From Xanthomonas indica (GTDB lineage: Bacteria; Pseudomonadota; Gammaproteobacteria; Xanthomonadales; Xanthomonadaceae), in the NCBI RefSeq assembly GCF_040529045.1, contig NZ_CP131914.1, positions 2,030,501 through 2,094,500 on the forward strand: a stretch of DNA of 64,000 nt, given 5' to 3'. The notes beneath the pieces are model-generated. The model was not told the origin of the DNA, did not search any database, and saw only the letters and a list, made by a program, of their open reading frames with translations. This document shows positions 1 through 64,000 of the stretch, in pieces (positions within the stretch are counted from its first letter, which is position 1; each line of letters opens with the position of its first letter). Position numbers and translations under genes: made by a program.

Positions 1-1
1 G

Positions 2-1840
2 CAGCCGACGCATCGCCTGACCCTGATCGACACCCCCGGACACATCGATTTTGCGATCGAGGTGGAACGCTCGCTGCGCGTGCTCGACGGCGCGGTCGCG
101 GTGTTCTCCGCGGTCGACGGCGTGCAGCCGCAATCCGAGACCGTGTGGCGGCAGGCACGCCGCCACGGCGTGCCGATGCTCGCGTTCGTCAACAAGATGG
201 ACCGTGCCGGCGCGTCGTTCGACGGTGTGCTGGCGCAGTTGCGCAGCAAGCTCGACGCGACGGTCTGGGCGGTCGGCGTGCCGTTGCCGGGCGACTCCGG
301 CTTCGACGGCTGGAGCGACCTGGTCGGCGGCCGCCTGCTGACCTGGGACGACGCGGGGCAACTGCACACGCGCGCCTGGCATGCCGAGGAGGCGGCCGCG
401 TTCGCGGAGGCGCGCGAGCAGTTGATCGCCGCGGTGGCCGAACACGACGAGGCGCTGGCGCAGGCCTATCTCGAGGAGCGCGCGATCGACGCCGAGCTGC
501 TGCGCGGCGCCTTGCGCCGGGCCACCCTGGCCGGCGCCGGCGTGCCGGTGCTGGCCGGGTCGGCGTTCAAGCGCAAGGGCATCGAGCCGTTGCTGGACGC
601 GATCGTCGACTGGTTGCCGTCGCCGCTGGACCGCCCGCCGGTGGCTGCACGGGCCGACGCCGACGGCGATGCCGGTGGCGAAGGCGGACACGAGACGTTG
701 CTCGCGCCGGATCCGTCCGGCCCGCTGGCGGCGCTGGTGTTCAAGTTCGCGCATACCGCGCAGGGCCCGCTGGCGTTCGTGCGTGTGTACTCGGGCACCT
801 TGCGCGTCGGCGACACGGTGTGGACGTCGCATGCGCGGCGTCCGCGCCGGGTCGGGCGGCTGGCGGTGGTGCAGGCGCAGCGCACCCACGACGTGGCGCA
901 GGCCGAGGCCGGCGAGATCGTCGCCGTGCTCGGCTGGAAGGACGCGGTCAGCGGCGAGACGCTCAGCGGCGTGCAGGCGCGGTGGGTGCTGGAACGCATC
1001 CGCACGCAGCCGCCGGTGCTGGCGTGGCGGCTCGGCGCGGCCAATGCGGCCGAGCTGGTGCGGCTGGGTCAGGGCCTGGCGCGGCTGGCGCAGGAGGATC
1101 CGTCCTTCCGCGTCGACAGCGATCCGGAGACCGGCGAGGCGGTGATCTGGGGCATGGGCGAGTTGCACCTGGAGGTGATGGTGGAGCGCTTGCGCAGCGA
1201 GTGGCACGTGGACGTGCGCACCGGTGCGCCGCGCGTGGCCTACCAGGAAACGCCGCGTGCGGCCGCGCTGGGCGTGGCCGCACGGCTGTCCAAGCAGAAC
1301 GGCGGCCAGGGCCAGTTCGCGCAGGTGGTGCTGGACGTGCTGCCGCGCGCGGACGGCGCGGTGACCTTCGTCGACCGCAGCCGCGGCGGCGTCGTGCCGA
1401 AGACCTTCGTCGCCGCCACCGAGAAAGGCGCGCGTGCGGCGCTGGCGCAAGGCCCGCTCGGCCATCCGGTGGTCGGTGTGGAGGTGGTGCTGGTCGATGG
1501 CCAGGCGCATGCGGTGGATTCGTCGGACCTGGCGTTCCAGCGCGCGGCGTCGGACGCGGTGAAGGCGGCGCTGGCGCAGGTCGGCACGCAGTTGCTGGAG
1601 CCGGTGATGGCGGTGGCGATCGACACGCCCGCGCACAGCGTCGGCGACGTGCTCGGCGATCTGCAGCGGCGCGAGGGACGCGTCGTGGCGATCGAAGAGC
1701 GTGGCGCCCGCGCCGAGGTCGTGGCGCAGGCGCCGCTGGCGCAACTGCAGGCCTATGCCACTGCGTTGCGCTCGCTGACCCAGGGACGGGCATCGGCGAG
1801 CATGACCTTCGACGGCTATGCGCCGGTCAAGGCCGCGTGA
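2..1840 (+). CDS. Elongation factor G-like GTPase, 5' truncated by window edge
   Basis: Translational GTPase of the EF-G family; the reading frame is open from nucleotide 2 to the stop and the start lies outside the window (612 residues visible). The G3 motif DTPGH is at visible residues 10-14, the G4 motif NKMD at about 64-67, and a GSAFKRKG stretch fits G5. Domain II follows, then the domain III 'GMGELHLEV' signature. Domain IV carries KQNGGQGQF in place of the usual KQSGGRGQY, and GQAHAVDSS in place of GSYHDVDSS. The domain V fold ends in MTFDGYAPV. These departures, plus the absence of rpsL, rpsG or tuf beside it, suggest the stand-alone EF-G paralogue (EF-G2-like) rather than str-operon fusA. 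Function as a translocation or recycling factor is inferred from family only. A strong terminator follows. Confidence 0.85.
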   Translation, partial: QPTHRLTLIDTPGHIDFAIEVERSLRVLDGAVAVFSAVDGVQPQSETVWRQARRHGVPMLAFVNKMDRAGASFDGVLAQLRSKLDATVWAVGVPLPGDSGFDGWSDLVGGRLLTWDDAGQLHTRAWHAEEAAAFAEAREQLIAAVAEHDEALAQAYLEERAIDAELLRGALRRATLAGAGVPVLAGSAFKRKGIEPLLDAIVDWLPSPLDRPPVAARADADGDAGGEGGHETLLAPDPSGPLAALVFKFAHTAQGPLAFVRVYSGTLRVGDTVWTSHARRPRRVGRLAVVQAQRTHDVAQAEAGEIVAVLGWKDAVSGETLSGVQARWVLERIRTQPPVLAWRLGAANAAELVRLGQGLARLAQEDPSFRVDSDPETGEAVIWGMGELHLEVMVERLRSEWHVDVRTGAPRVAYQETPRAAALGVAARLSKQNGGQGQFAQVVLDVLPRADGAVTFVDRSRGGVVPKTFVAATEKGARAALAQGPLGHPVVGVEVVLVDGQAHAVDSSDLAFQRAASDAVKAALAQVGTQLLEPVMAVAIDTPAHSVGDVLGDLQRREGRVVAIEERGARAEVVAQAPLAQLQAYATALRSLTQGRASASMTFDGYAPVKAA

Positions 1841-1874
1841 GCCGGATTGCCATCCGGCAATGCGGTAGGAGGAC

Positions 1875-1905
1875 GAGGAGCCGGTTCGCCGGCTCCTCTT
1901 TTTTT
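1875..1905 (+). terminator. Rho-independent terminator of the EF-G-like gene
   Basis: A perfect 10-bp stem (GAGGAGCCGG / CCGGCTCCTC) closed by a TTCG tetraloop is followed by seven T. It begins 34 nt after the stop codon of the EF-G-like gene. Confidence 0.95.
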
Positions 1906-2110
1906 AAGTGCACTACGGCCGCGCAGCCGCCAGATGGAGGCGGACGGCGCTCGGCATCCTCATCGGGCAGGCGTCAACGGTAGCTCCTGTGCGCCGCCCG
2001 CGCCCACCTGACGATGGTGTGCAACGTTCCGTTCGCCACGCCGAGGCCTGGCGCTTGCGTCGGCGCCGCGAACCGGGCTTCATAGCCGGCCCCGATCGCC
2101 GGAGCCGCCC

Positions 2111-2593
2111 ATGCATCGCCGTCTCGCCCTCCTGACCCTGCTTGCCCTGTCGCCGGCGCTCGCCGCGGCGCAGCCGCCGGCATGCGCGACGCCGTTGCAG
2201 ATGGCCGAGCGCCTGTACAAGGCGCGCGATTTCTACTGGCAACCGCAGAACCTGGACGGCTTGCTGACGCCGGCCTTCGCGCACGCGTTGCAGGCCGACC
2301 AGCGCTGCGCCGCACGCGAGGGCGTGTGCCGGCTGGACTTCGATCCGTGGACCAGCGCGCAGGACGGCGAGATCCAGGGCGCGCCGACCTTCACCCTGGT
2401 CTCGGGCGGTTCGCAGGCCACCGTGGTGGAAGTGCGCATGGACTACCGGCTCGCACTCGGCGGCCGCGCCGCGCGGGCGCGCTCGGTCAAGATCGAGTTG
2501 CAGCGCCGCGGCAACGGTTGCTGGGCGGTCAGCGACCTGGTCGCACCGGACGGGCAGTCGCTGTTCGCGCTGCTGACCGATCCGGAGGACTAG
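2111..2593 (+). CDS. Small secreted protein of unknown function
   Basis: A 160-residue protein with a clear Sec signal peptide: MHRR, a hydrophobic Leu/Ala core, then an ALAAAQ cleavage region near residue 20. The mature part has one Cys soon after cleavage (PPACATP) and further Cys at QRCAAREGVC and NGCWAV, so two disulfides in the periplasm are plausible. The motif FYWQPQNLDGLLTPAF followed by a beta-rich C-terminal half (EVRMDYRLAL, VKIELQRRGNGCWAVSDLV) resembles DUF3828-type periplasmic proteins, a tentative match by eye. It stands alone between the EF-G terminator and a convergent GH51 gene. Function not recognised. Confidence 0.75.
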   Translation: MHRRLALLTLLALSPALAAAQPPACATPLQMAERLYKARDFYWQPQNLDGLLTPAFAHALQADQRCAAREGVCRLDFDPWTSAQDGEIQGAPTFTLVSGGSQATVVEVRMDYRLALGGRAARARSVKIELQRRGNGCWAVSDLVAPDGQSLFALLTDPED

Positions 2594-2777
2594 CGCGCAG
2601 AAGGTCGCGCCGCCCAGGACTCCAGCCCTCGGGTGGGAGCGGGGCGAGTGCGCCGCACGAATCGTTCTAGTTCGCCCTCACTGGCGGGGAGGTGGGGGAT
2701 GCGGTGGCAGGTAGCTCTCCCTCGCGCGCGCTTTCGAGCGGTGGCGTGGGACTGGGATGGATGTGCGGCGCGACCGA

Positions 2778-2815
2778 CCCTCACCCCAACCCCTCTCCCG
2801 GGGGAGAGGGGCTAG
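2778..2815. repeat. CCCTCACCCCAACCCC-type intergenic repeat
   Basis: CCCTCACCCCAACCCCTCTC followed by its own partial complement gives a hairpin CCCCTCTCCC/GGGGGAGAGGGG at 2790-2811. The same unit occurs three times at 24033-24373. It sits 22 nt beyond the stop of the minus-strand GH51 gene and may end its transcript, although no T-run is present. Confidence 0.7.
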
Positions 2816-2836
2816 GAGAGTGGCAGTGGTTGGGGG

Positions 2837-4426
2837 CTACTGCAGCTTCAGCATCACGATCGCCTTGGCCGGCAGCGCCACCTGCAACGTATCGCCGCGC
2901 ACGTGGGCGCCGTCGAACGCGGCCGGGCGCACCGCCTGCGGCTGGGCGAAGGTGTTGAGCGCGTCGATGGTCGGGGCGGTCAGGATCTGCCCAGCGACGC
3001 CGCGCGCCTGCACGCCATCGACCTGGACTGCGACGTTGGCGCTGCGGTTGGGGTCCAGATTGGTCAGCGCCACGTACACGTGCCCGTCCTTGGCCCGCAC
3101 CGCCGAGCCGTGCACCGCCGGTACCGTGTAGCCGGCATGCCGGTAGTCCGGCGTCGTGATCTGCAGCGGCAGCGCGGTCGCGTCCTGGTACGGCTTGTAC
3201 AGCATGAAGACGTGATAGGTCGGCGTGAGCAGCATCTTGTCGCCGTCGGTGAGGATCATCGCCTGCAGCACGTTGACCATCTGCGCGATGTTGGCCATGC
3301 GCACGCGATCGGCATGCTGGACGAAGATGTCCAGGTTGAGCGAGGCCACCAGCGCGTCGCGCAAGGTGTTCTGCTGGCGCAGGAAACCCGGGTTCACGTC
3401 CGGAAGGCCCTTGTACCAGGTGCCCCATTCGTCGACCACCAGCGCGACCTTCTTGTCCGGGTCGTACTTGTCCATGATCGCGCTGTGCTTGGTGATCAGC
3501 TCGTCCATCAGGAGGGTGCGCGACAGCGTCTCGATCCAGGCCGCCTCGTCGAAGCTGGTGGAGGAGGCGCGCGGCGGCCAGCCGCCGGGGATGGTGTAGT
3601 AGTGCAGGCTGAGGCCATCCATGAACTTGGTGGCCTCGCGCATCATCACCTCGGTCCAGTGATAGTCGGCATCGCTGGGGCCGGGTGCGATCTTCATGAT
3701 CTTCTGGTCGGCCGGCGCCTTGACGAAGGTCTGGTAGCGGCGGAACACGTCGGCGGCGTACTCGGCGCGCATGTTGCCGCCGCAGCCCCATAGCTCGTTG
3801 CCGACGCCGAAGAACGGCACCTTCCACGGCGCCTGGCGGTCGTTGCGGCGGCGCTGTTCGGCCAGGGTCGAGCGGGTGGGCGCGGTCATGTATTCCACCC
3901 ACTGCGCCATCTCGTCCGGCGCCGCGTCGCCGACGTTGCCGGCCACGTAGGCCTGCGTGCCGAGTAGTTCGGTGAAGTCCATGAACTCGTGGGTGCCGAA
4001 GCTGTTGGGTTCCTCCACGCCGCCCCAGTGGGTGTTGACGCTGGTCGGGCGCTGGCTGCGCGGGCCGATGCCGTCGCGCCAGTGGTACTCGTCGGCGAAG
4101 CAGCCGCCGGGCCAGCGAATGTCCGGCACGTTCAGTGCCTTCAGCGCGGCGACCACGTCGTTGCGGTAGCCGCGGGTGTTGGGAATCGTCGAGTCCGGGC
4201 CGACCCAGACGCCGCCGTAGATGCCGGTGCCCAGGTGCTCGGCGAACTGCCCGAACAGGTGGCGCGACACCGCGGGGCCAGGGCGGTCGGCACGCAAGGT
4301 GCCGCGCACCTCGACGTCGGCGGCCCGCGCCAGCGTGGCGGCCAGTGCCAGGCCGAACGTCGCGGCGATCAGCGGCAGCCGCCGCCACCGCGCCGCACGT
4401 TGCTTCAGGAAACGGGGCGAACGCAT
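2837..4426 (-). CDS. Alpha-L-arabinofuranosidase, GH51
   Basis: Secreted glycoside hydrolase of 529 residues that should release terminal arabinofuranose from arabinan or arabinogalactan. The start is set by a good ribosome site (AAGGAG, 6 nt before ATG). The N-terminus is a long Sec signal (KQRAARWRR, a hydrophobic stretch, ARAADVEV). GH51 hallmarks are visible: FGQFAEHLGTGIYGGVWVG near residues 58-76, RWPGGCFADEYHW, the acid/base Glu211 in GVGNELWG, and the nucleophile Glu333 in VVDEWGTWY. The beta-sandwich C-terminus ends in VMLKLQ. Length fits the family. The gene is divergent from galM and is preceded by a promoter with paired 21-bp-spaced direct repeats, so arabinose- or plant-signal-dependent activation is likely (inference). 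Confidence 0.95.
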   Translation of the reverse strand: MRSPRFLKQRAARWRRLPLIAATFGLALAATLARAADVEVRGTLRADRPGPAVSRHLFGQFAEHLGTGIYGGVWVGPDSTIPNTRGYRNDVVAALKALNVPDIRWPGGCFADEYHWRDGIGPRSQRPTSVNTHWGGVEEPNSFGTHEFMDFTELLGTQAYVAGNVGDAAPDEMAQWVEYMTAPTRSTLAEQRRRNDRQAPWKVPFFGVGNELWGCGGNMRAEYAADVFRRYQTFVKAPADQKIMKIAPGPSDADYHWTEVMMREATKFMDGLSLHYYTIPGGWPPRASSTSFDEAAWIETLSRTLLMDELITKHSAIMDKYDPDKKVALVVDEWGTWYKGLPDVNPGFLRQQNTLRDALVASLNLDIFVQHADRVRMANIAQMVNVLQAMILTDGDKMLLTPTYHVFMLYKPYQDATALPLQITTPDYRHAGYTVPAVHGSAVRAKDGHVYVALTNLDPNRSANVAVQVDGVQARGVAGQILTAPTIDALNTFAQPQAVRPAAFDGAHVRGDTLQVALPAKAIVMLKLQ

Positions 4427-4583
4427 CGGGAACTCCTTGTCGGGTAGGCGCGCCGTCGCCAGCGCTGCATGGGAGTGACGGCCGGCAGGCGGCCACGACG
4501 TGGCGCCAAACCGATGCCGCATTCGGGTGGCGCAACCCCCGGCACGCGTCGCTCCGCGCCTGTCCCCGGTTGCCCCTGTCCCG

Positions 4584-4613
4584 AGCATAAAAGAGACGCG
4601 CAGAGCGGACCAA
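4584..4613 (-). promoter_or_regulatory. Candidate sigma-70 promoter of the GH51 gene
   Basis: Read on the minus strand: TTGGTC (4613-4608), an 18-nt spacer, then TATGCT (4589-4584). This predicts a leader of about 150 nt before the GH51 start at 4426. The -35 sits two bases past the proximal ATTCGGA box, as expected for an activator-dependent promoter. Confidence 0.5.
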
Positions 4614-4643
4614 TGTCCGAATGCGCTGCCGCCATATCCGAAT
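4613..4643 (-). promoter_or_regulatory. Two direct repeats, 21-bp period (AraC-type geometry)
   Basis: On the minus strand the 10-mers ATTCGGATAT (4643-4634) and ATTCGGACAT (4622-4613) are direct repeats exactly 21 bp apart, two helical turns. The proximal copy abuts and slightly overlaps the TTGGTC -35 box. AraC-family activators bind such tandem half-sites with the proximal one at the -35. No AraC-type gene lies in this window. Confidence 0.5.
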
Positions 4644-4798
4644 TGCAATACGCGGCACCGCCCCGCGCGCAGCCCGGTCCGCGAGTGTGCGCGCTATCGC
4701 ACAGCGCACGGCCGCTGCTCGCGCAGCGATGGCCGCGCCGCGCCATCGCTGGTTATGCTGCGGGCCCCGCGCATGCGCATCACCGAACAGGCTCCTGC

Positions 4799-5863
4799 AT
4801 GTCCTCGCTCTTCGGTCATCTTCCCGACGGTACTGCCATCCAGCGCGTGGTCCTGGACAGCGGCGACGGCCTGCGTGCCGAACTGCTGACCTACGGTGGC
4901 CTGTTGCGCAGCCTGCGCCTGCGCGGCGCGCATGGCGAGACCGAGCTGGTGCTAGGCCTGCCGACGCTGCAGGACTACCTGCAGGATCCGGCCTACCTGG
5001 GCGTGCTGGTCGGGCGCTTCGGCAACCGCATCGCCGGCTCGGCCTTCACCGTCGATGGCCGGCACTACGCGGTCACCGCCAACGAGGGCGCCAATCACCT
5101 GCATGGCGGCGCGCTGGGCTTCGGCCGCCGGGTGTGGACGGTGCTGGCGCAGACCGAGCGCACGCTGCAGTTGCGCTACGACTCGCCGGCGGGCGAGGAG
5201 GGCTACCCGGGCAACGTCGCGGTGGAGGCGACCTACCGCGTCGACGGCCGCTGCCTGAGCGTCGAATTCGTCGCGCAGACCGATGCGCCGACCCCACTCA
5301 ATCTCACCCATCACCCCTATTTCAACCTGGCCGGCGACGCCGCGGTGCCCGCCGCGGCGCAGTGGTTGCGGGTGCCGGCCGACCGCTACCTGCCGGTGCG
5401 CGATGCCGCGCTGTTGCCGCGTGGCGAGGTCGCCGCGGTGGCCGGCACGCCGTTCGATTTCCGCCAGGCGCGCGCCATCGCCGACAAGGACATCGCCGCC
5501 GATCCGCAACTGACGCTCAGTGCCGGCTACGACCATTGCCTGGTGCTGGCCGACGGCCACGACTGCACCGCGCTGCTGTATTCGCCGCACAGCGGCGTGG
5601 CCGTGCGCATCGCCAGCCCGATGCCGGCCGTGCAGCTGTACGAGGGCCAGGGCCTGGACCGGCAGCATCCGGCGCTGGGCCGCGGCATCTGCCTGGAGCC
5701 ACAGGGCTATCCGGACGCGCCGAACCAGCCGGGCTTTCCCGATTGCATCCTGCGTCCCGGGGAGGTCTACCGCCATCGCATCGTGTACCGGTTCGCCGAC
5801 GTTGGCCGCGACGCGGCGTGGGCGGCGGTGGAGGCAGCGCTGGCGGAGCAGGGCGGCGGTTGA
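4799..5863 (+). CDS. galM: Galactose mutarotase (aldose 1-epimerase)
   Basis: 354-residue cytosolic enzyme that interconverts alpha- and beta-anomers of galactose and related aldoses, feeding the Leloir pathway. Family signatures are present in order: YGGLLRSL near residue 32, GRFGNRIAG at 72-80, NEGANHLHGG at 95-104, the catalytic His in THHPYFNLAG (His171/His172), and the catalytic Glu300 in ICLEPQGYPDAPN. Length matches GalM. The ATG at 4799 aligns with the usual N-terminus; no strong Shine-Dalgarno precedes it. It is divergent from GH51 and 72 nt beyond the CcsA-like gene that converges on it; a REP palindrome separates the two. No galK/T/E nearby. The galactan operon at 27-34 kb would supply its substrate. 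Confidence 0.93.
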   Translation: MSSLFGHLPDGTAIQRVVLDSGDGLRAELLTYGGLLRSLRLRGAHGETELVLGLPTLQDYLQDPAYLGVLVGRFGNRIAGSAFTVDGRHYAVTANEGANHLHGGALGFGRRVWTVLAQTERTLQLRYDSPAGEEGYPGNVAVEATYRVDGRCLSVEFVAQTDAPTPLNLTHHPYFNLAGDAAVPAAAQWLRVPADRYLPVRDAALLPRGEVAAVAGTPFDFRQARAIADKDIAADPQLTLSAGYDHCLVLADGHDCTALLYSPHSGVAVRIASPMPAVQLYEGQGLDRQHPALGRGICLEPQGYPDAPNQPGFPDCILRPGEVYRHRIVYRFADVGRDAAWAAVEAALAEQGGG

Positions 5864-5873
5864 TGCTGGAGCC

Positions 5874-5945
5874 TTGTAGGAGCGGCTTCAGCCGCGACCG
5901 GGCACTCCCAGGAATGCCCGGTCGCGGCTGAAGCCGCTCCTACAA
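5874..5945. repeat. GTAG-type REP pair (31-bp palindrome)
   Basis: Two inverted REP units with perfect 31-bp arms separated by 10 nt. Each unit has the GTAG head followed by GAGCGGCTTCAGCCGCGACC, itself a small hairpin. Located between the converging galM and CcsA-like genes, where it could act as a bidirectional transcript end. The same unit recurs at 13562, 16182, 40783, 51384, 52492 and 63244. Confidence 0.95.
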
Positions 5946-5973
5946 AAACACACGCCGCGCTAGCCTCGCCAGG

Positions 5974-6768
5974 CTACTGCGCGTGCCCCAGCACCAGTTC
6001 GATCACGAACTTGCTGCCGAAGAACGACAGCAGCAGGAGCACCATTGCCGCCAGGGTCCAGTGCACCGCCTTGACCCCGCGCCAGCCGTAGCGCCAGCGG
6101 CCGAACAGCAGCGCGCCGAACACGATCCACGACAGCACGCTGAGCACGGTCTTGTGCACCAGCCGCTGCGCCAGGAAATCCTGCACGAACAGCACCCCGG
6201 TCAGCAGGGTCAGGGTCAGCAGGATGAAGCCGACCACGATGGTGCGGAACAGCAGCGTCTCCAGCGCGGTCAGCGGCGGCAGCGCGCGCAGCCAGGGATG
6301 GAAGTCGCGGCGCCGCAGCGCGCGTTCCTGCAGCCACAGCATCACTGCCAGCAGGGCGGCGATGCCCAGCGTGGCGTAGGCCAGCAGCGCCAGCCAGGCA
6401 TGCAGCTGCAGTCGCCAGTCCAGCACCGGCGCCGGCTCGTGGCCATAGCCGTGGTAGGCCAGCAGCAGCGCCGCCGACAGCGGGAACACCACCACGCCCA
6501 GTGCGGCCATGCGCCCGCTGGCGCCGACCAGCGTGGTCATCAGCGCCATGCCCAGGCTGACCAGCGACAGCGCGGCGAAGAAATGCATGTCCGGTCCGCC
6601 AGCGGTGTGCAGGGCGACCTGCACGTGATAGCCGGCGTGCAGCGCCACTGCCGGCAGCGCCGGCCACAGCCAGGCGCGGCTGCGGTCCACCCGGTCGCGC
6701 ACCACCGCGGCGATCAGCAGGCCGGTGGCGGCCAGGTACAGCAGGGTGGCGAGGACGGTGATGAGCAT
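5974..6768 (-). CDS. CcsA-like inner membrane protein (YpjD type)
   Basis: 264 residues, almost entirely hydrophobic, with about eight membrane helices (LITVLATLLYLAATGLLIAA, FFAALSLVSLGMALMTTLV, LGVVVFPLSAALLLAY, LHAWLALLAYATLGIAALLAVML and others). Membrane His residues in HAGYHVQVALH and LQLHAWLAL fit the cytochrome c assembly (CcsA/YpjD) family, which handles haem. The gene is divergent from ffh with about 105 nt between start codons, the arrangement usual for ypjD in gammaproteobacteria. A role in cytochrome c maturation is inferred from family; the YpjD branch itself is poorly characterised. Confidence 0.85.
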   Translation of the reverse strand: MLITVLATLLYLAATGLLIAAVVRDRVDRSRAWLWPALPAVALHAGYHVQVALHTAGGPDMHFFAALSLVSLGMALMTTLVGASGRMAALGVVVFPLSAALLLAYHGYGHEPAPVLDWRLQLHAWLALLAYATLGIAALLAVMLWLQERALRRRDFHPWLRALPPLTALETLLFRTIVVGFILLTLTLLTGVLFVQDFLAQRLVHKTVLSVLSWIVFGALLFGRWRYGWRGVKAVHWTLAAMVLLLLSFFGSKFVIELVLGHAQ

Positions 6769-6835
6769 CGCGGCAGTTTCGCATATCGGACAGGCCGCCG
6801 TGACGGCGGCGGCAGGGATCGGTGGCGCGCCCGGC

Positions 6836-6841
6836 TATAAT
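6836..6841 (+). promoter_or_regulatory. -10 element of the ffh promoter
   Basis: A perfect TATAAT 32 nt upstream of the ffh start. No good -35 is visible 16-18 nt upstream, so strength or activator need is unclear. Confidence 0.5.
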
Positions 6842-6873
6842 CGACGGCCGTTTCCCGCTCGCGACCCGCCCGC

Positions 6874-8253
6874 ATGTTCGAATCCCTCACCCAACGCCTC
6901 TCCGGCACCATGCAGCGCCTGCGCGGCCGCGGTCGCCTGACCGAGGAGAACATCCGCGAAGCCACCCGCGAAGTGCGCATCGCGCTGCTCGAGGCCGACG
7001 TCGCCCTGCCGGTGGTGCAGGCGCTGATCGAGCGCATCAAGGTGCGCGCGGTCGGCCAGGAAGTGCTCAAGAGCCTGACCCCGGGCCAGGCGTTGATCAA
7101 GGTCGTGCGCGACGAGCTGACCGCGGTGATGGGCTCGGCCGCCAGCGACCTCAACCTCAACGTGCCGGCGCCGGCGATCGTGCTGATGGCGGGCCTGCAG
7201 GGCGCGGGCAAGACCACCACGGTCGGCAAGCTGGCCAAGCACCTGAAGGAAAAGCGCAAGAAGAAGGTGATGGTGGTGTCGGCCGACGTGTACCGCCCGG
7301 CCGCGATCGAGCAGCTCAAGACCCTGGCCGAGCAGGTCGGGGTGCTGTTCTTCCCGTCCGAGGCCTCGCAGAAGCCGGTGGACATCGTTCGCGCCGCCAT
7401 CGCCGACGCGCGCAAGTCCTTCGTCGACGTGCTGCTGGTGGATACCGCCGGCCGCCTGGCCATCGACGCGGCGATGATGGAGGAGATCAAGGCGCTGCAT
7501 GCGGCGATCACCCCGGCCGAGACCCTGTTCGTGGTCGACGCGATGACCGGCCAGGACGCGGCCAACACCGCCAAGGCGTTCAGCGAGGCGCTGCCGTTGA
7601 CCGGCGTGGTGCTGACCAAGACCGACGGCGACGCCCGTGGCGGCGCCGCGCTGAGCGTGCGCTACATCACCGGCAAGCCGATCAAGTTCATCGGCGTCGG
7701 CGAGAAGCCCGACGGCCTGGACGTGTTCCACCCCGATCGCCTGGCCAGCCGCATCCTCGACATGGGCGACGTGCTGTCGCTGGTCGAGCAGGTCGAGCAC
7801 CAGGTCGACAAGGACAAGGCGCAGAAGCTGGCCGAGAAGGTCGCCAAGGGCAAGAAGTTCGACCTCAACGACATGCGCGACCAGCTCGAGCAGATGCAGA
7901 ACATGGGCGGCCTGTCCGGGCTGATGGACAAGCTGCCGGGCATGGGCCAGATCCCCGACCATCTCAAGCAGCAGGTCGCCGGCAACAAGGACGTGCCGCG
8001 GATGATCGCCATCATCGGTTCGATGACCAAGAAGGAGCGGCGCAACCCGGGCTTGCTCAACGGCTCGCGCCGCGCGCGCATCGCCCGCGGCTCCGGCACC
8101 CAGCCGGCCGACGTCAACAAGCTGATGAAGCAGTATCAGCAGATGGAAAAGATGATGAGCAAGATGGCCGGCGGCGGCATGAAGGGCCTGATGCGCGGCA
8201 TGAAGGGCATGCTCGGCGGCATGGGCGGCCGCGGCGGCCTGCCGTTCCGCTGA
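6874..8253 (+). CDS. ffh: Signal recognition particle GTPase Ffh (SRP54)
   Basis: 459-residue protein that binds 4.5S RNA and signal sequences on ribosome-nascent chains and docks with FtsY. The N domain (residues 1-90) has the ALLEADVALPVV signature. The G domain has GLQGAGKTT, DVYRPAAIEQLK, DTAGR, TKTDGDARGG and the closing GVGEKPDGLDVFHPDRLASRILDMGD. The M domain from about residue 320 is Met-rich, with NMGGLSGLMDKLPGMGQIP and a basic RNA-binding helix RRNPGLLNGSRRARIARGSG. It ends in a Met/Gly-rich tail. Length and order match other proteobacterial Ffh. It is followed by an unrelated ankyrin-type gene. Confidence 0.98.
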   Translation: MFESLTQRLSGTMQRLRGRGRLTEENIREATREVRIALLEADVALPVVQALIERIKVRAVGQEVLKSLTPGQALIKVVRDELTAVMGSAASDLNLNVPAPAIVLMAGLQGAGKTTTVGKLAKHLKEKRKKKVMVVSADVYRPAAIEQLKTLAEQVGVLFFPSEASQKPVDIVRAAIADARKSFVDVLLVDTAGRLAIDAAMMEEIKALHAAITPAETLFVVDAMTGQDAANTAKAFSEALPLTGVVLTKTDGDARGGAALSVRYITGKPIKFIGVGEKPDGLDVFHPDRLASRILDMGDVLSLVEQVEHQVDKDKAQKLAEKVAKGKKFDLNDMRDQLEQMQNMGGLSGLMDKLPGMGQIPDHLKQQVAGNKDVPRMIAIIGSMTKKERRNPGLLNGSRRARIARGSGTQPADVNKLMKQYQQMEKMMSKMAGGGMKGLMRGMKGMLGGMGGRGGLPFR

Positions 8254-8344
8254 GCGCGTCCGTCGGGCGAGCCGCGCGAGGCATTGCCTGGACGGCGGCG
8301 TTGCCGTCGGACCGTGGATTTTTTTTGAAAGGGACATCACGCTG

Positions 8345-9142
8345 ATGAGCGAGCATGCGATGTATTTCACCGGCGACGAGGACGCCGCGATGCAGGCGGC
8401 CTACATCGCCGCCCGCGGGACGTTCAAGTTCTTCTGGCGCGAACTGTCCTGGGAGTACCGGCGCATCGTGCCGGGGCTGGAAATGGCGGCGGTCAAGTTC
8501 GCATTCGCGACCGATGCCGGCGATCCCGAGGCGCCGCCGTTCGAACACATGTGGGTCGGCGACGTGCAGTTCGATGGCGAGACCGTCTCCGGCACGCTGC
8601 TCAACGATCCGCACGACATCGCGTCGCTGCAGGCCGGCGCCGAGGTGGCCTTGCCGTTCGCCGAACTGGAGGACTGGATGTACGTCATCGGCGGCAAGGT
8701 CTATGGCGGCTACACCATCGACGCGCAGCGGCGCGAGATGGCGGCCGACGAGCGCGCAGAACACGATGCGGCCTGGGGACTGGAATTCGGTCCGCCCGGG
8801 CAGGTGCAGCTGGTGCCGTCGCCGACGCAGGCGCCGGACGACGGCGCCGCCGCCGACGCGGCTGCCGAACTGTCGCTGCGCGAGCACCCGATGAGCGAGA
8901 ACATTGCGCCGCGCATCGACGAGAATCTGCGCAGCCACCCCGAGGCGGTGCATGCGCGTGACGGGCAGGGCTGGACGCTGTTGCAGCGCGACGCGCTGGC
9001 CGGCAACTACCAGCCGGTGGCGTTGCTGCTGCAGCATGGCGCCGACCCGTCGCTGCGCACGCCGCAGGGACGGACGGCGCTGGAGTTGGCGCAGCACATG
9101 GGCTGGCCGCGCATCGTGCAGTTGTTGCAGCAGGCCGGCTGA
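8345..9142 (+). CDS. DUF2314 (YegJ-like) and ankyrin-repeat protein
   Basis: 265 residues. The N-terminal 140 or so ([36 protein letters not shown], then [22 protein letters not shown]) fit the DUF2314 domain, whose biochemical role is unknown. An acidic Ala/Asp-rich linker follows ([16 protein letters not shown]). The last 80 residues hold ankyrin-like helices: [44 protein letters not shown]. No signal peptide, so probably cytosolic. A protein-binding role via the ankyrin part is inferred. It lies 91 nt after ffh and one nucleotide before the nitronate monooxygenase gene, so the latter is probably co-transcribed. Confidence 0.85.
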
Positions 9143-9143
9143 G

Positions 9144-10232
9144 ATGGTGCCGTCGCCACGCCCGGACTCCGCGGCGCAGGCGAGGGCGCTGCAGTTCTGC
9201 GAGCGCTTCGGCCTGCGCCTGCCGATCCTGCTCAGCCCCATGGCCGGCGCTTGCCCGGTGCCGCTGTCGGCCGCGGTCGCCGCGGCCGGCGGTATGGGTG
9301 CGATGGGCGCGGTGCTGTCCGCGCCGCAGGACATCGAGGCGTGGATGGATGCGTTCCGCGCCGCCGGTGGCGGGCCGGCGCAGGTCAACCTGTGGGTGCC
9401 GGATCCGCCGCCCGCGCGCGATGCCGCCGCCGAGGCCGACGTGCGCGCCTTTCTCGCTGCCTGGGGCCCGCCGGTCGCGGCGGCCGCCGGCGATGCGGCG
9501 CCGGCCGATTTCGATGCCCAGTTCGAGGCCCTGCTCGCGGCGCGCCCGGCGGTGGCCTCCTCGATCATGGGCCTGTTCCGGCCGGACCAGGTGCAGCGCC
9601 TGCAGCAGGCCGGGATCGCCTGGTTCGCCTGCGCCACCACCCTGGACGAGGCGCTGGCCGCGCAGGCCGCCGGCGCCGATGCGGTGGTCGCGCAGGGCGC
9701 CGAGGCCGGCGGCCACCGTGGCGCCTTCGCCGCGGACCGTGCCGAGCGGCAGCTGACCGGGCTGTTTGCGCTGCTGCCACGGCTGGCCGATCGTCTGCAG
9801 ATCCCGGTGATCGCCGCCGGCGGCATCGGCGACGGCCGCGGCATCGCCGCCGCGCTGACCCTGGGCGCGAGCGCGGTGCAGATCGGCACCGCCTTCCTGC
9901 GTACCCCCGAGGCGGCGCTGGCGCCGGCCTGGGCGGCCGCGTTGGCCCAGGCCGAACCCGAGCAGACCACGCTGACCCGCGCCTTCTCCGGTCGCCTGGG
10001 CCGGGCGCTGGTCACCGACTACGTGCGCGCCGCCGCCGCGCCGGACGCACCGCCGCCGCGGCCGTACCCGGTACAGCGTGCGCTGACCGCGCCGATGCGC
10101 CAGGCCGCGCAGCGTGCCGACCGCCTCGCGGCGATGCAGGCCTGGGCGGGGCAGTCGGCATGGATGGCGCCGGCCGAGCCGGTGGCGGCGCTGCTGACGC
10201 GCTGGTGGGCACAGGCGCAGGCCTTGTCGTGA
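9144..10232 (+). CDS. Nitronate monooxygenase family flavoprotein
   Basis: 362-residue FMN enzyme of the NMO / 2-nitropropane dioxygenase family, a TIM barrel that oxidises alkyl nitronates. Motifs: [30 protein letters not shown] at the N-terminus, [37 protein letters not shown] in the middle (catalytic-type His in GGHRG), and FMN phosphate-binding [31 protein letters not shown]. The ATG was chosen because it starts one base after the upstream stop (TGA-G-ATG) and gives the usual N-terminus. It overlaps the next gene by 4 nt (GTGA), so the two are translationally coupled. True substrate not known. Confidence 0.9.
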
Positions 10233-11029
10233 GCGCACAGGTTTTTCACCACGGGCAGCCTGCGCCGGCCGAGCTGCTGGCCGCGGCCGCCCTGGTGAAC
10301 TATGGGCATTTCAGCACCATGCAGGTCCGCGGCGGCGGCGTACGCGGGCTCGAGCTGCATCTGCAGCGGCTGCAGCAGGCCAACGCCGCGCTGTTCGGCA
10401 GCACGTTGCCCGCCGATCGCGTGCGCGACGCACTGCGGGCGGCGCTGGCCGCGTTCGGCAGCGGCGATGCGTCGCTGCGCATCACGGTGGTCGCGCCGGC
10501 CTTCTCGTTGCGTCGGGCCGCCGACGACTGCGCGGTGGAACTGCTGGTATCGCTGGCGGAACCGGCGCAGGCCGAGGCGGCACCGCTGCGCCTGCGCAGC
10601 AGCGTGTTCGCGCGCGAGGCGCCGCAGTTCAAGCACGTCGGCACGTTCGGCGCATTCCAGCAGCGCCGCCTGGCACTGCAGGCCGGCGCCGACGATGCGT
10701 TGTTCGTGGACGCACAGGGGCAGGTGGCCGAGGGGCCGACCTGGAACCTGGGGCTGTGGGACGGGGCCTGCCTGCACTGGCCGCAGGCGCCGGCGCTGCG
10801 CGGCACCCAGCAGCGGTTGCTGCAGGCGGGCCTGGCCCAACTCGGCGTGGCGCAGCGCGAGCGGCCGCTGTTGCTGCAGGAACTCGGGGCGGACGTGGCC
10901 GCCTTCACCTGCAATGCCCGCGGGCAGCAGGCGGTGGCAGCGGTGGACGGGCGCGCGCTGCGCCCGGCCGAGGAGTTGCTGGCCCTGCTGGAGCAGGCAC
11001 TGCGCACCCAGCCCTGGCAGGCGATCTAG
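10229..11029 (+). CDS. Class IV PLP aminotransferase (PabC/BCAT-like)
   Basis: 266 residues starting at a GTG that overlaps the stop of the preceding gene. Fold-type IV features: [36 protein letters not shown] near the N-terminus, the candidate PLP lysine in [32 protein letters not shown] (E-x4-N pattern) and the C-terminal [16 protein letters not shown]. This is the family of aminodeoxychorismate lyase (PabC), D-amino acid and branched-chain aminotransferases. The usual pabC setting (mltG, tmk, holB) is absent. Coupling to a nitronate monooxygenase suggests a distinct role, not resolvable by eye. Confidence 0.85.
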
Positions 11030-11072
11030 GCGGCTCAAGAGGCATCTCGCGGCCATCGGCACCGCTTCTGGC

Positions 11073-11100
11073 GATCCCCAATCCCGGATCCCCAATCCCT
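11073..11100. repeat. Four tandem C-rich heptamers
   Basis: GATCCCC-AATCCCG-GATCCCC-AATCCCT in perfect 7-nt phase, between the aminotransferase stop and the rpsP promoter. Member of the heptamer family found at seven further junctions in the window. No G-rich partner arm is seen here. Confidence 0.85.
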
Positions 11101-11121
11101 TGCCGCGTCAGCGGCAATGAC

Positions 11122-11150
11122 TTGGCAGCGTCGGGGACGGTCGCTATACT
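11122..11150 (+). promoter_or_regulatory. Sigma-70 promoter of the rpsP operon
   Basis: TTGGCA, a 17-nt spacer, then TATACT. The predicted leader to the rpsP start at 11201 is about 45 nt. Spacing and sequence are close to consensus, as expected for a ribosomal protein operon. Confidence 0.8.
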
Positions 11151-11200
11151 CGTCGGTTCACCGCGCCATCCTGGCGACTGGGCAACACCGGAAACTCACC

Positions 11201-11461
11201 ATGGTCAAGATTCGCCTTACCCGTGGCGGCGCCAAGAAGCGCCCCTTCTACCACATCATCGTCACCGACGTGCGCAGCGCGCGCGACGGCCGCAACATCG
11301 AACGCGTCGGTTACTACAACCCGGTCGCCCAGGGCGCCGAGCCGCGCGTGGTGCTGGACCTGGCCCGCGTCGATCATTGGGTGTCCAATGGCGCGCAGCT
11401 GACCGACAAGGTGCGCAACCTGTACAAGGAAGCCACCAAGAACCAGGCCGCCGCGGCCTGA
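11201..11461 (+). CDS. rpsP: 30S ribosomal protein S16
   Basis: 86-residue small-subunit protein needed for 30S assembly. It begins [19 protein letters not shown] and contains [16 protein letters not shown], both diagnostic for S16. First gene of the rpsP-rimM-trmD-rplS operon. A stem-loop lies between it and rimM. Confidence 0.98.
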
Positions 11462-11467
11462 TTCCGC

Positions 11468-11498
11468 GGGCCGCGCCGAGTGCGCGGCCCTTGCGTTT
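11468..11498 (+). terminator. Stem-loop between rpsP and rimM (partial terminator)
   Basis: GGGCCGCG and CGCGGCCC arms (8 bp) with a 7-nt loop, followed by the T-rich TTGCGTTT. It fills the gap between rpsP and rimM. It may reduce read-through so that S16 is made in excess over RimM and TrmD (inference). Confidence 0.55.
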
Positions 11499-11504
11499 GC
11501 CCCG

Positions 11505-12017
11505 ATGAAAGACAGCCAGCGCCGCATCCTGCTCGGTCGGGTCCTCGGCGCGTTCGGCATCCGTGGCGAGGCCAAGCTCGAGTCCTGGACCGAGCCGCGC
11601 CTCGCCATTTTCCGTTATCAGCCCTGGATCGTGCGCAAGCCCGACGGCAGCGAGAGCAGCCTCACCGGCGTGCGCGGCCGCGAATCCGGCAAGTACCTGA
11701 TCGCCACGCTGCCCGAGGTCACCGACCGCGACGCGGTGGAAGCCCTGCGCGGCACCGAGATCTACGTGGCGCGCAGCAGCCTGCCGCCGCCGCGCCCGGA
11801 CGAGTACTACTGGGTGGACCTGGAAGGCCTGGACGTGCGCACCGTCGACGGCGTGGCGCTGGGGCAGGTGTCGCACCTGTTCTCCACCGGCGCCAACGAC
11901 GTGCTGGTGGTGCGCGGCGACCGCGAGCGGCTGGTGCCGTTCGTGCAGCCGGACTACATCAAGTCGGTGGATTTCGAGGCCAACCTGGTCGTGGTCGACT
12001 GGGACCCCGAGTTCTGA
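11505..12017 (+). CDS. rimM: Ribosome maturation factor RimM
   Basis: 170-residue 16S rRNA processing factor that binds S19 and helps 30S head assembly. N-terminal domain: [33 protein letters not shown]. The C-terminal PRC-barrel domain includes [27 protein letters not shown] and ends [28 protein letters not shown]. Length is normal. Second gene of the S16 operon. Confidence 0.97.
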
Positions 12018-12057
12018 GCGATGCGGCCATGCGGCCGCTTTGGCTTTTGCTTTTCCC

Positions 12058-12084
12058 ATTCCTCATTCCCGACTCCCATTCCCA
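12058..12084. repeat. C-rich heptamer array before trmD
   Basis: ATTCCTC-ATTCCCG-ACTCCC-ATTCCCA, ending 5 nt before the trmD ATG. It occupies the position where a Shine-Dalgarno would be, and none is seen. Confidence 0.85.
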
Positions 12085-12089
12085 GCCTC

Positions 12090-12872
12090 ATGCGCATCGA
12101 CGTCATCAGCCTGTTCCCCGAGTTCGTCGCCCAGTGCGCCGGGTTCGGCGTGGTCGGGCGTGCGCAGGAGCGGGCGTTGCTGGAGCTGCACGGCTGGAAC
12201 CCGCGCGACTATGCCAGCGGCGGCTACCGCAAGGTCGACGACCGCCCGTTCGGCGGCGGCCCCGGCATGGTGATGATGATCGAGCCGCTGCAGGCCTGCC
12301 TTGAGGCGGTGCGCGCGGCCGATCCGCAGCCGGCGCCGCTGATCTACCTGAGCCCGCAGGGGCAGCCGCTGACCCAGGCCAAGGCCCGCGAACTGGCTGC
12401 ATTGCCGCGGCTGCTGCTGCTGTGCGGGCGCTACGAAGGCGTGGACGAGCGCTTCGTCGCCGCTGCGGTGGACGAGGAGATCTCGATCGGCGACTACGTG
12501 CTGTCCGGCGGCGAACTGGCCGCGGCGGTGCTGGTGGATGCGGTGACCCGGCTGCAGGAGGGGGCGCTGAACGACGCCGAATCCGCCGCTCAGGACAGTT
12601 TCGAGGGGCCGGACGGCCTGCTCGACTGCCCGCACTACACCCATCCGCGCGAACACGCGCTGGGCGAGGTGCCGGCGGTGCTGCGTTCCGGCAATCATGC
12701 CGCGATCGCGCGCTGGCGGCGCATGCAGGCGCTGGGGCGGACCTGGCTGCGGCGCCCGGAACTGCTGGACGAGGCGGCGCTGAGTGCGGCCGACCGCCGT
12801 CTGCTGCAGGAATTCCGCCAGGAGCGGGAGGCGGCCCTGGCCGCCGAACAGGAAAATCCACCCAGGCCCTAG
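12090..12872 (+). CDS. trmD: tRNA (guanine37-N1)-methyltransferase TrmD
   Basis: 260-residue SPOUT methyltransferase that makes m1G37 in tRNAs, preventing +1 frameshifting. It starts [12 protein letters not shown]. The SAM-binding trefoil knot region shows [26 protein letters not shown] and [23 protein letters not shown]. The catalytic-type Asp lies in [18 protein letters not shown]. The ATG follows a run of C-rich heptamers with no Shine-Dalgarno, which is unusual for this gene. Third gene of the operon; rplS has its own candidate promoter near the trmD stop. Confidence 0.97.
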
Positions 12873-12898
12873 CCATGGCCGCCGGGCTGGGTTAAAAT
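12870..12898 (+). promoter_or_regulatory. Candidate promoter for rplS
   Basis: TAGCCA, a 17-nt spacer, then TAAAAT (followed by GCCCGG), overlapping the trmD stop codon. The leader to rplS would be about 100 nt. It would uncouple L19 output from trmD. Confidence 0.45.
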
Positions 12899-13003
12899 GC
12901 CCGGCTTTCCGGCCAGTGCGTTCCGTGCTTGGCCCATCCGATATCGCGCAATCGCCGTGCGGCGACTGCCGGACCACCTCACCAGACACAAGCGGTGCCC
13001 ACC

Positions 13004-13420
13004 ATGAGCAAGCTCAACAAGACCATCCTGGCCGACTTCGAAGCCGCCCAGATCCAGCGCAAGCTGCCGGAGTTCAACCAGGGCGACACCGTCGTCGTCA
13101 ACGTCAAGGTGAAGGAAGGCAACCGCGAGCGCGTGCAGGCCTACGAAGGCGTGGTGATCGGCACCAAGAACGCCGGCCTGAACTCCTCGTTCACCGTGCG
13201 CAAGATCTCGCACGGCTACGGCGTCGAGCGCGTGTTCCAGACCCACAGCGCCACCATCGACTCGGTCGAAGTGAAGCGCCGCGGCAAGGTCCGCGCCGGC
13301 AAGCTGTACTACCTGCGCGGCCTGGAAGGCAAGGCCGCCCGCATCAAGGAAGATCTGGCCGCCGCTGCGCAGGCCAAGGTCGCGCGCCAGGCCGCTGCGG
13401 CCGCCGCCAAGGCCGAGTAA
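13004..13420 (+). CDS. rplS: 50S ribosomal protein L19
   Basis: 138 residues. L19 lies at the 30S-50S interface. Diagnostic stretches: [51 protein letters not shown] and [27 protein letters not shown]. It has an Ala/Lys-rich C-terminal tail of about 20 residues ([20 protein letters not shown]), longer than the E. coli protein. The start is the ATG in frame with MSKLNKTIL; the leader has no long Shine-Dalgarno. Last gene of the block, followed by a terminator-like hairpin. Confidence 0.97.
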
Positions 13421-13448
13421 TCCCGGCGACCCTCGGGTCGCTGCCGCA

Positions 13449-13476
13449 ACGGCCGCCTTCGGGCGGCCGTTTGCGT
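13449..13476 (+). terminator. Terminator after rplS
   Basis: ACGGCCGCC-TTCG-GGCGGCCGT stem-loop followed by TTGCGT/TTG. Strong stem, modest T-run. It follows the rplS stop by 28 nt. Confidence 0.8.
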
Positions 13477-13561
13477 TTGGGGGATGGCAGCATGTGCGCC
13501 GTGGCCCGTGCTGCATTCAGTCCCAGCGCTGTTTTCAACCGACGCCGCGCGCGATGCCTTC

Positions 13562-13672
13562 GTAGGAGCGGCTTCAGCCGCGACCAGGTATTTCCAGAGC
13601 CGCTCGCCGTCGAGCGCCTGCGTCCTTCTTGACGATGGTCGGCGGCCTGGTCGCGGCTGAAGCCGCTCCTAC
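13562..13672. repeat. GTAG-type REP pair flanking a 57-nt spacer
   Basis: A forward unit at 13562-13588 and the reverse unit at 13646-13672 form a 27-bp inverted repeat with identical arms. It lies between rplS and the convergent MATE gene. The interval 13421-13716 holds no gene. Confidence 0.9.
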
Positions 13673-13716
13673 AAATGGGGGGATCCGACGGCAAGTCATT
13701 GCCGCCGCCCAGGCGC

Positions 13717-15177
13717 TCAGCGCGCCGGATCCTGCGCCACCGCCACGTCGGCGACCGGTGCCGGCGGTTGCGCCGGCACTTCCGCCGGATGCGCCACGGT
13801 TTCCGGCCGCGAGGGCGCCAGCATCCGTGCCTTGCGCCAGTTGCCCCAGCGGTAATACGCCAGCGACAGCAGCATCGCGCAGGTGGCGCTGGTCGGGAAA
13901 CTCCACCACACCGCGTCCACGCCCAACTGCGGCTGCAGCAACTGGGCGAACGGCACGCGGATGCCCCACAGCGACAGCGCCAGGATCAGCAGCGGCGGGA
14001 TCACCGCGCCGGTGGCGCGGACCACGCCGGAGATCACGAAGGTGACGCCGAAGAACAGGAACGACCACACCGCGATGTGGTTGAGATGGCGCGCGATCTC
14101 CAGTGCTGCGCTGTGCGGCGGCAGGAACAGCGCCAGGGTCCAGCGGTCGAACAGGATCAGCGGCGCGATCAGCGCGCCGGTCAGCAGGAAGTTGAACAGC
14201 ACGCCCTTGCGCGCGGTGGCCGCGACCCGGTCCCAGCGCTGCGCGCCGACGTTCTGCGCGGCCATCGACGAGCAGGCCGCGCCGATCGCCATCGCCGGCA
14301 TCTGCAGGTAGGCCCACAGCTGCAGCGCCGCGCCGTAGGCGGCGGAGGTGTCGGTGCCGTAGCCGTTGACCAGCGAGATCATCACGATCATCGCCAGCGA
14401 GATCAGCACCATCTGCAGCCCCATCGGTACGCCCTTGACGATCAGCGCGCGCAGGATCGGCAGGTCGAGCCGGAACAGCCGCGCGTCGCGGCGGCCCAGC
14501 CACAGGACGTGGCGCTTGTGGCGCAGGTACAGCAGCAACCCGGTCAGCGACACCGCCTGCGCGATCAAGGTGGCCCAGGCCGCCCCGGCGATGCCCAGCT
14601 TGGGGAACGGGCCCAGCCCGAACAGCAGCAGCGGGTTGAAGCCGATGTCCAGCACCACCGACAGCAGCAGGAAGCGGAACGGCGTGCGCGAATCGCCGGT
14701 GCCGCGCAGCGCCGCCGACAGGAACGCGAAGGTGTACAGCAGCGGCATCGCCAGGAAGATCACCCGCAGGTAGGCCTCGGCCAGCGGCAGCGACGCCGCC
14801 GGCGTGCCCATCGCCGCCAGCAGGTGCCGCGCCAGCCACCAGCCGCCGGCGGCGATCAGCACCGAGATGCCGATGAAGAAGGTGGCGCTGGTGCCCATCA
14901 CCCGTCGCGCCTGGGCCACGTCGCCGCGGCCCATCGCTTGGCCGATCAGGATGGTGGCGGCCATGCCGATGCCGAACACCGAACCGATCAGGAAGAACAT
15001 GATGCTGTTGGCGTTGGCCGCCGCGGTGAGCGCCGCTTCGCCCAGGTAGCGGCCGATCCAGACGGCATTGACCGAGCCGTTGAGCGACTGCGCGATGTTG
15101 CCGGCCAGGATCGGCAGCGAGAACAGCAACAACTGGCGGCCGATCGGGCCTTCGGTCAGCGTGGCGGGCTTTTGCAT
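13717..15177 (-). CDS. MATE family multidrug/Na+ efflux transporter
   Basis: 486-residue inner membrane protein with about 12 membrane helices in two homologous halves, typical of MATE exporters that use Na+ or H+ gradients to expel cationic drugs. The N-terminus reads EGPIGRQLLLFSLPILAGNIAQSLNGSVNAVWIGRYLGEAALTAAANANSIMFFLIG, a clear MATE signature. The second half repeats it as LRALIVKGVPMGLQMVLISLAMIVMISLVNGYG. The cytosolic C-terminus is Ala/Pro-rich (about 30 residues). The start at MQKPATL was preferred over further upstream Met codons because it gives the normal N-terminus. Monocistronic between a REP pair and a non-coding stretch. Substrate unknown. Confidence 0.93.
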   Translation of the reverse strand: MQKPATLTEGPIGRQLLLFSLPILAGNIAQSLNGSVNAVWIGRYLGEAALTAAANANSIMFFLIGSVFGIGMAATILIGQAMGRGDVAQARRVMGTSATFFIGISVLIAAGGWWLARHLLAAMGTPAASLPLAEAYLRVIFLAMPLLYTFAFLSAALRGTGDSRTPFRFLLLSVVLDIGFNPLLLFGLGPFPKLGIAGAAWATLIAQAVSLTGLLLYLRHKRHVLWLGRRDARLFRLDLPILRALIVKGVPMGLQMVLISLAMIVMISLVNGYGTDTSAAYGAALQLWAYLQMPAMAIGAACSSMAAQNVGAQRWDRVAATARKGVLFNFLLTGALIAPLILFDRWTLALFLPPHSAALEIARHLNHIAVWSFLFFGVTFVISGVVRATGAVIPPLLILALSLWGIRVPFAQLLQPQLGVDAVWWSFPTSATCAMLLSLAYYRWGNWRKARMLAPSRPETVAHPAEVPAQPPAPVADVAVAQDPAR

Positions 15178-15651
15178 CGCGGGTCGGGATCGAGCGTGAG
15201 CCGGCCACACTAGCACCGACCGATGGCAGTGGGGCGATGGGCGAACCGCGGCCTGCAGCGTTCGTGCAGCAGGCGTGCATGGGCCGGGCCCTGGCCGCCT
15301 CATGACGCCTGGGCGCCATGCGCGGCGGCAGGCCCTGCTCGAGCCGTGCGTGGTCACGCGCTTGCGCCGAGGGTGGGAGCGCGCTCGCCACAGATCGCGT
15401 CATGCGCTCCTTGGGCGGGCGTGGATCGACGCGCGGACCGGCGTGTGACGATCGACCTGGGCAAGCCGCGCCCGGGCGCGCCTGCTCTCCCATTCTTCCC
15501 CGCCAACCCATTCATCCTGCAGGGACAGGTCATGGCGGGCGCCGTGCTTGTATTGACGCGACGGCATCGCCATCTGTGCGAAGAGATCAGTCGGCGCCAT
15601 GGCGTCCGATCCGCATCCCCCTCTGGCTGCCTGCAACCCCAACGCAAGTGG
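15178..15651. other. Non-coding stretch between MATE and Hsp15 genes
   Basis: 474 nt with no supported gene. The open frames here lack family features and ribosome sites. No REP or heptamer element was seen. It must contain the divergent promoters, but I could not pick out convincing boxes. Confidence 0.5.
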
Positions 15652-15666
15652 ATGTCGAGCAACGCA

Positions 15667-16074
15667 ATGAACGAATCTGTCGTGCAAGCTGCCGCGGTGC
15701 GCCTGGATGTCTGGCTGTGGGCCGCGCGCTTCTTCAAGACCCGCAGCCTGTCTAAGCAGGCGGTGGAAACCGGCAAGGTGGACGTGGCCGGGCAGCGGCC
15801 CAAGTCCTCGCGCGCGGTGCGCGTGGGCGAACAGTTGCGCGTGCAGCGCGGCGACGAGGTGTTCGAGATCCAGGTGCTGGGCTTGAGCGACACCCGCGGC
15901 CCGGCCAGCGTGGCGCAGGCGCTGTACCAGGAGAGCGAGGCCTCGCGCGAACGCCGCGCGCAACTGCGCGCGCAGCGCAGCGCCGAGCGCAACGGCTACC
16001 AGGCCCCGGACGGCAAACCCGACAAGCGCGCCCGCCGCCTGATCCGCGCGCTCGGCGACCTGGACGCGTTGTAG
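15667..16074 (+). CDS. hslR: Hsp15-like S4-domain RNA-binding protein
   Basis: About 135 residues. The S4 domain occupies residues 10-60: RLDVWLWAARFFKTRSLSKQAVETGKVDVAGQRPKSSRAVRVGEQLRVQ. The tail is basic, with RRAQLRAQRSAERNGYQAPDGKPDKRARRLIRAL, matching Hsp15 (HslR). That protein binds 50S subunits still carrying peptidyl-tRNA after failed translation and returns them to use. Two in-frame ATGs are possible, 15652 (MSSNAMNES) and 15667 (MNES). Neither has a strong Shine-Dalgarno, so the start is uncertain by five residues. Stands alone. Confidence 0.9.
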   Translation: MNESVVQAAAVRLDVWLWAARFFKTRSLSKQAVETGKVDVAGQRPKSSRAVRVGEQLRVQRGDEVFEIQVLGLSDTRGPASVAQALYQESEASRERRAQLRAQRSAERNGYQAPDGKPDKRARRLIRALGDLDAL

Positions 16075-16181
16075 CCGAGCTGGTGCCTTGCCGTGGGGCT
16101 GGCCGGCGCGCATGGGTGACGGGGTCGGCTGGGTGCGTGCACGCCGCCTGGGCTGTTGGTGCGGCGACGCTTTCGTAGTGC

Positions 16182-16313
16182 TGCGGTCGCGGCTGAAGCC
16201 GATCCTACGGCACGCTGACGGCACGCAGTTTATCCCTGGGGGAGCGACGTCAGTCGCGACGATCGAGGTCTGCCCGGGGTGGCCAGCAGTCGGGACTGAA
16301 GTCCCTCCCACAC
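16182..16313. repeat. Degenerate REP cluster
   Basis: GGTCGCGGCTGAAGCCGATCC then TAC at 16182-16208 is a reverse GTAG-type REP with one change in the stem. GAGCGACGTCAGTCGCGAC at 16234 and GTCGGGACTGAAGTCCCTCC then CAC ending near 16313 belong to the second REP subfamily also found at 63397-63639. Confidence 0.75.
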
Positions 16314-16424
16314 GTGCGATTCTGCCGTAATCGGCGACGCCGTCAGCCGCGGAACGATCCGCTGCCATCTCTGGCTCACGTCGATGCACCGCGGCCGCCA
16401 CCGACACTGGCGACATCGACGGAA

Positions 16425-16457
16425 ACGACAACGCCCCGGCGAGCGGGGCGTTGTCGT
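16425..16457 (-). terminator. Terminator after katG
   Basis: On the minus strand, ACGACAACGCCCCG and CGGGGCGTTGTCGT form a 14-bp stem around a 5-nt loop (CTCGC), followed by TTCC. It lies 19 nt past the katG stop. Confidence 0.8.
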
Positions 16458-16475
16458 GGAGCGAACGGTGTGGCG

Positions 16476-19030
<2,555 letters not shown>

Positions 19031-22000
19031 TCAGGCGATCGGCATCACGTCGAAATCGCCGCCCAGGACCCGTTCCAGCCGTCCGCTGCGCCAGCCGCGC
19101 ACGCTGTCGCGCACCAGCGGCGAGGGCGCGATCCGGTAGCGCCGACACACGCGCAACTCGTCCTCGGCCTGTGCGGGGCGCCGTGGCTGTCCGGCCACGT
19201 CGGCAGCGACCCGGACCTGGACGGCGAGGCGGCGCAAGGCCGGTTCGTCGGCGTCCTGTTCCTGCACGTGCAGGCCGCTCTCCATTTCCAGCAGGTCCAG
19301 CGCGCCGAAGCCGCCGATGGCCAGCCACGCGTGGCCCTGCTCGGGATCCTGCCGCAGCACGTCCACGCGCATGTTGCGCTGTTCGGCCCAGGCCAGATAC
19401 ATCTGCAGCACGCGTTGCCACCACTGGCGCGCATCGGCGCCGTGGCGGTGCAGTTCGCTGGCGCCGATGCGCAGGTCCAGCAGCGCATCCTGCGCGCGCT
19501 GGTCCTGCAGCGCATCGCAGGCCAGCCGCAGCAGCCACAGCAATTGCGCCAGGCGTCCGACGAACCCGCCATCGGACTGTGCCGCCTGCAGCCGCGCGCG
19601 CATGCGTACCGCGCTGTTCAGGGCGCTGTCGATGCGGTCGCGGCGTTCGATGCGGTCCAGCACCTGGAAACGCCCCGGCTGCGACCAGAAATCGCGTTCG
19701 CCCATGCTGGCAAAATCGGCATCGCGCGCCTGCTGCCAGGCGTCGCTGGCCTGCAGTGCCTGCAGTGCGCTCAGCGCGGCATCCATCCGCGCCAGCGCTG
19801 CCTCGTCGGCCACGGGCGCATACACGATGTCGCGCAGGTCCAGCGGCGCGTCCGCGCGTCCCGCCGCCGATGGCGCCGGCGCCGCGGCGGGCGCGTCCGG
19901 GGCGATGAAACGGACGTCCAGGCGATCGCCGGCGCCGCGCACGAACAGGAACTGGTCCCCCTCCGGCGCGGTCTGCTCGACGATGCTGCGCGCCAGGGGG
20001 GCGAGCAGATGCTGCTCGATCGCACGCCGCAGCGGCCGCGCGCCCAGGTCCGGGGTGAAGCCGCGGTCGAGCAGGAACTCGATCGCCGACGGTTCCCATT
20101 CAACCGCCCAGGCGCGATTGCGCAGGCCGCGCCGGGTCAGCGTGCGATCCAGTTCCTTGTGCAGGATCTCGCGCATCAGCGCGCGGTCCAGCGGGTTGAA
20201 CAGCACCAGACGATCGAGCCGGTTCACGAACTCGCGGCGGAACGTCTCGTACACCGCCTTTTCCACCGCGCTGCGCGAGTAGCCGCCGGCCACCGTGGCG
20301 AAGCCGGGGCCGGCGGCGCGGGCGAGCGTGGCGCCGACGTTGCTGGTGAGGATGATGATGCTGTGGCGGAAGTCCGCGGTATTGCCGTTGCGGTCGCTCA
20401 GGCGGGCGTCGTCAAAGACCTGCAGGAACAGGTCCCAGACCTTGGGGTGGGCCTTCTCGAACTCGTCCAGCAACACCACCGAGAACGGTTGTTCGCGGAT
20501 GCGCGCGATCAGTGTGCGTTGCCCGGCGCTGTCGTCGCCGGTGAGCCGGTACAGCGCGTCCTCGCCCTGGAACTCGCTCATGTCCAGGCGCAGCAGGCGC
20601 TCGGGGGTGCCGAACAGGAGTTCGCCCAGCGCCTTGGCCAGCTCGGTCTTGCCGGTGCCGGTCGGGCCGGCGAACAGGAACACGCCGATCGGACGACGGC
20701 TGTCGATCAGGCCGGCCTTGAGCATGGCGATGCGGTCGAGCAGGGTCTCCACCGCCTCGTCCTGGCCGAGCACGCGCTGGCGGAAGAAGTGGCGCAGCGC
20801 GTCCAGATCCAGCCGCTGGCGATCGTCGATCACGTCCAGCGGCAGGCCGCTGCGCCGCGACACGGCCTGCAGCAGGGCTTCGTCGTCCAGCGGCAGGCGC
20901 GGCACCTCGGCGCTGGTGGCCGCCTGCAGGGTTTCCTCCAACAACCGCAGCAGCCGCCCCGGCTCGTGCTGCTCGGGGAAATACTGCGCGGCCATGCGCT
21001 CGGCCTCGGCGAGGGTGTGCGCGTCGATCACTTCCGCCTGCAGCGTCTGCTGCTGCGCCTGCGCCCACTGCGCACCGATCTGGGCCAGTGCGGCGGGTGC
21101 CGCCGGCGCCAGCGTCACCACCTCGAAGCGCGACCGCGTCGTCGGCCGTGCCACCTGCAGCTGTGCCAGCTGTTGTGGCGTGATCTCGCCGATCAGGCGC
21201 AATTCGCCGCGCTCCAGCGCCGGCATCACCAGGTCGAGGATGCCCCTCGGGTCGCGTGCATGCGCGCCCTTGTGCAGCAGGTCGTAGAAGTCCGGCGCGC
21301 GCCACAGCGCGCGCTCGCGATGCAGGACCGCGAGCATTTCGCGGATGCGGCCCTCCAGCTCGCCGATGTAGCTCTGCCCGGCGAGGATCTCTGCCGCGGT
21401 CGCCTCGAACACCCGCCAGCCTTCCGCCAGCAGGCGTTCGCTCAGCAGGTCGATCAGCACGCTCTTGCCCACACCGTGTTCGCCGACCAGCAGCACCGGT
21501 TGCGGCGGGACGGCCGTCACCAGGTCGTAGGCGCGCTGCAGCGCTGCGTCCAGCGTCGGGTGCGGCAGGCGCAGGCGCGGCGGTACCGCGGCCACGACGC
21601 GGCCGAAACCGCCCAGCACGCGTTGCTCGCGGCGCTGCGCGCGCGCCTCCTGCAGGCGCTGCAGGAAGGGATCCAGCACCGGCTCCTTGAACCGGCCGAG
21701 GATCTCGCCCAGCTTGGCCACTGCGGCATCGTCCAGGCCGTCGACATCCACCGCCCGGTCCGCCGGCGCCTTGCTCGCGGCCCAGTGCAGGTAAGCGCGC
21801 AAACGCTGCCGGAACGGGACGACGTCCCACCACCAGTCGCGCGCCTGCCGCAGCAGCACGTGCAGGTGGTCGGCATCCGGCTGCGCCTGCAGGTAGTCGA
21901 GCACGAAGTTGAGGGGATACGAGCCCAGGTGCGGCAGCAGTTCCAGCACCGGGTCGAGATCGCTGTTGCGGCGGTGCTGCAGCGCCACGGCCGCCATCGA

Positions 22001-22339
22001 CGGCAATGCCCAGCCGGGGCTGCCGAGCGCCTCGATCACGGCCTGGTCGGAGAACGCCGGACCGGCCAGCAGCGCGGCCCCTTGCTCGAACTGCGCGACC
22101 CGCGCCAGGTCGGCGGGACTGTGGATCTGGTCGTCCAGCGCTTCCACCTGCTGGCGCAGGCGCTGCACCTGCTGTTCGGGCGCGTCGGCGAGGTCGGCGT
22201 CCTGCGCATCGGATGGGACGCTGCCGGCCGGGGCGGGATCGGGCGGGGCGGCCGAAGTCCGCGCCGAACGCGCATGCCCGAGCACGCGCGACAGCACCGC
22301 GCCCACCACGGCGCCGATGACGAACACCAAGATCTCCAT
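19031..22339 (-). CDS. Membrane-anchored Clp-type AAA+ ATPase fused to a release-factor-like domain
   Basis: 1102 residues; start set by GAGGAGCG before ATG. Residues 1-20 are one hydrophobic helix (LVFVIGAVVGAVLSRVL), probably an inner membrane anchor. Residues 50-260 are helical and unassigned. D1 (about 265-420) has Walker A GEHGVGKS (286-293) and the ClpB-like IGELEGRIREML, PALERGELRLIGE and SRFEVV, but the Walker B Asp-Glu is replaced by Asp-Phe (PDFYDLL). D2 (520-790) is intact: GPTGTGKT (558-565), LLDEFEKAH (623-631), LTSNVG, sensor 2 GARPLRRAI. Residues 865-1100 follow release factor 2: RDFWSQPGRFQVLDRIERRDRI matches the PCRF start, ARQWWQRVLQMYLAWAEQR the RF2 WASMLERMYLRWAE helix, LEMESGLHV the TETGVHR strand, and VRDSVRGWRSGRLERVLGGD the C-terminus. 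The GGQ domain is missing. Function unknown; a ribosome-linked unfoldase is speculation. Confidence 0.88.
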   Translation of the reverse strand: MEILVFVIGAVVGAVLSRVLGHARSARTSAAPPDPAPAGSVPSDAQDADLADAPEQQVQRLRQQVEALDDQIHSPADLARVAQFEQGAALLAGPAFSDQAVIEALGSPGWALPSMAAVALQHRRNSDLDPVLELLPHLGSYPLNFVLDYLQAQPDADHLHVLLRQARDWWWDVVPFRQRLRAYLHWAASKAPADRAVDVDGLDDAAVAKLGEILGRFKEPVLDPFLQRLQEARAQRREQRVLGGFGRVVAAVPPRLRLPHPTLDAALQRAYDLVTAVPPQPVLLVGEHGVGKSVLIDLLSERLLAEGWRVFEATAAEILAGQSYIGELEGRIREMLAVLHRERALWRAPDFYDLLHKGAHARDPRGILDLVMPALERGELRLIGEITPQQLAQLQVARPTTRSRFEVVTLAPAAPAALAQIGAQWAQAQQQTLQAEVIDAHTLAEAERMAAQYFPEQHEPGRLLRLLEETLQAATSAEVPRLPLDDEALLQAVSRRSGLPLDVIDDRQRLDLDALRHFFRQRVLGQDEAVETLLDRIAMLKAGLIDSRRPIGVFLFAGPTGTGKTELAKALGELLFGTPERLLRLDMSEFQGEDALYRLTGDDSAGQRTLIARIREQPFSVVLLDEFEKAHPKVWDLFLQVFDDARLSDRNGNTADFRHSIIILTSNVGATLARAAGPGFATVAGGYSRSAVEKAVYETFRREFVNRLDRLVLFNPLDRALMREILHKELDRTLTRRGLRNRAWAVEWEPSAIEFLLDRGFTPDLGARPLRRAIEQHLLAPLARSIVEQTAPEGDQFLFVRGAGDRLDVRFIAPDAPAAAPAPSAAGRADAPLDLRDIVYAPVADEAALARMDAALSALQALQASDAWQQARDADFASMGERDFWSQPGRFQVLDRIERRDRIDSALNSAVRMRARLQAAQSDGGFVGRLAQLLWLLRLACDALQDQRAQDALLDLRIGASELHRHGADARQWWQRVLQMYLAWAEQRNMRVDVLRQDPEQGHAWLAIGGFGALDLLEMESGLHVQEQDADEPALRRLAVQVRVAADVAGQPRRPAQAEDELRVCRRYRIAPSPLVRDSVRGWRSGRLERVLGGDFDVMPIA

Positions 22340-22578
22340 GCGGCGCTCCTCAGGACCTGTCGGCGTGGGCGCGGCAGGCCGCGGGCGGGGTGCTTGGCCG
22401 GCGTGTCGACATGCGGTGGTCTCTCCTTGTGTGGGCGCGTCCACGCGCGATGGCCCGGCCGCTGCCGCGCTCCCGCCTGGCAGCGGTCGAGTATACGGTC
22501 CGCGCACGACGGCTCGTGCTGGTTGCGCACCGTGGACGCACTGCTGCGAGCGTGTGCGTGCGGCACTATCCTGTCGTG

Positions 22579-23274
22579 ATGACCCAACGCGCCACCCGTC
22601 TGCTGCGCCTGCTCGACGCCCTGCGCGGGCGCCGCCGCCCCGTGGCCGGGGCGCAGCTCGCCGCCGACCTGGGCGTGAGCTTGCGCACGCTGTACCGCGA
22701 TATCGCCAGCCTGCGCGGGCAGGGCGCCGACATCCTCGGCGATCCCGGCGTGGGGTATGTGCTGCGTCCGGGTTTCCTGCTGCCGGAGTTGAACTTCAGC
22801 GAAGACGAACTGGAGGCGCTGACCCTGGGCGCGCGTTGGGTGGCGAGCCAGGCCGATCCGGAACTGGCACAGGCGGCGCAGCGCGCCATCACCCGGATCG
22901 GGGCGACGCTGCCGGCGCCGTTGCGGTTGGCGCTGGAGACCAGCGGGTTGCTGGTGCCCGCGGCCCCACCCGCGCAGCCGGCGGCGCCGTGGCTGCCGGT
23001 CCTGCGCCGCGGCATCCGTCTGGAACATGTGCTGCACATGGACTACGCCGATGCCGGCGGCGTCGCCTCGCAGCGGCGCATCTGGCCGTTCGCGATGGCC
23101 TTCCTGGGCGGCTACGGCATGATCGCGGCGTGGTGCGAACTGCGCGGCGATTTCCGCCATTTCCGTGCCGACCGGGTGCTGGCGCTGCGCGACGACGGCG
23201 CGCGCTATCCGGACCGCAGGCATCTGCTGATCCGGCGCTGGCGTGCCGCCACCGGACACCGTGTCGGCTCCTGA
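22579..23274 (+). CDS. HTH/WYL-type transcriptional regulator (YafY-like)
   Basis: 231-residue regulator. N-terminal HTH_11-type winged helix (RLLRLLDALRGRRRPVAGAQLAADLGVSLRTLYRDIASLRGQGADI) followed by DPGVGYVLRPGFLLPELNFSEDELEAL, the connector usual for YafY/DeoR-like WYL proteins. The WYL part is recognisable (HVLHMDYADAGGVASQRRIWPFAMAFLGGYGMIAAWCELRGDFRHFRADRV), although the W-Y-L triplet itself reads GGYGMIAAW. WYL domains sense small molecules or nucleic acids. It is divergent from the Clp-type ATPase with 239 nt between starts, so it might control that gene, and is 57 nt before a GST gene reading the same way. Confidence 0.88.
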   Translation: MTQRATRLLRLLDALRGRRRPVAGAQLAADLGVSLRTLYRDIASLRGQGADILGDPGVGYVLRPGFLLPELNFSEDELEALTLGARWVASQADPELAQAAQRAITRIGATLPAPLRLALETSGLLVPAAPPAQPAAPWLPVLRRGIRLEHVLHMDYADAGGVASQRRIWPFAMAFLGGYGMIAAWCELRGDFRHFRADRVLALRDDGARYPDRRHLLIRRWRAATGHRVGS

Positions 23275-23331
23275 CAGCGGCTGTCAGCAGGGGCGGCGCA
23301 GACTGCGCGGCGTCCACCACGGAGTCCGACC

Positions 23332-23991
23332 ATGTCCCACGATCTTGTGCTCTACACCCACCCCATGTCGCGCGGCCGCATCGCGCGCTGGATGCTCGAA
23401 GAAACCGGCCTGGCGTACCGCGCGCAGATCCTCGACTACGGCACCGGCATGAAGGCGCCGGACTATCTGGCGATCAATCCGATGGGCAAGGTGCCGGCGC
23501 TGGTCCACGGCACAACGACCGTCACCGAGAACGCGGCGATCTGCGCCTACCTGGCCGACCTGGTGCCGGAGCGACAACTGGCGCCGCCGCCGGGATCGCC
23601 GGCGCGGGGCGATTATTACCGCTGGCTGTTCCTGCTGGCCGGGCCGGCCGAGGCGTTCCTGACCGCCAAGCAGCAGGGCACGCTGGCACCGGCGCACAGC
23701 GCGGGCTACGGCCATGGCGAGGACTTGCTGGACATGCTGGAGCAGGGCGTCGCCGGTCGCGAGCACCTGGCCGGCGACCGCTTCAGCGCGGCCGACCTGT
23801 ATGCCGCCGCGTTCCTCGGCTTCTACACACGCATTGGCGTGCTGCAGGCGCGGCCGGCGTTCGTCGCGTTCGTGCAGCGGCACCTGGCGCGGCCGGCGGC
23901 GCAGCGTGCCGCGGCCATCGACGATGCGTTGGTGGCTGCGCATCCGAACCCGTTCATGCCGCGCCCGAGCGCGGTGCGGGCGAGCGTCTAG
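23332..23991 (+). CDS. Glutathione S-transferase family protein
   Basis: 219 residues. Thioredoxin-like N-terminal domain with LYTHPMSRGRIARWMLEETGLAYRAQILDYG (likely catalytic Ser13), the cis-Pro loop GKVPALVHG and glutathione-contacting TENAAICAYLADL (Glu-Asn/Ser pattern). All-helical C-terminal domain with REHLAGDRFSAADLYAAAFLGF, the N-capping box. Cytosolic. It probably conjugates or reduces electrophiles; substrate unknown. It lies just downstream of the WYL-type regulator and may be its target or operon partner. The 3' side is a block of tandem repeats. Confidence 0.9.
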   Translation: MSHDLVLYTHPMSRGRIARWMLEETGLAYRAQILDYGTGMKAPDYLAINPMGKVPALVHGTTTVTENAAICAYLADLVPERQLAPPPGSPARGDYYRWLFLLAGPAEAFLTAKQQGTLAPAHSAGYGHGEDLLDMLEQGVAGREHLAGDRFSAADLYAAAFLGFYTRIGVLQARPAFVAFVQRHLARPAAQRAAAIDDALVAAHPNPFMPRPSAVRASV

Positions 23992-24032
23992 CGGAATGTC
24001 GAGGGCTGGCGGTTGGGTCATGCCGTATGGCC

Positions 24033-24373
24033 GGACCCTCACCCCAACCCCCTCCCGGAGGGAGAGGGGCTCTAGCGCTTCCCTTCTCCCGCTGGGACCA
24101 TGGCCCCCTTTTTGGGGGAAGGTGCCCCGCAGGGGCGGATGAGGGTACGGGCGCAGCGTCATGGGTCCTAACGCTGCGAGACGCTTCGCGCCGCACCCTC
24201 ACCCCAACCCCTCTCCCGGGGGGAGAGGGGCTTGCAGCCTTTCCTTCTCCCCTCGGGAGAAGGTGCCCCGAAGGGGCGGATGAGGGTACGGGCGCAGCCT
24301 CGTGCGTCCTGACGCCACAAGACGCTTCGCGTCGGACCCTCACCCCAATCCCTCTCCCGGTGGGAGAGGGGCT
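24033..24373. repeat. Tandem block of CCCTCACCCC / CCGCCCCTTCGGGG repeats
   Basis: Two full units and a partial third start at 24033, 24194 and 24334 (steps of 161 and 140 nt). Each has CCCTCACCCCAA plus a CTCTCCC/GGGAGAG hairpin. The full units go on through CTTCTCCC...GGGAGAAGG, then GTGCCCCgaaGGGGC and GGATGAGGGTACGGGCGCAG. Each contains several nested hairpins. The block fills the 396-nt gap between the convergent GST and mutS genes; no gene lies there. Confidence 0.9.
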
Positions 24374-24387
24374 ACGGCGCACGCCGC

Positions 24388-26979
24388 CTACAGCAGCGAC
24401 TTGAGCCGGTACAGCGCTTCCAGCGCCTGCTTGGGCGTGAGTTCGTCCGGATCCAGCGCGGCCAGCGCTTCCTGCGCGGCGGACGGCGTGGCCGCGAACA
24501 GGCCGAACTGTTGCGGCGCGTCCAGCGCCTGCGGTGCCATCTGCGAGGCATGGCTCTCGCCGCCGCGCTGCTCCAGTTCCGCCAGGCGCCGCCGCGCCTG
24601 CGCCACGGTGGCCTTGGGCAGGCCGGCCAGCGCCGCCACCTGCAGGCCGAAGCTGCGGTTGGCCGGGCCGTCCTTGACCGCGTGCATGAACACCAGGCGG
24701 TCGCCGTGCTCGACTGCGTCCAGGTGCACGTTGGCGATGCCGCTGGGGCCGCCTTCGACCGATTCGTCGGCCAGCGCGGTCAGCTCGAAATAGTGCGTGG
24801 CGAACAGCGTGTAGCAGCGGTTGTGGTGGGCGAGGTGGCGCGCCACCGCATCGGCCAGGGCCAGGCCGTCGTAGGTGGAGGTGCCGCGGCCGATCTCGTC
24901 CATCAGCACCAGCGACTGCGCGGTGGCGTGGTGCAGGATGTAGCTGGTCTCGGCCATCTCGACCATGAAGGTGGACTGGCCGCGGGCCAGGTCGTCGCCG
25001 GCGCCGATGCGGGTGAGGATGCGGTCGATCGGGCCGATCACCGCGCGCCGTGCCGGCACGTAGCTGCCGATGTGCGCGAGCAGCACGATCAGCGCGTTCT
25101 GGCGCATGTAGGTCGACTTACCGCCCATGTTCGGGCCGGTGATCACCAGCATGCGCCGGTCGGGGTGCAGGTCCAGGTCGTTGGGTTCGAACGGCTGCTC
25201 GCGCACCGCTTCCACCACCGGGTGGCGGCCGCGTTCGATACGCAGGCAGGCGCCGCTGTCCAGCTCCGGCTGGGTCCAGTCCAGTGCCTGTGCGCGTTCG
25301 GCGAAGCTGGCCAGCACGTCCAGCTCGCTGAGCGCGGCGGCGGCGCGCTTGAGCGGCTCCAGGCGCTCGCCCAGCGTGTCCAGCAGGCCTTCGTAGAGCA
25401 GCTTCTCGCGCGACAGCGCGCGCTCGCGTGCCGACAGTACCTTGTCCTCGAAGTTCTTCAGTTCTTCGGTGATGTAGCGCTCGGCGTTGGTCAGGGTCTG
25501 GCGCCGGCTGTAGTGCACCGGCGCCTTGTCGGCCTGGCCCTTGCTGATCTCGATGTAGTAACCGTGCACGCGGTTATAGCCGACCTTCAGCGTGGCGATG
25601 CCGCTGCTGGCGCGTTCGCGCGCTTCCAGGTCGATCAGGAACTGGTCGGCGTTGGTGCTGAGCCGGCGCAGCTCGTCCAGCTCTGCGTCGTAGTCGGCGG
25701 CGATGACGCCGCCGTCGCTGAGCTTGAGCGGCGGCTGCTCGGCGATCGCCGAGGCCAGCAGGTGCGCGATCTCGTCGTGCTGGCCCAGCTCCGCCGCCAG
25801 TGCCGCCAGCCGCGGCGAATCCAGCGGCGCCAGGATTGCGCGCACCTTTGGCAACAGGCCCAGGCCATCGCGCAGTGTGGAGAAGTCGCGCGGGCGCGCC
25901 GAGCGCAGGGCGACGCGGGTGAGGATGCGTTCGACGTCGCCGAGCGCGCGGAACGCCTCGCGCAGGTCGGCATCGGCACCACGATCGATCAACGTGCCGA
26001 CCGCGTGGTGACGCTGCACCAGCACCTCGCGCAGGCGCAACGGACGGTGCAGCCAGCGCCGCAGCAGGCGCCCGCCCATCGGCGTCACCGTGCTGTCGAG
26101 CACGCCAAGCAGGGTATTGCGGGTGTCGCCGTCGACGCGCGTGTCCAGTTCCAGGTGGCGGCGGGTGGCCGCGTTCATCGCGATCGCCTCGCCGGCGGTC
26201 TCCATCGCGATCGCGGTCAGGTGCGGCAGGCGCTGCTTCTGGGTTTCCTCCACGTAGCCGAGCAAGGCGCCGGCGGCGGCGGTGGCGCGCGGCTTGTCGT
26301 CGATGCCGAAGCCGCTCAGATCGTGCAACTGGAAGAACGCCAGCAACTGGCGACGGCCGCTGTCGGCGTCGAACAGCCACGGTGGCCGGCGGCGCACGCC
26401 GCGGCGCTCGCGCAGGAATTCCGGCCACTGGTCCTCGTCGGGCACCAGCAGCTCGGCCGGCTCCAGCCGCGCCAGTTCCGCTTCCAGCGCGTCCTCGCTG
26501 TCCACCTCGTTGACCAGGAAACGGCCGCCGGCCAGGTCGGCCCAGGCCAGGCCGTAGCCCTGCTTGGTGCGCGCGATGGCCATCAGCAGGGTGTCGCGGC
26601 GCTCGTCCAGCAAGGCCTCGTCGGTCACCGTGCCGGGGGTGACGATGCGCACCACCTTGCGCTCGACCAGGCCCTTGGCCAGGGCCGGATCGCCGATCTG
26701 CTCGCAGATCGCCACCGACTCGCCCAGCGCCACCAGCCGCGCCAGATAGCCCTCGTAGGCATGCACCGGCACCCCGGCCATCGGAATCGGCGCACCGCCG
26801 GAACTGCCGCGCTGGGTCAGGGTGATGTCCAGCAGCCGCGCGGCCTTGCGCGCGTCGTCGTAGAACAGTTCGTAGAAATCGCCCATGCGGAAGAACAGCA
26901 GCAGGTCCGGGTACTCGGACTTGGCGGCGAAGAACTGCTTCATCAGCGGGGTGTGTTCGGGGACTTTCTCGGAGGTCAT
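24388..26979 (-). CDS. mutS: DNA mismatch repair protein MutS
   Basis: 863-residue mismatch-recognition ATPase that works with MutL in the cytosol. The mismatch-reading Phe-x-Glu motif is at residues 35-37 ([11 protein letters not shown]). Connector and lever domains follow, with [14 protein letters not shown] and [11 protein letters not shown]. The ATPase shows the Walker [22 protein letters not shown], the Walker [13 protein letters not shown] and [10 protein letters not shown]-terminal dimerisation tail ([21 protein letters not shown]) is present. ATG at MTSEKVPEH follows GAAGG; the longer frame upstream has no family similarity. Convergent with GST. About 260 nt upstream of its start is free of genes. 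Confidence 0.98.
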
Positions 26980-27239
26980 GGCGCCTTCGTGCGGACGTGC
27001 GGGGCGGCAGCGCATGGGATGCGCCGCCGCTGCGACAGGGGCATGGGGCGGCAGGCCGCCCGCGGGGGAGGCAAGTTTAGTGGATTGGGGTTGCGGGCGA
27101 CCTATCCGCGTTGCCGCCGCCCACGCTGGATGGAGCGCGGCGCGCGATCGGGCGCGCAGTTGCCGCCCGGAAAGTGAGCGCCGGTTGCCGATCAAGCAGT
27201 AGTGGAGCGCGGCCATGCTGGGCATGGCCGTGGCATCGC

Positions 27240-29801
27240 TCAGGCCACGAACGGCCGCGACCGCGCGCGTTCCACCGGCAGCGCCAGCCGCGCCGAGGCC
27301 AACCCGGGCGCCGTGGCCTCCAACGTCAGCGTGCCGACCGTGCGCGTGGTCTGCAGCAAGGCCATGCACAGGCCGTTGAAGGCGCGGCGCTGGTCGGCCT
27401 TGTCGCGTTCGTGGCTGGACGGGTCGCCGTTGCCCACGCCGATCAGGCGGCCGGGGCCGCGGACGGCGAAGTGCACGGTGTCGCCGGCGGTGGGCACGAT
27501 GCGGCCCTGCGCGTCGACGATCTCCACCGCGACCACCGCCACATCCTCGGCGTCGGCCAGCAGATTCGGCCGATCGCAGCGCAGGCGGACCGCGGCCGGC
27601 GCGCCGACGGTTTCGCGGCGTTGCGTCAGCACCTGCTTGCCGTCACGGTAGCCGCGCGCTTCGATGCGGCCGGGCGCGTAGCGCACGCGCCACTCGACGT
27701 GGCCGTAGGCCGGCACCTGCTGCAGGCCCTGGCTGACGCCGTTGACCAGCAGTTCCACCGCGTCCAGGTTGCTGTGGCACCAGACGTCGACCATGCCGTT
27801 GTCGCGCTCGTCCAGCAGGCCGTCCCAGTTCCAGTGCGGGAACAGGTGCAGCACCGGTTCGGCGGTCCATTGCGCGCGGTAGTACCAGTAGTTGTCCTTG
27901 GGGAAGCCGCAACTGTCGAGGATGCCGAACTGCGAGGCCACGTTCGGCCAGCGGTTATACGGGGTCGGCTCGCCGCGGTAATCGAAGCCGGTCCAGACGA
28001 AGCCGCCGGCGATGTAAGGGCGCTGCGCGACATAGCTCCACCAGGCTTCGGCGCTGCTCGCCCACCAGGGATAGTCGAGGTCGTAGGCGCGGGCGTAGCC
28101 GCGCACGTCGTCGGTGCGGTAGTTGCCGCGCACGCCGACGGTGCTGCCGGTTTCGCTACCGTAGACCGGGATCTGCGGATGGCGCGCATGGAAAGCGTCC
28201 ATCTGCGTGGTGCGGTAGTTGAAGCCGACCACGTCCACGACCTGGCCGACGCCGTCGTCGAAGCCCTTGTCCATGGCGAAGGTGGTGGGTCGGGTCGGGT
28301 CCAGCCGCCGCACCAGGCGCTGCATGCGCGCGACGATGCGCGCGCCGCGCGCGGTGACCATCTGCGGCTCTTCGTTGCCCAGCGACCACAGCATCACGCA
28401 GGGATGGTTGCGGCCGCGCCGCACCATCGACGTCAGTTCGGCCATGGCCTCGTCGTCGGAGGACATGCGCCGGGTCTCGTCGATCAGCAGCAGGCCCAGC
28501 CGGTCGCACAGCTCCAGCACGGCGGGCGAGGCCGGGTTGTGCGCGCTGCGGTAGGCGTTGCAGCCCATCGACTTGAGCTGGCGCAGGCGCCATTCGTGCA
28601 GGCGGTCGGGAATGGCGGTGCCGACGCCGGCATGGTCCTGGTGGTTGTTGGTGCCGTGCAGCTTGTAGGCCGCGCCATTGAGCAGCAGGCCGCGCTGAGG
28701 ATCGAATTGCAGGCGGCGCACGCCGAAGTGCGTGGTGGTCGCATCGCAGGTGCGACCGTCGCCGAGCAGGCGCGTGGACAGCGTGTAGCGCTGTGGGTTT
28801 TCCGGCGACCACGGTGCGGGCGTGCCCAGCTCCAGGGTCTGCTGCACGCGCTGCACCACGCCCGGTTCGACCGTGACCGGCGCCGAGCTGGCCTGGGCGA
28901 CGATGCGCCCGTCGGGCGCGCGGATCACCGACACCACGCTGCACTGGCGTGGCGTGGCGCCGTTGTTGCCCAGTTCGGTTTCCACCAGGGCCTGCGCGTC
29001 GCCGCCATCCCAGGCGCTGCGCACGTACACGCCGTCCACCGGCACGTGCAGAGCATCGGTGGTGCGCAGCCAGACGTGGCGGTAGATGCCGGCGCCCTCG
29101 TAGAACCAGCCTTCGCCGAGGGTGGCGTCCACGCGCACGGCGATGATGTTCCGGGCGCCGTAGTCGAGCACGTCGCTGAGGTCGACCTCGAAGCCGCAGT
29201 AGCCGCTGCCGTTGCGGCCGACGATGTGGCCGTTGCAGAACACGATGCAATCGCGGAACACGCCGTCGAATTCCAGGCTGATGCGCTTGCCCAGGTCCTC
29301 GGCTGGAATCTCCAGCACGCGGCGGTACCAGCCGATGCTGGTCTGCGGATCGGTGCGGCCCAGCGGCGTGTAGCCATGCGCGGCGGCCGGGTCTTCGCCG
29401 TTGACCAGGGTGGAGCTCGGGTCCTGGCGCGGCGGCAGCGCCACCGCCCAGTCGTGCGGCAGGTCGATGCGCTCCCAGTCGCTGTCGTCGAAGGCGAGCA
29501 GGGCGGCGTCGGCGGTGTCCTTGCCGGCCTTGGCGTAGGTGCGCTGGAAGGTGCCGAAATGGAAGTCGCGTGCCGGATCGTCGGCGTGGCCGAGATGGAA
29601 GCGCCAGCCGCCGTCGCACAGCAGGCGCTGGCGCGGAGCATCGTCGTCCAGATCCAGCGAGAGCGGCGCAATGGCATCGCTGCCGGTGGGCGTGGCGGCC
29701 AGCGCGGCCGGCGCCAGCGCCGCGGCGGCACCGGGCACCGCCACCTGCACGCCGCCGGCGACCAGCGAGCGCAGCAGGTCGCGGCGGCTCAGTTCGATCA
29801 T
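27240..29801 (-). CDS. Beta-galactosidase, GH2, Tat-exported
   Basis: 853 residues. The N-terminus [16 protein letters not shown] with a hydrophobic stretch and ALAATP is a twin-arginine signal, so a folded enzyme is probably exported to the periplasm. GH2 sugar-binding domain ([27 protein letters not shown]), immunoglobulin-like domain, then the barrel with [43 protein letters not shown], acid/base Glu in WSLGNEEPQ and nucleophile Glu in [11 protein letters not shown]-terminal beta-domain follows. Likely removes galactose from galacto-oligosaccharides made by the GH53 enzyme. Its ATG overlaps the GH53 stop (ATGA), so the genes are coupled. Last gene of the TonB receptor operon. Confidence 0.93.
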
Positions 29802-30973
29802 GGCTGCGCGTCCTGCGCCGGCGCTGCACCCTTGCCGGTCGGCATGGCCGGCGCCGGGCGGTAGGCGTGCTGCATGAAACCGATGCCGGGCAGCAGTTCG
29901 TTGCCGTGGCGGAAATCGAAGAAGCTGGCGTTCTCCCACGAGGAGCCGACGCCCCAGCGGGTCTTGCAGGTGTTGCTGGTCCAGGCCGGTTCCCAGTACA
30001 CGACGCCGCTGCCGCCGTTGTCGACCACCAGTTGGGTGAGGTCGACCAGGTAGTTCAACTGGCCCTGCGGGGTGGCCGGGTAGCCCTTAATCAGCGAGTC
30101 GGCGCCGAGCAGGTTGGGCGAGGGGTCGCCGCTTTCCAGCGTCCACGGATAGGCGGTCTCCACCACCATCACTTCGGCCGGATAGCGCTGGCGCAGGCGC
30201 ATGATGGTGGCGCCGAGCTGGTCCATGGTCTCGCGCGACCACTTGCGGTAGTAGCTGATGCCGATGAAGTCGAAGTCGCGCACGCCGGCCTTGGCCGCGG
30301 CGGCGAACCACGGCTCCACGTTCTCCGGCTGGGCGATGTGCAGCATCACCTTGGGCTTGATCGTCGAGCGCGCGCCGGCGTCGCGCACCGCCTGAATGCC
30401 GGCGTTGAACAGCTTGGCGTTGCGGGTCCAGTCGATCGGCCGGCGCTTGTCCCAGGGCTGGCTGTCCATCAGGTCGGAATTGCTCTCATTGCCGACCTGC
30501 ACCAGTTCCGGCATCAGCCCGGCGCGGTCCAGCGCGCTGAGCGTGTCGTAGGTGAAGCCATACAGCGTGCGCGCCAGTTCGTCCTGGTCGGTGATGTTGG
30601 CCCAGGCCTTGGGGATCAGTTGCTTCTCGCCGTCGGCCCAGTCGTCGGAGTAGTGGAAGTCCAGCAGCACCTGCATGCCCTGCGCGCGCGCCCGGCGGAT
30701 GGTCTTCTTGACGTCGCTCAGGTCGCTGTAGCGGGTCCAGCGCGCATCGTTCCACAGGCGCACGCGCACCAGGTTGGCGCCGTGCGCGTGGAACAGCTCG
30801 AACGGGTCGCGCACCGCGCCGTGGTCGCGGTACTGCACGCCGCAATCCTCCATCTCGTTGACGTAGGACAGGTCGGCGCCGAGGTACAGCGTGCCGGCAC
30901 CGGCCACGGGCGCGGCGAGGGCGGCGGCGAGGGCCAGCGCGAGCGCCGGCAGCCAGGTGCGTTGGGATCGCAT
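29798..30973 (-). CDS. Arabinogalactan endo-beta-1,4-galactanase, GH53
   Basis: 391 residues with a Sec signal (MRSQRTWLPALALALAAALAAPVAGA). GH53 barrel motifs: YLGADLSYVNEMEDCGVQY at the mature N-terminus, NLVRVRLWNDA, LLDFHYSDDWADGEKQ, acid/base Glu in VQVGNESNSDL and nucleophile Glu in VVETAYPW. It ends with the family's GVVYWEPAWTSNTCKTRWGVGSSWENASFFDF. It cuts the galactan side chains of pectin (type I arabinogalactan). A Pro/Ala-rich tail of about 20 residues follows. It starts 16 nt after the TonB receptor stop and overlaps GH2 by 4 nt. Confidence 0.96.
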   Translation of the reverse strand: MRSQRTWLPALALALAAALAAPVAGAGTLYLGADLSYVNEMEDCGVQYRDHGAVRDPFELFHAHGANLVRVRLWNDARWTRYSDLSDVKKTIRRARAQGMQVLLDFHYSDDWADGEKQLIPKAWANITDQDELARTLYGFTYDTLSALDRAGLMPELVQVGNESNSDLMDSQPWDKRRPIDWTRNAKLFNAGIQAVRDAGARSTIKPKVMLHIAQPENVEPWFAAAAKAGVRDFDFIGISYYRKWSRETMDQLGATIMRLRQRYPAEVMVVETAYPWTLESGDPSPNLLGADSLIKGYPATPQGQLNYLVDLTQLVVDNGGSGVVYWEPAWTSNTCKTRWGVGSSWENASFFDFRHGNELLPGIGFMQHAYRPAPAMPTGKGAAPAQDAQP

Positions 30974-30989
30974 GCGGGTCTCCGGCGGC

Positions 30990-33686
30990 TCAGAACGTGT
31001 AGGTCGCTTCCAGGGCGAAGCGGCGGCCGAACAGTTGGTAGCCGCCATCGTCCTGGTTGGCGAGCCGGTTGCGCTTGTTGTCGCTGTACGCGCGCAACGG
31101 TTCGTTGGTCAGGTTGCCGACCTGGAACTTGAAGCCCAGGTGCTCGCTGTAGCGCCAGGCCAGGCTCAGGTCCACCGTGCCTTCGCTTTCCAGTCGCGCC
31201 AGCCGCGCCGCGTTCCAGCCGTACACCACGGTGTAGGGGCTGTGGTACTTGTAGCCGATCCGCGCTTCGAACTTGCTGTTGTTGTACCAGAGGTCCAGCG
31301 TGCCGGTGTTGCGCGCCAGGCCGCTGAGCGGCAGCGGATTGTCCGCCGGCGAGAACTCGTGCAGGTTGGATTCCACATACGAATAGTTCGAGTAGATGCC
31401 GAAGTTCTCCATGTGCGGGATGAAGAAGAACGGGGTCTGGAAGGTCAGCTCGGCACCGTTGATGTAGCCGCCGCCGCCGTTGAACGGACCGCTAATCAGG
31501 TAGTCGCGGCCGTCGATGGTCTCGTGCTGGGTCTTGTAGCCGATGCTCGAATCCACCCACTTGCGGTACAGCGCCAGCGCGGCCAGTGCTTCCTTGTGGA
31601 AGTACCACTCGTAGGACAGGTCGAGCTGGGTGGCGCGGAACGGATTGAGCTGCGGGTTGCCGCCGCTGCCGGTGAGCTGGCCGACGGTGGTGTTGGGGTC
31701 GTCGAGCGCGCGCCCGGTGCGCAGTTCGTCCAGCGGCGGCCGCGCCATCACCTTGGCGACCGAGACGCGCAGGATGCGCTCGGGATCGATCAGGAAGTTG
31801 ACCGTGGCGCTGGGCAGCACGTCGGTGTAGGTCTTGCCGGCGCTGCTCGGCTGTACCACGCCGCCGACGGTGTCGTAGCCGTGGCTGTCGGTATCGGTGT
31901 GGACCACGCGCACGCCGGCGTTGCCGGTGACGTCTACGCCGAACCACTGCGAACTGAACACCGCCTTGGCGAAGGCCTCGCGCACGTTTTCCTCGACGTT
32001 CCAGTGGTCCAGGCGCTGTTCGACGGCCAGGCTGGGATCGAAGCCGCCGAAGCCGAGCCTGGCGATCGCGTCCAGGTCGCCGCCGGTCAGGGTCGGCACG
32101 TTCAGGTCCGGCATCGTCTCCGGGTAGATCAGGTCCTGGTAGGCCGAGATCGGCTGGCTATAGCCGGACTGGAAGCTGGTGAAGTGGCGGTTCTGCTTCT
32201 CGCGGCGCGCGGCGCGTGCGCCGAACTCCAGTGCGGTGATCGGCGAATCGGCGATCGCACGGCTGGCGCTCAGCGCCAGCGCGGCGATGCGGTCGCGCAG
32301 CGCCTGCGGTTCGGTCTGGCCGCTGATGCCCCATTCCGGCGCATCGGAACTGGTGCTGATGGTGGGGGTGACGCCGTGGCGGAAGTCGAACGACACCGTG
32401 TCCGGATTGCTGCCGAAGCGCACCGCGCGCCAGTCGTTGTCGCGCTTGGCCTGCGAGAACGACAGGTCGCTGCCCAGCGTCCACACGTCGCCGCGCCACT
32501 TGGCGTTGAGGCCGCCGGCCGCCAGTGTCTTGACCTCGTCGTAGTTGGCGATGACGTGGTCCACCTGCAGATTGGAATTGGCCAGGGTGCCGGCGACCAC
32601 GTCGCCATCGACGATGGTGTAGGACGAGCCGGGCGTGGTGTACGGATTGCTGGCCGAGTAGATGCTGTAGCCGAGGTTGTTGAACCAGTTCTGGCGCTGG
32701 TCCTCGTCGATGCGGATGCGCGAGTACAGGCCGTCGAGCTTGAGTTCCAGGTTGCCCGAGCGCCATTGCACGGTGCCCATGGCGCCGGTGCGGGTCTGCT
32801 CGGTCAGCTTGAGCTGGTCGGCCGCGCCCCACGGGGTGTAGTCGACCTTGCCGTCGCCATCGACGTCGCGCGCGTTGCTGGCGTCGGTGTAGCCCCAGGT
32901 GCCGATCGAGACGCCGGCGTTCTTCTGCTTCTGGTAGGTGGTGCCGAGCGCGACCGCGAGGTTGTCGTTGATGCGGTGGATCCAGCTCGCGCCCAGGCGC
33001 TGGCCCCACGGCGAATAGTCGCGTGCGTCCTTGGCCTCGTCGTAGTACACCGGGCCGGCGGTGGCGACGAAGGTCGGGCCGGTGTGGTCGAGCGGATTGA
33101 TGGTGGAGATGTCCACGGTGGCGGCGATGCCGCCGGCGATCAGGTCCGCCGACGGGGTCTTGTAGACCTTGACGGTGGAGACGATCTCGGTGGGGAACAC
33201 TTCCCAGCGCACCGCGCGGTTGGGTTCGGAGGAGGCGATCTCGCGGCCGTTGACCGTGCCCATGGTCATGCGCGGGCCGAGGCCGCGCACCGTGGCCAGG
33301 CTTTCGTTGCCGCGGTCGCGGGTGCCGTTGACGCCGGGCAGGCGCACCAGCGCCTCGGCCACGGTGACGTTGGGCATCTGCCCCATGTTGTCGGCGGAGA
33401 TGACCTCGACCACGTGGTCGTCGAGCTGCTTGGCCTGCACCGCCTGTTCCAGGCTGGCGCGCTGACCGACCACCATCACGTTGTCCAGGGTGACCGGCTG
33501 CTGGCCGTTCTTGGCGTCGGTCGTGGCGGGCGGCGTGGCCGCGGCCGCCGGATCGGCGGGGACGCTCTGCGCGTGCGCGGCGAAGTTGCCGGACAGGGCC
33601 AGGACGATGGCCGCGCCCAGCAGATTGCGGGCGGCAGGGCGGTGCGCGCGCCGGCCGGCCGGGCGACGGAGCTGTTCCAAAGGCAT
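30990..33686 (-). CDS. TonB-dependent receptor for plant oligosaccharides (galactan type)
   Basis: 898-residue outer membrane receptor of the TIGR01782-like class used by Xanthomonas to import complex sugars. Sec signal of about 40 residues ends NFAAHAQ. TonB box region near VMVVGQRASLEQA; plug domain with VAEALVRLPGVNGTRDRGNESLATVRGLGPRMTMGTVNGREI and KTPSADLIAGGIAATVDISTINPLD. Beta-barrel to the C-terminal Phe (ALEATYTF), the expected outer membrane signal. Start chosen at the ATG after GGGAGGGAAC. It heads an operon with GH53 and GH2 enzymes, forming a galactan scavenging unit: uptake across the outer membrane powered by TonB-ExbBD, degradation outside or in the periplasm. Confidence 0.93.
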   Translation of the reverse strand: MPLEQLRRPAGRRAHRPAARNLLGAAIVLALSGNFAAHAQSVPADPAAAATPPATTDAKNGQQPVTLDNVMVVGQRASLEQAVQAKQLDDHVVEVISADNMGQMPNVTVAEALVRLPGVNGTRDRGNESLATVRGLGPRMTMGTVNGREIASSEPNRAVRWEVFPTEIVSTVKVYKTPSADLIAGGIAATVDISTINPLDHTGPTFVATAGPVYYDEAKDARDYSPWGQRLGASWIHRINDNLAVALGTTYQKQKNAGVSIGTWGYTDASNARDVDGDGKVDYTPWGAADQLKLTEQTRTGAMGTVQWRSGNLELKLDGLYSRIRIDEDQRQNWFNNLGYSIYSASNPYTTPGSSYTIVDGDVVAGTLANSNLQVDHVIANYDEVKTLAAGGLNAKWRGDVWTLGSDLSFSQAKRDNDWRAVRFGSNPDTVSFDFRHGVTPTISTSSDAPEWGISGQTEPQALRDRIAALALSASRAIADSPITALEFGARAARREKQNRHFTSFQSGYSQPISAYQDLIYPETMPDLNVPTLTGGDLDAIARLGFGGFDPSLAVEQRLDHWNVEENVREAFAKAVFSSQWFGVDVTGNAGVRVVHTDTDSHGYDTVGGVVQPSSAGKTYTDVLPSATVNFLIDPERILRVSVAKVMARPPLDELRTGRALDDPNTTVGQLTGSGGNPQLNPFRATQLDLSYEWYFHKEALAALALYRKWVDSSIGYKTQHETIDGRDYLISGPFNGGGGYINGAELTFQTPFFFIPHMENFGIYSNYSYVESNLHEFSPADNPLPLSGLARNTGTLDLWYNNSKFEARIGYKYHSPYTVVYGWNAARLARLESEGTVDLSLAWRYSEHLGFKFQVGNLTNEPLRAYSDNKRNRLANQDDGGYQLFGRRFALEATYTF

Positions 33687-34015
33687 TTTTGTTCCCTCCC
33701 AGGACAAAAAGTGACCGATCAAGTTGGCATGGGCCGGAAAAATCCGGTCCTGGGGGCATCGGCAGGGCGGCCCTGCATGACGGCAGGCTGTCCCGATCGT
33801 TGTCCTCGATGACGTGTCTGCCGGCGTGGCGGGGCGGGCGTGGCATGTCCGGCGATGACTGCACGGACATCCCCGATTCGCTGCCTTGGCGCGCGAGAGA
33901 CCGGGAGCGAGGATAGAAGCGCCAGGCATTCCATTCCAATGAAGCATTTGCCGAGGGCTATCTCGTTTTGGAATGGATGTCGCGCGCCGGGTCCCGCTGC
34001 CGGTCCGCGCGACCC
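33687..34015. other. Gene-free interval upstream of the TonB receptor
   Basis: 329 nt. It holds the inverted repeat above, a small CCGG-aaaaat-CCGG hairpin near 33734 and the receptor's ribosome site. No gene was found. The lysR gene ends at its right edge. Confidence 0.5.
33931..33976 (-). promoter_or_regulatory. Inverted repeat and candidate promoter upstream of the galactan operon
   Basis: CCATTCCAA (33931-33939) and TTGGAATGG (33968-33976) are perfect 9-bp arms 28 bp apart. On the minus strand TTGGAA (33939-33934) with an 18-nt spacer and TATCCT gives a possible promoter whose -35 lies in one arm. This would leave a leader of about 220 nt. Operator role is inferred. Confidence 0.35.
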
Positions 34016-34909
34016 TCAGGCCGCGGCGGACGCGGCCTGCAAGCCCAGCAGGGCCGCGGCCGCCGCCCCCAGGCTGCGTTCGCGGTGGCGCAGCGCATGG
34101 AAGCTGCGTTCGCCCAGCGCCACGGCGAGGGGCTGCAGGCGGCCGCTCTCCAGCCATGGGGCCGCGGCCAGTTGCGAGATCGCCGCCAGGCTGTGCCCGG
34201 CCTGCACCGCCGACAGCACCGCTTCGTTGGAGGGCAGGGACAGGGCCACGCGCAGGCGCTCCGGGGCGATGCCGGCGGCGCGCAGTGCCGCCTCGAACGC
34301 CGAGCGGGTGCCCGAGCCGGGTTCGCGCATGATCCAGGTGCTGTCGGCGACCAGCCGTGCCAGCCCGGGGCGGCGACGCCCCGCCAACGGATGGTCCGGC
34401 GCGGCGACCACGCGCAGCCGGTCGTGGTCCAGCGGCGAACTCAGCAACTCGGGGGCCTGCACGCCGCCCTCGACGAAGCCCAGGTCGGCGCGCCCCTCGC
34501 GCACCGCGCGCGCCACGCTGTCGGTGTTGCCCACGCTCAGGCGGATCTCGATCTGCGGATAGCGCGCATGGAACGCCATCAGCCGGGTCGGCAGCCAATA
34601 GCTGGCCACGGTCTGGCTGGCGTGCAGGTCGAGCGTGCCGCGCAGCACGCCGCGCCATTCGCTCAGGGCCAGTTCGGCGGCGCGGCTGCGCGCCAGGATC
34701 GCCTTGGCGTCCTCGCAGAACGCGGCGCCAGCCGCGGTCAGCACCAGGCCGCGGCCAACCCGGTCGAACAGCGCGACCCCGTACTGATGCTCGAGTGCCT
34801 TGATCGCAGCGCTGGCCGCCGATGGCGTGCGATGCGCGGCGTGTGCGCCCAGGGTCAGGTGCTGGCGTTCGGCCACCGCCACGAACAGCGCGAGTTGTTC
34901 CAGGGTCAT
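34016..34909 (-). CDS. LysR-family regulator (YeiE/CysB-like)
   Basis: 297-residue transcription factor. N-terminal winged helix: MTLEQLALFVAVAERQHLTLGAHAAHRTPSAASAAIKALEHQYGVALFDRVGRGLVLTAAG. C-terminal periplasmic-binding-like effector domain with GTLDLHASQTVASYWLPTRLMAFHARYPQIEIRLSVGNT and REPGSGTRSAFEAAL. Highest resemblance by eye is to YeiE, the regulator often paired with YeiH. It is divergent from a YeiH gene and carries a T-N11-A dyad 9 nt upstream of its start, so it probably controls both genes. Effector unknown. Confidence 0.92.
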   Translation of the reverse strand: MTLEQLALFVAVAERQHLTLGAHAAHRTPSAASAAIKALEHQYGVALFDRVGRGLVLTAAGAAFCEDAKAILARSRAAELALSEWRGVLRGTLDLHASQTVASYWLPTRLMAFHARYPQIEIRLSVGNTDSVARAVREGRADLGFVEGGVQAPELLSSPLDHDRLRVVAAPDHPLAGRRRPGLARLVADSTWIMREPGSGTRSAFEAALRAAGIAPERLRVALSLPSNEAVLSAVQAGHSLAAISQLAAAPWLESGRLQPLAVALGERSFHALRHRERSLGAAAAALLGLQAASAAA

Positions 34910-34917
34910 GCGGCCAC

Positions 34918-34936
34918 CGTTCGGGCTGATCGAACG
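34918..34936. promoter_or_regulatory. LysR-type binding site (T-N11-A dyad)
   Basis: CGTTCG-N7-CGAACG, a perfect 6-bp dyad containing a T-N11-A core (T34921 to A34933). It lies between the divergent lysR and yeiH-like genes, where LysR proteins usually bind for autoregulation and activation. Confidence 0.65.
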
Positions 34937-35012
34937 AAACGTGCACCATTATGCGATGGAACCAAACGGTTTGCAGGCGCACGCTGCCGCCACTTCGATC
35001 CGGTTCGTTCCC

Positions 35013-36020
35013 ATGCGTACGCAACTGCACAGACGTTCGACCTTGCTGCCCGGGCTGGCCCTGGCCATCGCCGTGGCGGCGCTGGCGTGGCTGGCCGAGC
35101 GCGCGCAACTGCAGTGGCTGGGCCGACGCTGGATCGACGCGCTGGTGTTCGCGATCGTGCTGGGCACGCTGCTGCGCACGGTCTGGCGGCTGCCGCCGTC
35201 CAGCCACGCCGGCATCGCCTTCGCCGCCAAGCTGCCGCTGGAACTGGCGATCGTGCTGCTCGGGGCGTCGGTCGGCATCGGCGCCATCGGCGCGGCCGGC
35301 GGCCTGTTGCTGGGCGCCATCGCCGGGGTGGTGCTGCTGGCGATCGCGCTCGGCTACGGCATCGGCCGCGCGCTGGGGCTGCCGTCGCGGCTGGCCACCC
35401 TGGTCGCCTGCGGCAACGCGATCTGCGGCAATTCGGCGATCGTCGCCGCCGCGCCGGTGATCGACGCCGACTCCGACGACGTGGCCGCGGCGATCGCCTT
35501 CACCGCTGCGCTTGGCGTGCTGGTGGTGCTGCTGCTGCCGCTGGCGGTGCCGTTGCTGGGTTTAGACCAGCGCCACTACGGCATCCTCGCCGGCCTGACC
35601 GTGTACGCGGTGCCGCAGGTGCTGGCGGCGACCGTGCCGGTGGGCGCGCTGAGCGCGCAGGTGGGTGCGCTGGTCAAGCTGATGCGGGTGCTGATGCTGG
35701 GACCGGTGATGCTGTTGCTGGGGCTGATCCGCGGCGGAGCGCCGGCGCAGCGGCGCCCGGCGCACGCGCTGGTGCCGTGGTTCGTGTTCGGCTTCGTCGG
35801 CATGATGGGCTTGCGCGCGCTGGGCGTGTTGCCGGCGCCGGCGATCGAGGCGGCGCAAGCGCTGTCGTTGCTGTTCACCCTGGTGGCGATGGCCGCGCTG
35901 GGCCTGTCGGTGAACTTGCGCACGGTGCTCGCGTCCGGTGGCCGCGTACTGGCGGCCGGGACGCTGTCGCTGCTGGCGCTGGCCAGCCTCAGCGTGCTGC
36001 TGCTGCGTTGGTTGCCGTAG
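35013..36020 (+). CDS. YeiH/UPF0324 family membrane protein (putative sulfate exporter)
   Basis: 335 residues with nine or ten membrane helices. Signature stretches: AAKLPLELAIVLLGASVGIGAIGAAGG, LATLVACGNAICGNSAIVAAAPVIDADSDDVAAAIAFTAALG (the most conserved part of the family), YGILAGLTVYAVPQVLAATVPVG and VPWFVFGFVGMMGLRALG. The family is called putative sulfate exporter; the substrate has not been firmly shown. An in-frame ATG at 34956 would add 19 residues without family likeness, so 35013 is preferred. Paired with the divergent LysR gene. Confidence 0.88.
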   Translation: MRTQLHRRSTLLPGLALAIAVAALAWLAERAQLQWLGRRWIDALVFAIVLGTLLRTVWRLPPSSHAGIAFAAKLPLELAIVLLGASVGIGAIGAAGGLLLGAIAGVVLLAIALGYGIGRALGLPSRLATLVACGNAICGNSAIVAAAPVIDADSDDVAAAIAFTAALGVLVVLLLPLAVPLLGLDQRHYGILAGLTVYAVPQVLAATVPVGALSAQVGALVKLMRVLMLGPVMLLLGLIRGGAPAQRRPAHALVPWFVFGFVGMMGLRALGVLPAPAIEAAQALSLLFTLVAMAALGLSVNLRTVLASGGRVLAAGTLSLLALASLSVLLLRWLP

Positions 36021-36041
36021 CGCCGGCGCGATGCGCCGCGG

Positions 36042-36923
36042 TCAGTCGCCGTGGATGCGGCCGCTCTCGCCGGCGCGGTACAGCGTGCCCTGCGGATCGC
36101 GCGCCGGTTGCGCCTGCCGCTGCTGTTCGCTGCGCAGGGCCGAGAGCCGGTCGGCCAGGCGCGGCAGCAGATGGGTCATCGCCACGTTGGCGCTGGCCAG
36201 CAGGCCCACCTTCACGTCGCGGCCGCCGTGTTCGGCCGCGTGCTGGATCGCCTCGGCCACCCGCAGCGGCGCGATCCTCGGCTTGGGCAGCGACGGTTCC
36301 TCGCGCAGGTAGTTGCGCGCATGCTGCGGATACGGCGTGTTCACCGCGGTCGGCTGAATCAGCACCACCGACACCGGCGCATCGTCCAGGTGCTCCAGCT
36401 CGATCCGCAAGGTGTCGGTGAAGCCTTTGACCGCATGCTTGGAGGCCGCATACATGCCTTGCAGCGGGATCACCGCCTCGGAGGCCTCGCTGCCCAGGTT
36501 GACCAGGCTGCCGCGCGAGGCCAGCAGATGCGGCAGCGCCGCCATCGATCCATGCACCACGCCCCAGAAGTTCACGTCGAACAGGCGCCTGCTGTCGTGC
36601 TCGTCCACGTCGGCGAGCTTGCCGTAGATCGCCACGCCGGCATTGTTCACCCAGGTGTCGATGCGACCGAAGTGCCGGATCGCCACCGTCGCGGTCTCGT
36701 CCAGTTGCGCGCGCTCGGCCACGTCGGCGACCACCGTGATCGCCTCGCCGCCGGCGTCGCGGATCGCCTGCACGGTCGCGTCAAGGACACCCTGGCTGCG
36801 CGCCACCAGCACCACGCGGGCCCCGCGCTCGGCGGCCAGCAGCGCGGTACACAGGCCGATGCCGCTGGAGGCGCCGGTGATCACGATCACCTGTTGTGCC
36901 AGCGGGAGATGTCGTTGTGCCAT
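36042..36923 (-). CDS. Short-chain dehydrogenase/reductase (SDR)
   Basis: 293-residue oxidoreductase with a Rossmann fold. Cofactor site VIVITGASSGIGLCTALLAAERGARVVLVARS (TGxxxGIG; Arg at the adenine-ribose site suggests NADP). NNAG in WVNNAGVAIYGK, the catalytic Ser in LVNLGSEAS and the Tyr-x3-Lys in GMYAASKHAVKG. A C-terminal extension of about 60 residues (RLADRLSALRSEQQRQAQPARD) is longer than in classic SDRs, as in the group often found beside stress genes. Start at MAQRHLPL preferred; longer frame has no similarity. Divergent from the DUF4142 gene. Substrate unknown. Confidence 0.9.
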   Translation of the reverse strand: MAQRHLPLAQQVIVITGASSGIGLCTALLAAERGARVVLVARSQGVLDATVQAIRDAGGEAITVVADVAERAQLDETATVAIRHFGRIDTWVNNAGVAIYGKLADVDEHDSRRLFDVNFWGVVHGSMAALPHLLASRGSLVNLGSEASEAVIPLQGMYAASKHAVKGFTDTLRIELEHLDDAPVSVVLIQPTAVNTPYPQHARNYLREEPSLPKPRIAPLRVAEAIQHAAEHGGRDVKVGLLASANVAMTHLLPRLADRLSALRSEQQRQAQPARDPQGTLYRAGESGRIHGD

Positions 36924-37159
36924 GTGCTGCGCTCCGCAAACGGGTTCGCTCCAGCGTGGATCACGGCGCGTCGGGCCGCGTGATGCGCGCATCGCCGTGG
37001 CGTCAATCGCTGCAGCCTCACGGGCGCCGATGCGCCGCATCGCCCAGCCTCGATTTCTTTGCGTTTGCAGCATTTCGCATCGCCTGCACCCGCGTTCAAC
37101 CATGCGCTCACGACGCGCCGCGGAGCATGCGCACCACCTCTCATGCAAAGGACACTGTC

Positions 37160-37807
37160 ATGCGTAGCTACCGTTCCGGTCTTTCCCTGGCGCTGATGTC
37201 GGTTCTCGGCGTCGGCCTTGCTCATGCGCAGACCGATCCCTCCGGCCAGGCCGGCGGTCACGATCCCGGCGCGATGCAACAGCAAACGCCGTCGACGTCC
37301 GCGGCGCAGACGTCGTCCGGCATGCAGGGCGCGCAAGCCGCGCGCGCGTCTGCGCTCAACGAGAAGCAGGCGCTCGGCGTGCTGTCGGCGATCAATACCA
37401 GCGAGATCAACGCCGGCAACCTGGCCTTGCAGAAACAGGTCAAGGGCCCGGTGCGCGACTACGCCATGCAGATGGTCAAGGAGCACTCCGACAACAACGC
37501 CAAGATCGCACCGTGGGGACCCGATGCCAAGGCCGCACCGGCGCAGCAGCAGATGCAGAAGGCCAAGGCCGAGGCCGGCAAGCTGCAGGCACTGGATGGC
37601 GATCGCTTCGCGCAGGCCTACGTGATGGCGATGGTCAAGGACCACCAGGCGGCGCTGCAGATGCTCGACAGCACCCTGATCCCCGCCGCCAAGACCCCGG
37701 AGGTCGCCGCGCACCTGCGCACCACGCGCACGCACGTGGCCGAGCACCTGGCCAAGGCGCAGCAGTTGCAGAGTGGCGGCACGCCGCCGGCCGCGTCCAC
37801 CCGCTGA
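37160..37807 (+). CDS. DUF4142 exported ferritin-like protein
   Basis: 215 residues, Sec signal MRSYRSGLSLALMSVLGVGLAHAQ, start supported by AAAGGA before ATG. A Gln/Ser/Thr-rich linker (residues 25-65) leads into the four-helix DUF4142 domain: LGVLSAINTSEINAGNLALQKQVKGPVRDYAMQMVKEHSDNNAKI and AQAYVMAMVKDHQAALQMLDSTLIP, with the conserved His of MVKEH and MVKDH. Predicted periplasmic or outer membrane; biochemical role unknown. First of three like-oriented genes. In many bacteria DUF4142 genes lie among general stress genes, which fits the SDR and alcohol dehydrogenase here. Confidence 0.88.
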   Translation: MRSYRSGLSLALMSVLGVGLAHAQTDPSGQAGGHDPGAMQQQTPSTSAAQTSSGMQGAQAARASALNEKQALGVLSAINTSEINAGNLALQKQVKGPVRDYAMQMVKEHSDNNAKIAPWGPDAKAAPAQQQMQKAKAEAGKLQALDGDRFAQAYVMAMVKDHQAALQMLDSTLIPAAKTPEVAAHLRTTRTHVAEHLAKAQQLQSGGTPPAASTR

Positions 37808-37880
37808 GCTGCGCTGCGGGTCGCGGCGGACGTGCCGTGACCCGCATCGCGATCGTTCCGGTCCTGCCAGGAGCCTTCCC

Positions 37881-38414
37881 ATGCGCGAATCCCCGGTCAA
37901 CGACGCGGCCGCCACCCTGGACGGCACGCGCCTGGTCCGTACCCTCAGCATTCTGGGCGAACCGCATCAGATCCTCGATGCCTGGTGCGACGTCGGCGTG
38001 CAGCAACAGGTGCTGTCGGGCCTGGCCGAACTGCAGTCCGGCGACGGTTACGCCTCGCAATGGCGCTTGCGCCTGCCGTTGGAGCGCCACCTCGAACTGG
38101 AGTACCGGCGCGGCGAGGCCTGTCTTGGCGAGTCGGTCAGCTATGTGGGCAGCGGCGAGCACGGTCTGCATCTGCAGACCACGCTGAGCGTGCGTGCCGC
38201 GCCGGACGGCTTCGGCTGCGAAACCACCCTGGCGGTGGAGTACCGCGTCGAGGGCGGCATCGTCGCCCAGGCCGTGGCCAAGTTGGTCGGCGCCGCCCCG
38301 GATGCGCTGGTCGGCAAGGTGTTGCATCGGTTCAAGGCCTGGATCGAGTGCGGCGAAGTGCCGACGTTGCGCGACAACCCGTCCGCGCGCGGCCGCGACC
38401 ACCACGAACACTAG
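37881..38414 (+). CDS. SRPBCC/cyclase-like cytosolic protein
   Basis: 177 residues, ATG preceded by CAGGAG. The pattern of an N-terminal strand (VRTLSILGEPHQILDAWCD), several central strands (QWRLRLPLERHLELEYRRG, GLHLQTTLSVRAAPDGFGCETTLAVEYRV) and a long C-terminal helix (VLHRFKAWIECGEVPTL) resembles the SRPBCC (START-like) helix-grip fold, which binds lipids or other hydrophobic ligands. No catalytic residues can be named. It ends 9 nt before the zinc alcohol dehydrogenase, so the two are almost surely co-transcribed and may share a pathway. Assignment is structural guesswork. Confidence 0.7.
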   Translation: MRESPVNDAAATLDGTRLVRTLSILGEPHQILDAWCDVGVQQQVLSGLAELQSGDGYASQWRLRLPLERHLELEYRRGEACLGESVSYVGSGEHGLHLQTTLSVRAAPDGFGCETTLAVEYRVEGGIVAQAVAKLVGAAPDALVGKVLHRFKAWIECGEVPTLRDNPSARGRDHHEH

Positions 38415-38423
38415 GAGTCCGCC

Positions 38424-39617
38424 ATGCGCGCACTGTGCTGGAACGGCGTCAACGATCTGCGGGTGGAAACGGTTCCCGACCCACGCATCGTCAACCCACG
38501 CGATGTCATCCTGAAGGTCGGCCTCAGCACCACCTGCGGCTCGGACCTGCATTTCATCGACGGCTACCTGCCGACGATGCGCGAAGGCGACATCATCGGC
38601 CACGAATTCATGGGCGAAGTGGTCGAGGTCGGACCGCAGGTGCGCAACCTGCGCGTCGGCCAGCGCGTGGTGGTGCCCTCGTTCATTTCTTGCGGCGAAT
38701 GCTGGCACTGCGGGCGCCAGGAATTCTCGCTGTGCGACAACACCAACCCCAACTGGGAGATGCAGGAGCCGCTGCTTGGCTATCCGACCGCCGGCATCTA
38801 CGGCTACACCCACGCCTTCGGCGGCTACGCCGGCTCGCATGCGGACTTCATCCGCGTGCCGCATGCCGACGTCGGCTGCTTCGCCATCCCGGAGGAGGTG
38901 GACGACGAGGACGCGCTGTTCCTGTCCGACGCCGGCCCCACCGGGTTCATGGGCGCCGATTTCTGCAGCATCCAGCCCGGCGCGACCGTGGCGGTGTGGG
39001 GGTGCGGCGGAGTCGGGCTGATGGCGCAGCAGAGCGCGCGGCTGCTGGGTGCCGAGCGGGTCATCGCCATCGATCGCCTGCCCGAGCGGCTGGCGCTGGC
39101 GCGCGACGTGCTCGGCAACGAGGTGATCGATTACAGCGCGGTCGACAGCGTGGTCGAGATGCTGCGCGAAATGACCGGCGGGCGCGGACCCGATGCCTGC
39201 ATCGACGCAGTCGGCATGGAGGCGCATGGCACCGGCCTCGGCTACGCCTACGACCGGGTCAAGCAGGCGCTGCACCTACATACCGACCGCGGCCAGGCGT
39301 TGCGCGAGGCGATCCTGGCCTGCCGCAAGGGCGGCACGCTGTCGATCCTGGGCGTGTACGGGCTGATGGACAAGTTCCCGCTCGGTGCGGTGATGAACAA
39401 GGGGCTGACCGTACGCACCGCCCAGCAGCACGGCCAGCACTACGTGCCGCGCCTGCTGGAACTGGCGCGCAGCGGCGCGTTCAAGACGCGCTTCCTGGCC
39501 ACGCACCGGATGCCGCTGGAGGAGGCGGCGCGCGGCTACGACCTGTTCAAGCACAAGCACGACGGCTGCGTCCGTGCGGTGTTCGTGCCGGGGCAGGCGG
39601 CCGCCGCGGCGGTGTAA
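38424..39617 (+). CDS. Zinc-dependent alcohol dehydrogenase (formaldehyde dehydrogenase-like)
   Basis: 397 residues, MDR superfamily. Catalytic zinc ligands: Cys in TTCGSDLHF, the GHE motif in IIGHEFMGEVVEVG. Structural zinc site C-x2-C-x2-C-x7-C type in SCGECWHCGRQEFSLCDN. NAD-binding VAVWGCGGVGLMAQQSARLLGAERVIAIDRLPERL. The insertion EPLLGYPTAGIYGYTHAFGGYAGSHADF and the long segment MEAHGTGLGYAYDRVKQAL are typical of the glutathione-independent formaldehyde dehydrogenase branch. Ribosome site AGGAG. Translation follows the SRPBCC-like gene by 9 nt. Actual aldehyde/alcohol substrate unknown. Confidence 0.9.
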   Translation: MRALCWNGVNDLRVETVPDPRIVNPRDVILKVGLSTTCGSDLHFIDGYLPTMREGDIIGHEFMGEVVEVGPQVRNLRVGQRVVVPSFISCGECWHCGRQEFSLCDNTNPNWEMQEPLLGYPTAGIYGYTHAFGGYAGSHADFIRVPHADVGCFAIPEEVDDEDALFLSDAGPTGFMGADFCSIQPGATVAVWGCGGVGLMAQQSARLLGAERVIAIDRLPERLALARDVLGNEVIDYSAVDSVVEMLREMTGGRGPDACIDAVGMEAHGTGLGYAYDRVKQALHLHTDRGQALREAILACRKGGTLSILGVYGLMDKFPLGAVMNKGLTVRTAQQHGQHYVPRLLELARSGAFKTRFLATHRMPLEEAARGYDLFKHKHDGCVRAVFVPGQAAAAAV

Positions 39618-39684
39618 TAGTCTCCGCGCAGGCGGCGACCTAAGGTAGCGGCCATCTTTCTCCGCATCGCCGCCCGGTCGCCCC

Positions 39685-40698
39685 ATGGGACACGATCACA
39701 GTCACGCCCCCACCGAGATCCGTCACGAGCAGCCCCTGTGGTGGGCGCTCGGCCTCACCGCGCTGTTCCTCGTGGTGGAAGTGGCCGGCGCCTTCGTCAC
39801 CAACAGCCTGGCGCTGTTGTCCGATGCTGCGCACATGGCCACCGACACGCTGGCGCTGATGATCGCCTTGATCGCGGTGCGGCTGAGCCGGCGCCCCCCC
39901 GATGCCAAACGCAGCTACGGCTACGCGCGGCTGGAGGCGCTGGGTGCGTTGGTCAACGGCGCGCTGCTGTTCGTGGTGGCCGGTTACATCCTGTGGGAGG
40001 CGGTGCAGCGCTTCCGCCAGCCGCAGGAGATCGCCACCGTCGGCATGCTCGGCATCGCCGCGTTCGGCCTGCTGATCAACCTGATCTCGATGCGCCTGCT
40101 CAAGGCCGGCAGTGGCGAGAGCCTCAACATGAAGGGCGCCTACCTGGAAGTGTGGAGCGACATGCTCGGCTCGGTCGCGGTGATCGTCGGCGCGCTGGCG
40201 ATCCGTGTCACCGGCTGGAAGCTGATCGATCCGATCCTGGCGGTGCTGATCGGCCTGTGGGTGCTGCCGCGGACCTGGGTATTGCTGCGCGAGGCGATCA
40301 ACGTGCTGCTGGAAGGCGTGCCCAAGGGCGTGGACCTGGATGCGGTGCGCGGCTACCTGCAGGCGGCGCCCGGCGTGGCCAGCGTGCACGACCTGCACGT
40401 GTGGGCGCTGGCCTCCAGCACGCCGGCGCTGACCGCGCACGTGGTGGTGGCCGAGGGTGCCGACGCCGACGCATTGCGTGCCGCGCTCTGCGATGGCCTG
40501 CATGCGCGTTTCGACATCGATCACATCACCCTGCAGATGGAAGCCGGCCATTGCGGCGCCACGCCGTGTGGCGCGCCGGCCGCGGCGGGCGAGGGCGGTG
40601 GTCACGATCATCATGGGCATGGTCACGACGCGCACGATCATGCCCATGGCCATCGCGCGCACGGGCATGGCCATGCGCATGGGCATTCGCACCCGTAA
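39685..40698 (+). CDS. czcD: Cation diffusion facilitator, CzcD/ZitB-type metal exporter
   Basis: 337 residues, six membrane helices, inner membrane antiporter exporting Zn2+ (perhaps Cd2+ or Co2+) for H+. The transmembrane metal site combines His50-x3-Asp54 in SDAAHMATD with Glu155-x3-Asp159 in LEVWSDMLGS, the Glu variant seen in CzcD-like members. Cytosolic C-terminal domain VHDLHVWALASSTPALTAHVVV fits the family's dimerising fold. Both ends are His-rich: GHDHSHAP at the start and about 14 His in the last 40 residues (HDHHGHGHDAHDHAHGH pattern), likely metal-buffering. No metal regulator is adjacent. Confidence 0.93.
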   Translation: MGHDHSHAPTEIRHEQPLWWALGLTALFLVVEVAGAFVTNSLALLSDAAHMATDTLALMIALIAVRLSRRPPDAKRSYGYARLEALGALVNGALLFVVAGYILWEAVQRFRQPQEIATVGMLGIAAFGLLINLISMRLLKAGSGESLNMKGAYLEVWSDMLGSVAVIVGALAIRVTGWKLIDPILAVLIGLWVLPRTWVLLREAINVLLEGVPKGVDLDAVRGYLQAAPGVASVHDLHVWALASSTPALTAHVVVAEGADADALRAALCDGLHARFDIDHITLQMEAGHCGATPCGAPAAAGEGGGHDHHGHGHDAHDHAHGHRAHGHGHAHGHSHP

Positions 40699-40782
40699 AC
40701 GGCGCGGTTGCTGGATGGCACGCCTGCCGGCGCCGCGGTCGTTTGCCGTTCCGGAGTGGCAGCCGTCGAGGACCGGGAATGC

Positions 40783-40953
40783 CGGTCGCGGCTGAAGCCG
40801 CTCCTGCGAGCGCCTTGGCGCCGACGGTCGCCGCGATGTCCGGATCATGCGCATGCGCGCGGCCCGTCGCCGCAACGCCGTCTTTTGTCGGAGCGGCTTC
40901 AGCCGCGATGGACGTTCTCGATCATGCCCGTCGTGGTTGAAGCCGCTCCTGCG
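40783..40953. repeat. Three partly degenerate REP units
   Basis: Reverse unit at 40783-40807, forward unit at 40888-40914, reverse unit at 40930-40953. The heads have drifted (CTGC/TCGG in place of CTAC/GTAG). They occupy the 272-nt gap between the convergent czcD-like and fadJ genes, which has no gene. Confidence 0.85.
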
Positions 40954-40970
40954 CGGAATCTGTGCGCGCC

Positions 40971-43034
40971 TCAGACCACCGGTTCGCGCAGCGCCGGCGA
41001 CTCCCAGCCCGGGCGCGGCGCGAAGCGCTCGCCATAACGCGCCTGCAGGGCGCGCAGGCGTGCCAGCAACACGTCGGCGCCGGCGGCGCGGATGTGCTGG
41101 ATCGGGCCGCCCCGAAACGGGGCGAAGCCGGTGCCGAAGATCACGCCGGCATCGAGCAGGTCGGCGTCGGCGACCACGCCTTCGTGCAGGCAGGCCACCG
41201 CCTCGTTGAGCAGCGGCAGGATCAGGCGGTCTTCCAGGTCGTCCGGTGCGCGGTAGTCCTTGGCCAGCTCCGGCTTCTTGGCGCGGCCGTTCTCCCAGGT
41301 GTACAGGCCCTGGCCATCCTTCTTGCCGCGCTTGCCCGGCTCCACGGTCTGCAGCGCCGCCGGGATCGGCAGGCCCAGGAACGGCGCCAGCTCGGCGCCG
41401 ACGCCGGCGGCCACGTCCAGGCCCACGGTGTCGATCAGTTCGATCGGACCCATCGGCATGCCGAACTTGACCGCGGCCTTGTCGATCGCCGGGCCGGGAA
41501 TGCCTTCGGCATAGGCGGTGGCCGCTTCCAGCATGTACGGGAACAGCACGCGGTTGACCAGGAAGCCGGGGGTGCCGGCGACCGGCACCGGCAGCTTGTC
41601 GATCGCCTTGCAGAACGCGGCCAGCCGCTTCTGGTTCTCCGGCGCCAGGCCGTCGTGGCAGACGATCTCCACCAGCGGCATCTGCGCCACCGGGTTGAAG
41701 TAGTGCAGGCCGCCGAACTGCGCCGGGCGCTGGATGTGCTCGCGCAGCTCGGTCAGCGGGATCGAGGAGGTGTTGGTGCTGAGCAGCGCATTCGGCTGCA
41801 TGCGCGGTTCCAGCGCCTGGTACAACTCGCGCTTGGCCTGCGGATTCTCAATGATCGCCTCGATCACCAAGTCGGCCGTCGGCACGCCGTCGCCGGCCAG
41901 GTCGCCCTTCAGCCGCGCCGCCACCGCCGGACGCTTGCTGTCGTCCTTGACCCGCTTGGCGAACAGTTCGCCAGCGCGGCTTAGCGCACCGTCGATGAAG
42001 CGCTGCTCACGGTCCTGCAGGGTCACCTCGAAGCCCTTGTAGGCCGACCAGGCGGCGATGTCGCCGCCCATCACACCGGCGCCGACCACATGCACGTGGC
42101 GGATGCCGTGCGCCTTGCCGCCCAGCGCCTTGAGCCGTTCGGTGAGGAAGAAGATGCGGATCAGGTTGCGCGCGGTGGGGGTGCTGGCCAGCTTGACCAC
42201 GGCCTTGCGTTCGGCATCCAGGCGCGCCTGGATGCCGCTGCCACCGCTGCGTTCCCACACGCCGATCAGCGCGTACGGCGCCGGGTAGTGCTCCTTGCGC
42301 GCCTTGCGCGCCACCTGCTTGCGCATCTGCGGCGCCAACAGCTTGCGTGCCGGCCAGGTGTTGGTGGCCCAGGCGGTGGCGCGCTGCTTGAAGGGACGGG
42401 CGGTGCCGGACAGCGCCAGCGCCACCGCGGTATCGGTCAGCACGGCCGGCGCGGCGACCTTGTCGACCAGGCCCATCGCACGTGCCGCCGAGGCCGACAC
42501 GGTGCGCCCGGTGAGCATCAGGTCCATCGCCGCCGGCGCGCCGATCAGCCGCGGCAGGCGCGCGCTGCCGCCCCAGCCGGGGAAGATGCCGAGCTTGGTC
42601 TCGGGCAGGCCGACGCGGGTGGCCGCATCGCTGGAGGCCACGCGGTACCGGCAGGCCAGGGCGATCTCTGTGCCGCCACCCATGCAGAAGCCGTGGATCG
42701 CCGCCACCGTGGGGCAGGGCAGTTCCGCCAGTTTCTGGAAGGTGGCCTGGCCGCGGCGGATGGCGTCGTTGACGGTGCCGCGGCGGTCGAATTCCTGGAA
42801 CTCCTTGAGGTCGGCGCCGGCGATGAAGCCGTTGTCCTTGGCCGAGCGGATCACCACGCCCTTGGGCGGATCGATGGCGATGCGCTCGAGCAGGTCGCCC
42901 AGCTCCAGCAGCACGTCCTGCGACAGCGCGTTGACGGGCGCGTCCTGGCGGTCGAGGCTGAGCACGACGACGCCGTCGCCGCGGATGTCCGCTTGCCAGT
43001 GACTGAATCGGAGCCCGTCGAAGCCTGAAAGCAT
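40971..43034 (-). CDS. fadJ: Bifunctional enoyl-CoA hydratase / 3-hydroxyacyl-CoA dehydrogenase
   Basis: About 687 residues; fatty acid beta-oxidation alpha subunit. Hydratase domain: oxyanion loop GFIAGADLKEF, catalytic Glu123 in GGGTEIALACRY and Glu145 in GLPETKLGIFPGWGGSARLPRLIG. Dehydrogenase domain from about residue 325: VHVVGAGVMGGDIAAWSAYKGFEVTLQD, with IENPQAKRELYQALEP, NTSSIPLTEL, HYFNPVAQMPLVEIV (His) and TPGFLVNRVLFPYMLEA. The C-terminal duplicated HAD domain ends near FRGGPIQHIRAAG. Size fits FadJ/FadB. Starts at 43034, 43046 or 43076 are possible; none has a clear Shine-Dalgarno, and a candidate promoter argues against 43076. No thiolase gene is adjacent. Confidence 0.9.
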   Translation of the reverse strand: MLSGFDGLRFSHWQADIRGDGVVVLSLDRQDAPVNALSQDVLLELGDLLERIAIDPPKGVVIRSAKDNGFIAGADLKEFQEFDRRGTVNDAIRRGQATFQKLAELPCPTVAAIHGFCMGGGTEIALACRYRVASSDAATRVGLPETKLGIFPGWGGSARLPRLIGAPAAMDLMLTGRTVSASAARAMGLVDKVAAPAVLTDTAVALALSGTARPFKQRATAWATNTWPARKLLAPQMRKQVARKARKEHYPAPYALIGVWERSGGSGIQARLDAERKAVVKLASTPTARNLIRIFFLTERLKALGGKAHGIRHVHVVGAGVMGGDIAAWSAYKGFEVTLQDREQRFIDGALSRAGELFAKRVKDDSKRPAVAARLKGDLAGDGVPTADLVIEAIIENPQAKRELYQALEPRMQPNALLSTNTSSIPLTELREHIQRPAQFGGLHYFNPVAQMPLVEIVCHDGLAPENQKRLAAFCKAIDKLPVPVAGTPGFLVNRVLFPYMLEAATAYAEGIPGPAIDKAAVKFGMPMGPIELIDTVGLDVAAGVGAELAPFLGLPIPAALQTVEPGKRGKKDGQGLYTWENGRAKKPELAKDYRAPDDLEDRLILPLLNEAVACLHEGVVADADLLDAGVIFGTGFAPFRGGPIQHIRAAGADVLLARLRALQARYGERFAPRPGWESPALREPVV

Positions 43035-43071
43035 GGGGAGGACCATCCGCTTGTGTATGGAGAAGATCGTT

Positions 43072-43125
43072 ATCATCCAGAGGTTGTTTCCGTCGCGTCA
43101 AATCCCAATGCAAGGGGATTGACGC
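43072..43125 (-). promoter_or_regulatory. Candidate fadJ promoter overlapped by an inverted repeat
   Basis: Minus strand TTGACG (43101-43096), 18-nt spacer, GATGAT (43077-43072). The -35 lies in one arm of the hairpin GCGTCAAATCCC-N7-GGGGATTGACGC (43095-43125, one bulged A), which could be an operator for a fatty-acid-responsive repressor. No such regulator is in the window. Confidence 0.35.
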
Positions 43126-43206
43126 GGGTCCCGCGACCGCTGGCCTTGCGCCAGCCTAACGGAACGCCGGTTAACGTCGTGGGGCGGCGATCCGCTGAGG
43201 GGCGCT

Positions 43207-43233
43207 GAACTTTTTTCCGAATTGGCGGTCAGA
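43207..43233 (+). promoter_or_regulatory. Sigma-E (RpoE)-type promoter, probably autoregulatory
   Basis: GAACTT, exactly 16 nt, then TCAGA, against the RpoE consensus GAACTT-N16-TCTGA. It lies 41 nt upstream of the rpoE start, as expected for positive autoregulation. Confidence 0.8.
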
Positions 43234-43273
43234 GGGTCCGACGTAGGTTGGGCTGACAGGAGTGCGGCCCGCT

Positions 43274-43894
43274 ATGGCCGATGTCGAAACACCTCAGGAG
43301 CTGGACCTGGAACTGGTCCGGCGTGTGCAGCGCGGCGAGAGCGCGGCGTTCGATGTGCTGGTGCGCAAGTACCAGCATCGGATCGTCGGCCTGATCGGGC
43401 GCTACATCGCCGACTGGAGCGAATGTCAGGACGTGGCCCAGGACACCTTCATCCGCGCCTACCGCGCGATGGGGAGCTTCCGCGGCGACGCCCAGTTCTC
43501 TACATGGTTGCACCGGATCGCCGTGAACACCGCCAAGAACTACCTGGTCGCGCACAACCGCAGGCCGCCCACCGACGATGTCGACGTGCTCGATGCCGAG
43601 CAGTTCGACAGCGGCACCCGGCTGCGCGACACCGACACGCCCGAGCGCGAACTGATGCGCCAGGAGCTGGAACGCACGGTAATGAAGGCGGTCGACGCCT
43701 TGCCGGAAGAATTGCGCACCGCCATCACCCTGCGCGAGGTGGAGGGCATGAGCTACGAGGACATCGCGCAGAAGATGGGCTGCCCGATCGGCACCGTGCG
43801 TTCGCGGATCTTCCGCGCCCGCGAGGCCATCGACGCCGAACTCCGTCCCCTGCTGGATACCGACAGCGCCACCCGTGAGCGACACCGCGTATGA
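43274..43894 (+). CDS. rpoE: RNA polymerase sigma-E factor (ECF)
   Basis: 206-residue extracytoplasmic function sigma factor for envelope stress. Sigma region 2: RKYQHRIVGLIGRYIADWSECQDVAQDTFIRAYRAMGSFRGDAQFSTWLHRIAVNTAKNYLVAHNRR. Region 4: ALPEELRTAITLREVEGMSYEDIAQKMGCPIGTVRSRIFRAREAIDAELRPLL. Very close to proteobacterial RpoE/AlgU. ATG at 43274 preferred to an in-frame GTG four codons earlier. It overlaps rseA by 4 nt (ATGA). A near-consensus RpoE promoter lies upstream. Confidence 0.97.
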   Translation: MADVETPQELDLELVRRVQRGESAAFDVLVRKYQHRIVGLIGRYIADWSECQDVAQDTFIRAYRAMGSFRGDAQFSTWLHRIAVNTAKNYLVAHNRRPPTDDVDVLDAEQFDSGTRLRDTDTPERELMRQELERTVMKAVDALPEELRTAITLREVEGMSYEDIAQKMGCPIGTVRSRIFRAREAIDAELRPLLDTDSATRERHRV

Positions 43895-44856
43895 CCGATA
43901 GCACGCCCTTTCCCAAGCCAGTGCCGGCGCCCGACAGCGCAGCGCCGGATAAGTTCGAGCTGCACTACCGGCAGCAATTGTCCGCCCTGATCGACGGCGA
44001 ACTGCCGGCCGACGAAGCGCGCTTCGTGCTGCGCCGGCTGCAGCACGACGAGGAGCTGTCCGGCTGCCACGAGCGCTGGCAGCTGTGCGGCGACATCCTG
44101 CGCGGGCGCGTCAGCGTGCCGGCGCCCAGCGATTTCAGCGCCCGCGTGCGCCAGGCGGTGGCCGCCGAAGCGCAGCAGGCCGCGCGCGCCCAAGTGGCCA
44201 GCGCGGCCGGCAAGCGTCGCACCTGGCGCTGGGGCGGCAGTGCGGCCCTGGCCGCCTCGGTCGCCCTGCTGGCCCTGTTCGTGACCCAGCGCCTGCCGCA
44301 GACCCCCGAGGCGCTGACGCCGGCGCAGGTGGCCGATGCCACCGCGCCGACGCCGGCGCCTGTCGCCACCACGCCGCAGGTCCCGACGCCCGCACCGGCG
44401 CCGGCGCCGGCCGATCCGCAGGGCGACCTCGCCGCGGCCGTCGCGGCGGCGCCGGCGATGGCGATCGCGGCCAACCGCCGCCAGGAAGCGGCGGCGCGAC
44501 GCGAGGCCGCGCGCAGCGAGCAGGCCGCGCGGCCCCGCAGCGCCCCGGCCGAGCGCGCCTATGCCGCGGCGGCGCCCACCAGGCCGCAAGCCAAGACGCC
44601 CGCGCAGACGCCGTTCGTGGCGCCGGTCGTGCCTCCGACGATGGTCGCGCAACGCGCCAGCGATCCGTTCGGGCATCCGGCCGCGCCGCTGCAGGCCCGG
44701 CCGTGGCCGCGCTCGACGCTGCCGGCCGCCGATGCCGGCAGCGCCTTCACTGCCAGCTTCCCGCGCAGCGGCGCGGACCCGGCGGCGTTCTATCCGTTCG
44801 AACCCCGATTGCCTGCCGACGCCGTGGCCAACCCGCCGCCGCAGCAGCAGCCCTGA
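43891..44856 (+). CDS. rseA: Anti-sigma-E factor RseA
   Basis: 321 residues, single-pass inner membrane protein. The N-terminal sigma-binding domain reads LHYRQQLSALIDGELPADEARFVLRRLQHDEELSGCHERWQLCGDILRG. One membrane helix near residues 115-132 (GSAALAASVALLALFV). The periplasmic part is low-complexity Pro/Ala with basic patches, much longer than E. coli RseA (216 residues), which is seen in Xanthomonadaceae. It should hold RpoE inactive until cleaved by DegS/RseP-type proteases. Stop-start overlap with rpoE implies balanced synthesis. No rseB gene follows; mucD comes next. Confidence 0.9.
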   Translation: MTDSTPFPKPVPAPDSAAPDKFELHYRQQLSALIDGELPADEARFVLRRLQHDEELSGCHERWQLCGDILRGRVSVPAPSDFSARVRQAVAAEAQQAARAQVASAAGKRRTWRWGGSAALAASVALLALFVTQRLPQTPEALTPAQVADATAPTPAPVATTPQVPTPAPAPAPADPQGDLAAAVAAAPAMAIAANRRQEAAARREAARSEQAARPRSAPAERAYAAAAPTRPQAKTPAQTPFVAPVVPPTMVAQRASDPFGHPAAPLQARPWPRSTLPAADAGSAFTASFPRSGADPAAFYPFEPRLPADAVANPPPQQQP

Positions 44857-44954
44857 CCCCGCGCGCCGGCAGGCGTCCTGCTTCGACCCGGCGCGTGGTC
44901 CCCGTTGCTTCGTCCCCTCGTTCTTCCCCTTCCCGAACCGGAGGCTCGCGTCCG

Positions 44955-46487
44955 ATGACTCACCGTATCCGCCACCATCTGTTGGGCCTGCTGGCGCTGA
45001 CCGTGCCGCTGGCCGCCTGCGCGCAGCAGCCCAGCCCCAGCGCCGCCAGCGCCACGCCGCCGGCCGCGCAGTCCGCGCCGGCACCGCAACTGGTCGGCAA
45101 CCTTCCCGATTTCACCCGGCTGGTCGAGCAGGTCGGGCCGGGCGTGGTCAATGTCGAGACCACCATCAGCCGCCGCGCCGCGGCCGCGCGCTCCGGCGGC
45201 GGCATGCCCGACGACGACCAGATCCCCGAGTTCTTCCGCCGCTTCTTTGGTCCGGAGGGCATGCCGGGCATGCCCGGGCAGCCGCGCGGCGGCGCGCCGG
45301 ACGACGATGGTCCCGCGGGCCGCTCGATGGGCTCGGGCTTCATCATCTCGCCCGATGGCTACGTGCTGACCAACCACCACGTGGTCGACGGCGCCAGCGA
45401 GGTCAAGGTCAAGCTCACCGACCGCCGCGAGTTCACCGCCAAGGTGGTCGGCAGCGACCAGCAGTACGACGTGGCGCTGCTGAAGATCGACGGCAAGAAC
45501 CTGCCGACGGTGCGCATCGGCGACTCCAACCTGCTCAAGCCCGGCCAGTGGGTGGTGGCGATCGGCTCGCCGTTCGGCCTGGACCACTCGGTCACCGCCG
45601 GCATCGTCAGCGCCACCGGTCGCAGCAACCCTTATGCCGACCAGCGCTACGTGCCGTTCATCCAGACCGACGTGGCGATCAACCAGGGCAATTCCGGCGG
45701 CCCGCTGCTCAACACCCGCGGCGAAGTGGTCGGCATCAACTCGCAGATCTTCTCCGCCTCCGGCGGCTACATGGGCATCAGCTTCGCGATCCCGATCGAC
45801 CTGGCGATGAGCGCGGTCGAGCAGATCAAGAAGACCGGCAAGGTCACCCGCGCCCAGCTTGGGGTGATGGTCGGCGCCATCGATTCGCTGAAGGCGCAGG
45901 GCCTGGGCCTGCCGGATACGCGCGGCGCGCTGGTCAACCAATTGGTCCAGGGCAGCCCGGCGGCCAAGGCCGGGCTGGAAGTGGGCGATGTGATCCGCAC
46001 GGTCAACGGCACCGAGATCGGCGCCTCCAGCGACCTGCCGCCGATGATCGGCGCGATGCAGCCGGGCGCCAAGGTGCGCCTGGGCATCCTGCGCGACGGC
46101 AAGCCGCGCGAGCTGACCGTGCAGTTGACCGCGCTGGCCGACGACGCCCAGCCCAACGCCGGCCCGGTGGTGGGCGACAACGCCGCCCCGGCCACCGGGG
46201 CCAACGCGCTGCTCGGCATCGACGTGGCGGATCTGGACGCCGCCACCCGCCAGCAACTGGGCGTGGAGCCGGGCAAGGGCGTGCGCATCACCGCGGTGAC
46301 CGGCCGCGCCGCGCGCGACGCGCAGCTGGTGCCGGGCATGGTGATCCTGCAGGTCGGGCGCACGCCGATCGGCAGCGTGGCGGCCCTGAACCAGCAGCTG
46401 AGCGCCTACAAGAAGGGCGACGTGGTGATGCTGCTGATCCGCGTCCGCGACACCACCAGCTTCGTCGCGGTACGCGCCGGCGGCTGA
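44955..46487 (+). CDS. mucD: Periplasmic serine protease MucD/DegP (HtrA family)
   Basis: 510 residues. Signal region LLGLLALTVPLAACAQQ contains a lipobox-like LAAC, so it may be a lipoprotein. Trypsin-like domain with catalytic His in TNHHVVDGAS, Asp in YDVALLKIDG and Ser in QGNSGGPLLNTRG. An inserted LA-loop (DDDQIPEFFRRFFGPEGMPGMPGQP) is typical of DegP/MucD. Two PDZ domains: LGVMVGAIDSLKAQGLGLPDTRGALVNQLVQGSPAAKAGLEVGDVI and LGIDVADLDAATRQQLGVEPGKGVRITAVTGRAARDAQLVPGMVI. Quality control of envelope proteins in the sigma-E operon. Start supported by CGGAGGC; 98 nt after rseA. Confidence 0.95.
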   Translation: MTHRIRHHLLGLLALTVPLAACAQQPSPSAASATPPAAQSAPAPQLVGNLPDFTRLVEQVGPGVVNVETTISRRAAAARSGGGMPDDDQIPEFFRRFFGPEGMPGMPGQPRGGAPDDDGPAGRSMGSGFIISPDGYVLTNHHVVDGASEVKVKLTDRREFTAKVVGSDQQYDVALLKIDGKNLPTVRIGDSNLLKPGQWVVAIGSPFGLDHSVTAGIVSATGRSNPYADQRYVPFIQTDVAINQGNSGGPLLNTRGEVVGINSQIFSASGGYMGISFAIPIDLAMSAVEQIKKTGKVTRAQLGVMVGAIDSLKAQGLGLPDTRGALVNQLVQGSPAAKAGLEVGDVIRTVNGTEIGASSDLPPMIGAMQPGAKVRLGILRDGKPRELTVQLTALADDAQPNAGPVVGDNAAPATGANALLGIDVADLDAATRQQLGVEPGKGVRITAVTGRAARDAQLVPGMVILQVGRTPIGSVAALNQQLSAYKKGDVVMLLIRVRDTTSFVAVRAGG

Positions 46488-46646
46488 TCCCGCGCGCCCG
46501 GCCGTGGCCGGGCGCCATCCCCGGCGCCGATCCAGCCGGGTCGGCGCCCGGGGCCGGGGGGCGAATCCGGCGGTCGTCACCAGCGGCCGCCGGCCATGCG
46601 ATAATGGCCCGTTATCCTGACGACGGTCCTGGCCGCCGCCCACCTC

Positions 46647-48452
46647 ATGTCCTCTGATTCGATGCGGAACATCCGCAACTTCTCCATCATCGCCCACGTC
46701 GACCACGGCAAATCGACCCTGGCCGATCGCATCATCCAACTCTGCGGCGGCCTGCAGGCGCGCGAGATGGAAGCGCAGGTGCTCGACTCCAACCCGATCG
46801 AGCGCGAACGCGGCATCACCATCAAGGCCCAGTCCGTGTCGCTGCCGTACACCGCGCAGGACGGGCAGGTCTACCACCTGAACTTCATCGACACCCCCGG
46901 CCACGTCGACTTCTCCTACGAGGTCAGCCGCTCGCTGGCCGCCTGCGAGGGCGCGCTGCTGGTGGTGGACGCGGCGCAGGGCGTGGAAGCGCAGTCGGTG
47001 GCCAACTGCTACACCGCGGTGGAGCAGGGCCTGGAAGTGGTGCCGGTGCTGAACAAGATCGACCTGCCCACCGCCGACATCGACCGCGCCAAGGCCGAGA
47101 TCGAGGCGGTGATCGGCATCGACGCCACCGACGCGGTCGCGGTCAGCGCCAAGACCGGGCTGAACGTGCGCGACGTGCTGGAGGCGATCGTGCAGCGCAT
47201 CCCGCCGCCGGTGCCGCGCGACACCGACAAGCTGCAGGCGCTGATCATCGACTCCTGGTTCGACAACTACCTGGGCGTGGTCTCGCTGGTGCGGGTGATG
47301 CAGGGCGAGATCAAGGCCGGCGACAAGCTGCTGGTGATGTCCACCGGCCGCACCCACCAGGTCGACAACGTCGGCGTGTTCACGCCCAAGCGCAAGGTGC
47401 TGCCGGCGCTGCGCGCGGGCGAGGTGGGCTGGGTCACCGCCAGCATCAAGGACGTGCACGGCGCGCCGGTCGGCGACACCCTGACCCTGGCCGGCGACCC
47501 GGCCAGCAAGCCGCTGCCCGGCTTCCAGGAAATGCAGCCGCGCGTGTTCGCCGGCCTGTTCCCGGTCGATGCCGAGGACTACACCAACCTGCGCGAGGCG
47601 CTGGACAAGCTGCGCCTGAACGACGCGGCGCTGCGCTTCGAGCCGGAAAGCTCCGAGGCGATGGGTTTCGGCTTCCGCTGCGGCTTCCTCGGCATGCTGC
47701 ACATGGAGATCGTGCAGGAGCGCCTGGAGCGCGAGTACAACCTGGACCTGATCAGCACCGCGCCGACGGTGGTCTACGAGGTGCTGAAGACCGACGGCAG
47801 CATCATCAGCATGGACAACCCGGCCAAGCTGCCGCCGGTGAACATGGTCGAGGAGATCCGCGAGCCGATCATCCGCGCCAACATCCTCACCCCCGAGGAA
47901 TACATCGGCAACATCATCAAGCTGTGTGAGGAAAAGCGCGGCAGCCAGATCGGCATCAACTACCTGGGTAGCCAGGTGCAGATCAGCTACGAACTGCCGA
48001 TGGCCGAGGTGGTGCTGGACTTCTTCGACAAGCTCAAGTCGGTCAGCCGCGGCTACGCCTCGCTGGACTACCACTTCGTGCGCTTCGACACCGGCCCGTT
48101 CGTGCGCGTGGACGTGCTGATCAACGGTGACAAGGTCGATGCGCTGTCGCTGATCGCGCACCGCAGCCACGCCGATCGCCGCGGCCGCGAGCTGTGCGAG
48201 AAGATGAAGGACCTGATCCCGCGGCAGATGTTCGACGTGGCGATCCAGGCCGCGATCGGCTCGCAGATCATCGCCCGCACCACGGTCAAGGCGATGCGCA
48301 AGAACGTGCTGGCCAAGTGCTATGGTGGCGACGTCTCGCGCAAGAAGAAGCTGTTGGAAAAGCAGAAAGAAGGCAAGAAGCGCATGAAGCAGGTCGGCCG
48401 CGTGGAAATCCCGCAGGAAGCCTTCCTGGCTGTGCTGCAGATGGACAAGTAG
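46647..48452 (+). CDS. lepA: Translation elongation factor 4 (LepA)
   Basis: 601-residue GTPase that acts on stalled or initiating ribosomes. G1 HVDHGKST, G2 RGITIKAQ, G3 DTPGHVDF, G4 NKID. EF-G-like domains II, III and V, then the LepA-specific C-terminal domain ending [36 protein letters not shown]. An upstream -10-like GATAAT lies at 46600-46605. Start at 46647 (MSSDSMRN) or 46662 (MRN); both fit. Between mucD and lepB, as in most gammaproteobacteria. Confidence 0.97.
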
Positions 48453-48454
48453 CT

Positions 48455-48541
48455 GGGAATCGTGAATAGGGAATGGGGAATGGAAGGAGCGCATGCTCTT
48501 GCCTTCCCGATTTCCCATTCTCCATTCCCGATTCCCATTCC
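48455..48541. repeat. Paired heptamer arrays between lepA and lepB
   Basis: Four G-rich heptamers (GGGAATC-GTGAATA-GGGAATG-GGGAATG, 48455-48482) start just after the lepA stop. A C-rich array of about six ATTCCCG-type units (48503-48541) ends 12 nt before the lepB ATG. The arms are complementary and could form a hairpin around a 20-nt loop in the transcript. Confidence 0.9.
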
Positions 48542-48553
48542 AAAGGAATACGA

Positions 48554-49354
48554 ATGAAATGGTTTGAAATCGCGCTGGTGGTCCTGACCTTCGCCACCGG
48601 CATCATCACCCTGCTGGACAAGCTGTTCTTCGCCAAGCGCCGTGCCGCGCGGGCCGGGTTGCTGGACGCCGAGCCGGTGCTGGTGGACTACTCGCGGGCG
48701 TTCTTCCCGGTGCTGGCGGTGGTGCTGATCCTGCGCAGCTTCATCGCCGAGCCGTACAAGATCCCGTCCAGCTCGATGATGCCGAACCTGCTGGTCGGCG
48801 ATTTCATCCTGGTCAACAAGTTCTCCTACGGCTTCCGCCTGCCGATCACCAACCAGAAGATCATTCCGGTCGGCGAGCCCAAGCGCGGCGACGTGGTGGT
48901 GTTCAAGCCGCCGCACAAGCCGGACGAGAACTGGATCAAGCGCGTGATCGGCCTGCCGGGCGACCGCATCGGCTTCCACGGCGACACCCTGTACATCAAC
49001 GGCACGCCGATGAAGTACAAGGTGATGGGCGAGTACGTCGGCAAGGGCAAGGGCGCGGAAATGACCGGCGCCACGCTGCTCACCGAATACCTGCCGGGCC
49101 GTCCCCACACCGAACTGGAATGGATCGACCGCAACAATCCGGCCGGCCAGGGCGACTGGGTGGTGCCGCCGGGCAAGTACTTCGTGATGGGCGATAATCG
49201 CGACAACAGCGAGGACAGCCGGTTCTGGACCCAGACCCATTTCCTGCCCGAGGAGAACCTGCGCGGCAAGGCGTTCCTGATCTGGCTCAATTGCGAAGGG
49301 TGGTTCTGCAGCGGCAGTTTCGATCCGTCGCGGATCGGAACGACCATTCAGTGA
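48554..49354 (+). CDS. lepB: Signal peptidase I
   Basis: 266-residue inner membrane serine protease that removes Sec and Tat signal peptides. Two N-terminal membrane helices (WFEIALVVLTFATGIITLLDKLFF and AFFPVLAVVLILRSFIAEPYKIP). Catalytic Ser in IPSSSMMPNLLVGDFILVNKF and Lys in ENWIKRVIGLPGDRIG. The C-terminal box GDNRDNSEDSRFW is intact. ATG preceded by AAAGGA. It follows a heptamer pair after lepA. Confidence 0.97.
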   Translation: MKWFEIALVVLTFATGIITLLDKLFFAKRRAARAGLLDAEPVLVDYSRAFFPVLAVVLILRSFIAEPYKIPSSSMMPNLLVGDFILVNKFSYGFRLPITNQKIIPVGEPKRGDVVVFKPPHKPDENWIKRVIGLPGDRIGFHGDTLYINGTPMKYKVMGEYVGKGKGAEMTGATLLTEYLPGRPHTELEWIDRNNPAGQGDWVVPPGKYFVMGDNRDNSEDSRFWTQTHFLPEENLRGKAFLIWLNCEGWFCSGSFDPSRIGTTIQ

Positions 49355-49374
49355 CTTGCGTGAGGGGAAGCGCG

Positions 49375-49752
49375 ATGAAGCACAAGCAAAGTGGCATGAC
49401 CTTGACCTCGTTCGTGATCGTGCTGGCGGTGGTCGGATTCTTCGTCTACATCGGCATGAAGCTGTTCCCGATGTACATGGAGTTCTATGCCGTGCGCTCG
49501 GCGATGAAGGGCCTGGCGACGGAAGCCGGCAGCGCCGAGATGGACCCGTCGCAGGCCAAGGCCTCGCTGTTCCGGCGCCTGGACATCAACAACTCGGACA
49601 ACGTGAAGCCGAGCGACGTCACCTTCGAGCGCACCGATACCGGGGTGAAGATGCACGTGGCCTACGAAGTGCGCCGCCCGTTGATCGCCAATCTGGACGT
49701 GGTCGGCAAGTTCGACGCCACCCAGGACCTGACGACGCGTGGTGGCCAGTAA
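49375..49752 (+). CDS. DUF4845 pilin-like membrane protein
   Basis: 125 residues. N-terminus [37 protein letters not shown] resembles a type IV pilin-like helix, and the rest fits DUF4845 ([48 protein letters not shown]). Family members are always encoded between lepB and rnc in this order, but their function is unknown. Single membrane anchor predicted with a periplasmic domain. Overlaps rnc by 14 nt, so the two are coupled. Confidence 0.88.
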
Positions 49753-50422
49753 GACCATCCTGCGCGGTGACCGCATCGGTCACCGCTTCGCCGAGCCGCA
49801 GTTGCTGGCGCAGGCGCTGACCCATCGCAGCGCCGGTGCGCCGCACAACGAACGCCTGGAGTTCCTCGGCGACGGCATCGTCAACCTGCTGATCGCCGAG
49901 GCGCTGTACCAGCGCTGGCCCAAGGCCGACGAAGGCGCGCTGACCCGCGCCCGCGCCGAGCTGGTGCGCGAGGCCTCGCTGGCCGCGATCGGCCGGCAGC
50001 TGGAGCTGGGCGAACGCCTGACCCTGGGGCCGGGCGAGATGAAGTCCGGCGGCCATCGCCGCGACTCGATCCTGGCCGATGCGGTGGAGGCCGTGGTCGC
50101 GGCGATCTACCTGGATGCCGGCTTCGAGACCTGCCGCGCCACGATCCTGCCCTGGTTCGAGGCGGCGCTGGCGGCGCTGCCGGTCGGCAAGGTGGAGAAG
50201 GACGCCAAGACCCGCCTGCAGGAATGGCTGCAGGCCCGGCAGCGGAGCCTGCCGGCCTACGAACTGATCAGCGAGACCGGCGACGACCACGCCAAACTAT
50301 TCCGGGTACGCTGCGTACTCGCCGAGCCCGCCCTGGTGACCGAGGGCGAGGGCACCTCGCGGCGCCTGGCCGAGCAGCAGGCCGCCGCCGCCGCCATCGA
50401 GCAACTGGATTCGAGCAAGTGA
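49739..50422 (+). CDS. rnc: Ribonuclease III
   Basis: 227-residue double-strand-specific endonuclease that processes rRNA and mRNAs. Signature [21 protein letters not shown] carries the metal-binding Glu and Asp; the second acidic pair lies in [20 protein letters not shown]. The usual Ser after LEFLGD is Gly here. C-terminal dsRNA-binding domain: [22 protein letters not shown] to [16 protein letters not shown]. The start is GTG at 49739, or the next codon, also GTG, at 49742; both lie inside the upstream gene. It overlaps era by 4 nt (GTGA). Confidence 0.97.
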
Positions 50423-51324
50423 ACGAGCAAGCCACCCCCCCTTACCGCAGCGGCAGCGTGGCCGTGATCGGCCGCCCCAACGTGGGCAAGTCCACCCTGA
50501 CCAACGCCCTGGTGGGCGCCAAGGTCAGCATCGTCTCCAACCGGCCGCAGACCACCCGGCACCGGCTGCTGGGCATCGCCAGCTTCCCGGCCGGCCAGTT
50601 GCTGCTGGTCGATACCCCGGGCCTGCACCGCGAGCAGAAGCGCGCCATGAACCGGGTGATGAACCGCGCCGCGCGCGGCTCGCTGGAAGGCGTGGACGCC
50701 GGCCTGCTGGTGATCGAAGCCGGGCGTTGGGACGAGGAGGACACGCTGGCGTTCAACGTGCTCAGCGACGCCGGCATTCCGGTGGTGCTGGTGGTCAACA
50801 AGGTCGACCGGCTCAAGGACAAGACCGCGCTGCTGCCGTTCCTGCAGCAGGTCAGCGAGGGCCGCAGCTTCGCCGCGGTGCACCCGATCTCCGCGCTCAA
50901 GCGCAAGGGCCTGGAGGCGCTGGTGCGCGACCTGCTGGCCTTGGTGCCGGAAGCGCCGCCGATGTTCGGCGAGGACGAGATCACCGACCGCAGCCAGCGC
51001 TTCCTGGCCGGCGAACTGGTGCGCGAGCAGTTGATGCGCCAGCTCGGCGAGGAACTGCCGTACGCGACCACCGTGGAGATCGAACGCTTCGCCGAGGACG
51101 GCGCGCTGCTGCGCATCGGCGCGGTGATCTGGGTCGAGCGCGAAGGCCAGAAAGCCATCGTGATCGGCAAGGGCGGCACCCGCCTGAAGGACATCGGCGC
51201 CAAGGCCCGCCAGCAGATGGAGCGCCTGTTCGGCGCCAAGGTGTTCCTGGAGACCTGGGTGCGCGTGCGCGAGGGCTGGTCCGACGACGAGGCGGCGCTG
51301 AAGGCGTTCGGGTACGGGGAATAA
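50419..51324 (+). CDS. era: Ribosome-assembly GTPase Era
   Basis: 301 residues. GTPase domain with G1 GRPNVGKST, switch [12 protein letters not shown]3 DTPGLH and G4 NKVD. C-terminal KH domain with [40 protein letters not shown], which binds the 16S rRNA 3' end. GTG start overlapping the rnc stop indicates translational coupling. Length is typical. The last codon is followed at once by G-rich heptamers. Confidence 0.97.
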
Positions 51325-51328
51325 CGCC

Positions 51329-51539
51329 GGGAATAGTGAATCGGGAATCGGATTTCCGCGTGTCCCAGGCAATCGTGGTATGTGTAGGAGCGGCTTCAGC
51401 CGCGACCGGTTTTCCCGGTAACCTCCATCGCCGCTGAAGCTGCTCCTGCCGGAAAAGCCGCCTTTTCATCGGATCGCTCGGCAATGATTCGGGCCTGCCT
51501 TCCGATTCCCCATTCCCTACTCCCCATTCCCAGCTCCCA
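51329..51539. repeat. Heptamer pair enclosing a REP pair, between era and recO
   Basis: Three G-rich heptamers (51329-51349) follow the era stop. A GTAG REP pair lies at 51384-51449 (right unit degenerate, CCGCTGAAGCTGCTCCTGC). Five C-rich heptamers in perfect phase (51505-51539) end 5 nt before the recO TTG start. No gene in this 220-nt interval. Confidence 0.9.
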
Positions 51540-51544
51540 CCGCC

Positions 51545-52402
51545 TTGATCGAGCACGAACCCGGTTTCGTCCTGCATGCGCGGCCCTGGCGCGAGACCAG
51601 CCTGCTGGTGGAGGTGCTGAGCGTGCACCACGGCCGGCTCGGCGTGCTGGCGCGCGGCGTGCAGGGGCCGAAAAAGCAGGCCTTGCGCGCGGCGCTGCAG
51701 CCGCTGCAGTCGATCCGCTTCAGCGCGCAGCGCCGCGGCGAACTGGCGCAACTGCGCGCGGCCGAGGCCGTGGACACGGCGCCGCGGCTCAGCGGCGAGG
51801 CGATGCTGGCCGGCTTCTACATCAACGAACTGACCCTGCGCCTGGCGCCGCGCGACGACCCGGCGCCGGACCTGTACCTGGCCTATGCGCGGGTGCGGGC
51901 GCGGCTGGCGGCCGAGGCGCCGCTGGCCTGGTCGCTGCGCTGCTTCGAGCGCGACCTGCTGGAGGCGCTGGGCGTGGGCTTCGACCTGCGCCACGACGGC
52001 GACGGCGAGCCGATCGACCCGGCCGCGCGCTATGTGCTCGACGCCGAGCACGGACCGCGCCGGTTGTTGAGCGACCGCGGCCACGACCAGCGCAGCGGGA
52101 TGGCGACCGGGCGCGCCCTGCTGGCCCTGGCCGACGACGCCGAACCGGTCGCCGAGGATCTGCCCGGCCTGCGCCGCGGCATGCGCGTGGTGCTGCTGCA
52201 CCACCTCGGCGGGCGCGGCCTGAAGTCCTGGGAAATGGTCGAGGACCTGGCGCGGCAGCGCAGCGCCGCCGCCACCGCGGCGGAGTCGGCAGTGACCGTG
52301 GCGACGCCGGAGGCGGACGCGGAGCTGGATGCGCAGGCCGATTCGACGTTGGCGTCCACGCCGGAGGCGCCGCTTCGGTCGCCGCCGTCCGCGGCATCGT
52401 GA
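51545..52402 (+). CDS. recO: DNA repair protein RecO
   Basis: 285 residues; mediator that loads RecA in the RecFOR pathway. N-terminal OB fold: [58 protein letters not shown]. Helical middle region with [28 protein letters not shown] and [17 protein letters not shown]. The zinc-binding Cys of many RecO proteins are absent, as usual in gammaproteobacteria. The last 45 residues or so are an Ala/Glu/Pro-rich tail not found in E. coli RecO. TTG start with no Shine-Dalgarno behind a C-rich heptamer array. It ends the lepA-lepB-rnc-era-recO run; pdxJ does not follow. Confidence 0.95.
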
Positions 52403-52491
52403 TGGCGTCGGATCGGCAGCGCCGGGCAGTCGGCACGACGGTGCCAGCGTGCGCCTGCGTCGGCCGCACCTCAACCGGAGGCGGGTAGTTC

Positions 52492-52566
52492 GTAGGAGCG
52501 GCTCTTGTCCCCTTTTGCGGGATCAGCCGCGCCGGGCGTTCCTGGCAATGCCCGGCGCAGCCAATC
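52492..52566. repeat. REP unit interrupted by a 19-nt hairpin insertion
   Basis: GTAGGAGCGGCT is separated from TCAGCCGCGCCGGGC by CTTGTCCCCTTTTGCGGGA (52504-52522). The insertion falls at the loop of the REP hairpin and has its own TCCC/GGGA stem. A degenerate reverse arm (GCCCGGCGCAGCC) follows near 52550. Confidence 0.8.
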
Positions 52567-52686
52567 TCGCAGAAGGGAAGAAGAGCCGTTTCCGTAACGC
52601 CGCTTCATCGTGATCGGCGGCGTCCACGCGTGAGTGCCGCGCTGCTGTTGCGGCCGCGCGCAGCGACAGCCGCGGCAGGCAGCCGC

Positions 52687-54867
52687 TCAGCGCCAATCGA
52701 TCCGCAGGCTCAGCGCGGCATTGCGCGCCTCGCCCAGCGTGTGCTGGTTCCAGTAGCTGCGATCGAACAGATTGTTGAGGTTGCCGGTCAACAGCGCGTC
52801 GTAGCCGCCCAGCGTGGTGGCGTACTGGAAGCCCACCGCGGCGACGGTGTGCCCGGGGATGAGCACGCGGTTCTGATCCTCGTAATACGCGTCGCCGGAG
52901 TAGCGCACGTTGCCGTGCAGGCTCAGGCCACGCACGCCCGGTACGCGCCAGGTGGCATTGGCCAGCAGTTGCCGGCGTGCGGCGCCGGCCGGGCGGTTGC
53001 CGCGCAGGGCCGCGTTGTCCGGCGACAGATCCTCCAGACGCGGGTCCATCCACAGCCCGCCGCCGCCCAGTTCCAGATCGTCGGTCACGCCGACGCTGCC
53101 GATCACTTCCAGTCCGCGATACAGGGTCAGGCCGTCCTGGGTCAGGTAGCGCTGGCCGTCGCGGTAGGCGTCGATCTGGGCGCCGCGTTCGATGCGGAAC
53201 GCGGCGGTGGTCAGGGCGAAGCGCCCGCTCTGCAACTTGGCGCCCAACTCGTACTGCTTGCTCACCGTCGGTTGCAGCACGCTGCCGGCATTGGCGTAGG
53301 CGAGCACCGCATCGCTCCCCACGCGGCTGCCCGGTTCCAGTGCTTCCACGTAGCTGGCGTAGAGCGAGATGTCGTCGATGGGTTTGTAGATCAGCGCGAC
53401 GGTCGGGGTCGTCACCGAGGTGCGGTAACCGCTGTCCACGGCCGCGTCGCCATCCAGATCGCGCTGCTGATAGTCCACGTGGCGCGCGCCGAGGATGGCC
53501 CGCCAGTGCTCGCCGAACTGCATGGTGTCGCTGACGAACACCGCCTTCTGGCGCAGGTCGGCGCTGACCGGCGCCAGGCTGTAGTCCGGGCGGCGGGTCG
53601 GGCGGTAGGTCTGCTGGCGGTAGAGGTTGCCGGTGAACTCCTGGCTCCAGGAGAACGCCTTGCTCCATTGATCCCATTGGCGCTGCACCGAGGCGCCGAA
53701 CACCAGCGTGTGCGCGATCGGGCCGGTGTCTGCGTGGCCGGTGACCAGCAGTTGCGCTGCGCTGTTGCGCAGCACTCCGGCGAAGTCGTAGACCACGCCA
53801 TCGTAGTCGCCGGCTTCATTGAGCAGGTTGCCGAACGTCTTGTGCGATTCGTGCCGGCGGCGGCTGCCGCCCAGGCTCAGCGCCGCGCTCCAGCGTTCGT
53901 CGATGCGCCAGGTCAGGCCGGTGGTCGCGTGCAGCAGGGCGGTCCTGTAATAGGCGCCGTCGACGCGGATCTTGGCGTAGTCGTTGGTCGGTCGCGGCAG
54001 GTGCGCGCCGTCGTAGCTGTCCCAGTAGAAGTACAGCGGTTCGTGCTCGAGCGTGTTGCGCTCGTGCACCACTTCCGCATGCCAGGTCAGGTTCTCGGCG
54101 ATCGGTTGCTCGACCGCCAGCGCCAGCGTCTTCCGGTCGATGCCGGCGCCGTTGTAGGCATCGCCGCGTTCGATGCCGCCGTTGAGACGGTACCCGAAGG
54201 AGTCCGGCCCGTTGGCGCGCCCGCCGGCGTCGAGCTGGGCCGAGAATGCGCTGTCGTTGCGATAGCCGAAGGTGGTGGCCAGCAGCGCGGTGTCGGTGGG
54301 GCGCTTGGTCTGGTAGCTGACGATGCCGCCGGGCGTGCCGAAGCCGTACATGAAGCCGCCCAGGCCCTTCAGCGCCTGCACCGATTGCACCGCTTCCAGC
54401 GGGAACTCGCCGCCCCATTCCATCAGCATCGGCACGCCGTCTACGTAGAAATTGCGCACCTCGATGCCGCGGATCTGCGTACCCCACCAGTTGGTGCTGG
54501 CCGGCGGCTCGGCGGCGAACACCGACGGATCGTTGATGAAGATCTGCCCCAGCGTGGTGGCCTGGCGCCGCGCGATCTCGGGTTCTTCGACCAGCGCCAC
54601 CGAGAACGGCGTGTCCAGCAGGCGGGACGTGCCCAGCGCGCCGACCGCCGCGTCCTGCTGCAGGTCCAGGCTGAGCCGCTGGCCCTTGACCATGACCGTG
54701 TCCAGTTGCGTGGCATCGGCCGGTGGCTGGGCATCGCGGGTGTCGTCGTCGGTGGCGGCGTCCTGGGCGTTGGCCGAGGTGGACGCGGCGGCCACGAGGG
54801 CGACCAGCAAGGCGCGGGCGAGCAGGCCCATCGCCGGCGCTTGCCGGTGGAGTGAAGTCTGAAACAT
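52687..54867 (-). CDS. TonB-dependent siderophore receptor
   Basis: 726 residues. Sec signal GLLARALLVALVAAASTSANAQ after a 12-residue lead. TonB box region near TVMVKGQRLSLDL. Plug domain: SRLLDTPFSVALVEEPEIARRQATTLGQIFINDPSVFAAEPPASTNWWGTQIRGIEVRNFYVDGVPMLMEWGGEFPLEAVQSVQALKGLGGFMYGFGTPGGIVSYQTKRP. The barrel contains ISLYASYVEALEPGS and PTVSKQYELGAKLQ, typical of FhuE/FpvA-like ferric siderophore receptors. It ends RIDWR; the usual terminal aromatic is followed by one Arg. A strong Fur box lies 77 nt upstream, so it is iron-repressed. No biosynthesis or ABC import genes are adjacent; ligand unknown. Confidence 0.92.
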   Translation of the reverse strand: MFQTSLHRQAPAMGLLARALLVALVAAASTSANAQDAATDDDTRDAQPPADATQLDTVMVKGQRLSLDLQQDAAVGALGTSRLLDTPFSVALVEEPEIARRQATTLGQIFINDPSVFAAEPPASTNWWGTQIRGIEVRNFYVDGVPMLMEWGGEFPLEAVQSVQALKGLGGFMYGFGTPGGIVSYQTKRPTDTALLATTFGYRNDSAFSAQLDAGGRANGPDSFGYRLNGGIERGDAYNGAGIDRKTLALAVEQPIAENLTWHAEVVHERNTLEHEPLYFYWDSYDGAHLPRPTNDYAKIRVDGAYYRTALLHATTGLTWRIDERWSAALSLGGSRRRHESHKTFGNLLNEAGDYDGVVYDFAGVLRNSAAQLLVTGHADTGPIAHTLVFGASVQRQWDQWSKAFSWSQEFTGNLYRQQTYRPTRRPDYSLAPVSADLRQKAVFVSDTMQFGEHWRAILGARHVDYQQRDLDGDAAVDSGYRTSVTTPTVALIYKPIDDISLYASYVEALEPGSRVGSDAVLAYANAGSVLQPTVSKQYELGAKLQSGRFALTTAAFRIERGAQIDAYRDGQRYLTQDGLTLYRGLEVIGSVGVTDDLELGGGGLWMDPRLEDLSPDNAALRGNRPAGAARRQLLANATWRVPGVRGLSLHGNVRYSGDAYYEDQNRVLIPGHTVAAVGFQYATTLGGYDALLTGNLNNLFDRSYWNQHTLGEARNAALSLRIDWR

Positions 54868-54943
54868 GCGATGCCCCTGTTGCCGTAATGACCGGACGGG
54901 GCGATGGCTGGTCCGAAGATGTCGTCGGGGCGTTAATTTAGTT

Positions 54944-54962
54944 GATAAAGAATCTCATTTGC
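54944..54962 (-). promoter_or_regulatory. Fur box of the siderophore receptor
   Basis: Minus strand GCAAATGAGATTCTTTATC matches 14 of 19 positions of GATAATGATAATCATTATC. Located 77 nt before the receptor start. Predicts repression by Fe2+-Fur. Confidence 0.8.
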
Positions 54963-55102
54963 AACTTGGCCGTCACGAGCACCAGTGCAGTACGGGATCC
55001 GTGACGGGAGGTGGGGGACGAGAGTGGCCCAGGCCAGGATCGCAAGGCAGCGTCCGACGCGCCGGTCGCGGCCGACGCCGCCTCGCGCAGAAGATCGAAC
55101 GC

Positions 55103-55123
55103 CATCCCCAATCCCCAATCCCG
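55103..55123 (-). repeat. Three heptamers after the REC-HPt gene
   Basis: CATCCCC-AATCCCC-AATCCCG on the plus strand, that is, G-rich on the coding strand of the minus-strand gene that stops at 55128. It therefore keeps the rule of G-rich after a stop. Confidence 0.85.
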
Positions 55124-55127
55124 GCTC

Positions 55128-55835
55128 TCAGTGCAACAACGCCGCCACCGCCTCGCTGAACTGGTGGCGGGCCTGCGAGGAGGTCGGGTCGCCGTGCAAC
55201 TGGCGCACGGCGCGCGCCAGGCGGGCGGCGCCGACGAAGCCGCAGCTGGCCTGCAGCCGGTGCAGGTGGCTGCGTACGGCCTGGTCGTCGCTGAGCTGCA
55301 GGGCCGAGGCGACCGCGTCGCGGGTGCCGGGCAGTTCGGCCAGGAACAATTCGCGCAGGGCGATCAGGTGCGCGCGCTCGCCATTGAGCGCAGCCAGCGC
55401 GGTGGTCTCGTCCCAGTCCAGGGTCGGCTCGGCGGTACCGGGTGCACCGCCGAGGCGGCCGCGCGCCAGTAGCCGGCGTACCGACTGCAGCAGTCGCTCG
55501 GTGCTGAGCGGCTTGAGCAGGACGTCGGCGAACCCGGCGTCGAGCAGCTGGGCGCGAAGCGTGGCGCTGGCGTCGGCGGTATGGGCCAGCCCCAGGGTGC
55601 CGGGGCGCTGCCGCTGCAACTCGTGCAGCAACTCGCTGCCGCTGCCGTCGGGCAGGTTGGCGTCGATCAGCCACAGGTCGTGCGCCTGCGTCTGCGCGCG
55701 GGCGAGGGCGCTGGCGACGGAGTCGGCCAGGTCCACGTGTGCCGGCAACGCCTGCAGGGTCGCGTCGAAGAAGGCGCGGCTGATCGGGTCGTCTTCGACG
55801 AGCAGCAGTCGCGTTACCGGGTCCTGGGTCGATGC
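55128..55835 (-). CDS. Response regulator with REC and HPt domains
   Basis: 235 residues with no output domain. REC domain (1-125): LLLVEDDPISRAFFDATLQ, phospho-Asp in LWLIDANLPDGSGSELL, Thr in LAHTADASATLR and Lys in DVLLKPLSTERLL. A short linker leads to an HPt domain (150-235): ALAALNGERAHLIALRELFLAELPGTRDAVASAL, with the phospho-His in HLHRLQASCGFVGAARLARAV. Such proteins relay phosphate between a hybrid kinase and a final regulator. Start supported by GGAGGC. Divergent from rlmD; in E. coli the barA kinase, whose C-terminus is also REC-HPt, holds that place. Partner kinase not in this window. Confidence 0.9.
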   Translation of the reverse strand, partial: ASTQDPVTRLLLVEDDPISRAFFDATLQALPAHVDLADSVASALARAQTQAHDLWLIDANLPDGSGSELLHELQRQRPGTLGLAHTADASATLRAQLLDAGFADVLLKPLSTERLLQSVRRLLARGRLGGAPGTAEPTLDWDETTALAALNGERAHLIALRELFLAELPGTRDAVASALQLSDDQAVRSHLHRLQASCGFVGAARLARAVRQLHGDPTSSQARHQFSEAVAALLH

Positions 55836-55988
55836 CATGCTGAGCCTCCATGCGGCGTGGTCGCATCCCGCGCGGCGGCGCGCGTGCGTCGCGCCACTTT
55901 GCCTCGCCGGCGCGGCAATCGCAAGCCGGTCCCGGCCCGGTCCATCTGCGACAATGGCCGCCCTTTTCCGCCCGCAGCCTGTTGCCAC

Positions 55989-57335
55989 GTGGCCCGATCC
56001 AGAAACCGTCTCGACCGCACGCCCTTCCAGACCGACATCGCCGACCTCAGCCACGATGGCCGCGGCGTGGCCCGCCGCGAGGGCGACAAGGTCGCCTTCG
56101 TCGCCGGCGCGCTGCCCGGCGAGACCGTCCTGGCCGAACCCACCGCGCGCAACCGCCACTTCGACGAGGCGCGCACCGTGCAGGTGCTGCAGGCCTCGCC
56201 GCAGCGGGTGACGCCGCGCTGCCCGCATTTCGGGGTCTGCGCCGGCTGCGTCCTGCAACACCTGGCCGAGGACCAGCAGATCGTCGCCAAGCAGCGGGTG
56301 CTGACCGAGAACCTGGAGCGCATCGGCCACGTGACCCCGCAGGCGGTGCTGCCGGCGCTGACCGGCGCGCCCTGGGGCTACCGGCGCAAGGGCCGTTTCT
56401 CGGTGCGGCGGGTGGAGAAGAAGGACAAGACCCTGGTCGGCTTCCGCGAGCAGGACCCGCGCTTCGTCGCCGACCTGTCGGTCTGCCATACGGTGATCCC
56501 GCAGATCGGCTTCAAGGTGAGCGCGCTGGCGGAGCTGGTCGAAAGCCTGGACGGCAAGCGCGACATCCCGCAGATCGAGTTCATCGCCGGCGACGCCGCG
56601 GTGGCGCTGACCTTCCGGCACATGCAGCCGCTGAGCGCGCGCGACCAGGACGCGCTGATCGCCTTCGCCCAGGAACACGATTTCGCCATCTTCCTGCAGC
56701 CCGGTGGCGTGGACAGCGTGCACCCGCTGTATCCGCAGGAGGTGCCGCTGTCGTTCCGGCTGCCGCAGTGGGACGTGGAACTGGCGTTCCGGCCGCTGGA
56801 CTTCATCCAGGTCAATGCCGCGCTCAACGAGAAGATGATCGCGCACGCGCTGGCGCTGCTCGACGCGCAGCCTGGCGACCGGGTGCTGGACCTGTTCTGC
56901 GGCCTGGGCAACTTCACCCTGCCGCTGGCGCGCACCGTGCGCGAGGTGGTCGGCGTGGAAGGCGACGCCGGGCTGGTGGCACGCGCGCGGGAAAACGCGC
57001 AGCGCAACGGCCTGGACAACGCCCAGTTCTTCGCCGCCGACCTGACCCAGGACCAGCGCCAGGCGCCGTGGATGCGCCAGGGCTTCGACAAGCTGCTGCT
57101 GGACCCGCCGCGCTCCGGCGCGCTGGAAGTGCTGCAGCAACTGCCGCTGAAGCAGTTCCAGCGCATCGTCTACGTCAGCTGCCATCCCGGCTCGCTGGCG
57201 CGCGACGCCGGCTACCTGGTCAACGACCAGGGTTTCGTGCTCAAGGCCGCCGGCGCGATGGACATGTTCCCGCATACCGCGCATGTGGAGAGCATTGCGG
57301 TGTTTGAGAAGCCGGGAATGGGGAATCGGGAGTAG
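55989..57335 (+). CDS. rlmD: 23S rRNA (uracil1939-C5)-methyltransferase RlmD
   Basis: 448 residues. N-terminal TRAM domain (TPFQTDIADLSHDGRGVARREGDKVAFVAGALPGETVLAE). Fe-S cluster Cys in CPHFGVCAGCVLQHL and CH in SVCHTV. SAM site VLDLFCGLGNFTLPLA, NAALN, LLLDPPRSGA and the catalytic Cys in IVYVSCHPGSLARD, followed by the catalytic Glu of VESIAVFEK. The last residues (PGMGNRE) are encoded by G-rich heptamers, and the stop codon lies within the array, so the C-terminus looks extended by the repeat. GTG start at 55989 gives the normal N-terminus; an ATCTGCGACAATGG promoter-like string lies 45 nt upstream. Confidence 0.95.
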   Translation: MARSRNRLDRTPFQTDIADLSHDGRGVARREGDKVAFVAGALPGETVLAEPTARNRHFDEARTVQVLQASPQRVTPRCPHFGVCAGCVLQHLAEDQQIVAKQRVLTENLERIGHVTPQAVLPALTGAPWGYRRKGRFSVRRVEKKDKTLVGFREQDPRFVADLSVCHTVIPQIGFKVSALAELVESLDGKRDIPQIEFIAGDAAVALTFRHMQPLSARDQDALIAFAQEHDFAIFLQPGGVDSVHPLYPQEVPLSFRLPQWDVELAFRPLDFIQVNAALNEKMIAHALALLDAQPGDRVLDLFCGLGNFTLPLARTVREVVGVEGDAGLVARARENAQRNGLDNAQFFAADLTQDQRQAPWMRQGFDKLLLDPPRSGALEVLQQLPLKQFQRIVYVSCHPGSLARDAGYLVNDQGFVLKAAGAMDMFPHTAHVESIAVFEKPGMGNRE

Positions 57336-57404
57336 GGATTCGTCACGGCGGCTGCGCGCGCGGTTTAAGCTTTTTCCATTCTCCTTTCCCTATTCCCTAT
57401 TCCC
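57314..57404. repeat. Paired heptamer arrays between rlmD and the CYTH gene
   Basis: G-rich GGGAATG-GGGAATC-GGGAGTA-GGGATTC (57314-57341) overlaps the rlmD stop. C-rich ATTCTCC-TTTCCCT-ATTCCCT-ATTCCC (57378-57404) runs directly into the next ATG with no gap. Confidence 0.92.
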
Positions 57405-57929
57405 ATGGCCATCGAAATCGAACGCAAATTCCTGGTGACCGGCGACGGTTGGCGCGCGGCGGCGCATGCGGTGATGCCGATGGCGCAGGGCTATCTCAAC
57501 GACCAGGCGGCGCTGGCCAGCGGGGCGCAGAAGGCGTCGGTGCGGGTGCGGGTGCAGGGCGAGGAGGCGTTTCTCAACCTGAAGTCGCGCGAGCTCGGGC
57601 ATACCCGCCAGGAGTTCGAGTATCCGATTCCGCCGGACGATGCGCGCGCGCTGCTGGCGCTGTGCGTGGGCGGGCTGATCGACAAGCGCCGGCATCTCGT
57701 GCAGCACCAGGGCCACCTCTGGGAAGTGGACGAGTTCCTCGGCGACAACGCCGGGCTGGTGGTCGCCGAGATCGAGCTGGACAGCGCCGACGAGACGTTC
57801 GCCAGGCCGGACTGGCTCGGCGCCGAAGTCACCGACGACCCGCGGTACTACAACGTGGCGCTGGCAAGCCGCCCATTCTGCGAGTGGCAGGGATTGGGGA
57901 GTGGGGATTCGGGATTGGTAAAAGCGTAA
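57405..57929 (+). CDS. CYTH domain protein (inorganic triphosphatase type)
   Basis: 174 residues forming a CYTH triphosphate tunnel. Signature EIERKFLV at residues 3-10 (ExExK motif). Other charged strands: ASVRVRVQGEEAFLNLKSRE, RQEFEYPIPPDDARALL, IDKRRHLVQHQGHLWEVDEFLGDNAGLVVAEIELDSADE, and YYNVALASRPF. Family members hydrolyse triphosphate or thiamine triphosphate; the substrate here is unknown. The final 19 residues or so (EWQGLGSGDSGLVKA) come from an in-frame G-rich heptamer array. The ATG follows a C-rich heptamer array directly with no Shine-Dalgarno. Confidence 0.9.
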   Translation: MAIEIERKFLVTGDGWRAAAHAVMPMAQGYLNDQAALASGAQKASVRVRVQGEEAFLNLKSRELGHTRQEFEYPIPPDDARALLALCVGGLIDKRRHLVQHQGHLWEVDEFLGDNAGLVVAEIELDSADETFARPDWLGAEVTDDPRYYNVALASRPFCEWQGLGSGDSGLVKA

Positions 57930-58041
57930 AGCCAAACGCCGCACGCGGCCCGCTTTTGCGAATCCCCAATCCCGAATCCCCGCTTCTCGCGGCAATCGGG
58001 CTTATGCTTTCGCCAATCCCGAATCTCCAATCCCGAATCCC
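57890..58041. repeat. Heptamer arrays across the CYTH gene end and dsbA-like leader
   Basis: G-rich GGGATTG-GGGAGTG-GGGATTC-GGGATTG (57890-57917) lies within the CYTH reading frame. C-rich arrays follow at 57960-57980 (three units) and 58014-58041 (four units), the second ending 5 nt before the next ATG. Confidence 0.92.
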
Positions 58042-58046
58042 CGCTC

Positions 58047-58721
58047 ATGCGCATCGACATCTGGTCCGACGTGGTCTGCCCCTGGTGCTGGATCGGCAAG
58101 CGCCGGTTGCAGCACGGTCTCGCGTCGCTCGGCGCGGACGCGCCGGCGCTGGAGATCCACTGGCATCCGTATTTGCTGGATCCGGACGCCGGCACCGAGC
58201 CGGTGCCGCTGCGCGAGGCCTATGCGGCCAAGTTCGGCGGTGCGGCGCGTACCGAGCAGATCCTGGCGCAGACCCAGGCCACCGCACGCGCCGAAGGCCT
58301 GCCGTTCGACTTCGGCCGCGGCCAGGTGCGGGTGACCACGCTGCCGGCGCACCGGCTGCTGTGGCTGGCCGCGCGCGAGGGCGACGTCGATGCGGTCGCC
58401 GAGGCGTTGTTCCACGCGCACTTCGCCGAGGGCCGCAACCTGGCCGATGTGCAGACGCTGTGCGAGGCCGGCGCCGCGGGCGGGCTGTCGGCGGCGCGGG
58501 TGCAGGCGCTGCTGGAAGGCGACGAGGGCCTGGACGAGGTGCAGGCGGAACTGCAGCAGGCGCAGGCGATGGGGATCCGCGCGGTGCCCACCTACGTCAT
58601 CGATGGCCGCCAGGCGCTGCAGGGCGCGCAGCCGCCGGAGGTGTTCGCCGCCACGGTGCGCGGCCTGCTGGCCGACGCCCAGGCGGGCCGCGAGTGCGGT
58701 CCGGACGGCTGCGAGGTCTAG
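58047..58721 (+). CDS. DsbA family (FrnE-like) oxidoreductase
   Basis: 224 residues, no signal peptide, so cytosolic. Thioredoxin-fold active site Cys11-Pro-Trp-Cys14 in WSDVVCPWCWIGKRRL, the usual FrnE/2-hydroxychromene-isomerase-like arrangement. Helical insertion with LPAHRLLWLAAREGDVDAVAEALFHAHFAEGRNL. Cis-Pro loop GIRAVPTYVIDGRQALQGAQPPEVF. It ends with an extra Cys pair (RECGPDGCEV), common in this group. Likely a thiol-disulfide oxidoreductase for stress defence; partner unknown. Preceded by C-rich heptamers without a Shine-Dalgarno. Confidence 0.9.
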   Translation: MRIDIWSDVVCPWCWIGKRRLQHGLASLGADAPALEIHWHPYLLDPDAGTEPVPLREAYAAKFGGAARTEQILAQTQATARAEGLPFDFGRGQVRVTTLPAHRLLWLAAREGDVDAVAEALFHAHFAEGRNLADVQTLCEAGAAGGLSAARVQALLEGDEGLDEVQAELQQAQAMGIRAVPTYVIDGRQALQGAQPPEVFAATVRGLLADAQAGRECGPDGCEV

Positions 58722-59091
58722 AAAGGCGCGCGCGGCGCATCGAGTTCCGCGCCATGGGGCGCGTGCTGGGCAGCCATATGCGGCGAAAGACGGCGGGCCG
58801 CGGTGGTGCGCAGGGGGGCCTGCCGGTCCTGACGTCAGGTGGCCTGCGCGTCTCCCGCATCCCGCACCACTGCACCGGCCCATGACTGCTGGCAGGAGGA
58901 TCCCCTGCGGTGGTACCGGCCATGCGGCCCGGCCCGGATTGCCCGGCGCCTCGCTGCGCACGCCACCGCTGCGCACGCAGTTCGTTACCGCCGCATGTCA
59001 GCTTGCGCGGCGCAACCTGCCGCCGACGCCGGCATCTGCGACAATGCCGGCCCACAGGCGCCTGAACCGCGCCGGCAGGAGAATCCCCCGC
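58722..59091. other. Gene-free interval before nagZ
   Basis: 370 nt. It holds a 12-bp palindrome CCTGACGTCAGG (58828-58839) and a promoter-like ATCTGCGACAATGCCGG near 59034 that repeats the string before rlmD. No coding region is supported. Confidence 0.5.
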
Positions 59092-60099
59092 ATGCTCGCG
59101 ATCGGCGTTGCCGGTACCGAACTCACCGCGCAGGAGCGCGACTGGCTGCAGCACGATGCGGTGGCCGGCGTGGTCCTGTTCAAACGCAATTTCGCCTCGC
59201 GCGCGCAGGTGACCGAGCTGAGCGCGGCGATCCGCGCCGCCGCGCCGCGGCCGCTGCTGATCTGCGTGGACCAGGAGGGCGGCCGCGTGCAGCGCTTCCG
59301 CGAGGGCTACAGCGCGCTGCCGCCGCTGCACGGCTTCGGCGCGCTGTATGCGCGCGATACGGCCGCGGCGCTGCAGATGGCCGAGCAGCACGCCTGGCTG
59401 ATGGCCAGCGAGATCCGCGCCAGCGGCGTCGACCTGAGCTTCGCCCCGGTGCTGGACCTGGCCCGCGGCAACCGCGCCATCGGCGACCGAGCCTTCAGCG
59501 ACGACCCGCAGGTGGTCGCCGCCTTCGCCGAAGCCTATGTGCGCGGCATGCACAGCGTCGGCATGGGCGCCACCCTCAAGCACTTCCCTGGCCACGGCAC
59601 CGTGCTGGAGGACACCCACGTCGACAACGCCGAAGACCCACGTCCGCTGGAGACCCTGCGCCAGGAAGACCTGGTGCCGTTCGCCGCCGGCATCGCCGCC
59701 GGCGCCGATGCGGTGATGATGGCGCACGTGGTCTATCCGCAGGTGGCGCCGGAGCCGGCCGGCTACTCGCCGCGCTGGATCCAGCAGATCCTGCGCCAGG
59801 ACCTGGGCTTCCGCGGCGTGGTGTTCTCCGACGACATCGGCATGGCCGCCTCGTTCGCCGCCGGCGGTGTCGCTGCGCGGGTCACCGCGCACCTGGACGC
59901 CGGCTGCGACGTGGTCCTGGTCTGCCACCCGGAACTGGTCGAAGATTCCTTGCAGGCGGTGCGCGACCGCCCGCTCAACACTGCCGCGCTGCTCGGCCTG
60001 ATCGGCCGCGGCGGCCTCGGCTGGGACGGCCTGCTGGCCGACGCCCGCTACGGCCACACCCAATCCCATCTGCTCTCCACCTTCGGAAAAACCGCCTGA
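59092..60099 (+). CDS. nagZ: Beta-N-acetylhexosaminidase NagZ, GH3
   Basis: 335-residue cytosolic enzyme that removes GlcNAc from 1,6-anhydro-muropeptides in peptidoglycan recycling. It begins MLAIGVAGTELTAQERDWLQHDAVAGVVLFKRNFAS, after GGCAGGAG. Barrel motifs: LLICVDQEGGRVQRFREGYSALPP, VDLSFAPVLDLARGNRAIGDRAFSDDP, the catalytic His loop ATLKHFPGHGTVLEDTHVDNAEDPR and the nucleophile Asp in VVFSDDIGMAAS. Length fits. Overlaps hpt by one base (TGATG) and starts the nagZ-hpt-phosphorylase operon. Confidence 0.97.
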   Translation: MLAIGVAGTELTAQERDWLQHDAVAGVVLFKRNFASRAQVTELSAAIRAAAPRPLLICVDQEGGRVQRFREGYSALPPLHGFGALYARDTAAALQMAEQHAWLMASEIRASGVDLSFAPVLDLARGNRAIGDRAFSDDPQVVAAFAEAYVRGMHSVGMGATLKHFPGHGTVLEDTHVDNAEDPRPLETLRQEDLVPFAAGIAAGADAVMMAHVVYPQVAPEPAGYSPRWIQQILRQDLGFRGVVFSDDIGMAASFAAGGVAARVTAHLDAGCDVVLVCHPELVEDSLQAVRDRPLNTAALLGLIGRGGLGWDGLLADARYGHTQSHLLSTFGKTA

Positions 60100-60653
60100 T
60101 GTCCACTCTCACCATCGCCCAGGCCCTGGCCCAGGCCGACCTGCTGGTCGATCGCACGCGCATCGACCAGGCCATTGCCCACATGGCCGACGCCATCGCT
60201 GCCGATTATCGCGGCGAAAACCCGGTCTATCTGACCATCATGCATGGCGCGCTGCCGTTCGCCGGCCAGCTGGCGCTGGAACTGGGCAGCCGCGGCCAGG
60301 ACCTGCAACTGGATTATCTGCACGCCACCCGCTACCGCGGCGAGACCGTCGGCGGCGAACTGGTGTGGAAGCACCGCCCGGCCACCGCGCTGTACGGCCG
60401 CCGCGTGCTGCTGCTCGACGACATCCTCGACGAAGGCCTGACCCTGAAGGCGGTGCGCGAGTGGTGCCTGGAGCAGGGGGCCACCGACGTGCGCATCGCC
60501 GCGCTGACGGTCAAGCGCCACGACCGCTGCGTGCCCGGGGTGACCGCAGACTACATCGGTGTCGAGGTGCCCGACCGCTACGTGTTCGGCTTCGGCATGG
60601 ACGTCAACGAAGCCCTGCGCAACCTGCCGGCGATCTATGCGATGAAGGAGTAA
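60099..60653 (+). CDS. hpt: Hypoxanthine-guanine phosphoribosyltransferase
   Basis: 184 residues; purine salvage from PRPP. Motifs: YLTIMHGALPFAGQLALEL, DYLHATRYRGETVGGELVWKHRP, the PRPP-binding VLLLDDILDEGLTLKAV, LTVKRHDRC and YIGVEVPDRYVFGFGMDVNEALRNLPAIYAM. Length typical. Translation is coupled to nagZ. Together with the next gene it recycles purine bases and nucleosides. Confidence 0.95.
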   Translation: MSTLTIAQALAQADLLVDRTRIDQAIAHMADAIAADYRGENPVYLTIMHGALPFAGQLALELGSRGQDLQLDYLHATRYRGETVGGELVWKHRPATALYGRRVLLLDDILDEGLTLKAVREWCLEQGATDVRIAALTVKRHDRCVPGVTADYIGVEVPDRYVFGFGMDVNEALRNLPAIYAMKE

Positions 60654-60746
60654 GTGGCAGGCGAGCCAGCCTCGCCGCTCCGCTGCCATTTCCCGCTGCC
60701 GGTGCGTGTCGCCGGCGCAGGCATTCCCTTCTGTTCGAGGATCCGC

Positions 60747-61493
60747 ATGGACAACATCGCACTGGCCGTCATCGGCGGCACCGGCGTCTACAAGCTCGCG
60801 CAGCTCGACGACGTGCAGACCCACGAGGTGCAGACGCGCTACGGCGCGCCCTCCGGCCCGGTGCGGGTCGGCACGCTGCTCGGCCACCGCGTGGCCTTCC
60901 TGGCCCGCCATGGCGAAGGCCATTCGCTGCCGCCGCACAAGATCAACTACCGCGCCAACCTTGCTGCGCTGCAGCAGATCGGCGCCACCCGGGTGCTGGC
61001 GCTCAATACCGTCGGCGGCATCACCGAACGCTTCGGCCCGCGCGTGCTGGCCTGCCCGGACCAGTTGATCGACTACACCTGGGGGCGCATCTCCACCCTG
61101 TGCGAGGAGCCGGGCAGCGAGGTGCTGCACGTGGATTTCGGCCATCCGTACTCGCCGCTGCTGCGCAGCAAGATCCTGGCCGCCGCGCGCGTCACCGGCA
61201 CCGCCCTGGTCGACGGCGGCTGCTATGCCGCCACCCAGGGGCCGCGCCTGGAGACGATCGCCGAGATCGCCCGGCTGCGCCGCGACGGCTGCGACCTGGT
61301 CGGCATGACCGGCATGCCCGAGGCCGGGCTGGCGCGCGAGCTGGGCCTGGACTACGCCTGCCTGGCGATCGTGGCGAACTGGGCGGCCGGCTGCGGCGAC
61401 GCCGAGGAGATCACCCTGGCCGAGGTGCTGGCCAACGTGGAGGCGGCCTCGGTCGGCCTGCCGGAGCTGGTGGGGGAACTGGCGCGCGGGTGA
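60747..61493 (+). CDS. S-methyl-5'-thioinosine phosphorylase
   Basis: 248 residues, MTAP-like purine nucleoside phosphorylase. Phosphate loop [14 protein letters not shown] and [28 protein letters not shown]; active-site [30 protein letters not shown]. The residue that is Asp in adenosine-type MTAP is Asn here (VANWAAG). That fits the methylthioinosine phosphorylase group described for Pseudomonas, which prefers 6-oxopurines. The hypoxanthine released would be used by the adjacent hpt gene. The start at MDNIALAV is preferred to an upstream ATG without family likeness; it lies 93 nt after hpt. Confidence 0.9.
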
Positions 61494-61522
61494 TTGTCTT
61501 CGTTGCGCAAGCTTTGCATACT
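61494..61522 (+). promoter_or_regulatory. Promoter of the cold shock gene
   Basis: TTGTCT, a 17-nt spacer, then CATACT, beginning right after the phosphorylase stop. The predicted leader is about 53 nt, shorter than the long thermosensing leader of E. coli cspA. Confidence 0.6.
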
Positions 61523-61581
61523 CCGCCGGTGCGGCTGCCGCACAACCACCACCCATTCACTGCAAAAGGTCTCGCATCACC

Positions 61582-61788
61582 ATGCCGAACGGTACCGTCA
61601 AGTGGTTCAACGACGCCAAGGGATTTGGTTTTATTTCTCCGGAAGACGGTAGCGCCGATGTGTTCGCGCACTTCTCCGCGATCAACTCCAAGGGCTTCCG
61701 CAGCCTGCAGGAAGGACAGCGCGTCAGCTACGACGTGACCCAGGGTCCGAAGGGCGCGCAGGCTTCGAATATCACGCCGGTCGAGTAA
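61582..61788 (+). CDS. Cold shock domain protein
   Basis: 68-residue single OB-fold RNA chaperone. RNP1 KGFGFI and RNP2 VFAHF (usually VFVHF), start [18 protein letters not shown]. Acts on mRNA structure; whether induced by cold cannot be told. Own promoter and terminator, so monocistronic. Confidence 0.97.
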
Positions 61789-61816
61789 GCGCGCGCGTTG
61801 ACTCGGTTGTGCCTTG

Positions 61817-61840
61817 AACCCCGCTTCGGCGGGGTTTTTT
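61817..61840 (+). terminator. Terminator of the cold shock gene
   Basis: AACCCCGC-TTCG-GCGGGGTT stem-loop followed by TTTT, 28 nt after the stop. Textbook form. Confidence 0.95.
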
Positions 61841-61886
61841 GTGGGAGACGCCGCCGCCGTGGCGGCGTCCGGACGCAGTGGACGCA

Positions 61887-63137
61887 ATGAAGCAAGGACG
61901 GCACATCGGCATCGTCGGCTACGGCACGGCGGGCCAGACGCTGGCGCTGCTGCTGGCGCGCGACGGGCACCACGTGCAGGTGTTCGAGCGCGCGGCGCAG
62001 CCCGGGCCGGTGGGTGCCGGTTTCCTGCTGCAGCCGACCGGCCTGCAGGTGCTGTGGCGGATCGGCCTGCTCGAGCAGGCCTTGGCCTATGGTGCGCCGG
62101 TGCACCGCCTGTACGGCGAGACCCCGTGCGGGCGCGCGGTGATGGACATGCGCTATCGCGACCTGGACGCGCGCCTGTTCGGGTTGGGCCTGCAGCGCGG
62201 CGCCTTGTTCGCGCTGCTGGCGCAGGCCTGGGACGGCTACGCCACCTTGCAGCGCGATACGCACATCGTCGCCATCGATGACACGCTGCGCCGGGTGCAG
62301 GACCAGCATGGCCGCTGGCATGGGCCGTTCGACCTGGTGATCGCCTGCGACGGCTCGGCCTCGGCGTTGCGCGCGCAGGTGCAGGCGACCCGGCTGGATC
62401 GGGTGTATCCCTGGGGCGCGTTGTGGTGCCTGCTGCCGCGCGGCGACTGGGCCTTCGCCGACGAGCTGCGCCAGCGCTACGTGGCCGCGCGCAAGATGAT
62501 CGGCCTGCTGCCGGTGGGCACGCGCCCGGGCGATCCCGAGCCGCGGGTGAGTTTCTTCTGGAGCCTGCCGACCGCCGACTTCGATGGTTGGCAGGCGCGC
62601 GGCATGCAGCCGTGGCTGGAGGAGATCGCGCAGCTGTGGCCGCAGGCGCGCGAACGCCTGGCGCAGATCGATGCGCCGGCGCAACTGGCGCGGGCCAGCT
62701 ACCGCGACGCGGTGCAGCGGCATTGGTACCGCGGCCGCCTGGTCCTGGCCGGCGATGCCGCGCACGCGATGAGTCCGCAGTTGGGGCAGGGCGTCAACAT
62801 GGCGCTGATGGATGCCTGGGCGCTGAGCGAGAGCCTGCGCACCGCCGCGGACATCGACGCGGCGCTGGCGCGTTACCAGGCGCAGCGCCAGGCGCACGTG
62901 GCCGTGTACCAGTTCTGGAGCCGCTGGCTGACCCCGCTGTTCCAGTCCGAGCGCGACCTGGCGGCGCGGCTGCGTGACGTGGGCATGCGTCCGGCCGGGC
63001 GCATGCCCGGCGGCCGCGGGCACATGCTGCGCGTGCTCAGCGGCACCCAGCACGGCTGGTTCGGCAAGCTGCCGCTGGCGCCGGAGTTTGTCGCGGCATT
63101 GCAGGAGGCGATGGCGCGTCGTGCGTCGCTGCCGTAG
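61887..63137 (+). CDS. FAD-dependent monooxygenase (aromatic hydroxylase type)
   Basis: 416 residues. Rossmann N-terminus IGIVGYGTAGQTLALLLARDGHHVQVFERA (GxGxxG variant), the DG motif in DLVIACDGSASALRAQV, and the second FAD motif RLVLAGDAAHAMSPQLGQGVNMALMDAWALSESL. These define the PHBH-like class A flavoprotein hydroxylases. No signal peptide. The substrate cannot be deduced; the C-terminal half has long insertions (LTPLFQSERDLAARL). Start at MKQGRHIG preferred over one at 61839, which would begin inside the terminator of the cold shock gene. Stands alone before a REP-rich gap. Confidence 0.9.
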   Translation: MKQGRHIGIVGYGTAGQTLALLLARDGHHVQVFERAAQPGPVGAGFLLQPTGLQVLWRIGLLEQALAYGAPVHRLYGETPCGRAVMDMRYRDLDARLFGLGLQRGALFALLAQAWDGYATLQRDTHIVAIDDTLRRVQDQHGRWHGPFDLVIACDGSASALRAQVQATRLDRVYPWGALWCLLPRGDWAFADELRQRYVAARKMIGLLPVGTRPGDPEPRVSFFWSLPTADFDGWQARGMQPWLEEIAQLWPQARERLAQIDAPAQLARASYRDAVQRHWYRGRLVLAGDAAHAMSPQLGQGVNMALMDAWALSESLRTAADIDAALARYQAQRQAHVAVYQFWSRWLTPLFQSERDLAARLRDVGMRPAGRMPGGRGHMLRVLSGTQHGWFGKLPLAPEFVAALQEAMARRASLP

Positions 63138-63243
63138 GCGGCGACATCGCGGGCGCGGTGGGACGCGAGCTTCGGTGCTTCGTCGCGGCGGCGCGTGCAG
63201 AGCGCAACGCAGCGAGCGCGGTCCGACGGCGATGGTGCCGTGG

Positions 63244-63319
63244 TGTCGTAGGAGCGGCTTCAGCCGCGACCGGACTTTCCTGATCAAGCCCGGTCGCGGC
63301 TGAAGCCGCTCCTACGACA
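63244..63319. repeat. GTAG REP pair, 30-bp arms
   Basis: TGTCGTAGGAGCGGCTTCAG... and its exact complement form a 30-bp inverted repeat with a 16-nt spacer. Classical member of the GAGCGGCTTCAGCCGCGAC subfamily. Confidence 0.95.
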
Positions 63320-63396
63320 GGTGGCAGGGCATCCGTGGTTCCGCGGTTGTTCTGTGTTTGCACTTGCAACACTGTCGTGCCGCGACTCGCCAATCC

Positions 63397-63639
63397 TGTG
63401 TAGGAGGGGCTTCAGCCCCGATGTCCATCAGTTGGTCGCGTCGGGACTGAAGTCCCTCCCACAACAGGGCAGGGCACTGTTGCTTCGGTCGCGGTCATGG
63501 GCCACCTGGTGCGATACCGAAGGGTCTTGCGGCAAGCGTTGCCACACACTCGCGCAGCGCAGTGCGATTGCACTGTGGGAGGGGCTTCAGCCCCGACGCC
63601 TTGTTGGTGGACGCGTCGGGACTGACGTCCCTCCCACAA
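63397..63639. repeat. Two REP pairs of the GGGGCTTCAGCCCC subfamily
   Basis: Pair one: TGTGTAGGAGGGGCTTCAGC (63397-63421) with GGGACTGAAGTCCCTCCCAC (63441-63463). Pair two: TGTGGGAGGGGCTTCAGCCC (63574-63599) with GCGTCGGGACTGACGTCCCT (63613-63639). The left units have a GGGGCT stem and the right units a GGGACT stem, so left and right have diverged in parallel. Confidence 0.9.
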
Positions 63640-63696
63640 GCTGATGTGTCCCTTGTGGTGTCTGCCAACGATCGACCAGACGCAACCGCGCCCGAC

Positions 63697-64000
63697 CTAT
63701 GCCGCCGCCACCGGCAGGGCGAAGGCCGCGCCCTCCACGCAGGCCACCAGGCGCTCGCCCGGCGCCAGCACCGGGGCGACACCGGCAGTGAAGTGCGAGA
63801 ACGCCGGCAGCACGGTCATGCCGTCGCGCAGCCAGAATGCCGGCCAGCGCGGGCGCATGCCGGGCAGCTTGGCCAGCGGGTGCAGGTGCCCGCACAGCAC
63901 GTGGCGCTGCGCGTCCGTGACCGGATCGTGGCGCAGCACGAACGGGCCGTCCTCCACCTGAGCGCCGAGCAGGGCGATGTCCAGCCCGGCGCCGGCCAGG
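63697..64000 (-). CDS. PdeM-like metallophosphoesterase, C-terminal part
   Basis: The frame is open to the window edge; only the last 100 residues or so are seen. VEDGPFVLRHDPVTDAQRHVLCGHLHPLAKLPG has the GHxH metal motif (CGHLHP) of calcineurin-like phosphoesterases. RWPAFWLRDGMTVLPAFSHFTAGVAP matches the C-terminus of PdeM, the ligase-associated DNA damage response endonuclease. That enzyme is usually encoded with an ATP-dependent DNA ligase, a DEAD/DEAH helicase (Lhr-like) and an exonuclease, expected just outside this window. Confidence 0.82.
   Translation of the reverse strand, partial: LAGAGLDIALLGAQVEDGPFVLRHDPVTDAQRHVLCGHLHPLAKLPGMRPRWPAFWLRDGMTVLPAFSHFTAGVAPVLAPGERLVACVEGAAFALPVAAA

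What the first reader, a model, noticed from the sequence alone, without database searches (positions are those of the whole stretch)
19031..19762. Release factor 2-like domain, without GGQ, fused to a Clp AAA+ ATPase
Residues 865-1100 of the 1102-residue protein line up in order with class I release factor 2: the PCRF entry (FW-x-P-x-R-x-x-VLDRIER), the helix WWQRVLQMYLAWAEQR against WASMLERMYLRWAE, the strand EMESGLHV against TETGVHR, and the C-terminal LVRDSVRGWRSGRLERVLGG against YVLDDSRIKDLRTG. The catalytic GGQ domain and the stop-codon-reading SPF loop are missing. A release-factor scaffold on an unfoldase could place the ATPase on ribosomes or nascent chains at the membrane, a possible new type of translation quality control. 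The fit is by eye; the functional idea is speculation.
Basis: partly seen in the sequence, partly recalled or inferred. Interest (0 to 1): 0.88.

Follow-up and report, generated by a model that had tools for sequence, protein, structure and literature searches.

The report
Release-factor scaffold fused to membrane unfoldase
A membrane-anchored bacterial protein motor of the Clp family carries at its end a stripped-down copy of the translation termination factor RF2 that has kept its shape but lost the parts that read stop codons and release proteins, so it may tie protein quality control to ribosomes, which is not yet tested.

The parts
19031..22339 (-). whole gene, 1102 aa, membrane-anchored Clp/Hsp100 ATPase with RF2-like C-terminal domain
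22277..22336 (-). N-terminal membrane helix (predicted), residues 2-21, followed by disordered residues 21-50
   Evidence: AlphaFold helix 2-21; hydrophobic N-terminus found by script in 35 of 40 relatives
21605..22180 (-). helical N-domain, residues 54-245, HEAT-like at best
   Evidence: weak profile match to an artificial repeat protein (Alpha-Rep4), E 8e-8; no Clp_N domain among the 25 of 28 Pfam matches shown
20900..21601 (-). AAA+ module D1, residues 247-480
21461..21484 (-). D1 Walker A GEHGVGKS, residues 286-293 (GK[ST] in 39 of 41 members)
21275..21310 (-). D1 Walker B position, degenerate, residues 344-355; no DE in 41 of 41
19904..20884 (-). AAA+ module D2 with D2-small domain, residues 486-812
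   Evidence: PF07724, PF10431
20645..20668 (-). D2 Walker A GPTGTGKT, residues 558-565, identical in 41 of 41
20519..20548 (-). D2 pore-loop position, residues 598-607; GYVG missing in 41 of 41
20453..20479 (-). D2 Walker B VVLLDEFEK, residues 621-629; DE in 41 of 41
20300..20308 (-). PGF tripeptide, residues 678-680, in a low-confidence (disordered) loop at the place of ClpA IGF
19034..19834 (-). RF2-like domain, residues 836-1102
19505..19804 (-). counterpart of RF2 domain 1 (helices), residues 846-945
19202..19486 (-). counterpart of RF2 domain 2, residues 952-1046, without GG[TD]E tip and SPF loop
19154..19201 (-). short linker, residues 1047-1062, where RF2 has its GGQ domain 3
19034..19153 (-). 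counterpart of RF2 domain 4, residues 1063-1102, with the conserved basic RRY...PLVRD..RGWR motif

Best explanation
Shown: the protein is an Hsp100/Clp-type double AAA+ ATPase whose C-terminal domain descends from RF2 and keeps RF domains 1, 2 and 4 but none of the parts that read stop codons or hydrolyse peptidyl-tRNA. Predicted: an N-terminal membrane helix holds the ring at the inner membrane. Inferred mechanism: six subunits form a ring in which D2 burns ATP, while D1 binds but probably does not hydrolyse it and still offers an aromatic pore residue. The x-G-F loop of D2 may dock ClpP. The six RF2-derived domains hang around the ring as docking modules for the surface that RF2 domains 1, 2 and 4 contact, most simply the ribosomal A site or its factor-binding region, without needing a codon. 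This would bring stalled or membrane-bound ribosomes, or their nascent chains, to a membrane-tethered remodelling or degradation machine. The confidence given is for this whole mechanism; for the RF2 ancestry of the domain it is about 0.98.
For: RF2 ancestry: (in 20 genus genomes each of the 51 listed profile matches is this gene, 11, or an open frame of RF1/RF2 length, 40). RF2 rather than RF1: profile scores about 45-50 bits against 29-34, prfB E 9.4e-7 against prfA 0.16. Membrane helix. D2 motor intact in 41 of 41, D1 pore residue Y or F in 39 of 41, x-G-F loop in 40 of 41, of which 15 fit the published (L/I/V)-G-(F/L) motif (motif from passages of PMC8745299); the genome's ClpA (named from its sequence) has IGF there and its ClpB has GDG; the loop is disordered in the model; a clpP gene, known by eye, is in the genome. 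AAA+ part nearest to ClpC, Hsp104, ClpA and ClpB. Domain 4 motif nearly invariant across phyla, with mean net charge +2.7 in 24 members against -1 to -3 in the same stretch of 11 RFs, which would suit RNA binding. By elimination: the partner that grips the GGQ domain (PrmC; recalled) cannot be the one kept.
Against: No experiment or model shows ribosome or ClpP binding. The decoding elements that anchor RF2 in the A site are gone, and the RF-conserved G-x-K-[SA] stretch is gone too, 0 of 43. The window protein has PGF, not a canonical tripeptide, as do 23 of 41 members. D2 has no GYVG loop, so threading power is doubtful. I saw no neighbouring gene shared between phyla. The gene is accessory: absent from 9 of 20 genus genomes. 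The full-length model's domain arrangement is unreliable (pTM 0.51).
Confidence: 0.38

Rival explanations
1. The RF2 scaffold has been taken over as a plain protein-protein module (substrate or adaptor recognition, ring assembly, regulation) and has nothing to do with ribosomes any more. The machine is a membrane-anchored Clp-type unfoldase for membrane or envelope-bound clients.
For: All codon-reading and catalytic elements are lost; many conserved residues of the tail are the family's own; no translation genes seen beside it in deep relatives; accessory gene.
Against: Domains 1, 2 and 4 have all been kept in order and shape across phyla, which a simple sticky domain would not need; the tail turned basic.
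Confidence: 0.35
2. A pseudo-unfoldase used as a switch: D2 hydrolysis moves the RF2-like domains, which block or park ribosomes at the membrane (hibernation or translation arrest), without threading any protein.
For: D1 without Walker B and D2 without GYVG in 41 of 41; RF2-shaped domain without release elements.
Against: D1 keeps an aromatic pore residue in 39 of 41 and an x-G-F loop is kept in 40 of 41, which suggest threading still matters.
Confidence: 0.17
3. An ordinary free disaggregase (ClpB-like) that does not use ClpP and carries a decorative domain.
For: Best NCBIfam score is ClpB, 293 bits, but far below its cut-off of 1232; D2 is 41% identical to a ClpB C-terminal domain (4fcv).
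Against: No ClpB middle domain, x-G-F loop present where the genome's ClpB has none, membrane helix, no Clp_N match shown.
Confidence: 0.08
4. The resemblance to RF2 is chance or an eye artefact.
For: Tail alone is weak.
Confidence: 0.01

Closest known systems
Class I release factor RF2 (prfB)
   Same: Fold and order of domains 1, 2 and 4; MYxxWA and ExGxH stretches; colinear C-terminal RD...VLxGDxD motif
   Different: No domain 3 with GGQ, no SPF loop, no GG[TD]E tip, shortened last helix, basic domain 4; fused to an ATPase
ClpA / ClpC (Hsp100 partners of ClpP)
   Same: Two AAA+ modules, sensor-2 GAR, x-G-F loop position, no ClpB-type middle domain; ClpC and ClpA among the top structural rows
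   Different: Membrane helix, other N-domain, D1 Walker B and D2 GYVG lost, RF2-like C-terminus
ClpB / Hsp104 disaggregases
   Different: No middle domain; x-G-F loop present; membrane helix; RF2-like domain
PrfH
   Different: PrfH lacks domain 1 and keeps the catalytic domain (PMC6514570 section 2.4), the reverse of this case; paired with RtcB, not an ATPase
Vms1/ANKZF1 with Cdc48
   Same: A release-factor-type protein joined in function to an AAA+ ATPase in ribosome quality control (passages of PMC6514570)
   Different: Eukaryotic, unrelated RF fold, joined by a binding motif, not by fusion; the same paper argues that it is catalytic
FtsH
   Same: Membrane-tethered AAA+ machine facing the cytosol (recalled)
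   Different: One AAA+ module with its own metalloprotease domain (recalled); no such domain among the Pfam matches shown here (25 of 28 shown)

Membership tests
Class I release factor | Fold of domains 1, 2 and 4 | tested here: met
Class I release factor | GGQ catalytic domain 3 | tested here: not met
   Absent from 43 of 43; GGQ strings in 6 members lie before the domain (5) or, in L067, before the MY helix of domain 2
Class I release factor | Codon-reading SPF (RF2) or PxT (RF1) loop | tested here: not met
   SP[FY] in 0 of 43; P[AVE]T strings in 8, none in the loop position directly after GLHV
Class I release factor | GG[TD]E tip of helix alpha-5 (role recalled) | tested here: not met
   0 of 43 at that place; one stray string in L084 near the C-terminus
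Hsp100/Clp ATPase | Two AAA+ modules with D2-small domain | tested here: met
   PF07724, PF10431; structural rows ClpC, Hsp104, ClpA, ClpB
Hsp100/Clp ATPase | Walker A and B in both modules | tested here: not met
   D2 both in 41 of 41; D1 Walker A in 39 of 41, D1 Walker B DE in 0 of 41
Hsp100/Clp ATPase | GYVG pore loop in D2 | tested here: not met
   0 of 41; present in the genome's ClpA and ClpB
ClpP-binding Clp ATPase | (L/I/V)-G-(F/L) tripeptide in a flexible D2 loop | tested here: inconclusive
   Strict motif in 15 of 41, PGF in 23 including the window protein, MGF 1, AGF 1, PAF 1; loop disordered in model
ClpP-binding Clp ATPase | Physical binding to ClpP | not testable with these tools
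   No interaction assay here; a clpP gene, known by eye, is in the genome
PrfH | Lacks domain 1, keeps GGQ domain | tested here: not met
   Domain 1 present, GGQ domain absent
Ribosome-associated factor | Binding to ribosomes | not testable with these tools
   Needs co-sedimentation or cryo-EM
Anti-phage defence system | Match to a defence model outside the generic AAA+ part | tested here: inconclusive
   All 8 PADLOC hits lie in AAA+ stretches, 7 in D2 and one weak one in D1; a missing match does not exclude a role

The most novel reading that the evidence does not exclude
Bacteria have a membrane-tethered ribosome quality-control machine in which a disarmed RF2 has been built straight into a Clp-type unfoldase. 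It docks on ribosomes without reading a codon and hands stalled, membrane-targeted nascent chains to the motor and to ClpP, a bacterial counterpart in logic of the eukaryotic Vms1-Cdc48 pair.
Probability: 0.27. Interest if true: 0.93.

Novelty: new variant of a known kind. Interest (0 to 1): 0.82.

Why it matters
Release factors are among the most constrained translation proteins. Here one has lost both of its activities and kept its frame in relatives from several phyla, as part of an ATP-driven unfoldase at the membrane. If the frame still docks on ribosomes, this is a direct physical link between translation and Clp proteolysis that I found nowhere described, and it is testable with one purified domain. 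If it does not, it is a clear case of a translation factor recruited for a new job. The Clp part is also unusual: catalysis and pore residue are split between the two rings.

Tried and rejected
Chance match: rejected. Tail-only proof by sequence: not reached. In the PDB the tail profile gave only an unrelated phosphatase at E 0.19; hhalign to RFs gave probability 3.3%, P 0.013; 2 of 150 column shuffles scored as high. I lean on the blind genome hit and the model. Hidden GGQ or SPF in a few relatives: checked, the strings lie elsewhere. Other fusions: three unusually long open frames with RF matches in Acidobacteriota (683, 880 and 1009 aa) read by eye as ordinary RF1/RF2 with a chance upstream frame. 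Carriage by viruses or plasmids: none found in IMG/VR (69 pattern matches, 0 confirmed) or in 72,556 plasmid records at E 1e-5. Operon partner: among the 45 largest neighbour clusters printed and the 24 neighbourhoods printed none is shared between phyla. Foldseek search of the PDB by itself never ran; the VIA second look did. In the full-length VIA run only residues 239-815 were spanned by a fifth or more of the rows, so the N-domain has no verdict there. Composition, promoters, RNA families and the E. coli and phage collections were not searched.

Limits of the counts: the genome search scored at most 21 candidates per genome and at most 15, so their carrier counts are lower bounds. The start picker takes the most hydrophobic start, which favours a hit. 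ClpA, ClpB, ClpX, HslU and ClpP of the genome were named from their sequences, not by a family search.

Literature: 10 searches were run (one search failed on an argument). Searches returned nothing. One search listed 10 of 11, one opened (PMC6514570: outline, search passages and section 2.4 seen). Searches returned 1, 1 and 3 papers, judged unrelated from the listing only. One search listed 15 of 19, none opened. One search listed 7, one opened (PMC8745299: passages seen). PMC6424865 was opened by a wrong DOI guess and is unrelated. That the fusion is undescribed rests on these searches and on the open-licence library they cover; subscription papers and preprints are missing.

Rows dropped: A4 uses window plus 42 of 45 loci (L041 left out as 100% identical, L083 and L085 as truncated). 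Searches use the window plus 40 of 45 loci (L041, L063, L066, L078, L085 left out). A8 uses 30 of 45. A6 uses 23 of 45. The empty-site check fetched 8 of 9 fusion-less genus genomes (G002 left out). L111 (second Acidobacteriota carrier, G509) did not show the LVRDxxRGW string I searched and was not followed up.

Full report
What is there. On the minus strand, 22339 to 19031, lies one gene of 1102 codons. The finding's interval 19031-19762 covers its last 243 residues and stop. The start is supported by relatives whose proteins begin with the same short hydrophobic helix. The genome is taken to be a Xanthomonas: the C-terminal domain is 100% identical to a contig of Xanthomonas sp. F10 (L041). 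katG lies downstream and mutS upstream.

Is the release-factor match real? Yes. Pfam PCRF scores above its curated cut-off on the single sequence, and in the complete genome only three places match PCRF: two that read as prfA and prfB, and this one. BLAST of the domain against the genome's own RF2 gives E 5e-7 for this one comparison. With the alignment A4 (43 sequences: the window and 42 of 45 loci) every member matches PCRF on its own (43 of 43 at E up to 0.1, best 4.8e-12). The profile finds RF2 in the PDB at 1.8e-17, entering at the D-x-W-x-x-PER helix of RF2 domain 1 and running into domain 2. Profile against profile, hhalign gives 98.4% probability. In 20 genomes of the genus each of the 51 listed matches of this profile is either the fusion (11) or an open frame of the length of RF1 or RF2 (40).

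The last 40 residues. A basic motif (RRYR..PSPLVRDSVRGWRTGRLDRVL.GDFD) is the most conserved part of the domain. Sequence evidence that it is RF domain 4 is moderate: hhalign places it colinearly on the RF end but with 3.3% probability (P 0.013), 2 of 150 column shuffles score as high, and it finds no RF in the PDB. In its favour, a blind search of 299 genomes of the phylum gave three genomes with a match: the window's, one with the fusion, and one whose match is the C-terminal end of an RF2 with GGQ and SPF.

What is lost. In all 43 members the GGQ domain, the SPF loop, the GG[TD]E tip of helix 5 and the G-x-K-[SA] stretch are missing at their places. The roles of the loop and the tip in reading stop codons are from my own knowledge. 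It is therefore not a release factor by membership, whatever it binds. The nearest class is RF2, not RF1. All 10 deep-branching carriers tested have further, weaker matches that look like normal release factors: two each in 7, one in 3.

Membrane. A hydrophobic stretch at a start codon was found by script in 35 of 40 loci (the script picks the most hydrophobic start, which favours a hit) and by eye in a 36th, L065. L067 and L079 show none; L075 and L077 are cut at that end. By the positive-inside rule (recalled) the ring would face the cytosol.

Spread. The scan of genome contigs gave 45 loci: mostly Xanthomonadales (Xanthomonas, Lysobacter, Luteimonas, Pseudoxanthomonas, Tahibacter, Rudaea), plus Acidobacteriota, Planctomycetota, Gemmatimonadota, Eisenbacteria, Actinomycetota, a Woeseia MAG and two MAGs titled Hyphomicrobiales and Rhodospirillales. 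Nearly all deep ones are MAG contigs; Solirubrobacter taibaiensis is a strain. On the tree Pseudomonadota (26 rows, support 94/96) and Acidobacteriota (7 rows, 100/100) each form one side of a branch, with several long branches whose places are unsure. It is sparse: at least 2 of 149 Acidobacteriota genomes, one of them the centre of the draw, and 11 of 20 genomes of the genus. No viral or plasmid copy was found; the phage collection was not searched.

A single-gene module. Of 9 genus genomes without it, 8 were examined upstream of katG: 7 have mutS there, none has any part of the fusion by tblastn. A stretch of about 33 bp that lies about 230 bp upstream of the fusion gene in the window is found in 3 of the 8, and in a close relative (L112; katG 98% identical) it lies about 250 bp from katG. 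So the gene comes and goes alone. In deep relatives no neighbour shared between phyla was seen.

How it most likely works. Shown: ancestry, architecture, losses. Predicted: membrane helix, AAA+ fold. Inferred: ring at the membrane, ATP burnt in D2, ClpP docking by x-G-F, RF2-like domains as docking modules. The ribosome is the simplest partner, because it is what RF domains 1, 2 and 4 touch, and because the tail has become basic (mean net charge +2.7 in 24 members against -1 to -3 in 11 RFs). Against it stands the loss of every decoding element and the lack of any binding evidence. I put 0.38 on this mechanism, 0.35 on a scaffold that no longer knows the ribosome.

Compared with the known. The survey of release factors by Burroughs and Aravind (PMC6514570: passages, outline and section 2.4 seen) describes ArfB and PrfH among the bacterial variants; words beginning with Clp, and Xanthomonas, do not occur in its main text. 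PrfH is the reverse case, without domain 1 and with the catalytic domain. Vms1, which works with Cdc48, is an analogue in logic only. No listing or passage from my 10 literature searches describes this fusion.

Verdict. Observation confirmed; interpretation half supported; new variant of a known kind (a Clp ATPase with a disarmed RF2), interest 0.82.

Noticed in passing
window 15223-16074 (+): S4-domain protein, PF01479 E 2e-7, Hsp15-like from its look (recalled family); next but one to the fusion with katG between. Such S4 proteins act on stalled 50S subunits in other bacteria (recalled), but the order here may be plain synteny.
   Followed up: partly
window 16476-18725 (-) and 24388-27369 (-): katG and mutS flank the fusion gene; the same flanks without the fusion occur in relatives of the genus, a clean presence/absence of one gene.
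   Followed up: yes
L064 3646-5649, L070 4617-6617, L073 2133-4139, L082 2967-4973: An unidentified protein of about 667 aa is encoded near the fusion in 6 Acidobacteriota loci (cluster; four places), on the other strand.
   Followed up: no
L044 11753-14170: An 806-aa protein beside the fusion whose start looks like a SEFIR/TIR-type domain by eye; its cluster occurs in 4 loci.
   Followed up: no
L024 967-2037 (-): A release-factor gene with GGQ but without the SPF string, in a genome of the same order.
   Followed up: no
L111 about 9090-10016: Second Acidobacteriota carrier (E 6.7e-94) in which the LVRDxxRGW string was not found; may have a diverged domain 4.
   Followed up: no
window 18944-22579 (+): A 1211-codon open frame runs antisense over the fusion gene; taken as an effect of high G+C, not as a gene.
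   Followed up: no
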